NCBI GenBank assembly: GCA_013288445.1
Contig: JABDBX010000016.1
Span: 1 to 33,624 of the forward strand
Length of the DNA stretch: 33,624 bases
Direction: 5' to 3'
Source of the DNA: Bacteroidota bacterium
GTDB lineage: Bacteria; Bacteroidota; Bacteroidia; Chitinophagales; Chitinophagaceae
Position numbers and translations under genes: made by a program. The notes beneath the pieces were generated by a model. It was not told the origin of the DNA, searched no databases, and was given only the letters and a program-made list of their open reading frames with translations. Every line of letters starts with the position of its first letter. The stretch's first letter is position 1. Shown piece after piece: positions 1 through 33,624 of the stretch.

Positions 1-1119
1 CGTGGAGGCGATATATGAAGAGTTGGTAGCGCCGGTGATGGCGCCTGCTGCATTCTGCCATTGATAGGTCAATCCCGCGCCGGCAGTTGCGTTAAGAGTT
101 ACGCTGCCGCCGGCACAAAAGGTAGTAGCGCCAGTTGGTGTAATTGCAGCGGTTGGGTTAGCGTTTACAACCACCCCAACCGGAGACGATGTGGCGCTGC
201 AACTAAAGGCATTGCCTACAATTACCTTGTAGTTATCTGCCAATGATGCAGTAAAGGAGGATGAAGTGGCACCGCCAATATTGCCCAAGCTATTCTGCCA
301 TTGGTACGTAAGTCCGGCACCGGTATTTGCATTCAGTAATACGTTGCCACCGGAGCAGAAAGTGGTTGCACCCACGGGCGTTACGGTAGCTACCGGAACC
401 GCGTTTACCACAACGGGTGTAGCGGCGGACGTGGCTGTGCAGCTAAAAGAATTGCTCACAATAACCTTATAACTATTTGCTGCCGATGCTGTAAATGAGG
501 ATGTTGTTGCGCCCACAATATTGCCCGCCAGGTTCTGCCATTGATAGGTAAACCCGGCACCCGTATTGGCGTTCAAAACAACGCTGGAACCCGAACAAAA
601 ACTGGTAGAACCAACAGGAGTAATAGTGGCGGTTGGTGCCGTGTTGGCCGTAACGGGCGTAGCCACAGATGTGGCGCTGCACCCACCCACTGAATTGGTC
701 ACAACCACCTTGTAATTATCCGTAGTGGTAGCGGTGAACGAGGATGAAGTTGACCCGGTAATATTGCCAGCAGCATTCTGCCATTGGTAGGTAAGCCCCG
801 CGCCAATATTGGCGTTGAGCAGTACATTGCCTCCACTACAGAAGGTAGTGCTCCCTGCTGGTGTTATCGTTGCAGTGGGCGCAGGGTTCACCGTCACGCC
901 AGTGGCCGCAGACGTATTGCTGCAACTAAATGAATTGGTTACTACTACGCTGTAGGTATTAGACGTTGAAGCTGTAAAAGAAGATGCGGTAGAGCCGCTG
1001 ATAATACCAGATGCATTTTCCCATTGGTAAGTTAGCCCCGCGCCTGCATTGGCGTTCAGCGCTACGCTGCTGCCGCTGCAAAAGGTGGTAGCTCCGCCGG
1101 GTGTAATAGTGGCCGCCGG
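1..1119 (-). repeat. Tandem 240/243-bp coding repeats (80/81 aa units)
   Basis: Five copies, the last cut by the window edge, of a unit with the pattern TFCSG..V.LNAN.GAG, then LTYQWQN, then SSFTA, then VVTNS.SCS. The anchor sequence encoding YQWQN recurs with spacings of 240, 240, 243 and 240 bases, so every unit stays in frame. The copies differ at many third positions, so they are diverged repeats under selection rather than a fresh expansion. Each unit holds two cysteines (TFC.. and ..SCS) that could form an intradomain disulfide. The fold is most likely an Ig-like domain used as a surface stalk. Confidence 0.85.
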
Positions 1120-3087
1120 TTGCGGGTTCACAGTAACCGAGGCAATTGAATAACAAGTACCTATCGAATAAGAAATATTAACCGTCCCGGCGTTTACGCC
1201 CGTAACCGTGCCGCCCACAACAGAAGCCGTACCCGATGCCGCACTCGCCCACGTGCCGGAAGGTGTGGGATCGCCAAGTAAAACGGTGCTGCCCTTGCAT
1301 ACCGATGCAGTCGCCGCTGGAGTGATGGCCGCTGGCGCGGTGGTCACCGTTACCTGGGCAACAGAATAACAAGCGCCTATGGAATAGGATATTGTAGCCA
1401 CACCTGCACCTATCCCAGCAATGGTACCGGTTGCAGAACCAATAGATGCAATAGCGCTGTTACTGCTGCTCCATATACCATTGGTAGCGGAATCCGTCAC
1501 GGTAACAGAAGCAAGCTGGCATATCGGCCCAGTGGGTGGCACTATGCCTAAGCTATTAATAAAGGTATAATTAGCGGATGCGTTGCCATTGGCAATCACT
1601 TGCAGCGAATAGACGCCGGAAGGCAGACCCGCCGGAAGCACAAAGCTGGTAGTGTCTATCGCTGCCCCTGTTTGTACGGAACCTATGTGGTTCCAGCCAT
1701 AGCTGCGGGCATAGTAAACATTAGTTCCCGAGGTAAGTCGTACAATAGGGTAGTTTGTGGACATCTGCCAGTCATCGCCATAGCCCGCCCCTTCCGTAAT
1801 GCCGGTAAAGAGTGTACCTATTGCGAAAAACGTATCGCAGTTCGTCCGCAGTACATTGGTTACCGTTGGTTTTCCCGCAGCTAATGCCGTCCCGGGAGAT
1901 ACATATTCCACATACTCATCGTCACCCTGTGTGGCGTACAGTATGGAGCCATCAGGAAGCGAGAGCATATTGGTATAATAAGACGGAATGCCGGTTAATG
2001 TAGTTCCGCCATATGGCGCACCTTCCAATGTAAAGGTATTGGTAGTATAATCAAACTCGTAAAAATTAGACGGCGTTACAAATATGGACGAAGATGACGT
2101 AGGCGTAGGAGCTACTGCCATTAATATCTTACCGTTGGGCATCATTGCAGCAGCTGCATCGGGTGCGCCCTGTGAGCCGGGAATCGTAGGGCCGGTAGCC
2201 CATGTGCCTGCACTTACCGTGCCTGAAGGGGTATAATAGGCGGTGTTAGGCTTCGAGCCAATAAAAAATGCTTTACCATTTGGCAGCATAAAGGCGGCCC
2301 CCGCCTCTTCTCCATAAATATCATATAGCTGAACGGGCACCGCTCCATCATTCACCCAGGTACCCGTAGCAGGGATATAACGCTCCGACGTAGTACCGTA
2401 ATTGTCAACAAATACTATACTGTTATCCGGTAGCTTCACCCACATAGCCTCATTGTCCACCCGCAGGCACGAGCCCGTTTGGGTATAAGTGTTCGTTGCC
2501 GGATCCCAGATATAATTGAGCCGTGTGCCGGCCGTGTCCACAACTGCCTGCAACACCTTGCCATTGGCAAGCAACTCGGAGTTCGCATCAGAAATTTTAG
2601 TTGAAAGCTGGTACACAAGCTGTGGGCAGGGCGTCCAGGTATCGGTAAGCGGGTTATACACTTCTGCTTTATCGCCGCCGCCGCCATACTCGCCACCAGC
2701 CACATACACACGGCCATCATTAAGCACCTGTGTAGAAAAGTATAACCGTTCATCATGCATGGAATCAATGGTAGTCCAGGTGCCGTTTACATAACTCCCA
2801 TGACTGTCTGGCGTAAGCCTGTCCCATGTATTGCCCACACTGTCTCCGCCCTGCGATGTCTTACAGAGTACAGTGCCATCAGTAAGTAGCAACATTACCC
2901 CAGCATTGTAATGGGGTGCAGGCGCAGTGATGGGCGTCCAGGTTCCCTGTCCGCTCGCAGTGCCTGTACAAAACAAGAATAATGCCGAGCACAGAAATGA
3001 TACCAACGGATTTGACGACAAATTCACCTCTTTGCTACAATACATAAAGGATACCCGCCCACTACAGGCTAATAGCAATTTTCTCAT
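1..3087 (-). CDS. Large secreted kelch/Ig-like repeat protein (partial, C-terminus outside window)
   Basis: An uninterrupted reading frame runs from ATG at 3087 to the window edge (1029 codons, no stop), so the protein is cut at its C-terminus. A hydrophobic stretch near residues 28-46 (LVSFLCSALFLFCTGTASGQ) looks like a signal peptide; because it sits far in, the ATG at 3045 is an alternative start. Residues about 48-400 contain kelch-like repeats (for example LNDGRVYVAGGEYGGGGDKA, then YNPLTDTW). Residues about 430-505 resemble the E-set domain that follows the propeller in galactose-oxidase-like proteins (LPAGLPSGVYSLQVIANG). Two Big_2-like Ig domains follow (motif WSSSNSAIASIGS), then tandem repeats of about 80 residues from residue 656 onward. 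I infer a surface-exposed, probably T9SS-exported protein; the sorting tail would lie outside the window. Nothing visible proves oxidase activity. Confidence 0.85.
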   Translation of the reverse strand, partial: MRKLLLACSGRVSFMYCSKEVNLSSNPLVSFLCSALFLFCTGTASGQGTWTPITAPAPHYNAGVMLLLTDGTVLCKTSQGGDSVGNTWDRLTPDSHGSYVNGTWTTIDSMHDERLYFSTQVLNDGRVYVAGGEYGGGGDKAEVYNPLTDTWTPCPQLVYQLSTKISDANSELLANGKVLQAVVDTAGTRLNYIWDPATNTYTQTGSCLRVDNEAMWVKLPDNSIVFVDNYGTTSERYIPATGTWVNDGAVPVQLYDIYGEEAGAAFMLPNGKAFFIGSKPNTAYYTPSGTVSAGTWATGPTIPGSQGAPDAAAAMMPNGKILMAVAPTPTSSSSIFVTPSNFYEFDYTTNTFTLEGAPYGGTTLTGIPSYYTNMLSLPDGSILYATQGDDEYVEYVSPGTALAAGKPTVTNVLRTNCDTFFAIGTLFTGITEGAGYGDDWQMSTNYPIVRLTSGTNVYYARSYGWNHIGSVQTGAAIDTTSFVLPAGLPSGVYSLQVIANGNASANYTFINSLGIVPPTGPICQLASVTVTDSATNGIWSSSNSAIASIGSATGTIAGIGAGVATISYSIGACYSVAQVTVTTAPAAITPAATASVCKGSTVLLGDPTPSGTWASAASGTASVVGGTVTGVNAGTVNISYSIGTCYSIASVTVNPQPAATITPGGATTFCSGSSVALNANAGAGLTYQWENASGIISGSTASSFTASTSNTYSVVVTNSFSCSNTSAATGVTVNPAPTATITPAGSTTFCSGGNVLLNANIGAGLTYQWQNAAGNITGSTSSSFTATTTDNYKVVVTNSVGGCSATSVATPVTANTAPTATITPVGSTSFCSGSSVVLNANTGAGFTYQWQNLAGNIVGATTSSFTASAANSYKVIVSNSFSCTATSAATPVVVNAVPVATVTPVGATTFCSGGNVLLNANTGAGLTYQWQNSLGNIGGATSSSFTASLADNYKVIVGNAFSCSATSSPVGVVVNANPTAAITPTGATTFCAGGSVTLNATAGAGLTYQWQNAAGAITGATNSSYIAST

Positions 3088-3127
3088 CTAAATAATTTTA
3101 CTGAATGTAATAATTTACCCTGAATTA

Positions 3128-3135
3128 CAAATATA
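3128..3135 (-). promoter_or_regulatory. Bacteroidota-type -7 element for the kelch/Ig gene
   Basis: On the minus strand the sequence reads TATATTTG, matching the Bacteroidota -7 consensus TAnnTTTG. It lies 40 bases upstream of the ATG at 3087, giving a predicted leader of about 35 nt. No TTG -33 box is seen at the usual 19-23 base distance, so support rests on the -7 element alone. Confidence 0.45.
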
Positions 3136-3331
3136 GCAGATTGCTTATAAATAGCCTATTATTTCTGTATGACAAGAATGCGCGTTGACAAATTGTTGCC
3201 TCCAAATGACAATCACAAGAATCCAATCGGGTCACTACCCCTCGGAGTAGGTGCGAGCAGCTTCTCATGCATGGTTGCGGCTTGCCATGCCGGTTACTAT
3301 CACATAACATCCTGGCACAACATTTTTTCTG

Positions 3332-3339
3332 TAGTTTTG
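3332..3339 (+). promoter_or_regulatory. Possible -7 element immediately upstream of the peroxidase start
   Basis: TAGTTTTG matches TAnnTTTG and ends only 6 bases before the GTG at 3346, which would make the transcript leaderless or nearly so. No convincing -33 box is seen. The region 3088-3345 otherwise holds no gene; it includes a short inverted repeat (GCATGG/CCATGC near 3270-3290) but no riboswitch I can recognise. Confidence 0.35.
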
Positions 3340-3345
3340 AACACA

Positions 3346-5259
3346 GTGAAAAAGCTATGCCTCATATTGTTTGTTATCGTTGCAGCCAGTTCATTCTCGC
3401 CGAAAAATGAACACACTGTGTACTATCATAGGTACCTTAACGGCTTGGATAGCCTTAGCAGGCAGCAACGCATTTTAACGGACGCAATAAAAAATGCAGA
3501 CCTGTCATCCCCATCAAAAGTAGCCGCCCTTAAAAACGAAATAGAACTTGCCCGTCTAAAACTGAAGAACGTTGACTTCTGGCTCCGCTATTTTGAGCCG
3601 GTAGCCTATAAGAAGATAAATGGCCCGCTGCCGGTGGAGTGGGAAAATGAAGTGTTTGAGAAGTTTGAAAAGCCCTATAAAAGAGAAGGGGCCGGCCTGA
3701 GCCTCGCAGAATTATACCTTGATACAAAGGCGCCGGATAAGGACTCCCTGGCCCATCTTATCCGGTTGTCGGTTGATGCATTGAATACTTTTCGTGCCGA
3801 CTCCATAACGCAGCTGTTAGACAGCCCCGATCATTTTTTCCTATGCAACAGGCTGTACCTGCTTAACCTCGCGGCTATATACACCACCGGCTTTGAGTGT
3901 CCCGGCAATAGTAATGTGATACCCGAGTTGAGATCCATGATGGTTGCGACAAAGAGCATATACAACACGTTCAACCAAAGCTTCCCAGCTACACCGCTTA
4001 CCAACGAATACCTGGCCCTTTATGATAAGGCGTTAGCCTTCGTTGCCGGGCAGCCAGGCGACCTGGCAACGTTCGACCACTTTACGTTTATAAAAGACTT
4101 TGTAAACCCGCTCTTTGGGCTCAATCAAAAACTGATAGGGCAATACGGTGTTGTGTCCGCCAGCTTTAACGACTATACATTAAGCAACACCTGCACCTCC
4201 ATTTTCGACAAGGGGCTGTACAAACCCCAAAACGCGAAAGGCATCTATTCGCTGGTTACGGATAAGGAAACGCTGGATGAAATAAGGGCCGTGGGCAGGC
4301 AGCTTTTTTATGACCCGATACTATCTGGCAACAACCAGCGAAGCTGCGTATCCTGCCACAAACCCAAACAATATTTTACGGACACCTCATTTTCCACCAG
4401 CCTCCAGTTCGACCGTTCCCAGCGCCTGCCACGCAATACGCCTACGCTTATAGACGTAGTATATAATCACCTGCTTATGCTGGATGGCAAACACATCTCG
4501 CTCCAAAACCAGGGAAAAGATGTAATGACTAACCCAAAAGAAATGGGGGGTAATGAAAAGGAAATACTGGAGAAAATATTGAACTGCAAGGAATACCGCA
4601 ACGCTTTCAGGAAGTTTGCAAAGTTCACCCCGGAAGCTAAAGAGGTGACTATAGACCACTTAGTCTCCGCTATTACTTATTACTACAGTGGGTTCAGTAG
4701 CTTCTACTCGCCTTTCGACGATGCTATGAATACGGGCAAGGCACTGGAGCCGGATGCTATAAAGGGGTTCAACCTGTTTATGGGCAAGGCGCAATGCGGT
4801 ACGTGCCATTATGTGCCCCAGTTTAATGGAGTACCCCCTCCTTACATCAGTTCGGAATTTGAAGTGATCGGGGTGCCTGAGGACAATGCTTTTGGCAAAC
4901 TGAGCGCTGATAAGGGCCGCTATGTGATAAACCCCGCAACGGAGACCATGAGCGCATTCCGCACAGGTAGCATACGCAATGCCGAATATACCAAGCCCTA
5001 CATGCACAATGGCGTTTTTGGTACGCTGGAGGAGGTGGTGGATTTTTATGATGCAGGCGGTGGCGCGGGTAAAAAATTAGAGGTACCCAATCAAACACTA
5101 TCGGCTGATTCCCTTAAACTTACCGTATCAGAAAAAAAAGAGCTAATTTCATTTATTCATTCCTTAAACGAGAATATCCTGTTTGAGGAGCCGCCCGAAA
5201 AATTACCTGCATCGTCAGACGCCGCGCTGAACAGCAGAAAGGTGGGTGGGGATTATTAA
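3346..5259 (+). CDS. Di-haem cytochrome c peroxidase / MauG-family protein with long N-terminal extension
   Basis: The C-terminal half is a CCP_MauG-type di-haem domain: first haem motif CVSCH at residues 334-338, second CGTCH at 484-488, and the late PYMHNG motif whose Met is the usual axial ligand of the high-potential haem. The family reduces H2O2 or carries out related periplasmic oxidations. I chose GTG 3346 because it begins a clean signal peptide (KKLCLILFVIVAASSFS). The frame stays open back to ATG 3169, but that version puts 59 unconserved-looking residues before the signal peptide. The protein is 637 aa, well above the roughly 350 aa of classical CcpA. The first 300 or so residues form an extra mostly helical region with no haem motif that I do not recognise. 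The next gene, a haem lipoprotein, starts 1 base after the stop, so the two are probably co-transcribed and may exchange electrons (inference). Confidence 0.88.
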   Translation: MKKLCLILFVIVAASSFSPKNEHTVYYHRYLNGLDSLSRQQRILTDAIKNADLSSPSKVAALKNEIELARLKLKNVDFWLRYFEPVAYKKINGPLPVEWENEVFEKFEKPYKREGAGLSLAELYLDTKAPDKDSLAHLIRLSVDALNTFRADSITQLLDSPDHFFLCNRLYLLNLAAIYTTGFECPGNSNVIPELRSMMVATKSIYNTFNQSFPATPLTNEYLALYDKALAFVAGQPGDLATFDHFTFIKDFVNPLFGLNQKLIGQYGVVSASFNDYTLSNTCTSIFDKGLYKPQNAKGIYSLVTDKETLDEIRAVGRQLFYDPILSGNNQRSCVSCHKPKQYFTDTSFSTSLQFDRSQRLPRNTPTLIDVVYNHLLMLDGKHISLQNQGKDVMTNPKEMGGNEKEILEKILNCKEYRNAFRKFAKFTPEAKEVTIDHLVSAITYYYSGFSSFYSPFDDAMNTGKALEPDAIKGFNLFMGKAQCGTCHYVPQFNGVPPPYISSEFEVIGVPEDNAFGKLSADKGRYVINPATETMSAFRTGSIRNAEYTKPYMHNGVFGTLEEVVDFYDAGGGAGKKLEVPNQTLSADSLKLTVSEKKELISFIHSLNENILFEEPPEKLPASSDAALNSRKVGGDY

Positions 5260-5260
5260 C

Positions 5261-5662
5261 ATGGAAACAATGAAGTACAAACACCTGCTTGCAGCCATCC
5301 TGCCCTGTATATTATTGCTGCAATGCGCTACCCACCGCTACAAGGTAACGTACAATATACCCCAGGAATATCCCGAAGCAAGGCGGAAAGAGCTGCTAAC
5401 TATATTAGAAAAAGGCAAAGAACTATATAAAGCCAACTGTTCAGACTGTCACGGCATCTTTACCGCCGGCAAGGACAAGGTTCCCAACTTCACCAATATA
5501 CAGCTCGATAATTATTCGGCAAGGTTCATGCGCCGCGACCCCAAGAACCATGCTGTTTTTATGGAAATGTCGCCGGAGCAGCTTAACGAGGTGCTTACTT
5601 TCCTGCGTTACAAAAAGCCAGCTAATCCTGATAGCGTAAAAGCAGGGCAAAGAAGGTTTTAG
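5261..5662 (+). CDS. Small mono-haem c-type cytochrome lipoprotein
   Basis: 133 aa from ATG 5261, one base after the peroxidase stop; ATG 5270 is an equally possible start. The N-terminus is a lipoprotein signal ending in LLLQC, so the mature protein is predicted to be lipid-anchored at Cys22. A single haem-attachment motif CSDCH lies at residues 60-64, and several Met residues downstream (90, 101, 103) could be the sixth ligand. Its length and layout fit a short class I cytochrome c. From its position I infer that it is the electron partner of the upstream di-haem enzyme. It ends 6 bases from the stop of the convergent YkuD_2 gene, and no hairpin terminator lies between them. Confidence 0.8.
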   Translation: METMKYKHLLAAILPCILLLQCATHRYKVTYNIPQEYPEARRKELLTILEKGKELYKANCSDCHGIFTAGKDKVPNFTNIQLDNYSARFMRRDPKNHAVFMEMSPEQLNEVLTFLRYKKPANPDSVKAGQRRF

Positions 5663-5668
5663 GATTTC

Positions 5669-6517
5669 TTACCGTACCACTGGCATCAGCTTCACGCTGT
5701 CTATCTTCCCGTTGGTGATGTATTGTATCTCCCGCATTTTTGGTTTGGCCATATCGCTTGCGGTTGCATCGGCCAGCAAGGCGTCTTGTGGCAGGTTTAC
5801 AACTTTCTTATTCAGCCAGTAAGCGGTATTCAGGTACTTGTTGTCGGGGTAGTATATAAACAGGCAAGTGCCGTCCTTTATTGTATTTATTATAGGCAGC
5901 GACAACCGCGATGGCACCGCCGGGCATCCCCAGCTCCTGCCCAATTTCTGGTTCTCATTCACGAATTTCTGGCACACATAATCTGCCCCATGCACCACGA
6001 TACCGCGGTCGTAGGCAGCATCGTTAAAGCCTTCGTCCATGCCCACAAGATGAAGCGAGGTGCCATGCTCACCACTATAGGTATCGGCAGTTACATAAAA
6101 GCCCAAACTGCTTTGATGGGAATTGAAGCTGTTTGAAAAAGCTGCTGCATACTCTTCGCCGGAGCCTTGCCCGTGCGCAACAAAAGTATTGAACACCACT
6201 TCCTTTTTGCTGAGGTCTATTATCCACAACCTGTTTTGGGTAGAGGGCAGGCTAAAATCGCAAACAGACAGTATCTCTTTATCGGCATTGATCTTCCCCG
6301 CAGCGCGCAGGTTCAGGTAGCCACGGTATGCTTTATTAAAGGCTTCGTAATTCAAACGGTCACATTTACCGAAATCTATCTGGTTGTATATATGGGAGAT
6401 AAGCTTTTCCACCCTCACTTCGTTAAACACTGTTGTCCCTTCATCGGCCTGCACAGATTTGTAAGAGCCAGCCACCACAATAAGATAAGTACACACGCAC
6501 ACGATCACCTTCTTCAT
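5669..6517 (-). CDS. Murein L,D-transpeptidase catalytic-domain family protein (YkuD_2)
   Basis: 282 aa with a signal peptide (about residues 1-24, ending in SVQA). The catalytic region carries HG at 176-177 and SWGCPA at 195-200, the His and Cys motif of YkuD-type L,D-transpeptidases. The surrounding pattern (FNSHQSSLGFY, then YSGEHGTSLHL, then RGIVVHGADY) is that of the YkuD_2 branch common in Bacteroidota. Expected location is periplasmic or envelope, acting on peptidoglycan stem peptides. It lies downstream of fhs on the same strand but is separated by 200 bases with hairpins, so it is likely its own unit. No TAnnTTTG match lies upstream; a near match on the minus strand (TATCTTCG, 6555-6562) is too weak to call. 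Confidence 0.88.
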   Translation of the reverse strand: MKKVIVCVCTYLIVVAGSYKSVQADEGTTVFNEVRVEKLISHIYNQIDFGKCDRLNYEAFNKAYRGYLNLRAAGKINADKEILSVCDFSLPSTQNRLWIIDLSKKEVVFNTFVAHGQGSGEEYAAAFSNSFNSHQSSLGFYVTADTYSGEHGTSLHLVGMDEGFNDAAYDRGIVVHGADYVCQKFVNENQKLGRSWGCPAVPSRLSLPIINTIKDGTCLFIYYPDNKYLNTAYWLNKKVVNLPQDALLADATASDMAKPKMREIQYITNGKIDSVKLMPVVR

Positions 6518-6639
6518 ACCTTATTTTAATTTTCAGTTACAGTTCGGAATAGTGCGAAGATACAATTTAGGGGTGGTTGACAGCATCCTGCAAGCGGTTT
6601 AACCGTAATTTAACCGTCCGCTGACAATCCTATTCGTAG

Positions 6640-6670
6640 AGTGTCCCGCACCTTTGAGGTGCAGGACACT
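6640..6670. repeat. Hairpin with 3-nt loop between fhs and the YkuD_2 gene
   Basis: A 14-position stem with one internal mismatch (AGTGTCC-c-GCACCT / AGGTGC-a-GGACACT) closes on a 3-nt loop, TTG. There is no T-tract on either side, so it is not a classical intrinsic terminator, although it lies 3' of fhs. A second weak palindrome (GCCA/TGGC) lies at 6679-6691. The compact loop resembles the other palindromes in this window. Confidence 0.6.
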
Positions 6671-6717
6671 AACTAAAGGCCAAAAAATGGCTTGGCAGCA
6701 AAAGATAAGGATATCCT

Positions 6718-8409
6718 TTAGCTCAAACCTTCAATTTGCCCATTAACGAGTTTAATATGCAGTGCTTGCGGATCCTTCGGAAGGCCGGGCATACGCATTA
6801 TCTCACCGGCTACAGCCACTATAAAGCCTGCCCCGGCATTGATCACCAGGTCGCGGATATTTATCGTAAAGCCTTCGGGCGCACATATCTTCTTTTCATC
6901 ATCAGAGAAAGAATACTGGGTTTTGGCTATACATACCGGCAGGTTGCCCCACCCATTGGCTTCAAACTGTTTCAGTTTTGTAAAGGCGCTGCCATTGTAC
7001 ACCACTTCACCGGCACGGTATATCTTTTTAGCTATTTTCTCGATCTTGGTTTTAATGTGGTCTTCAAGGTCGTAGGTGAAATGTATGTCCTTGGAAGGCA
7101 TGTTCTCTATCACATTCACTACCTTCTGGGCAAGGTCGGCAGCACCTTCGCCGCCCTTTGTAAAACCATTATTTATAGCAAACACCACGCCTTCCTGCTC
7201 ACAGAAATGGGTAAGGAAGTTGATCTCTTCCTCGGTATCATGCTTAAACTTGTTGAACGACACAATAACACTCTGGCCAAAGCCTTTCATGTTCTGTATA
7301 TGCCTTTCCAGGTTTGGTATGCCTGCTATCAGCGCTTCCATGTTCGGCTTGTTGATGTCCGTTGCCGGTACACCGCCATGCAGTTTCAATGCACCAGATG
7401 TCACAACGATCACGGTCGCCTTTGGCCTTAACCCAGACAGGCGGCACTTAATATCGAGGAACTTTTCAGCACCCAGATCGCTTCCGAAGCCCGATTCGGT
7501 AACCACATAATCGTTGCAACTCATAGCCATTTTGGTAGCCAGCACGGTATTGCAGCCGTGGGCTATATTGGCAAACGGGCCGCCATGTACAAATGCAGTT
7601 GTTTGTTCGGTTGTCTGCACAAGGTTCGGCAACAGAGCATCTTTCAGCAATACGGTAATGGCTTCTGCCACGCCCAGGTCTTTAACCGTAAATGGTTTTT
7701 TATCGCGGGTATAACCCAAAACTATGCGCTCAATCCTCGCCTGCAGGTCATCGAGGTCCGATGCGAGGCAGAACAGCGCCATGATCTCGGATGCCGGGGT
7801 TATATCAAAGCCCGCCTCTGTAGGCAGGCCATTAGCACTTCCACCAAGCCCGGTAACAATGTTGCGGAGCGAACGGTCGTTTACATCAGCCACACGACGC
7901 CATACTATGCGGTCGAGCGCTTTTTCGGTATTGCGGTTCTGGTACTGATAGTTGTCAAGCAGCGCAGCTATCATGTTGTTCGCACAAGTGATAGCATGGA
8001 AGTCCCCCGTAAAATGCAGGTTAATATCCTCCATAGGCAATACCTGCGAGTAGCCGCCGCCGGCTGCCCCACCCTTCATCCCAAAACATGGGCCCAGGCT
8101 TGGTTCGCGCAGGGCCACTGCGGCTTTCTTACCGATGTGGTTAAGGCCCAGAGAAAGGGCAACACTCGTAACAGTTTTGCCCACGCCCGCCTTGTTTGGC
8201 GTAATGGCGGTTACCAATATCAGGTTGCTTGCGGCTATTTTCTCTTCGTTTATGTAAGACAGCGGCACTTTGGCTTTGTACTTCCCGTATGGGATAATAT
8301 CATCGGGGTCTATACCCAGGTTTTTTGCTATCTCTGCGATAGGCTTTAATACTGCTGATCTTGAAATCTCAATGTCTGAAGGAAATGGTTTCGTGGCTGT
8401 ATCTGACAT
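6718..8409 (-). CDS. fhs: Formate-tetrahydrofolate ligase
   Basis: 563 aa, the normal length for the family. It makes 10-formyl-THF from formate, THF and ATP, feeding one-carbon units to purine and formyl-Met synthesis. The nucleotide-binding loop is at residues 70-79 ([10 protein letters not shown]), where many family members have TP-x-x-AGEGKT, so the sixth and eighth positions differ but the Gly-Lys-Thr is intact. Other family blocks visible are [10 protein letters not shown] and [20 protein letters not shown], then [10 protein letters not shown] and the C-terminal [10 protein letters not shown]. The start at 8409 fits the family N-terminus and a -7 element 45 bases upstream. Single-gene unit; a housekeeping gene among envelope genes. 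Confidence 0.97.
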
Positions 8410-8453
8410 AATATTTTGTTGAGGTTGAAAAAATAAGTTTTTATCGTGAACAC

Positions 8454-8461
8454 CAAATATA
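8454..8461 (-). promoter_or_regulatory. -7 promoter element for fhs
   Basis: TATATTTG on the minus strand matches TAnnTTTG and lies 45 bases upstream of the fhs ATG, predicting a leader of about 38 nt. No clear TTG -33 box is visible at the usual spacing. Confidence 0.45.
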
Positions 8462-8507
8462 GTGAAAGGAATCTATTTTAAGAATCATCTTGCGAGGAGC
8501 GAGGATT

Positions 8508-8540
8508 AGATTTGACAACTTTTCAAAAGTTGTCAAATCT
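8508..8540. repeat. Perfect 16-bp inverted repeat with 1-nt centre
   Basis: AGATTTGACAACTTTT is followed by a single C and then its exact reverse complement, a 33-base palindrome between the NlpC/P60 stop (8563) and the fhs promoter. It could end transcription of the NlpC/P60 gene but lacks a T-tract. The flank (TTGCGAGGAGCGAGG at 8490-8504) has the look of interspersed-repeat sequence. From memory, similar TTGACAACTTT palindromes are common between Bacteroidota genes; I could not check copy number. Confidence 0.7.
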
Positions 8541-8562
8541 GGCTACAACTACGGAGAATAAT

Positions 8563-9477
8563 CTACTGGAGGGAATCTGACTCTAATACAGACCGATCTT
8601 CCTTTTGCACTTTGCCACAACCAGCAAAGCGTTTTTGCCAGTAACGGGTGTTCAGGTTGCTTATAACAACGCCCTGAGACCGGGAGGCATGTACAAAGTA
8701 TCCATTGGCTAAGTAAACGCCAACGTGAGATACAAGAATGTGGTGTATGCGAAAGAAAACAAGGTCGCCCTCATCAGCATCATCGCGATTTTTGCTGCGC
8801 TCACAACTCCGGTGCTGCTGCCTTGCTGTGCGCTTGATATCAACCCCATAAACCTTGTCATAGAGCTTCTGCGAGAATGCCGAGCAATCTATACCCGAGT
8901 TATCTGCGCCACCATACCTGTACCTGGTGCCATACCACTCATCAATAAAACGGTAAAGCGGATAGTTGTTAATATCCGTGGGATCCAGGCCCACCATCTC
9001 GGCGTACTTTGTGATGAGCGGATCTATTTTTTCTTCAAGCGGGTCGCCTGCCGTGTTTTCTGTGGGAGTGGTAATCACATCCTTCACTTCCACGACTTGT
9101 ATATTCGCGGGGGTAGAACCCAGCAGTGGTACTGCATCCTTAGTCTCATTGGCATCTGGCTCTGTTACTGCTATGGAAACAGAATCCTTGATTCCAATCG
9201 GGTCAGTTTTTTTGAGGTTTATGTCGCTAACGCCATCCGTTGAGGTGGGCAACGCGATCGACAGGTCGGCAGGCGCTGGTATAGTTTCAGCGGGCTTGAT
9301 CCTTATTTCCAGGATATTTTCGTTAACTATATTCTGGGTATGCGTGCCTATATACATGCCATTAATAAATTGCGGTTGGCGGTCATTAGCGGCAAGCATT
9401 TTCTGGCAATAACCCACCTGCCCCAAAAGGGCGCAGATAAAAAACAATAAGAGAAAACGTAACGCTGTTTTCCTCAT
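8563..9477 (-). CDS. NlpC/P60-family (C40) cell-wall peptidase
   Basis: 304 aa. Residues 1-24 form a signal peptide (LRFLLLFFICALLGQ). Residues about 40-150 are a low-complexity, Thr/Pro/Asp-rich linker of unknown role. The NlpC/P60 domain occupies residues about 170-290: the nucleophile Cys198 in GIDCSAF, His251 in SHVGVYL and the third polar residue His263 in FVHAS. Family members cut D-Glu/DAP-type or related bonds in peptidoglycan peptides, here presumably in the periplasm. The small His-rich lipoprotein lies upstream on the same strand but ends in its own terminator, so this is probably a separate unit. No TAnnTTTG match was found upstream. Confidence 0.9.
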   Translation of the reverse strand: MRKTALRFLLLFFICALLGQVGYCQKMLAANDRQPQFINGMYIGTHTQNIVNENILEIRIKPAETIPAPADLSIALPTSTDGVSDINLKKTDPIGIKDSVSIAVTEPDANETKDAVPLLGSTPANIQVVEVKDVITTPTENTAGDPLEEKIDPLITKYAEMVGLDPTDINNYPLYRFIDEWYGTRYRYGGADNSGIDCSAFSQKLYDKVYGVDIKRTARQQHRSCERSKNRDDADEGDLVFFRIHHILVSHVGVYLANGYFVHASRSQGVVISNLNTRYWQKRFAGCGKVQKEDRSVLESDSLQ

Positions 9478-9590
9478 AAAAAGGTTTCTTGGGGCAATAA
9501 AGATATATCATGCAATGAGAAAATGAAATATTTGTGAGGAATTATTTTCCCAAAAGGAATTCGTTTTATAACGAATTGTTAATTGCACCC

Positions 9591-9633
9591 AAAAACAAAA
9601 AGACAATACCGGATCAAAATTCCGATATTGTCT
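9591..9633 (-). terminator. Intrinsic terminator of the small His-rich lipoprotein gene
   Basis: On the minus strand a 13-bp stem with one G-U pair (AGACAATAYCGGA with its complement, 9601-9633) is followed at once by TTTTTGTTTTT-like sequence (9591-9600). It starts 24 bases after the stop of the 38-codon gene. A second hairpin (AATTCGTT/AACGAATT, loop TTAT) follows at 9558-9577. The rest of 9478-9590 shows no gene. Confidence 0.7.
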
Positions 9634-9656
9634 TAAAATCATTATTAAAAGCTGTT

Positions 9657-9773
9657 TTAATGGTAATGGTGGTGCCAGTGATGGTGCCAATGATGGTGCG
9701 GATAAACAACAATGCACGATGCGAAGCTCACAACTATCAGCACAAAAAGGGCTGCTCTCTTTAGTATTTTCAT
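9657..9773 (-). CDS. 38-residue histidine-rich lipoprotein
   Basis: A short frame, ATG 9773 to TAA 9657, encodes 38 residues. Residues 1-19 are a basic-hydrophobic lipoprotein signal (MKILKRAALFVLIVVSFAS), and Cys20 follows FAS as a lipobox. The mature peptide would be only 19 residues: CIVVYP, then HHHWHHHWHHHYH, with ten His among the last 13 positions. An intrinsic terminator follows 24 bases downstream, which supports a real transcription unit. The tail is an obvious candidate for binding Zn, Ni, Cu or Co at the membrane surface, but this is inferred from composition only. I recognise no named family. The upstream 62 bases to the ParE-type gene show no clear -7 box, so it may be read through from the toxin-antitoxin pair. 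Confidence 0.72.
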   Translation of the reverse strand: MKILKRAALFVLIVVSFASCIVVYPHHHWHHHWHHHYH

Positions 9774-9835
9774 GGTTTTTTACTATTAGAGCATGAAAAA
9801 TAAAAAAGGTTTAAAAGACAATACAATTGCCGATA

Positions 9836-10135
9836 CTATACTCTTCGTCTTGCAATCAGTGGATTTCTCCCCTGGTATATTATAGAAGTAATGATCAAGG
9901 TATTATTCTCAGGGTAAAAATGAATTGAGTAGGGAAATTTTTCGGGATGCGCAATACGCACGTTTTTGTACCGAACGGCATAGGCAAGTGGGTTTTCACG
10001 GATTTTGATAATGCAATCCTTTACGGCTTGCGCAAACCGATCACTTAACCCTTTTACATGTTGCTGCTGATACCACTCACGCGCCATCCTGAATTCATCC
10101 CTTGCCGCTGGAGTGATCTGGTATTTATACTTCAT
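9836..10135 (-). CDS. ParE/RelE-superfamily toxin
   Basis: 99 aa. The pattern ITPAARDEFRMAREWYQQQ, then RFAQAVKDCIIKIRENP, then KFPYSIHFY, then ITSIIYQGRNP is typical of the ParE branch of the RelE/ParE fold: N-terminal helices packed on a small beta sheet ending in a basic tail (IARRRV). ParE proteins poison gyrase whereas RelE proteins cleave mRNA; the sequence alone does not decide. It overlaps the upstream antitoxin frame by 11 bases, the normal arrangement for co-translated toxin-antitoxin pairs. Confidence 0.82.
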   Translation of the reverse strand: MKYKYQITPAARDEFRMAREWYQQQHVKGLSDRFAQAVKDCIIKIRENPLAYAVRYKNVRIAHPEKFPYSIHFYPENNTLIITSIIYQGRNPLIARRRV

Positions 10136-10349
10136 CGCTTTTATCCAGCTCGGCTATAAAATCTTCAATAGATATTAACTGGTCGGGATGCTTTTTAATA
10201 AAATCCAGTCTTTGGTCTATTAAATTTCGCTCCCATTCCGGCACATCCTCAATATCCGAATATTTTTCGGTAAGCTGATTCCAGTCGTTTATAGGAATAA
10301 ACACCCCAATCGGGTTGCCATTGCTGTCGTAAGTGTATTGTGGCATCAT
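10125..10349 (-). CDS. Antitoxin partner of the ParE-type toxin
   Basis: 74 aa (or 73 from the second ATG at 10346). It precedes and overlaps the toxin gene. The N-terminus (YTYDSNGNPIGVFIPINDWN) resembles the beta-rich start of Phd/DUF-type antitoxins of Bacteroidota, and the acidic C-terminus (SIEDFIAELDKSDEV) is suited to bind the basic toxin. No helix-turn-helix is evident, so autoregulation cannot be predicted. Assignment rests mainly on position and size. Confidence 0.72.
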   Translation of the reverse strand: MMPQYTYDSNGNPIGVFIPINDWNQLTEKYSDIEDVPEWERNLIDQRLDFIKKHPDQLISIEDFIAELDKSDEV

Positions 10350-10402
10350 AGATTAACGAACAGTGTAAACAAAATGAAGTTGAGAACAAGTGACGATGAC
10401 AA

Positions 10403-10410
10403 CAAAACTA
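10403..10410 (-). promoter_or_regulatory. -7 element for the first toxin-antitoxin pair
   Basis: TAGTTTTG on the minus strand matches TAnnTTTG, 54 bases upstream of the antitoxin ATG. A TTG lies only 12 bases further upstream, too close for a standard -33 box. Confidence 0.4.
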
Positions 10411-10483
10411 CAAATAAATGTGCAAGAATGAATATGATCTCCACCCAGCGAATCCATAGCCTGTAAACGCGTGGCCAGGAATA

Positions 10484-12019
10484 TTATTGGGTTTCATTCC
10501 TGTAAGCAACATGATAGCTAATCCCGTCTCCAATCAATACTTTGGTAATGCTTCGGGGCACCCTTTCCCAATACTCCAGCAACATGGCAGTATCTTTTAC
10601 GGCTAATACCGGCAAATGGTCCTTGACGCTGTAGGCAGGAAATGTTTTCAATACCCAGCAAGCAGGGTCCGGAGCGCCGGCATCGGTTACGGCTTGCTGG
10701 TATGGGTAGGCTATGCCAGATGCAATAAGTATAGGCAAACTATTGGCTTGCGCCAACCGTACGGCGCTTTCTGTGGACGTAAATATTATCATCATTTTTT
10801 TATACTCCTTGCCGGTAAAAAAAATGATATAATGGCTGAAAACATTTCCTATAACGCCAATGTATAGTATTGCAGGCAGAATAATTTTTGGCAAACCCTG
10901 CCGGAAATTTTCACTTATACGGTTGATAAAGTAAATCAGTAGAATGGCAATTGAAGGGGTTGTAAATGCATTGAGCCTTGGCGTACCTAATGGCATCCTT
11001 TTACAGAGAAACAAAACCAGCGTGAGCAATAAAAGCAGGCAACTATAAAGGATTATCTGCAATTGGAGCGTTTGTTCTTTCCTAAAATAATTCCTGGCGC
11101 AATATGCCATGCCATTGATAAATGAGCATATCCCTATAACACCGAAAAGCGTTTCGAAAACAAGGCCGCTACCTGTTTGCGAAAAAAGGGTGTAAAAACC
11201 ACTGAAGAAAGAGGATAGTTTATTGCCATCATTAAAGATCAGGAAGCTCCAGCGCTCATACATGATCTTGTCGGTGGTCAAATGTTTTGCATCAATTGCA
11301 TAAAACAAGCCAACACCAATTGCGCAGATGAAAAGAGGTAACCACTGCATGAATACAGCTTTCCGTTTTACACTGGAAGGGCTGTTGCTTCTGAGTATTG
11401 TTATCGTATGAAAAAGTGTCACCACAAACACCGGGGCTATCGTGATAGAATAAGTATAGCTGAAAAAGGGGGCTATACAAAAGCTGGCGCAAAGAAAGAG
11501 GTATCTCCCTGTTTTTACCTTACTGCCCGCTCCAAGACCAGCCAACTCTATGAGTTGCCAGATGGCAAGCACACTCAGCAGAATATCCATCGGGTACTGC
11601 TTCATCTCCACAAAGTATTCGGTAAAAGTGAAAGCTGAGACGAGAATTAGCACGAGCAAGTACCGGGTGAATAATCTTGTCTCGAATAGCTTGTCTGCAA
11701 CCTTCCAGGTGAGCACAATTGTGGATACACTCACAAGATAGGACGGCAAACGCAGCGAAAAATAACTGTAATCGAAAACCGATGTAAACCCCTTTAATAT
11801 CACCAGGTAAACCCGGGGAAATTGCTGCATAAAATCTAATTGCCCAAAGAGACTCATTGCGTCTTTTGTCTTCAGGCTATCAATGATAAACCACTCGTCA
11901 ACCCAGAAGGGCTTGATGGGAAGCAACACCAAAACTGCCCCCATGAGAATAATAAACAATAAAGTACCCAAGGTTATCCTTCGGATAACACAGCACGGGG
12001 TTCTATAGGACAATGGCAT
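10484..12019 (-). CDS. GT-C-type membrane glycosyltransferase (GT39/ArnT-like)
   Basis: 511 aa with about ten or more hydrophobic segments. The first periplasmic loop carries the acidic pair Asp41-Glu42 in PFWVDEWFIIDSLK, the place where polyprenyl-phosphate-sugar-dependent GT-C enzymes (ArnT/PMT/GT39) hold their catalytic Asp. The family moves sugars from lipid-linked donors to lipids, proteins or glycans on the periplasmic face. The acceptor cannot be told from sequence. The gene stands alone on its strand. The 235-base divergent gap 12020-12254 holds a small palindrome (ACCGG/CCGGT near 12140) but no clear promoter motif. Confidence 0.75.
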   Translation of the reverse strand: MPLSYRTPCCVIRRITLGTLLFIILMGAVLVLLPIKPFWVDEWFIIDSLKTKDAMSLFGQLDFMQQFPRVYLVILKGFTSVFDYSYFSLRLPSYLVSVSTIVLTWKVADKLFETRLFTRYLLVLILVSAFTFTEYFVEMKQYPMDILLSVLAIWQLIELAGLGAGSKVKTGRYLFLCASFCIAPFFSYTYSITIAPVFVVTLFHTITILRSNSPSSVKRKAVFMQWLPLFICAIGVGLFYAIDAKHLTTDKIMYERWSFLIFNDGNKLSSFFSGFYTLFSQTGSGLVFETLFGVIGICSFINGMAYCARNYFRKEQTLQLQIILYSCLLLLLTLVLFLCKRMPLGTPRLNAFTTPSIAILLIYFINRISENFRQGLPKIILPAILYIGVIGNVFSHYIIFFTGKEYKKMMIIFTSTESAVRLAQANSLPILIASGIAYPYQQAVTDAGAPDPACWVLKTFPAYSVKDHLPVLAVKDTAMLLEYWERVPRSITKVLIGDGISYHVAYRNETQ

Positions 12020-12254
12020 GCATCCAGATCGGGCAAAACGTCAGAAAACAAAAAATCACCATTGCTAAAGCCATGGCATTCAGGTAATCAAAGCAATAAT
12101 CGAGCCAGAATTTCCCCGTGATAAAGAAAAAATTTGTTTTACCGGTATAGCCGGTTGTTTATGCAGCAATAAAAAGAAAGTATCGAAAATGCGGTACCCA
12201 CAATGCATTATCTGAGAAATACGCTCCAACTTTGAGTTTATTTTCAAAACCGGG

Positions 12255-12755
12255 ATGATAACAATAATTTCAGGCACTAACAGGTCAGACAGCATGACGT
12301 TGCGTACCGCAAAGTTATACTACAAATTATTATCTGAGCACTCGAATGATGTACACCTTCTTTCGCTGGAGAATAAGCAGGTATGGGAACGCGGCCCGGC
12401 AATGCTGGCCCTTGAAAAACAGTACCTGATCCCGGCAGAAAAATTTGTGTTTGTAATGCCGGAATACAACGCCAGCTTCCCGGGGATACTAAAGCTGATG
12501 ATAGACAACAGCGACATAAAAAAATGCTGGTGGCATAAAAAGGCCATGCTGGTGGGTCTGTCTGATGGCCGGGCCGGCAACCTGCGCGGGCTGGAGCATA
12601 TGACCGCAATACTACACTATATGAAGGTGCACGTGCTCTATAACAAACTGCTGCTATCGAGAATAAATGAAGAAATAGACAGTAACGGCGTTTTGCTAAA
12701 ACCCGATACTGAAAAATTAATAGAGGAGCAGGTGGAAGATTTTATAAGATTCTAA
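12255..12755 (+). CDS. NAD(P)H-dependent FMN reductase family protein
   Basis: 166 aa flavodoxin-like fold. The N-terminal ITIISGTNRSDSMTLRTAK is the phosphate-binding loop for FMN in the FMN_red family, and PEYNASFPGILKLMID is the conserved second FMN-contact segment (usually PEYN-x-S-x-P). SDGRAGNLRG is the third conserved block. Members transfer electrons from NAD(P)H to FMN, quinones or azo compounds; the substrate here is unknown. Cytosolic, with no signal peptide. Confidence 0.88.
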   Translation: MITIISGTNRSDSMTLRTAKLYYKLLSEHSNDVHLLSLENKQVWERGPAMLALEKQYLIPAEKFVFVMPEYNASFPGILKLMIDNSDIKKCWWHKKAMLVGLSDGRAGNLRGLEHMTAILHYMKVHVLYNKLLLSRINEEIDSNGVLLKPDTEKLIEEQVEDFIRF

Positions 12756-12784
12756 ACTTTACCCAATTAAAAATAAAAACAACT

Positions 12785-12848
12785 CGCGTCACTGCGACCG
12801 CGTGCCGCTTAAGCTTTAGCGGTGGCGCAGGAACGAAGCAGCCTCACG
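12785..12848. repeat. Possible interspersed GC-rich repeat
   Basis: A GC-rich block stands out from the A/T-rich gap between the FMN reductase and phosphoesterase genes. It contains GCGTCACTGCGACCGCG at one end and GGCGCAGGAACGAAGCAGCC at the other, with an imperfect palindrome around TTAAGCTTTA (ACCGC/GCGGT flanks). The end pieces resemble the TCAYTGCGA...GGAACGAAGCAG type of interspersed repeat I recall from many bacterial genomes. Only one full copy is in this window, so repeat status is not proven. Confidence 0.35.
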
Positions 12849-12921
12849 AAACAGTTACAGGCGCCGCCCTACACGCGATTGTTTTGTTACGAATATCACA
12901 TTGTCACACCATTGAGTTATT

Positions 12922-14172
12922 ATGAAAACAAGGTTAATTATTATCCTAAGCATTATAGGGCTGGCCGAATACTATAGTTTTATTTTGGTGCGCTCATCGG
13001 TGCGCAATATGCCTACGGTCTGGCGTGTATCGTTAACAGTGCTCTACCTGGCGCTAACTATAGTAAGCTGGCTGGGGCTTATTCTTTTCCGTCAGATCAA
13101 CTGGGCGGGGGTACCGCACTTGCTGCGCAATGTATATATCGCTTTTGTGCTGGGATTTGTAGTGGGCAAAATACTGGTATTGCTGGTAATGCTTATAGAC
13201 GACATACGCAGGCTGCTCACCTGGCTGGTGACTTCGCTTGCCTACGGCGGCACAAATACCAGCGATGAGGCCACGGGCGGTATAGAACGCTCCCTGTTCC
13301 TCAAACGGACGGCCTTGGTGCTGGGCGGGCTTTCATTGCTTGGGTTCACTTATGGTATCAGTAACCGGTATAAATACCGGGTAAGAAAAATAAAGCTTAG
13401 ATCGGCCTCCCTGCCGGATGCATTCAAGGGACTCAGGATCGTGCAAATATCAGACATACACACTGGAAGTTTTGATAACCATGCAGCCGTGGCACACGGC
13501 ATCCAAAGGGTGCTGGACCAGAATGCCGATATCATCTTTTTTACAGGCGACCTCGTAAATAATCACAGCGAGGAAGTGGACCCGAAATACCAGGAGATAT
13601 ACTCCCGCCTGAAGGCGCCAATGGGCGTGTATTCTACCCTGGGCAACCACGACTATGGCGACTATGTGCAATGGCCCACACCACAATCTAAAATAGACAA
13701 CTTAAACACGCTGAAAAGCATACATGCGGCAATGGGCTGGCGCCTGCTGATGAACGAGCATATAGTGCTGGAACGCGGAAATGATAAAATAGCGCTGATA
13801 GGCATAGAGAACTGGAGCGCCAAAGCCAACTTTCCAAAGTATGGCGATATGCGCAAGGCTTATGCCGGGCTGAAAGAAAAGAACATCCCTTTCAAAATAC
13901 TACTTTCCCACGACCCATCGCACTGGCACGCACAGGTGATACCCGAATACGGTGATGTGCAACTGACCCTAAGCGGCCACACACACGGTATGCAGTTTGG
14001 CGTGGACAGTAAATGGCTGAAATGGAGCCCGGTACAATACATGTACAAAGAGTGGGCCGGCCTATATACGGTAGGTGAGCAAAACCTCTACGTGAACCGC
14101 GGCTTTGGTTTTCTCGGCTATCCGGGCAGGCTTGGGGTATTGCCGGAGATAACAGTTATTGAGCTGGCGTAA
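12922..14172 (+). CDS. Membrane-anchored metallophosphoesterase (YaeI-like)
   Basis: 416 aa. Residues 1-160 hold four or so hydrophobic segments; the calcineurin-like domain follows. All metal-binding blocks are visible: Asp178 and His180 (SDIHTG), Asp210 (TGDLVNN), Asn242-His243-Asp244 (GNHDY), His330 (LLSHDPSHW), and His353 and His355 (GHTHG). Related YaeI/LpxH-like enzymes hydrolyse phosphoester bonds in lipids or nucleotides with two metal ions. With its membrane segments this one may act on a membrane lipid, which is an inference. The C-terminal block NRGFGFLGYPGRLGVLPEIT is typical of the Bacteroidota group. The -33 box of the next operon lies inside its last codons. Confidence 0.9.
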   Translation: MKTRLIIILSIIGLAEYYSFILVRSSVRNMPTVWRVSLTVLYLALTIVSWLGLILFRQINWAGVPHLLRNVYIAFVLGFVVGKILVLLVMLIDDIRRLLTWLVTSLAYGGTNTSDEATGGIERSLFLKRTALVLGGLSLLGFTYGISNRYKYRVRKIKLRSASLPDAFKGLRIVQISDIHTGSFDNHAAVAHGIQRVLDQNADIIFFTGDLVNNHSEEVDPKYQEIYSRLKAPMGVYSTLGNHDYGDYVQWPTPQSKIDNLNTLKSIHAAMGWRLLMNEHIVLERGNDKIALIGIENWSAKANFPKYGDMRKAYAGLKEKNIPFKILLSHDPSHWHAQVIPEYGDVQLTLSGHTHGMQFGVDSKWLKWSPVQYMYKEWAGLYTVGEQNLYVNRGFGFLGYPGRLGVLPEITVIELA

Positions 14173-14192
14173 CGGTTTTTTTGCTAAATTTG
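14159..14192 (+). promoter_or_regulatory. Complete Bacteroidota promoter for the ParE-MNT operon
   Basis: TTG at 14159-14161 and TAAATTTG at 14185-14192 are separated by 23 bases, within the range known for Bacteroidota sigma-70 promoters (TTG, about 19-23 bases, TAnnTTTG). The -7 box ends 6 bases before ATG 14199, so the mRNA would be leaderless or carry only a base or two. The -33 box overlaps the end of the phosphoesterase gene. Confidence 0.6.
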
Positions 14193-14198
14193 TACTAT

Positions 14199-14420
14199 AT
14201 GAAACAGCTAACTATTCATATCCCTGACAATAAATTCCAGTACGTAATGGACTTACTCACCAATCTTAGCTTTGTAAAAATTGATAAGCCGAAGAAGGCT
14301 AAGATCATTTTTACCGAACAACAAATAGCAGAAGCAGAAGAGGAATTTAGAAAAGCAGAGGAAATCCCCGGGTACGCATTAGACTGGGAAATCGTAAAAC
14401 ATCAGTTAAGAGTTGACTGA
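14199..14420 (+). CDS. Putative antitoxin of second ParE-type pair
   Basis: 73 aa. I start at ATG 14199 because a promoter -7 box occupies 14185-14192; the longer frame beginning at TTG 14181 would lie across it. The protein begins MKQLTIHIPDNKFQYVMDLL, a form typical of small Bacteroidota antitoxins that precede RelE/ParE genes, and has a charged helical middle (EQQIAEAEEEFRKAEE) likely to wrap the toxin. The stop TGA overlaps the toxin ATG by one base (TGATG), giving coupled translation. No DNA-binding motif is obvious. Confidence 0.75.
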   Translation: MKQLTIHIPDNKFQYVMDLLTNLSFVKIDKPKKAKIIFTEQQIAEAEEEFRKAEEIPGYALDWEIVKHQLRVD

Positions 14421-14704
14421 TGGGGTATATTGTAACCGTCACTCCTAAAGCACGAATAGATATGCAAACGGGCATTGACTACTACAATGACCAGCAAAAA
14501 GGGCTTGGCAAACGATTTGCTTCTGTTATTAATGCAACTCTTGCAGATATTAGAAAGATGCCTTTGTCTGCATCTATTGCCTATGGCGATGCGCGTTATA
14601 AAGTAGTCGGTAAATTTCCTTATTGTGTATTATACAGGATTGTGGGGAATGTTATTATTGTCTCCCGGGTTTATAATACCCACCAACAATCAATGAATGA
14701 ATAG
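14420..14704 (+). CDS. ParE/RelE-superfamily toxin (second pair)
   Basis: 94 aa with the ParE pattern VTPKARIDMQTGIDYYNDQQ, then GKRFASVINATLADIRKMP, then KFPYCVLYRI, then IVSRVYNTHQQ. It is only distantly similar to the 9836-10135 toxin, so the two pairs are not a recent duplication. It overlaps the antitoxin by 1 base upstream and the MNT gene by 8 bases downstream, so all three should be translated from one mRNA. Confidence 0.82.
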   Translation: MGYIVTVTPKARIDMQTGIDYYNDQQKGLGKRFASVINATLADIRKMPLSASIAYGDARYKVVGKFPYCVLYRIVGNVIIVSRVYNTHQQSMNE

Positions 14705-15005
14705 CATTGACAAAGCATACATATTTGAATGCCTGAAATTGCACAGCAATGAAATTAAAGCATTAGGTGTGCATTCTCTTGGGTTATTTGGATCATTTGT
14801 GAGGGGTACTGCTACCGACAACAGTGATATAGACTTGTTGGTATCGTTTGAGCCTAAGCAAAAAACTTACGACAACTTCATGGATTTATCTTTCTTCTTA
14901 GAGGACTTATTCCAAAGAAAGGTAGAGTTAGTTACTCCTCAAGCTTTAAGTAAACATATCGGCCCGCATATTTTAAAAGAAGTGGAAAATGTTGGTCTAG
15001 TCTGA
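14697..15005 (+). CDS. MNT-type nucleotidyltransferase without a HEPN partner
   Basis: 102 aa minimal nucleotidyltransferase. The active-site signature is visible: Gly32-Ser33 and Arg36 in GLFGSFVRG, Asp44 and Asp46 in SDIDLLV, and Glu77 in RKVELVT at the place of the third carboxylate (often Asp). In MntA-HepT systems the MNT protein AMPylates and silences a HEPN RNase encoded next to it. Here no HEPN gene (HepT/DUF86) lies on either side: upstream is ParE, and downstream, after 4 bases, comes the convergent end of a membrane-protein gene. It overlaps ParE by 8 bases, so it belongs to that operon. It may be a leftover of a lost HEPN system or may act on ParE or another target. Confidence 0.82.
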   Translation: MNSIDKAYIFECLKLHSNEIKALGVHSLGLFGSFVRGTATDNSDIDLLVSFEPKQKTYDNFMDLSFFLEDLFQRKVELVTPQALSKHIGPHILKEVENVGLV

Positions 15006-15009
15006 CATT

Positions 15010-16743
15010 CTACCGCGCCAGCTTAGTAACCCTTACCTGCTCAGCAACCCCATTAAAAGTAAACGGCGAAGAAATGTATAGCCTGAATTGGCTGCTTGTG
15101 AAGTATGGCGGGATGGTCATGTAAAAAATAAGGTCGTTTGCCGAGTCATTTATACTTAGCGCGCTGAACAGCCGCACCCTTTTATGTTTTATAGAATCCC
15201 CTTTTTTAAGTTCTGCATCAAGGTAGCTTTGCCACAGGCAATTCGGCGCCTTTAACCGGCTTTCTATTTTCAGCCACCTATCTTTGGTTGAATTTTCCGG
15301 CACTCCAATAGTTGTTTGGTATAGCAGCCCCTGCGAGCCTCCGGTGAATGAAACAGGAATAGGGCTATCAATAGCTGCAAGCGTTGTCTTTGCGTAGCCA
15401 CGTTCGTTATCCAATACCTCGTCATCGTCCAGCAGGCTCATATCAAGCGGTGTCGGGTGCGGGTTTAGGTATATGCGGCCATAGTAGGCCCTGTTCATGT
15501 CATCGTAATGGATGATCATGCTGCGATACTGCGTGATCTGGAAGAGGTTTACCCCAATTAGGTAAGCAAAAAGAGCATAGAATAGCCAAGCCCATTTTTT
15601 CAAACGAATGGTATCAACAAAAGCGGCAAAGGGCAGCGCAAACACGGGGTAGCTTTGCATAAGGGCGCGGGTAGAGTAGCTGCCACCATAGTGCCAATTG
15701 CGCCAACTGATGATGATGTAGATATTAAGCAGGCAGAACCACAACACTGATTTCCTGAAAGGAAGATTCTTCATAAAGCACATACCTACGATAAAGAATA
15801 CCGTAATGGGCGTGTAGATGAACCAACCTTTTTCCCAGCCAAATAATACCCGGAAATGAGGACTAAGAAAATCCCAACTGCTGCCCACATCAAAGATGAA
15901 TGACCCGGTAGCGGCCTTCCAGTAAACGAGCTGTGGCAGTATGCCCAGCAGGCCAAATAATGCAGCCAAAACTATGTGGCCTTTATGCGTTTTAACCAAT
16001 TGCCATTTTTGCTTTGCCGCTTCCCCGTTTTGTGTATCCCAAAATAGTGGTATAAATAACATAATAGCTTCGGTAGGCCGCGATATGGTAGCCAACCCTA
16101 TGATAAACCCGGTAAGCGCCGCCCAGCCTATGCGCGGCCTTTCGTGCCATTTTATAGTGGCGAACAATACCAATACATAGAGCGGGAAAATAAAGGCGTG
16201 GCTTTGTCCATTTTCTATAGCTGCATATTCTATAAAATTAGTGGCAAGGCAAACAGCAAGCAAAGTAATAGCTGCGGCGATCTCTGAGAAATAGCGCAAC
16301 AGTATTTTCCGTAGCAGGAAGATGCCTGCAAAGCAATAAAGCATTACCCCGAGGCTAATGGCATATTGATACGGCGGCGAAAAACCATCTGGCGGATAGC
16401 CGTAGTGCGGTGCTATCTCATGGCCAATAAAAAAGAAGGGGATTTCCAGTATTGCCACCCCACCCAGGTACTTAAAAGCGTAGTTGCCATTGTCGGCCTT
16501 TAACGCCTGTATGCCATTGCCACCGGTGACGCCGTATTTTTTATCGATCTCAGGCAGCCATTTTAGTTCTTTGTAATCGTGGTAAATAAAAATTGCAGGG
16601 AGATATATGTAGTAGCCAAAGGCGTCCCACTCGGTGATCTTCAAGGGCGGGTTGCCCTGCCTCACATCTGAATAATAGCCCCTGTATTGCAGCATTACCA
16701 GGCAAATAAACAGGCAAGAGACCAGGGAGAGCAGGTTTTTCAT
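15010..16743 (-). CDS. Polytopic membrane protein, GT-C glycosyltransferase-like
   Basis: 577 aa. After a first hydrophobic segment (LLSLVSCLFICLVML) comes a long loop with acidic residues (ITEWDAFGYYIYLPA), then about nine more membrane segments to near residue 400, and a soluble C-terminal domain of about 150 residues. This layout fits GT-C glycosyltransferases or related uncharacterised Bacteroidota membrane proteins, but no motif names the sugar or acceptor. The region ENGQSHAFIFPLYV inside the membrane part is notable for polar residues. It ends 4 bases from the MNT gene on the other strand. No promoter motif was found in 16744-16825. Confidence 0.6.
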   Translation of the reverse strand: MKNLLSLVSCLFICLVMLQYRGYYSDVRQGNPPLKITEWDAFGYYIYLPAIFIYHDYKELKWLPEIDKKYGVTGGNGIQALKADNGNYAFKYLGGVAILEIPFFFIGHEIAPHYGYPPDGFSPPYQYAISLGVMLYCFAGIFLLRKILLRYFSEIAAAITLLAVCLATNFIEYAAIENGQSHAFIFPLYVLVLFATIKWHERPRIGWAALTGFIIGLATISRPTEAIMLFIPLFWDTQNGEAAKQKWQLVKTHKGHIVLAALFGLLGILPQLVYWKAATGSFIFDVGSSWDFLSPHFRVLFGWEKGWFIYTPITVFFIVGMCFMKNLPFRKSVLWFCLLNIYIIISWRNWHYGGSYSTRALMQSYPVFALPFAAFVDTIRLKKWAWLFYALFAYLIGVNLFQITQYRSMIIHYDDMNRAYYGRIYLNPHPTPLDMSLLDDDEVLDNERGYAKTTLAAIDSPIPVSFTGGSQGLLYQTTIGVPENSTKDRWLKIESRLKAPNCLWQSYLDAELKKGDSIKHKRVRLFSALSINDSANDLIFYMTIPPYFTSSQFRLYISSPFTFNGVAEQVRVTKLAR

Positions 16744-16825
16744 TCGTTTGGATTATGCTAATAGCGGCAAACTAAACTATGTTGGGTCATTGAGCAATTT
16801 AGTCATGGAGCAACTCAGTAATTAT

Positions 16826-16860
16826 TTTGCTTTCATGCCATGTAAAAGTAACTATATTTG
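16826..16860 (+). promoter_or_regulatory. Complete Bacteroidota promoter for the PagL-like gene
   Basis: TTTG at 16826-16829 and TATATTTG at 16853-16860 are separated by 23 bases. The -7 box ends 17 bases before ATG 16878. It also lies inside the longer open frame that begins at 16827, which is the reason for rejecting that start. Confidence 0.6.
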
Positions 16861-16877
16861 TTTGCTCTATTTTCATC

Positions 16878-18008
16878 ATGCACAAGCAATTATTTTTTTT
16901 CTGTTTTTTATTAATCCTTTCATTCTCCTGCCTGTCGCAGGAAACCAATTCGTTGGCTGGGTTTGGTATTGAGGTCAATGCGTTTGCAGGCAAAGTTATT
17001 AAGCATACCCCGAAATTTCATTTGCCCATACCAGACCTAACCACGGGTGTGGATCTAAATTTTCAATGGAAAACATACGGCAAGAAAGATTGGCAGCAAA
17101 GGCGGCGTTACCCCATTATAGGCGTGGGCGTTACCTATACTAATTACGGCATTGATTCTGTTTATGGCCGGGTGTTCAGCATTTATCCCAATATTGTAAT
17201 ACCCCTGGTAACAGGCAATAAAATAGAGTGGACATTGCGCATAGGTGATGGGATAGGTTTTGTAACGCGCGACTATTCACGGATAAATCCTTTCGACACG
17301 ATGAACAATGCCATAGGCAGCAAGATCAATGACTACTTCTCCTTTATGACCGACCTCCGCTACCACATCAACAAGCATTGGGACGCGCAGCTTGGGGTTA
17401 ATTTCTCCCACATCTCTGACGCATCCTTCCATCAGCCCAACCTGGGGGTAAACCTGGCGGGTTATCATGTGGGTATAAAATACTTCCCGGAAACGTCGCG
17501 GCCAAAGCACATAGTAAAGGACTTGAAACCACTTAAAAACAGGTGGCTGGCCGAGTTCCGGCTATCGCTTGCTTACGATGAATCTAATGCACCGTTGGGG
17601 CCTATATATCCTATTTATGTGGCCTCCGGCTATGTAAGCAAGCGCTGGATAAGCAAGAACAAGGCCTTTGCCGGGCTCGATTATTCTTACCATACCAACA
17701 TCTATTCTTACCTGCGCAATAATATAGGCTTTGTTACGCCCGGCACCGAGGCCAGGTATTCATACAAAAGCGCCGTGTTTGTTGGAAATGAATTCATGCT
17801 GGGACGGCTTGGGGTAGTACTCCAGGTGGGCTACTACATACACCAGGCGTTCCAGGTGGAGGGGCTTTATTATGAAAAACTAGGCGGCAATCTTTATCTC
17901 TTACAGCATGAACACGGCGCTATCAAAGAGTTCTTCCTTTGCGCCTACCTGAAAACACACTTATCGGTTGCTGAGTTTGCTGAATTTGGTATGGGTATGG
18001 GATTTTGA
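16878..18008 (+). CDS. Acyloxyacyl hydrolase / lipid A 3-O-deacylase (PagL)-like outer-membrane protein
   Basis: 376 aa from ATG 16878, which gives a clean signal peptide (KQLFFFCFLLILSFSCLS) and follows a promoter. The mature part is rich in alternating beta strands and ends in an aromatic residue (FGMGMGF), as outer-membrane barrels do. The motif HISDASFHQPNLGVN at residues 178-192 aligns with the His-x-Ser catalytic motif of PagL (His178, Ser180). At the position where PagL has its catalytic Glu this protein has Asn192, so deacylase activity on lipid A is uncertain. It is about twice the length of PagL; the second half is a further beta-rich region that may be a second barrel-like domain. 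Confidence 0.65.
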   Translation: MHKQLFFFCFLLILSFSCLSQETNSLAGFGIEVNAFAGKVIKHTPKFHLPIPDLTTGVDLNFQWKTYGKKDWQQRRRYPIIGVGVTYTNYGIDSVYGRVFSIYPNIVIPLVTGNKIEWTLRIGDGIGFVTRDYSRINPFDTMNNAIGSKINDYFSFMTDLRYHINKHWDAQLGVNFSHISDASFHQPNLGVNLAGYHVGIKYFPETSRPKHIVKDLKPLKNRWLAEFRLSLAYDESNAPLGPIYPIYVASGYVSKRWISKNKAFAGLDYSYHTNIYSYLRNNIGFVTPGTEARYSYKSAVFVGNEFMLGRLGVVLQVGYYIHQAFQVEGLYYEKLGGNLYLLQHEHGAIKEFFLCAYLKTHLSVAEFAEFGMGMGF

Positions 18009-18028
18009 GTGACGTCCCTGCGCAAGTT

Positions 18029-18071
18029 CGATGGGCGATGCCCATCGCTATTAGATTATACCCTTTCAGGG
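18029..18071. repeat. REP-like hairpins downstream of the PagL-like gene
   Basis: A perfect palindrome CGATGGGC-GAT-GCCCATCG (18029-18047, 3-nt loop) is followed by a shorter one, CCCT-TTC-AGGG (18061-18071). They lie 20 bases after the gene stop and have the same 3-nt-loop design as the array at 28353-28503. No T-tract follows. The rest of the gap to 18199 holds nothing I can name. Confidence 0.6.
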
Positions 18072-18198
18072 CTGACCATGTAGCGGTGCCCAAAACCTCG
18101 AAGGGCGTGAGCGGCATATGAATGCAAAACCTTCTTCATAACGCAAAGCTATGCCGTACAAAGTATAATCATCGCATATGTACGAATGTGAAAATGAT

Positions 18199-19164
18199 CT
18201 ATGGCGTTACCCGGTAGAGGCTACCGTTGTCGCCAGCCACAAGCAGGTCGCCATTGGGGCATAGGGCTATGCTGCGCAGTGCGTTTGTAGTAAAGCGGTT
18301 ATACTCTTCCCAGTGGTTGCCGCCATCATCCGAATGGATCATTTTACCATCATCGCATACCGCCCAGCCGTTCAGCTCATCCTTAAACAATATACTGAGC
18401 ACGTTGTAGCGCGGCAGGGTTATATCATTGCCATTGCGCAGCCTGCCCCAGTGACTACCACCATCCGTGGTGTGATAAACACCGCCATTATAGCCGCACA
18501 TCCATATTTCATCGCCGTGTATGTCCATTGCCATAAAGTTATCGTTCTCCACATCCTGGAAACTCCAGGTGGCGCCGGTATTAGTGGTTTTCATTACTGT
18601 GCCGTAGCCTATAACATAGCCCGTTGTCGGACTAACCATGTAAATATCATTGAGCCCAAACAAATAGGTTTGCTCATCGATAATGTTGAAGGCGGAATCT
18701 ATGCGTGTAATGGTGCATTGGCGCTGGAGGATGGTATTGACCAGGATACCGGTATCCTTTGAAGGAAATGCAATGCCAACATAATACAGCCAATCGTTCA
18801 CCCTGTTGAACTGCCAGGATTCACCCATGTCGCTGGAGTGTAGCACATCTCCATCCACGCCGCATAAAAAAATGTTCCCGTTTGGCGAAACTGCCATGCC
18901 GTACATCCCCTTTGGCGCTGCCGGATAGGAAGAAGCCGCCCAGGTGTATCCGCCGTCTGTTGACCGCAAAACCACCGACTGATCAAACTTTACACCACCA
19001 GCCGCAATGCATGTATTATTTCCCACAAACCTTATCCTGTTTAGCTGGCAGGTAGCGTTGCTGTTCAATTTCTGAACCTGCTGCCAATGCAAAATATCCT
19101 TCTTGCAGGAAGAAGCCAGAAGAATAATAACAGTGATGCAAATAAAACTTAAGTACCGCAGCAT
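18199..19164 (-). CDS. Asp-box/YCF48-like beta-propeller lipoprotein
   Basis: 321 aa. The signal ends in LASSC, so it should be a lipoprotein anchored at Cys20. Five repeats with the Asp-box form S/T-x-D/N-x-G-x-x-W are spread over the protein: RSTDGGYTWA, HSSDMGESWQ, KTTNTGATWS, HTTDGGSHWG and HSDDGGNHWE. This spacing suits a YCF48/BNR-type beta-propeller. Such proteins in plants and cyanobacteria act in photosystem II assembly (HCF136/Ycf48), but in Bacteroidota the role is unknown and probably structural or binding. It follows the GT-C gene by 14 bases and is likely in its operon. Confidence 0.8.
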   Translation of the reverse strand: MLRYLSFICITVIILLASSCKKDILHWQQVQKLNSNATCQLNRIRFVGNNTCIAAGGVKFDQSVVLRSTDGGYTWAASSYPAAPKGMYGMAVSPNGNIFLCGVDGDVLHSSDMGESWQFNRVNDWLYYVGIAFPSKDTGILVNTILQRQCTITRIDSAFNIIDEQTYLFGLNDIYMVSPTTGYVIGYGTVMKTTNTGATWSFQDVENDNFMAMDIHGDEIWMCGYNGGVYHTTDGGSHWGRLRNGNDITLPRYNVLSILFKDELNGWAVCDDGKMIHSDDGGNHWEEYNRFTTNALRSIALCPNGDLLVAGDNGSLYRVTP

Positions 19165-19178
19165 GAATGCGAATTTCG

Positions 19179-20627
19179 TTATTTTAATTTGTAAACACGT
19201 AGCGTTTCTTTATCAAATATTTTTTCCCCAAGATGGCTCCTGATTCCCGGCAGATCATCTATATTTTCGTCTAAAAATATATATCGCGCGCCTTTACTGA
19301 TATAGAAAGACAGCAGTTGCTCATCGAACCAGGATTTATCGAAAGCCCACCCTTTACGGTCAATGTAATATAGCAGAATATAATGGGAATCATCATAGCC
19401 TGCCACGCATAGCGCACCTGGCGGAGTAAGCGAGCGTAGCTCGTCCTTATACTTGTAGTATGCGCTGTTAAACCCAGGGTCCCTGGTATCCCACCGGCTA
19501 TCGGCCCTTAAATAGGCGGTAAGCGGGAGCGCGCACAAACAGAGCAGCGCCCCATACCTCGCTACTTTCGGGTCACCGAGCATATATTGGGCGCCGTAAG
19601 CTACGAGCAAAAATATGGGTGGCAAGAATAGAAACAGATAATAATCATGGACGAGGTCAATAATATTCATTTCATACAAAAAATAGCTGATAACTACGAT
19701 GCCCCAGGTAAAGAAAGGTATAAAACCAGCTTTTGTGTAAAGTTTGTTCCTGAACAGCAGGTAAAACCCGGCCACAAAGAAAACCACGGAAGCATAATTA
19801 ATAAGCAACTCCGGCAGAACAGATATTAATGTTCCTGTGAGCACGGCAAAAAGATCAGGGTGATTGAGCGTTTGGTTAAACACGCCATGCACGGCGCCGA
19901 TAACCCAACCGGGAATAACGGCAACATACCACGCGGCGGCAGGCATAAGGCACAATATGTAAATAAATGCAACGCGCAGCAACTCCTTCACCGGCAAGCT
20001 TTTTTTAAAAAAAGCGACAGTGAGAAAAGTAGCGATAAATGATCCGTAAATAATAAACGGAAGTTTCGCCATTGTAGCGAGGCACAAAAAAATGCCGCTC
20101 CATATTACCTGCCTTAACTTCCCGCCGCTGGTATAATTGTAAAAAAATCCCAGGCTCCAGATAGCGCAGCACAACGCCATGTTGTCGGGCATAGGGTTTA
20201 GGGTGTAATAATAAAAAACAGGTGAAAAATTAAAGCACCATGCGCCTAAGGTGGCCGTGACTTTGTTGCCCGACACTTTTTGCAGAAAATAAAATATTCC
20301 ATAAACGGAGCACAGGCCAATGATAAAGGAAAGTATCCGGCTGATGACGATATGGGTACCAAAGACTTTGTAAAACAAAGCAAATATCCATTGCATAACA
20401 GGAAATTCCATCCGGTGCAGCCTGTTGGTTTCGGCGTGGTCGTTGAACCGGGGATTGAGTATATTCATATCATCCCGGTAAAAGTTATTTATAACAGTTT
20501 GCGTTTCCGTTTGCCGCCACACATGAATGCCGATGAGGTCCAGATTAAATACATGGAAATGCAACACGAGGCTCACCAAAGGGATAGCCCATAATACAAG
20601 CTTGTAGTGTTTGCGTAAAAATTCCAT
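19179..20627 (-). CDS. GT-C-type membrane glycosyltransferase (GT39-like)
   Basis: 482 aa from ATG 20627 (MEFLRKHYK), chosen because a membrane segment follows directly; a start at 20675 adds 16 residues and would overlap the terminator stem. The first loop holds NLDLIGIHVWRQTETQTV, then RMEFPVMQW, which matches the layout of GT39/ArnT-like enzymes using polyprenyl-phosphate sugars. About ten membrane segments follow and a soluble C-terminal tail of about 110 residues. The acceptor is unknown; being next to the lipoprotein and T9SS genes, glycosylation of exported proteins is possible but unproven. Confidence 0.72.
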   Translation of the reverse strand: MEFLRKHYKLVLWAIPLVSLVLHFHVFNLDLIGIHVWRQTETQTVINNFYRDDMNILNPRFNDHAETNRLHRMEFPVMQWIFALFYKVFGTHIVISRILSFIIGLCSVYGIFYFLQKVSGNKVTATLGAWCFNFSPVFYYYTLNPMPDNMALCCAIWSLGFFYNYTSGGKLRQVIWSGIFLCLATMAKLPFIIYGSFIATFLTVAFFKKSLPVKELLRVAFIYILCLMPAAAWYVAVIPGWVIGAVHGVFNQTLNHPDLFAVLTGTLISVLPELLINYASVVFFVAGFYLLFRNKLYTKAGFIPFFTWGIVVISYFLYEMNIIDLVHDYYLFLFLPPIFLLVAYGAQYMLGDPKVARYGALLCLCALPLTAYLRADSRWDTRDPGFNSAYYKYKDELRSLTPPGALCVAGYDDSHYILLYYIDRKGWAFDKSWFDEQLLSFYISKGARYIFLDENIDDLPGIRSHLGEKIFDKETLRVYKLK

Positions 20628-20656
20628 CTCAGCGATTTCGGCATGAAAATACGCAG

Positions 20657-20685
20657 AAAAAAGCCCACATTTCAAATATGCGGGC
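20657..20685 (-). terminator. Intrinsic terminator after the collagen-like lipoprotein gene
   Basis: On the minus strand GCCCGCAT pairs with ATGTGGGC (one G-U pair, 7-nt loop) and is followed by TTTTTT. It lies about 40 bases after the stop at 20724 and would separate the T9SS/lipoprotein genes from the GT-C and Asp-box genes below. Confidence 0.7.
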
Positions 20686-20723
20686 CAAGTGTAGATGAAA
20701 AAGTGAACGTTGCCAACGACGAA

Positions 20724-21488
20724 TTACGGCGACATTGCTGAATCAACAAGTGGAGCTGCACCCACAGCGGTATATACGTTACGGCCGGTTGACGGGTCTT
20801 CATAAGCCGATACATCGTTGGTTACATAGCTATATGCCGCATAATAAACCATTTCGCCATAAAATATATTTACACCGTTAAGGTCTGACGCAGGTACACG
20901 TATCACCACATTTGTTTGCCATGTTGTTATCGCTTTCACATAAGCCAGCAGATAGTTTGCCGGGAAGTTATTAACGGGCATTTTATTATTCACAAACAGT
21001 ATGAGGTTTCGGGGTTTAGTATCTGGTGTTACAGTGATAACCACAGAGTCGAATGCTGAACCATGATTGTAGGTCGCCGAGAGGGCAGTGGGATTAAAAT
21101 TAGGAATGGCTGACAGCTTTATATCCTGGTTCATGGTGTCGCTTAGGAACTCAATGTTTGGGATCATCGTTGCTCCATATCCGGTAGTGGCCGCTGACAA
21201 GAAATAAGTGCCTGTAGAAACGTTGCCGAAGAAGTAATATCCATTCTGGTCGGCAGTAGCTGTTGCGCCGCCCTTCAACATAAGCTGCACCGCATCCAGA
21301 CCGGTGTTTTGTTTGGTGCCATACATATCATACAGGCTCACATGCCCGTTGATAGCCCCTGTAAACGAAACCCCCGAAGGTCCTGCTGGCCCAGCCGGAC
21401 CAGCAAGGCCGGTATTACCTTTTTTAGTACACGAAGCGGCCAGGAAAACAATTCCCAGCGATAGCATAACAAGTTTATTCTTTACCAT
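20724..21488 (-). CDS. Lipoprotein with short collagen-like stretch and CarboxypepD_reg-like domain
   Basis: 254 aa. Signal ending LAASC (Cys20), then TKKGNT and five Gly-x-y triplets (GLAGPAGPAGPSGVS), too few for a stable triple helix alone. Residues about 43-115 (INGHVSLYDMYGTKQNTGLD, then ADQNGYYFFGNVSTGTYFLS) have the pattern of a carboxypeptidase-regulatory-like or SpaA-like beta-sandwich common in Bacteroidota surface proteins. The last 130 residues are not recognised. It lies 44 bases downstream of the third T9SS paralogue, so probably co-transcribed, and ends at a clear terminator. Confidence 0.75.
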   Translation of the reverse strand: MVKNKLVMLSLGIVFLAASCTKKGNTGLAGPAGPAGPSGVSFTGAINGHVSLYDMYGTKQNTGLDAVQLMLKGGATATADQNGYYFFGNVSTGTYFLSAATTGYGATMIPNIEFLSDTMNQDIKLSAIPNFNPTALSATYNHGSAFDSVVITVTPDTKPRNLILFVNNKMPVNNFPANYLLAYVKAITTWQTNVVIRVPASDLNGVNIFYGEMVYYAAYSYVTNDVSAYEDPSTGRNVYTAVGAAPLVDSAMSP

Positions 21489-21532
21489 AACATTGATTTA
21501 CTGTGTTTCTGATTTTATAAAATGATCTCCTT

Positions 21533-23191
21533 TTATTCCTTCACGAATTTACTGTTTTGTTGCACACCATCCTGCCGGTACAAAACGTCGTACAGCCCGT
21601 TTGGTAATTTGCTCACGTCTGCTTCATACCGGTTTCCGTTTTTTATTATCGCTGCGTTCATTACTTGCCCTAAAGTATTAAATACCTGTATTGTGGGCGC
21701 AGACCCGTTGGTGTTTATACCTTCAATAATCAATTTATCGTGCGCAGGGTTGGGATAAACGCTAATGTACTGTCCCGTCGCAATAGCTGGTACATCTGCA
21801 GTTAACGTGTTGTGGTAAAAAGCCCAGGCCGTATCGGCCACTATTTTTATGTTGTCGAAATTTGTGAGTCCGCACCACTGCCCCGCTCCGGTATCTGTGG
21901 CCACCATGGCCATAACAATTTTTTCCGTTGTCCCCACAGCTAGTGTGAAATCGTTACTGGTGACGATAAACCGCGCATCACTTGGATTGTTTCCGCAGTT
22001 ACATTCCGACCACTGGTTAGTGGTATCGCCCGGATCTCCTGTGAAAACATAATTACAATCCGGCCCGGCTCCATATCCTTTACACGGATGCCCCCTTCCC
22101 GAAAAATCATTGGTGAAATGTTCGCCATTTCTGAGCTTTGAGCGCATGTAGTTACTATACTCCGTATCCACTGTCGGGCTCCCAATAATTGACGAATCAT
22201 TATTGAAATAAGTAAAGCTGCCTGCTGGCACATAGCTCGTTCCGGCATCTCCCGGCAATACGACCATTGTCACCCCTACTACTGGCTCATTTACCTTGTA
22301 TGAATTAACGGGATTTAAGTTCTGGCGGCCATTGTACCCAATTCCCATCCGGTATGAAGAATCGAAGCCAATGTAATCATCAATATAGAACCCAATATCT
22401 ATATCATCCCATAGCCCAGCCCTGAAATTGTGGTAATCATTCCCTGATTTGTTCATGATGTTGTATTCATAGTAAACCACGTTATCTATCAGTGTACCCC
22501 GGCGAAAACCGTAACACATGGCATGTACCTCTACGCCCATGGGTGTGCCGTTGGTTTGGTTATGCGTTGGGCCGTTATCGTTAAATACCCACCACAGCGC
22601 CTGGTTACCCTTTATGTCGGGGTAGTCGCCGAGCAAAGGTTCGTATATACCGTTGCCATTGAGGTCTATAAATGGCGCCATGTCATCAGTAATTGTTAGT
22701 GGCGTTCCGGCGTTACCTTGTGCGTAAGTATTGCCCTTCCCCGGCCACGTGAGAATAGACTGTGGTGTATTTACCGTGGTATGCGAGGGCAGCGACAGGA
22801 AATCAATAATATCCGTTAGATTCACCTTCCATATTTTAGCCCAGGCATAAGATGTAGCGTAGCTAAGCGGACCGCTTGTGTTTATCGGGCCCGGCCAATA
22901 GTCATTCCCATGTTGCCGGTACGTTTGTGCCGCAATATGCAACGCTCCGCCCGCGTCATAGCCGCCCATCCACAATGCGCTGGCGAAGTTTATGTTCCTG
23001 CTATTGTTTCCCCGAATGTTACATTCGGCCACCTGTGCTGTTGGGTCCCACCACATATCGCCATGCACCAATATAGCAGAAGAAATATTATTGATGTTTA
23101 TAGAATCCATTGTATTAAACGGAAACTGCGCGCGGGCAATAGTACCGGATAAGACACTCAACAACAGCAAAAATGGCAACTGTTTCTTCAT
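21533..23191 (-). CDS. T9SS type A sorting-domain protein, paralogue 3
   Basis: 552 aa. Signal peptide (QLPFLLLLSVLSGTIARAQ), a long conserved body, and a C-terminal sorting domain with the classic start ISVYPNPAHDKLIIEG, then VFNTLGQVM, then LPNGLYDVLY and final KFVKE. The body has the blocks HGDMWW, YRQHGNDYWPGP, YAWAKIWKVNLTDI, ILTWPGKGNTYAQGN and DDMAPFIDLNGNGIYEPLLG. The last resembles a calcium-binding D-x-N-x-N-G loop. It is therefore secreted by T9SS and anchored at the surface; the function of the body family is unknown to me. It follows paralogue 2 by 24 bases and should share its mRNA. Confidence 0.88.
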   Translation of the reverse strand: MKKQLPFLLLLSVLSGTIARAQFPFNTMDSININNISSAILVHGDMWWDPTAQVAECNIRGNNSRNINFASALWMGGYDAGGALHIAAQTYRQHGNDYWPGPINTSGPLSYATSYAWAKIWKVNLTDIIDFLSLPSHTTVNTPQSILTWPGKGNTYAQGNAGTPLTITDDMAPFIDLNGNGIYEPLLGDYPDIKGNQALWWVFNDNGPTHNQTNGTPMGVEVHAMCYGFRRGTLIDNVVYYEYNIMNKSGNDYHNFRAGLWDDIDIGFYIDDYIGFDSSYRMGIGYNGRQNLNPVNSYKVNEPVVGVTMVVLPGDAGTSYVPAGSFTYFNNDSSIIGSPTVDTEYSNYMRSKLRNGEHFTNDFSGRGHPCKGYGAGPDCNYVFTGDPGDTTNQWSECNCGNNPSDARFIVTSNDFTLAVGTTEKIVMAMVATDTGAGQWCGLTNFDNIKIVADTAWAFYHNTLTADVPAIATGQYISVYPNPAHDKLIIEGINTNGSAPTIQVFNTLGQVMNAAIIKNGNRYEADVSKLPNGLYDVLYRQDGVQQNSKFVKE

Positions 23192-23215
23192 AAAATTAGT
23201 TTTAAGCCAATGACT

Positions 23216-24886
23216 TTATTCCTTCACGAACCGGCTATTTTGCTCCACACCATCCTGCCGGTACAAGACATCATACAGGCCGTTTGGTAATTTGCTCAGG
23301 TCGGCTTCATACCGGTTTCCGTTTTTACTTATAGATATATTCATTACTTGCCCTAAAGTATTAAATACCTGTATTGTGGGTATTGATCCGCTAACCATAC
23401 ACTCTATGATGAGTTTATCGTGCGTCGGATTTGGATAGATGTTGATGTATTGTTGCTGGCTTATTTTAGGCACACCCGCTGTCTCATCTCTATGGTAAAC
23501 CGCCCAGGCAGTATCTGCTACTATTTTTATGCGATCATAGCTTCCGAACCCGCAGCCCCCTGCAGAATCGGCAACGATCAGCGCCAGCAAAATATGAGCT
23601 GAACTGCCAGCATTTAGCGGGAAACTATTGCTGGAAAGAACGAAACGCTGATCACCAAAAAAAGTTCCGAAATTCTTGCATTGCGACCATTGGTCAGTGT
23701 CTGACGGGTCACCGGTAAAAACATAGTTGCAATCAGGGCCAGAGCCATAACCGACAGCCAGGCTACCCGGCCCTGAATAGTCATTCTTAAAATGCTGCCC
23801 GTTCCTGAGTTTCGACCGCATATAGTTGTTGTATTGCGTGTCTATCACAGGATCTCCCACAATAGACGCATCATCGTTGAAATAAGTAAAGCTGCCTGCG
23901 GGAACATAGCCGGAGCCCGCATCACCTGGCAGTACGATCATGGTTATTGCATTTTGCGGTGGATTAATCCCGTAAGAGAGCGTGGTAGGAGAACCATTTG
24001 AACAACCGTCGCAATTTACAGCATTGTAATTAATGCCCATCCGCCAGGTGGAATCAAAGCCAATATAATCGGAAAAAGCTGAGGGATATCCCATTGTACC
24101 ATTATCCCACTGGCTGAACCTGAAATCGGTATAGTTGTTTGCCGACTTATTGATGATCGTGTAATCATAATAAACCACATCGTCTATCAGTGTGCCGCGG
24201 CTGTATCCATAAGACATGGCATGAACCTCCACGCCCAATGGCCTGCCGTTTGTTTCGGTATGCACCGGGCCGTTGTCGCTGAATACCCACCACAGCGCCT
24301 GGTTACCTTTTATGTCGGGGTAGTCGCCCAGCAATGGCTCATATATGCCGTTGCCATTGAGGTCTATAAATGGCGCCATATCGTCAGTAATTGTTAGTGG
24401 CGCACCGGCGTTGCCTTGCGCATAAGTATTCCCCTTCCCCGGCCACGTGAGTATAGACTGTGGTGTATTTACCGTCGTATGCGAAGGCTGCGCCAGAAAA
24501 TCGATAATATCGGTAAGGTTCACTTTCCATATTTTAGCCCAGGCGTAGGCCGTGGCATAGCTAAGAGTATCACCGGTGAGCGGCCCTGGCCAGTAGTCAT
24601 TCCCGCGTTGCCTGTACGTTTGTGCCGCAATATGCAACAGCCCGGTACTATCATAGCCCGACATCCATATTGCGCTGGTGTTGTTTATGTGTTTCTTTGT
24701 CCCGCTCGGAAAAAAGCAGGTAGGCGCGGTAGTAGCGGGGTTCCACCACATATCGCCATGCACCAATACTCTAGCGTTTACGTTATTTATATCTAACGAG
24801 TCCATTGTATTGAAGGGAAACTGCGCATAAGTAGCAGCGCCATGTATAACGCCCAATAAAAACAACACCACGAATAGTTTTCCCAT
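23216..24886 (-). CDS. T9SS type A sorting-domain protein, paralogue 2
   Basis: 556 aa from ATG 24886, which begins the signal peptide GKLFVVLFLLGVIHGAATYA and gives nearly the same length as its neighbours (552 and 555). A longer open frame reaches 25018 but runs through an inverted repeat, so I reject it. The body shares the blocks of paralogues 1 and 3 (for example NTPQSILTWPGKGNTYAQGN and DIKGNQALWWVFSDNGP). It differs most in the middle, where it has an insertion with Cys residues (NAVNCDGCSNGSPTT) absent from the others. The sorting tail is YINIYPNPTHDKLIIECMVS, then VFNTLGQVM, ending RFVKE. Confidence 0.88.
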   Translation of the reverse strand: MGKLFVVLFLLGVIHGAATYAQFPFNTMDSLDINNVNARVLVHGDMWWNPATTAPTCFFPSGTKKHINNTSAIWMSGYDSTGLLHIAAQTYRQRGNDYWPGPLTGDTLSYATAYAWAKIWKVNLTDIIDFLAQPSHTTVNTPQSILTWPGKGNTYAQGNAGAPLTITDDMAPFIDLNGNGIYEPLLGDYPDIKGNQALWWVFSDNGPVHTETNGRPLGVEVHAMSYGYSRGTLIDDVVYYDYTIINKSANNYTDFRFSQWDNGTMGYPSAFSDYIGFDSTWRMGINYNAVNCDGCSNGSPTTLSYGINPPQNAITMIVLPGDAGSGYVPAGSFTYFNDDASIVGDPVIDTQYNNYMRSKLRNGQHFKNDYSGPGSLAVGYGSGPDCNYVFTGDPSDTDQWSQCKNFGTFFGDQRFVLSSNSFPLNAGSSAHILLALIVADSAGGCGFGSYDRIKIVADTAWAVYHRDETAGVPKISQQQYINIYPNPTHDKLIIECMVSGSIPTIQVFNTLGQVMNISISKNGNRYEADLSKLPNGLYDVLYRQDGVEQNSRFVKE

Positions 24887-24935
24887 AGAATGATATTCAA
24901 TGTGGTTATCTGATAAAAAAAATAGAACTCTTGCA

Positions 24936-25083
24936 TAGTAGCCCCGGTCTTTAGACCGGGGATTGCTGACAACAGGACAGGCTTTAGCCAAAATCACACA
25001 ACACAAAATGTCCGGCAAGAGTAATTTTCGGCTAAAGCCTACCTACTTCTTATTCTACCCCGGTCTAAAGACCGGGGCTACTA
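24936..25083. repeat. 148-bp nested inverted-repeat element (BIME/REP-like)
   Basis: The outer arms, 24936-24961 and 25058-25083, are perfect 26-base inverted copies, and each is itself palindromic (CCCCGGTCT-TT-AGACCGGGG). An inner pair, AGGCTTTAGCC (24979-24989) and GGCTAAAGCCT (25030-25040), lies in the same nested order. No frame with a plausible gene lies inside. It fills most of the 255-base gap between paralogues 1 and 2. The design, palindromic units in opposed orientation, is that of paired REP sequences (BIMEs), which are moved by RAYT transposases; no such gene is in this window. Confidence 0.85.
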
Positions 25084-25141
25084 ATACAACGCCAGACATA
25101 CCGCAACCCCGGATATAGCGTAACGTACACTGCACTTTACT

Positions 25142-26809
25142 TTATTCTTTCACGAACCGGCTGTTTTGTTCTATCCCATCCTGTCGGTACAATACATCGT
25201 ACAGCCCGTTTGATAATTTGCTCACGTCGGCTTCGTAACGGTTCCCGTTTTTATTAATAGCTACGTTCATCACCTGGCCAAGCGTATTAAATACCTGTAT
25301 CGTTGGTATTGATCCGCTAACCATGCTCTCTATGTTGAGCTTATCATGCGCCGGATTTGGGTAGATATTGACGTATTGTTGCTGGCTTATTTTAGACACA
25401 CCGGCCGTTACGGTGCTTTGATACACCGCCCAGGCCGTATCTGCTACTATCTTTATGTTGGTGAAGTTTGCATCGGGGCAGCCGCCACCAGCGCCCGTGT
25501 CGGTGGTCACGAGCGCCATCACTATGCGCTGGGTGGCGCCCGCATTAAGGGTAAAGTCGTTGCTGGTAATAATAAACCGCCGGTCGCCGGGATTATTACT
25601 ACAGTTACATTCCGACCATTTTGTGGTGTCTCCCGGATCGCCGGTGTAAACGTAGTTGCAGTTTGGTCCAGCCCCGTGACCGTAGCTCATTATTCCCCTA
25701 CCTGTAAAATCGTTGGTAAAATGGGCGCCGCTCCTTATTCTTGAGCGGAGGTAGTGGTCATATTCCGTATCTACCATAGGGTTACCGATAATTGATAGAT
25801 CATTATTGTAATACGTAAAGCTGCCCGCAGGCGCATAGCTTGTTCCTGCATCACCCGGCATCACTATCATCGTCAACCCCACAATTGGTACACTGGTGCC
25901 ATAAGAATTGAGCGGATGGCCACCGGCTACACCATCATCGGTAGTGCCGTTATAACAGATGCCCATCCTGTGCGAGGAATCGAACCCGATGAAGTCATCA
26001 AGATAGTAGCCCAGGTCCACGTCATCAAACTGCCCCATCCTGAAATTGTGGTAGTCGTTAACCGATTTATTGGCAACGTAGTATTCGTAAAAAACCACGT
26101 TATCAACAAGTGTATTTCGGTGAAAGCCATAGCACATAGCGTGTACTTCAACCCCCAATGGTTTGCCTTTAGTTTCGTTGTGAGACGGGCCGTTGTCGTT
26201 GAATACCCACCACAACGCCTGGTCGCCCTTAATATCCGGGAACTCGCCCAGTAGCGGCTCGTATATGCCGTTGCCATTAAGGTCTATGAACGGGGCCATG
26301 TCATCTGTAACCGTAAGCGAAATGCCGAGGTTGCCGGTGGCGTACGTATTCCCCTTCCCCGGCCAGGTAAGTATTGAAGCAGGGGTGTTGGCTATGGTAT
26401 GGGAACTTAATCCCAGGAAGGTAAGAATATCTGTCAGGTTCACCTTCCAAATTTTGGCCCATGCGTGCGATGTTGCATAGTTTATGGAGTCGCCTGTGCT
26501 TATTGGCCCCGGCCAGTAGTCGTTCCCGTTTTGCCGGTAAGTGGCTGCGGCTATATGCAATTGTCCGCCCGGGTCGTAGCCCGACATCCACAACGAACTG
26601 GCAAAATTGATACTTGCAGGGTAGTTTTTAGGAAAATAGCAATGTGCCACCTCCAGGTCAGGGTTCCACCACATATCGCCATGAACCAATACCGAGGCAT
26701 TGATATTGTTGATGTTTATGGAATCAATGGTATTGAAGGGAATCTGGCCATAAGAAAGGTTGGCTGACAGGATACTCAGCATAAGTAACACAATAGAGCG
26801 TTTCTTCAT
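25142..26809 (-). CDS. T9SS type A sorting-domain protein, paralogue 1
   Basis: 555 aa, the first of the three tandem copies in transcription order and the one with a promoter. Signal peptide RSIVLLMLSILSANLSYGQ. Same body blocks as the others (HGDMWWNP, YRQNGNDYWPGP, AWAKIWKVNLTDI, DDMAPFIDLNGNGIYEPLLG, DIKGDQALWWVFNDNGP) and a sorting tail YVNIYPNPAHDKLNIESMVS, then VFNTLGQVM, ending RFVKE. Its tail is closest to paralogue 2, whereas parts of its middle (HNFRMGQFDDVDLGYYLDDF, TNDFTGRG, NPGDRRFIITSNDF) are closer to paralogue 3. Such a mosaic suggests gene conversion between copies. Confidence 0.88.
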   Translation of the reverse strand: MKKRSIVLLMLSILSANLSYGQIPFNTIDSININNINASVLVHGDMWWNPDLEVAHCYFPKNYPASINFASSLWMSGYDPGGQLHIAAATYRQNGNDYWPGPISTGDSINYATSHAWAKIWKVNLTDILTFLGLSSHTIANTPASILTWPGKGNTYATGNLGISLTVTDDMAPFIDLNGNGIYEPLLGEFPDIKGDQALWWVFNDNGPSHNETKGKPLGVEVHAMCYGFHRNTLVDNVVFYEYYVANKSVNDYHNFRMGQFDDVDLGYYLDDFIGFDSSHRMGICYNGTTDDGVAGGHPLNSYGTSVPIVGLTMIVMPGDAGTSYAPAGSFTYYNNDLSIIGNPMVDTEYDHYLRSRIRSGAHFTNDFTGRGIMSYGHGAGPNCNYVYTGDPGDTTKWSECNCSNNPGDRRFIITSNDFTLNAGATQRIVMALVTTDTGAGGGCPDANFTNIKIVADTAWAVYQSTVTAGVSKISQQQYVNIYPNPAHDKLNIESMVSGSIPTIQVFNTLGQVMNVAINKNGNRYEADVSKLSNGLYDVLYRQDGIEQNSRFVKE

Positions 26810-26895
26810 AAAATGGAATTAGGTTACCAATATAAAGCAGGACATGCTTCTTATAACTATAGACGTAAAAAAAGGGGGAGTTCTTGGGTGAGAAA

Positions 26896-26903
26896 CAAAG
26901 ATA
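26896..26903 (-). promoter_or_regulatory. -7 promoter element of the T9SS paralogue block
   Basis: TATCTTTG on the minus strand matches TAnnTTTG, 86 bases upstream of ATG 26809 and just after the DUF58 stop at 26912. No clear -33 box. The implied leader is about 80 nt. Confidence 0.45.
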
Positions 26904-26911
26904 TTTTTCTT

Positions 26912-28252
26912 TTACACCATTTGCCGGGCCTTCAATTCCAGGTATTTGTTGATTATGTCAATCGTGAGGGTTTGGGGCGTGGTGAGTATAGATAGCACAC
27001 CATGCCGCCGTAGCTCTTTAACTATTAGCCGCTTTTCCAGGTCGAATTGGTCGGCTATTGTTTTTATGTAGATGCCCTCAATATTATCTGGGGTGGATTC
27101 GTGTATTTCTTTTAGCAGCGTATTTTGGAAAAAGACAACGCAGGTAAGATGCCGCTGTGCAATTTTTTTCAGAAAGGGCAGTTGCCGCTCTAACGATGAG
27201 TAAGTCTCGAAATTGGTGAACAGCAATACCAGGCTGCGTTGGGTTATACCCCGGTGCACGGTACTCCATACTGCTTCGTAGTCGCTTTCTTTAAATTGGG
27301 TTTGCTGTTTGTAAAGCGTGTCCAATATTCGGTGTAGCTGGTTTGGCCGCCGGTCTGCCGCAATAATATCATTTACCTTGTCGGAAAATGTTATGAGGCC
27401 GGCCTTATCCTGTTTCAGCAAGGCCACATTCAGCAGTGCCAGGCTGGCATTTATGGAATGGTCGAGAAGGGTCATACCTTCAAACGGCATCTTCATGTTG
27501 CGGCCCTTGTCTATGAGGCAGTATATCTGCTGTTGCCGGGCGTCTGTGAAGGTATTCACCATCAGGTTGCTGCTGCGGGCGGTGGCCTTCCAGTTTATGG
27601 TACGCACATCATCGCCCTGCACATAATCCTTTATCTTCTCAAACTCCAGGCTGTGGCCCACCCTGCGGATCTTTTTTACCCCACTCAGCGTATTGCCGCT
27701 TACGGCCAGCAACTGGTACCTTCTCAGTTGCTGGTAAGAAGGATAAACCTTCACCACCACAGGCTCTGCCGTCTTAAAACGCCGCTGCACAAAACCTATG
27801 GGGCTGGAAGCATAGCACAGCAAATTGCCGAACCCAAACTCGCCGCGCGACAAGGGACGCAACTTATAGGTTACGGTTTCCCGCGACCTGTACCCGATAG
27901 CCACGGCTAAATGAAAATTGCGCTCCTGGAACTGGAAAGGAAGTTCTTCAATAAGCGCACCTTTTATCTTGAAAGGAAACGAATTAGAAAGAGAAAGGGT
28001 AACCAGGTTCTCATCACCGATACTGAACCGCGGCGACATGATACGCACCGCATTCATACCCCCTTTGAAAAAAAAGAGCAAGGCATAATCCACAAAAGTG
28101 AGCAGCAGCACAAAGCCGGTGAACGCCAATACCGGCTGGTATAAAAAATGAACAAAGTAAGCAAGGAACAACAAAATGACACAAGCGCCCAGCAGCAAAA
28201 ACCATCGCTTGCTGATGTAGAGGTCTGAGATGTATTTGCTGAGGGATTTCAA
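26912..28252 (-). CDS. DUF58 domain protein (MoxR-associated, vWA-like)
   Basis: 446 aa. Two membrane segments at about residues 17-35 and 40-62, then a beta-rich part and the DUF58 core at 207-231 (KDYVQGDDVRTINWKATARS; Tyr210, Trp221 and Arg226 are family-conserved). A vWA-like region follows with a degenerate metal site (CLIDKGRNM, 246-253). DUF58 proteins pair with MoxR AAA+ ATPases, which are thought to act as chaperones for vWA-type partners. Normally the gene directly follows moxR; here it starts 910 bases after the MoxR stop, beyond an inserted pair of genes on the other strand, and has its own -7 element. Confidence 0.9.
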   Translation of the reverse strand: MKSLSKYISDLYISKRWFLLLGACVILLFLAYFVHFLYQPVLAFTGFVLLLTFVDYALLFFFKGGMNAVRIMSPRFSIGDENLVTLSLSNSFPFKIKGALIEELPFQFQERNFHLAVAIGYRSRETVTYKLRPLSRGEFGFGNLLCYASSPIGFVQRRFKTAEPVVVKVYPSYQQLRRYQLLAVSGNTLSGVKKIRRVGHSLEFEKIKDYVQGDDVRTINWKATARSSNLMVNTFTDARQQQIYCLIDKGRNMKMPFEGMTLLDHSINASLALLNVALLKQDKAGLITFSDKVNDIIAADRRPNQLHRILDTLYKQQTQFKESDYEAVWSTVHRGITQRSLVLLFTNFETYSSLERQLPFLKKIAQRHLTCVVFFQNTLLKEIHESTPDNIEGIYIKTIADQFDLEKRLIVKELRRHGVLSILTTPQTLTIDIINKYLELKARQMV

Positions 28253-28295
28253 TGGGAATTATGGGCTGAAACTTTGCTTTTTTTGGTCGCAAAAA

Positions 28296-28303
28296 CAAAT
28301 TTA
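28296..28303 (-). promoter_or_regulatory. Likely own promoter -7 element of the DUF58 gene
   Basis: TAAATTTG on the minus strand matches TAnnTTTG and lies 43 bases upstream of ATG 28252. No TTG at standard distance. It would let DUF58 be expressed although it is cut off from the MoxR transcript by the intervening region. Confidence 0.4.
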
Positions 28304-28352
28304 CAATGTTTTATACATCTCGCCGCATAAGTTTGTGCAATGATAAACGGGC

Positions 28353-28503
28353 AAGCCCGATAGGGCTTAAATGATGAATAGCCACCGGTGAAACCGGTGG
28401 GAAAATAGATGTGGTCATTGAACCCCGGCGGGGTTCAACTGGTATAACCCTGAAGACTCCGGGTTGCACCCGGAGCTATTCACATTAAAGCCTTCCAGGC
28501 TTT
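28353..28503. repeat. Array of five consecutive short hairpins
   Basis: Five separate palindromes fall within 151 bases: AAGCCC-GATA-GGGCTT (28353-28368), CCACCGGT-GAA-ACCGGTGG (28382-28400), TTGAACCCC-GGC-GGGGTTCAA (28418-28438), CTCCGGGT-TGC-ACCCGGAG (28457-28475) and AAAGCCT-TCC-AGGCTTT (28487-28503). Four have loops of exactly 3 nt. Centre spacings are about 30, 37, 38 and 29 bases. The last is followed by TT and could weakly terminate plus-strand transcription. They fill the gene-free stretch 28253-28661 together with two promoter elements. Reminiscent of REP clusters; no coding frame spans them convincingly. Confidence 0.85.
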
Positions 28504-28636
28504 TTAAATTCAATGCACATTTTTATCCGGCGTATAGTATAGATGAACGGATGTATCAATAGTCGGTATCTTTTTCCCGACCACAACCAATATGAAACTA
28601 CGGCAACATAATCTCAAAATAATTATTCCGATTGCT

Positions 28637-28644
28637 TATTTTTG
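28637..28644 (+). promoter_or_regulatory. -7 promoter element for the DUF4160/DUF2442 pair
   Basis: TATTTTTG matches TAnnTTTG and ends 17 bases before ATG 28662, the same spacing as at the PagL-like gene. No -33 box is visible. It lies inside the longer frame that starts at TTG 28632, which argues for the 28662 start. Confidence 0.45.
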
Positions 28645-28661
28645 CAATAACAATATCTGTT

Positions 28662-28892
28662 ATGCCAGAACTGTTCAGGTTTTTCGGAATGAAATTTTTC
28701 TTTTTTAGTTTGGAGCATCTGCCTATGCATATCCATGTCAGAAACGCAGATGGGACTTCAAAATTTGAAGTTGACCCTGTGAAATTGGTTGAAAGTAAAG
28801 GAATGAAAGTAAAGGATCTTTCTCTTGCGGAAGCCCTGATAGAAGAGAAAAGAGAAGAGATCGTAGCAAAATGGAAAGAAATTCACGGATAA
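28662..28892 (+). CDS. DUF4160 domain protein
   Basis: 76 aa. The sequence PELFRFFGMKFFFFSLEHLP followed by MHIHVRN and a Lys/Glu-rich helical end is characteristic of DUF4160, small proteins with a conserved E-H-x-P-x-H-x-H motif (here EHLPMHIHV). The His cluster suggests metal or nucleic-acid binding, which is unproven. DUF4160 genes commonly sit directly before DUF2442 genes, as here (15 bases apart), and the pair is often treated as a toxin-antitoxin candidate. It is transcribed against the surrounding cluster. Confidence 0.85.
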   Translation: MPELFRFFGMKFFFFSLEHLPMHIHVRNADGTSKFEVDPVKLVESKGMKVKDLSLAEALIEEKREEIVAKWKEIHG

Positions 28893-28907
28893 TTTATTCG
28901 ATAGGTT

Positions 28908-29147
28908 ATGAAGATAGAAAAAGTTTGGTTTGACGAGGAGAATATATACATAGTAACCGACAGCGGGCACACTATTGGAAATCCGTTACGGTGGTTTCAG
29001 CGTTTGGCCAATGCTACGCCTGCACAAAAAAACAATTACGAAATAGGGCCATTTTCAGAAAGCATCCATTGGCCGGATATTGACGAAGATCTAAGTCTTG
29101 AGAGCTTTTTTGATTTCAAGAGAGAACTGCACTACGCTAAAATATAA
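28908..29147 (+). CDS. DUF2442 domain protein
   Basis: 79 aa. The order VWFDEENIYIVTDSGHTIGN, then PLRWFQRLANATPAQKNNYE, then IHWPDIDEDLSLESFF matches the DUF2442 family (conserved P-L-x-W-F and I-x-W-P-x-I-D-E-D-L). It is the usual partner of DUF4160. Its stop lies 15 bases from the convergent MoxR stop at 29163. Molecular function unknown; a regulatory or antitoxin role is only an inference from pairing. Confidence 0.87.
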   Translation: MKIEKVWFDEENIYIVTDSGHTIGNPLRWFQRLANATPAQKNNYEIGPFSESIHWPDIDEDLSLESFFDFKRELHYAKI

Positions 29148-29162
29148 GATTCCCGAAAAACC

Positions 29163-30146
29163 TTACCTCGGTATCTCCATCCTTCCTATTATTTCCTTAA
29201 TTACATCATCCGTTGTGGCTCCTTCCATTTCCCGCTCGGGAGTAAGGCCTATACGATGGCGAAGTACAGCCGGGGCAGCCTGCAATATATCTTCGGGTAT
29301 CACAAAAGTTCGCCCGCGCAATACACTGAAGGCTTTTGATATTTGCAACAGAGCTATCGAAGCCCGTGGCGATGCACCGAGGTACAACGACCGGTCGTTG
29401 CGGGTTTCCCATATGATACGTGCTACAAACTCCAGCAACTTGGGCTCTATATGTGTAGCCCGTACCTGCATCCGCGCGTTGGCCAATACCTCCGGAGTTA
29501 TTACCGGCTTCATATTTGCCAGCAATTCAGTGATCTCGTACTGGTTATGGCGCTCCAATATTTTTACTTCTTCTTCAAGCGAAGGATAGCCTACTGTTAT
29601 CTTCACAAGGAACCGGTCCAGTTGGGCTTCCGGCAGACGATAAGTGCCTTCATGCTCTATAGGGTTTTGGGTGGCAATTACCATGAAAGGCGACTGCATT
29701 TTGTGGGTAAGCCCATCTACAGTTACCTGCCGCTCTTCCATCACCTCAAACAGCGCCGATTGTGTTTTGGCGGGAGCGCGGTTTATCTCATCTATAAGCA
29801 CTATGTTGCTGAATATAGGACCTGACTTGAACTGGAAGCTGGAAGTTTGCGGGTTGAATATACTGGCGCCTACCACGTCACTCGGCATCAGGTCTGGGGT
29901 GAACTGCAGCCGCGAGAACCGGGTATCTATGAGCTTGGAAAGAAGTTTTGCAGTAAGGGTCTTGGCAACGCCGGGCACACCCTCTATCAGTATATGCCCA
30001 TCGGCTAGCAAGCCTGCGAGCAATTGTTCCACCATGCCGTGCTGCCCCACGATCACCTGGTGAATGCTTGCTTCTACCAGTTCCACCAACTGGGTAAGCG
30101 GCTGTATGGTACTGTCCTGTGTCTGCTCTTGTAATTCCGGTTCCAT
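29163..30146 (-). CDS. MoxR-family AAA+ ATPase
   Basis: 327 aa, standard length. Walker A GVPGVAKT at residues 56-63 (Lys62), Walker B LIDE at 117-120, sensor 1 ATQNP at 158-162, and LPEAQLDRF at 171-179. The family acts as a chaperone-like ATPase for vWA/DUF58 partners. Its ATG follows the DUF4350 stop with no gap (30146/30147), so it is co-translated with the upstream genes. The downstream partner DUF58 has been moved away by an insertion. Confidence 0.95.
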   Translation of the reverse strand: MEPELQEQTQDSTIQPLTQLVELVEASIHQVIVGQHGMVEQLLAGLLADGHILIEGVPGVAKTLTAKLLSKLIDTRFSRLQFTPDLMPSDVVGASIFNPQTSSFQFKSGPIFSNIVLIDEINRAPAKTQSALFEVMEERQVTVDGLTHKMQSPFMVIATQNPIEHEGTYRLPEAQLDRFLVKITVGYPSLEEEVKILERHNQYEITELLANMKPVITPEVLANARMQVRATHIEPKLLEFVARIIWETRNDRSLYLGASPRASIALLQISKAFSVLRGRTFVIPEDILQAAPAVLRHRIGLTPEREMEGATTDDVIKEIIGRMEIPR

Positions 30147-31418
30147 TTAATGCTTCTTTTTATAAAATTGCTGAATGGTGTTATATAGCTGGTAAAGATA
30201 CGCGTCATCTGTTTTCGCATCGCCCAATTTTATTTCATGGATCATCTCCATAAGCCCGCGCACGGTAGCCTCTGGCTGGCCGGACTTGATGGTGAGCTGC
30301 TGTATGAAATTTTCGTTAAGCAGGTTGGTGTTCAGAAAGTAGTGCATCCGCACCCACTCCAGGAACTGCTGCACCATTTTCTCTGCAAGATTGGCGTGGT
30401 GGCCCTTGTTGTAGTATAGCCTACCCACAGTCTCCACAAACGAAACCGACTCGTTCCTAAGCGGGGCAATAATAGGTATGATCCGTTGCTTTCTTTTTCC
30501 CTCAAACAACACGTATAGCAGCAGCGCCATCAACGCCAGCAACATCGCATATTTGGTTGCCGGATACTTCCACAGCCCGCCGAGGCTGGACGACTCGGCC
30601 GCTCGTTTGGCATAAATGCACCAGTAGAGGTGGGTAATATCGCCTGGGAATGCTTGCCAGATACCAGATAGGTACTGCTCATTGCCGTCCTGCAAAAGGA
30701 AATAATTAGAGAGCGCCAGCGGCGCCGCATGTAGCGTAAGGTGGCCCTTGCCATACGGGTAGCGCACAAAATCGGGGTGGGTACCGGCAAAGCCTAATGT
30801 ATCGGGATAGGTCCATTCGCTATATACTATATTGCCCGAATCATCGGTATCATGTACCGTAGTATTTGGGTTATCTAACGGCACATCGAAATAGCCTTTT
30901 AAAAACCGGCCACTATACCCATATCTTTTCCCCGGCTGGCTATTCAGTTCCAGCACATTCTTATTCTCCCCAAATGTTTTTACGCCAAAGAGGTCCACAT
31001 AGTCTTCCATCCCTCCTGTTTTATAACATTGCAACTCGCTCTGTATCTTACTATCGAACCGGCTGCCGAATATTACCACTTCATTGCCGTCCCTGATAAA
31101 TTTTTTCAGCTCCGCCCATTCTTCATCTGAGAGGTAAAAATCGAGCCCTTCCATAATAAGCAGCGACCGGTTGTAATTACTGTATTTCATTTTGGCATCC
31201 ATGTCATCAAACCGGAACCGGCCCGACAATGTTTCCATCGCCACTCCAGGAAAATAATATTTCAATGACTGGTACGCCAGGTAGGTGCCATAAGGGCTTT
31301 TGTCTTCGTAGCCCAGGGTAATGCGCCATTTCATGCGCTCCACGGTAGCCTTGTCTGGCTTGCAACCAGGCAGCAGCAGTAACAGTAGCCCAATAATTAC
31401 ATACCTGCCCTTGCTCAT
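30147..31418 (-). CDS. DUF4350 domain protein
   Basis: 423 aa. A hydrophobic N-terminus ends in LLPGC (Cys19), a possible lipobox. Residues about 35-260 form a periplasmic domain of the DUF4350/GldG-like type (DKSPYGTYLAYQSLKYYFPG, then EGLDFYLSDEEWAELKKFI, then VVIFGSRFD). A membrane segment at about 290-306 (YAMLLALMALLLYVLF) and a cytoplasmic helical tail follow. In Bacteroidota this protein sits between DUF4129 and MoxR, as here. It overlaps DUF4129 by 4 bases (ATGA) and abuts MoxR. Exact role unknown. Confidence 0.87.
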   Translation of the reverse strand: MSKGRYVIIGLLLLLLPGCKPDKATVERMKWRITLGYEDKSPYGTYLAYQSLKYYFPGVAMETLSGRFRFDDMDAKMKYSNYNRSLLIMEGLDFYLSDEEWAELKKFIRDGNEVVIFGSRFDSKIQSELQCYKTGGMEDYVDLFGVKTFGENKNVLELNSQPGKRYGYSGRFLKGYFDVPLDNPNTTVHDTDDSGNIVYSEWTYPDTLGFAGTHPDFVRYPYGKGHLTLHAAPLALSNYFLLQDGNEQYLSGIWQAFPGDITHLYWCIYAKRAAESSSLGGLWKYPATKYAMLLALMALLLYVLFEGKRKQRIIPIIAPLRNESVSFVETVGRLYYNKGHHANLAEKMVQQFLEWVRMHYFLNTNLLNENFIQQLTIKSGQPEATVRGLMEMIHEIKLGDAKTDDAYLYQLYNTIQQFYKKKH

Positions 31419-32110
31419 CTCCTCAGTTGGGTTTTCAAGTTATCGAAGGTGGCCAGGTATTCCTGGTATGCAGCGGCCGAAGGCGGGTAATTCCCGTACC
31501 AGGTATATTCGTATTGCCTCGAAAGCTGTTTGAAGGGTTGTTTATAATCGGTTGTTACCAGCTCTGAATAATATTCGTAATTGGTTTTATCGCTGCGGTA
31601 CTTTATCAACTCTCGCTCCTGCAGCAGTTGTAGCAGCCACATATAGCTATAGCGCACAGCAAGCCGCACATCATTGTTTGCCGATGCCTTTTGAAGAAGC
31701 GCCTCCCAGTTAGTATTTGCAATATCCTCTTCTTCCTGTTTCGGCCCCTCATCGCTCATTATTTTTTTGGTCCTGCTAAACAGAAAGCTATCCTTGCTGA
31801 AAAACAACCTGTAAACCACGTAGCAGCCCATACCAATGAGAATAAGCCATAGCAGCGCATTCCCAAACCCACTGCCAAAAAAGGAAAACAGCCCGCGCAG
31901 AAACTTTTGAATGAAACCGGTATTATAGTGTTTTGGCGGGGTTACCTGCTCACTATCATTTTTATAGCCAAAGGCTTTGTTGCCGGTGAGTTGCTGCCAT
32001 TGCGCCGGACTCATAGTACGCTGGGCATATGCGCACGGGCCTCCCGGCTGTAACAGAAAATACAGGCAAAAAAGAAAATAAACAGAACCTCTTTTTAAAA
32101 ACAAATGCAT
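31415..32110 (-). CDS. DUF4129 domain protein
   Basis: 231 aa. Signal-like N-terminus (VYFLFCLYFLLQPGG), a short periplasmic part, a membrane segment at about 84-101 (ALLWLILIGMGCYVVYRL), then the cytoplasmic DUF4129 helical domain with VRLAVRYSYMWLLQLLQERE, then KTNYEYYSEL and YEYTWYGNYP. A member of the MoxR membrane cluster; function not established. It is separated from SpoIIM by 110 bases containing overlapping hairpins, so transcription may be modulated there. Confidence 0.88.
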   Translation of the reverse strand: MHLFLKRGSVYFLFCLYFLLQPGGPCAYAQRTMSPAQWQQLTGNKAFGYKNDSEQVTPPKHYNTGFIQKFLRGLFSFFGSGFGNALLWLILIGMGCYVVYRLFFSKDSFLFSRTKKIMSDEGPKQEEEDIANTNWEALLQKASANNDVRLAVRYSYMWLLQLLQERELIKYRSDKTNYEYYSELVTTDYKQPFKQLSRQYEYTWYGNYPPSAAAYQEYLATFDNLKTQLRR

Positions 32111-32143
32111 ACTCTTTACCCATGTTTACCTATAAACCCCGAC

Positions 32144-32179
32144 CCTCCCGATATAAAAATCGGGACATGTTCCGGGAGG
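32144..32179 (-). promoter_or_regulatory. Overlapping alternative hairpins between SpoIIM and DUF4129 genes
   Basis: The segment CCTCCCGAT (32144-32152) can pair either with ATCGGGA (32159-32165) or, over the longer span, with CGGGAGG (32173-32179); CGGGA (32161-32165) can also pair with TTCCG. These stems exclude each other. The layout recalls attenuators, but also the palindromic repeats elsewhere in the window, and no T-tract is seen on the minus strand. Confidence 0.4.
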
Positions 32180-32220
32180 TGTTATGAACCTAAGCACTAC
32201 CCTATTGACCAATCGCCTTA

Positions 32221-33180
32221 TTACCCTATTACCTCATTAACCAACTTCCTCCTCCCCACCAAAATAGGGTAAACAATAAAATACCACACAATAAATGTTG
32301 CAGACGACAATAGAATAGTAAGGCTGAGCCACAACGGCATACCGGTATGACGAGTAACAAACCCCTCGAAAAAGGCTGCCACTATAAATATGGGTACAAG
32401 GCTTATGATGATCTTTATACTGTCTGACGCGGCCTGCTTCAGTGACTGTAGCCGGGTATAGGTACCAGGGAACAGCAGCGAATTGCCTATAATAAGCCCC
32501 GCACAACCTGCTATAACAATGGCCGAAAGTTCCAACGTGCCATGAATAAAGACAACAAGGATAGACTGGAAGCCAATGTTGTGATGAAAGAACATAAACT
32601 CAAATACCCCTACCATAAGTCCGTTCTGAAACAAAAAATAAAGGGTGCCTACGCCCGCAAAAATGCCCATAGAGTAACAGAGGAACGCCACTTTTATGTT
32701 ATTGAACGCGATGTAAAAAAACATAGCAAGAGAATTACCGTCCTTATATACCCCGAACGGGTCGCCATTGGCTATGTTGCGCTCCGTCATGTCCACATAG
32801 CTATCGCCCAGTACTGCGCGGGCGAAACTCTGGTCGTTATAGGCAGAGAACACACCCAGGAATACAAAGGCTATAAAGAACAGAAAAGTGAACAGCAATA
32901 CCCGGTGATGTTTCCTTATCACCAGGGGCAGTTCGGTGGTCCAGAAAGTGATAAGCCGTTGCTTCTTTTCTTTCTTGTTCTTATAAATAGACAGGTAAAT
33001 ATTGGCGGCTATACTGTTGATGTAGCGGGACGTATTGCCATGCGGGTAAAAAGTCTTTGCGTAAGAAAGATCATCAACAAGGTAGGTGAAGCGTTTGGCC
33101 ACCTCGTCCGGGTCTTCGGTGGGCTGCTGGTACTCTTCCCACCGGTCGAGGTTTTGCTTTATGAACTGTCCTTCGCGCAT
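32221..33180 (-). CDS. SpoIIM-family (stage II sporulation protein M-like) membrane protein
   Basis: 319 aa. A soluble N-terminus (REGQFIKQNLDRWEEYQQ is the usual start of Bacteroidota members), then five or so membrane segments from residue about 105 with the family block FYIAFNNIKVAFLCYSMGIF, then GLMVGVFEFM, and HGTLELSAIVIAGCAGLIIG. In Firmicutes SpoIIM works with SpoIID/P at the septum; in non-sporulating Bacteroidota it is part of the MoxR cluster and its role is open. An RDD gene often precedes it in related genomes; here the upstream neighbour is the divergent DUF5683 gene instead. Confidence 0.88.
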   Translation of the reverse strand: MREGQFIKQNLDRWEEYQQPTEDPDEVAKRFTYLVDDLSYAKTFYPHGNTSRYINSIAANIYLSIYKNKKEKKQRLITFWTTELPLVIRKHHRVLLFTFLFFIAFVFLGVFSAYNDQSFARAVLGDSYVDMTERNIANGDPFGVYKDGNSLAMFFYIAFNNIKVAFLCYSMGIFAGVGTLYFLFQNGLMVGVFEFMFFHHNIGFQSILVVFIHGTLELSAIVIAGCAGLIIGNSLLFPGTYTRLQSLKQAASDSIKIIISLVPIFIVAAFFEGFVTRHTGMPLWLSLTILLSSATFIVWYFIVYPILVGRRKLVNEVIG

Positions 33181-33254
33181 GAGCTATAAAGATACGGAGG
33201 ATTTATTTTGTTGGTGCGGTACGGCAAAATTTAGCCACACATGCGCATTTGCGT

Positions 33255-33262
33255 TAACTTTG
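33255..33262 (+). promoter_or_regulatory. -7 promoter element for the DUF5683 gene
   Basis: TAACTTTG matches TAnnTTTG and ends 24 bases before TTG 33287. No standard -33 box. It lies in the divergent gap next to the SpoIIM gene. Confidence 0.45.
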
Positions 33263-33286
33263 GGCAATTCTTTTAATGCAATACAT

Positions 33287-33624
33287 TTGAAAAAATACAT
33301 TAAACATATATTGGTTGCACTCTTATTACCTATGCTACTTGCCGCTACTGGGCAATGCCTTGCCCAGGTCACGGACAGCACTCGTCACACGGTGGTAACA
33401 CAGGATGCCCAGCCTGCCAATGACAGCCTGCCCGCGAAGCCCGTGCCTTACCAGCCCAATCCAAAAAAATCTGGGCTCTACTCTGCGCTCCTGCCGGGCA
33501 TGGGGCAAGTGTATAACCACGAATACTGGAAGGTGCCGGTGATATATGTGGGGATAGCCGTTGCAGGCTACTTTTTCATCGATAACCTCAATAACTACCA
33601 GTCTTACCGCAAAGCATATATAGG
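33287..33624 (+). CDS. DUF5683 domain protein (partial, C-terminus outside window)
   Basis: 112 codons visible. The only good start is TTG 33287 (KKYIKHILVALLLPMLLAAT), because the ATG at 33276 leads to a stop after four codons. A signal peptide is followed by a low-complexity Pro/Asp/Ser linker and then KKSGLYSALLPGMGQVYNHE, then YWKVPVIYVGIAVAGYFFID. This is the typical core of DUF5683: a membrane protein with a G-x-G-Q-x-Y-N motif common in Bacteroidota. Function unknown. Confidence 0.8.
   Translation, partial: MKKYIKHILVALLLPMLLAATGQCLAQVTDSTRHTVVTQDAQPANDSLPAKPVPYQPNPKKSGLYSALLPGMGQVYNHEYWKVPVIYVGIAVAGYFFIDNLNNYQSYRKAYI

Follow-up and report, generated by a model that had tools for sequence, protein, structure and literature searches.

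T9SS cargo makes up a large share of the cell surface in many Bacteroidota. Among described systems, the gingipain and HagA adhesin-domain families of Porphyromonas gingivalis come closest to the locus considered here: these are T9SS-exported surface proteins whose modules are varied through rearranged domains and exchanged alleles, and gene conversion is discussed for surface-protein alleles, according to excerpts of the source (PMC5266723). Long-lasting concerted evolution, in which paralogues of the same species are closer to each other than the orthologues between species, is likewise described for prokaryotes in an excerpted source (PMC6053082). In the literature searched, which covered few subscription journals, neither homogenised tails in neighbouring T9SS genes nor the body family described below came up. 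The window, i.e. the whole stretch of 33,624 nucleotides that was analysed, comes from a member of the Chitinophagaceae and carries three neighbouring paralogues, p1, p2 and p3, whose similarity is mosaic and exceeds chance.

Gene array, predicted export signals and modelled body fold

The array and its flanking genes are as follows:

21533-23191, minus strand: p1, a T9SS type A cargo of 552 aa, with a putative signal-like N-terminus, a modelled beta-supersandwich body (residues 22-469) and a sorting tail (478-552)
22622-22666, minus strand: conserved loop DLNGNGIYEP in the core (p1 residues 176-190)
23216-24886, minus strand: p2, a paralogue of 556 aa bearing the CDGC insertion
24002-24016, minus strand: NCDGC motif in p2 (residues 291-295)
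25142-26809, minus strand: p3, a paralogue of 555 aa, first in the array after DUF58
26912-28252, minus strand: DUF58 protein, border of the array locus in relatives
29163-30146, minus strand: MoxR-type AAA ATPase, a common neighbour among relatives
30147-31418, minus strand: DUF4350 protein, a common neighbour among relatives
20724-21488, minus strand: lipoprotein-like gene with a GPAGPAG stretch
19179-20675, minus strand: PMT_2 glycosyltransferase, adjoining the array in some relatives
18199-19164, minus strand: YCF48/BNR-repeat protein, the second border of the array locus

All three paralogues are intact, open and in tandem, each with its own start; for p2 the mechanical ORF begins with a TTG at 25018, and the ATG start yields the 556 aa protein. 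Relative to p1, protein identity is 68% for p2 and 71% for p3. The lipoprotein-like gene lies on the opposite side of the array in loci L056, L060 and L070, and the DLNGNGIYEP loop presumably resembles calcium-binding loops. Promoter-like sites were at the level of shuffled sequence in a promoter scan (11 vs 14.5); terminator-like sites were above it (19 vs 7.8), 18 of the 19 lying within genes.

In two scans with the type A tail models PF18962/TIGR04183, the sorting tails of p1, p2 and p3 score 43.9, 40.0 and 43.8 bits (curated cut-off 27) and 37.9, 33.6 and 34.2 bits (curated cut-off 23), in agreement with the original prediction of three tandem related genes with T9SS tails. The N-terminus is signal-like by eye, with a helix at residues 4-18 in the model, and the same genome encodes a member of the SprA family (TIGR04189, 2450 bits, cut-off 200). 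The tail HMMs together with the SprA gene point to export and surface attachment. Sorting-tail matches number at least 144 in this genome, a 65%-complete MAG; of 166 candidates, 150 were scored.

The body was predicted to belong to an unknown family, which holds at the level of sequence, where it has no match in Pfam, NCBIfam or PDB sequences; the predicted structure, however, has a glycoside hydrolase-type supersandwich fold. Eight PDB sequences were matched by the A2 profile, every one of them in the tail. A Pfam scan of 48 members at E values up to 1 matched the tail in 39, whereas non-tail families were weak and confined to at most four of the 48 members each, including SOGP_4th, a glycoside-phosphorylase domain, in a single member (E 0.0098). 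In Pfam, six long or divergent members and seven array members of other genomes matched tail models and, in one protein, PKD; the remaining matches were weak, and none was to a catalytic domain. Structure prediction, proposed as a check alongside the original prediction, produced a confident model of the p1 body (pLDDT 88.3). VIA-align lists 50 entries for it with Z-scores of 14.9-18.7 and rmsd values of 3.0-4.4 over 215-277 residues, the best among the matches listed having Z 18.7 and rmsd 3.5 over 256 residues. In Foldseek the TM-scores of the listed matches do not exceed 0.36, which is low. GH65, GH94 and GH116 are named in the titles of the listed structures; we take GH15 to cover the glucoamylase-type entries and beta-supersandwich to be the name of the matched domain. 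The modelled body thus resembles the N-terminal beta-supersandwich domains of these four families. No (alpha/alpha)6 catalytic barrel follows in p1: beyond the residues that were matched, 83 remain, and the protein ends in its sorting tail. The C-terminal part of a long-form relative of about 1340 aa was modelled too poorly for a structure search (mean pLDDT 62.9).

Mosaic tracts and silent sites

The shared tracts are located at:

22584-22846, minus strand: core tract, p1 copy common with p2 (238/263 nt)
24282-24544, minus strand: core tract, p2 copy common with p1
21563-21697, minus strand: tail tract, p1 copy common with p2 (122/135 nt)
23246-23380, minus strand: tail tract, p2 copy common with p1
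23223-23476, minus strand: tail tract, p2 copy common with p3 (217/254 nt)
25149-25402, minus strand: tail tract, p3 copy common with p2

Measured against the 99% limits of 500 codon shuffles, the best nucleotide segments of p1/p2 score 138 and 70 (limit 42) and that of p2/p3 scores 69 (limit 35), which bears out the mosaic that had been predicted; for p1/p3 the best segment, with 69/77 in the tail, reaches 37, under the limit of 38. In the survey of pairs among relatives, the permutation P was 0.013 for the window's p2/p3 pair and 0.36 for p1/p3. Of the tracts between p1 and p2, the core block is the strongest; it covers p1 residues 116-203 and is not mentioned in the original prediction. Across the middle, p1 and p2 agree at 20/63 four-fold sites; the proportion rises to 40/59 in the core (Fisher 1.2e-4) and to 14/21 in the tail (0.009). 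Divergence along the genes is uneven, and the uniform divergence that had been named as a refuting outcome was looked for and is absent. Silent sites outside the tracts are near background, which argues for recombination rather than protein constraint. Together with the permutation tests and the conflicting trees described below, the silent-site tracts support the predicted gene conversion, or an equivalent exchange of bodies, between the paralogues.

Other details of the prediction need to be qualified. The tails, said to be nearly identical, are alike at only 78-88% protein identity. In the tail p1 has the 135-bp tract in common with p2, and the likeness of p1 to p3 in the middle is real at the protein level (70% aa identity for p1/p3 vs 59% for p1/p2). 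However, four-fold sites in the p1/p3 middle are at background (26/78), so this similarity looks like older ancestry, and recent conversion was rejected as its source. The Cys insertion of p2, which had been proposed to be unique, is not: CDGC occurs in 4/64 short-form genes. Besides p2 itself, the related arrays L056, L070 and L075 from other species have one such gene apiece, and L070 has another gene with CNGC.

Recurrence in relatives and conflicting trees

Tracts at P<0.01 were found in 8/23 same-locus pairs from close relatives, against 0/150 sampled control pairs from different loci, and in 16/50 pairs from ten further arrays, where they are mostly in the tail; at this threshold, 15/23 and 34/50 pairs, respectively, have no tract. 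The body family was matched in 54/197 sampled near-complete genomes of the phylum. Copy number at one conserved locus is 1, 2 or 3 depending on the species, with some copies broken; the cultured relative Taibaiella soli R1-15 carries a single copy there (L102). The other outcome that would have spoken against the prediction, an identical set of three orthologues in every relative, was not observed. Between loci, mean amino acid identity is highest in the core (0.63), intermediate in the middle (0.48) and lowest in the tail (0.30).

The window trio forms one clade in both the tail and the core trees (99/96 each). With FastTree, an array forms one clade in 5/9 cases for the tail, 3/11 for the core and 1/11 for the middle. 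In the middle tree the first gene of L056 groups with the first gene of L070 (100/100), and holding together the L056 trio or the L070 trio is rejected (p-AU 1.4e-8 and 1.9e-75). A six-gene middle clade including p2 is rejected in the tail (p-AU 4e-10), where the L056 and L070 sequences make up one joint group (93/82); L070 is not a single clade there, and a pairing of the first L056 and first L070 genes is not rejected in the tail (p-AU 0.069). Judging from these trees, middle classes that cross species are firm for L056 and L070. For the window trio, old trans-species classes are only suggested, because the middle rejects neither the trio held together (p-AU 0.093) nor p1 with p2 (0.207).

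Outside the array family, a few other T9SS neighbours also share tails, among them two pairs with unrelated bodies, and in a second genome raised silent identity was seen in one cluster only (L191). Among 150 sampled cross-locus tail pairs none exceeded 0.46; in a larger sample from genome G000, 3/300 exceeded 0.5, with a maximum of 0.66, so that cross-locus sharing is rare rather than absent. On a tentative and rather doubtful generalisation, T9SS tails in Bacteroidota could act as local recombination anchors: neighbours, even those with unrelated bodies, would copy tails, bodies and tails would be separable cassettes, and arrays would diversify what is displayed and keep a working export tail. 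Copying of tails from neighbour to neighbour, if it takes place, would mean that cargo is modular in tail and body, and similarity of tails would be unusable for inferring the history of the cargo.

Competing explanations and known systems

The reading that we favour, with a probability of about 0.62, is a tandem array of T9SS-exported beta-supersandwich proteins in which recombination between neighbours homogenises the tails, and here also the core, with the middle kept in distinct classes. Each gene would encode one supersandwich domain, the fold seen in the N-domain of (alpha/alpha)6 glycosidases and phosphorylases; the catalytic barrel is lacking, and a type A sorting tail comes next. The locus is conserved, species differ there in copy number, and not every copy is intact. 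Through repeated exchange the sorting tails would have become alike, as would the core block in this species; the middle would retain differing sequence classes, some of them common to several species. The predicted role is most likely a non-catalytic one, in binding or in display on the cell surface. Carbohydrate is perhaps the ligand, with the middle setting specificity, and of all steps in this model the binding of carbohydrate is the one held with least confidence.

The same mosaic would arise if the tails were resident and recombination had brought in differing bodies, possibly those of other species. Neighbours at L158 in G000, whose bodies are 86% identical over 324 aa and whose tails reach 0.41, and the L178 pair, with shared tails and unrelated bodies, speak for this reading. 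On the other hand, scrambled import would not be expected to pair the first gene of L056 with that of L070 in the middle (100/100), or to group the third genes of L056, L070 and L075, albeit weakly (96/71). This gene-order argument is not decisive, because second genes of the arrays are unpaired in the middle and the CDGC class of the window is a second gene; we consider body exchange possible but the less likely course of events.

It is improbable that the locus is a programmed antigenic- or phase-variation system in which donor cassettes convert one expressed copy. A mosaic, presumably surface-exposed protein with tracts and variable copy number would fit, but there are three open genes each with its own start, the rest of the 65%-complete genome gave no partial copy of the body, and the homogenised parts are the tail and the core, not the variable middle. 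Duplication followed by strong purifying selection on tail and core, without recombination, is very unlikely and was rejected as a sole explanation: the core is indeed the most conserved part between loci as well (0.63 vs 0.48 for the middle), but four-fold identity is uneven along the same gene pair, p1/p3 and p2/p3 show no rise in identity at four-fold sites of the core, and the tail, the least conserved part between loci (0.30), reaches 0.78-0.88 in the window. Least probable of all is the mis-joining of reads in the MAG. Per kb, contig ends in the genus do cut short-form genes more frequently than they cut the long-form relative (8/33 vs 2/23, counted by hand, P 0.0075), but tracts recur across several independent assemblies, and those of the window are 85-90% rather than 100% identical and hence not collapsed reads.

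The recombining array that we favour shares its modelled N-terminal beta-supersandwich fold (body residues 22-469) with GH15, GH65, GH94 and GH116 enzymes and differs from them in having no detected sequence similarity, no catalytic barrel and a T9SS tail instead. For a body family without a Pfam or NCBIfam model, the confident model of the fold offers a starting point for tests. As in the concerted evolution outlined in the excerpts of PMC6053082, array paralogues are more alike than orthologues between species; unlike that case, homogenisation here is partial, taking in tail and core without the middle region. Exchange of tail and core is a real but not unprecedented route in the evolution of surface proteins. 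Like the gingipain and HagA families, as excerpted (PMC5266723), the array consists of T9SS-exported surface proteins with modular variation, export being predicted here. In those families the excerpts compare strains of one species, with variation in repeated adhesin modules, whereas the present array involves neighbouring single-domain paralogues of an unnamed family, with shared tail and core tracts that emerge from a comparison between species.

Mosaic similarity among the three paralogues

The window, which carries the three tandem T9SS cargo genes p1, p2 and p3, spans the entire contig C16 of a 3.05-Mb assembly that is 65% complete; among genome contigs, the window is best matched by uncultured Bacteroidetes, Chitinophagaceae, Flavipsychrobacter and Taibaiella records. 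Each protein ends in a Por_Secre_tail domain scoring above the curated cut-off, and the intergenic gaps measure 255 bp (p3-p2) and 24 bp (p2-p1). No copy of the body was found outside the array in the rest of this 65%-complete genome, which holds tail-only matches at eight other places. The genes and the shared tracts, delimited by scoring segments of paralogue pairs against 500 codon shuffles, are as follows.

Paralogues and shared tracts in the window
25142-26809, minus strand: p3, 555 aa
23216-24886, minus strand: p2, 556 aa
21533-23191, minus strand: p1, 552 aa
p1 22846-22584 and p2 24544-24282, minus strand: core tract p1/p2, 238/263 nt
p1 21697-21563 and p2 23380-23246, minus strand: tail tract p1/p2, 122/135 nt
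p2 23476-23223 and p3 25402-25149, minus strand: tail tract p2/p3, 217/254 nt

The array is a real mosaic and probably reflects partial concerted evolution of T9SS cargo. In the codon alignment, third-position identity between p1 and p2 is 0.70-0.77 over columns 121-210, drops to 0.36-0.57 over columns 211-510 and reaches 0.87 in columns 511-540, while that between p2 and p3 rises to 0.76 in columns 481-510. Four-fold degenerate sites of p1 and p2 agree at 40/59 positions in the core and 14/21 in the tail, versus 20/63 in the middle region (Fisher 1.2e-4 and 0.009, respectively); p2/p3 and p1/p3 show no such core excess, and the p1/p3 tail segment (69/77) falls slightly below the 99% limit of the codon shuffles. 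Permutation of silent sites gives P values of 0.0095 for p1/p2, 0.013 for p2/p3 and 0.36 for p1/p3. Tail amino acid identity among the three is 0.78-0.88; in comparisons across loci, by contrast, the tail has the lowest mean amino acid identity (0.30, versus 0.63 for the core and 0.48 for the middle).

Two further features lie in and around the array. A lipoprotein-like gene (20724-21488) with a collagen-like GPAGPAG stretch lies on the opposite side of the array in loci L056, L060 and L070, and 19 terminator-like sites, versus 7.8 in shuffles, occur between 20500 and 28400, 18 of them inside genes.

Copy number and ancestry of related arrays

Both borders of the array, a DUF58 gene and a YCF48-like gene, are visible in 12 distinct loci, setting aside repeats of other loci (L071-L074, L077) and loci showing a single border, such as L039, L042, L045 and L048.

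Gene copies between the borders
One: L053, L054, L058, L060, L081, L083 (plus a fragment), L102
Two: L043 (one copy with an internal stop)
Three: window, L056, L070, L075

Judging from the match table, short-form genes (those resembling p1-p3) occur in 16 of the 24 same-genus genomes, with up to six places in one of them (G009), two being cut by contig ends. At L044 (4530-10075, G004:C71) a family gene is interrupted by ~4 kb carrying smaller ORFs and a transposase-like ORF, presumably an IS1595-like transposase. In another family of the order (L067, G026:C4) a short-form gene likewise sits beside MoxR and DUF58 genes.

Tracts were sought among 64 short-form genes from the window and related loci, excluding L066-L068 and ORFs outside 380-720 aa. 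Silent-site permutation gave P<0.01 in 8/23 same-locus pairs, versus 0/150 sampled different-locus pairs (P<0.05 in 4/150); ten further loci, picked for closely spaced matches, yielded P<0.01 in 16/50 pairs. The best tract, read by eye, had its midpoint inside the last 100 residues in 6 of those 8 same-locus and 12 of those 16 further-locus pairs (binomial 7e-4 and 4e-9, the pairs not being independent). Tail tracts were seen in the arrays L149 and L150, in other genomes of the phylum, which hold six (one cut by a contig end) and five long family members.

With FastTree, arrays form a single clade in 5/9 testable cases for the tail, 3/11 for the core and 1/11 for the middle, L049 and L050 being contigs of one genome in these counts. 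More careful trees covered 35 of the 64 short-form genes from 24 loci. In the middle region (positions 216-455) the first L056 gene pairs with the first L070 gene (100/100), and p2 groups with genes of L070, L056, L075 and L042 (89/84, not starred). Forcing the L056 or L070 trio into one clade is rejected there (p-AU 1.4e-8 and 1.9e-75), as is p2 with p3 (0.013); neither p1 with p2 (0.207) nor the window trio (0.093) is rejected. The window trio forms one clade in both the tail and core trees (99/96 each). The L056 and L070 tails form a joint group (93/82), and the tail rejects both the six-gene middle clade (p-AU 4e-10) and p2 with L070_8690 (1.2e-4), but not the first L056 gene with the first L070 gene (0.069).

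Tail sharing among other T9SS neighbours

Besides the window, 20 regions with clustered sorting tails were chosen in the window's genome (G000) and 20 in G013. Tails exceed 50% identity in 7/38 same-locus pairs of G000 (three of them window pairs) versus 3/300 sampled cross-locus pairs, and in 6/35 versus 0/300 in G013. Similar bodies explain part of this likeness: bodies are related in pairs of L158, L161, L162, L179, L181 and L185, and silent identity barely exceeds the 0.36 background at L179 (25/54), L181 (20/52) and L185 (26/54). Unrelated bodies with raised silent identity are found in two pairs, at L178 (35/57) and L191 (7473/719, 31/51). The L178 neighbours (G000:C102, 2009-3385 and 3489-4964) have in common a 223-nt tail at 79% identity (blastn 8e-52). 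The L191 genes (G013:C1, starting at 719, 4064 and 7473) have tails alike at 0.53-0.82, the middle one being a 107-aa ORF, almost wholly tail, whose pairs allow no body comparison. The reverse mosaic is seen at L158 (G000:C18, 1933-3180 and 4069-5310), where body identity is 86% across 324 aa and tail identity 0.41. Tail sharing is absent in many related neighbours (e.g. L164, L172, L184, L188), and between T9SS neighbours it is sporadic. The bolder reading, that T9SS tails serve as general recombination anchors, is rather unlikely.

Fold and role of the body

A query including the tail matches all 40 genomes searched, which is not a count of bodies; at an E-value limit of 0.001, the body alone matches 54/197 near-complete genomes in the phylum and 0/7 listed genomes from other genera of the same family. 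A p1-type body also forms the N-terminus of a ~1340-aa long form, whose genes (L108-L147) appear, from the match table, in 23/24 same-genus genomes. The body belongs to an unnamed family, yet it can be modelled with confidence: AlphaFold2, given 48 sequences for p1, yields a mean pLDDT of 88.3 and a pTM of 0.79. In searches with Foldseek and VIA-align, residues 22-469 of the model match bacterial glucoamylase, glucodextranase, GH65, GH94 and GH116 enzymes in their N-terminal domain (best match with a Z of 18.7 and 256 residues superposed at 3.5 A; Foldseek TM <=0.36 among the matches listed). In these enzymes the domain has a beta-supersandwich fold and leads into an (alpha/alpha)6 barrel; p1 carries the sorting tail in place of the barrel, and we therefore read the p1 protein as probably non-catalytic. 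The body may serve in binding or display, perhaps for carbohydrate. The array is a variant of known surface-protein evolution rather than a new kind.
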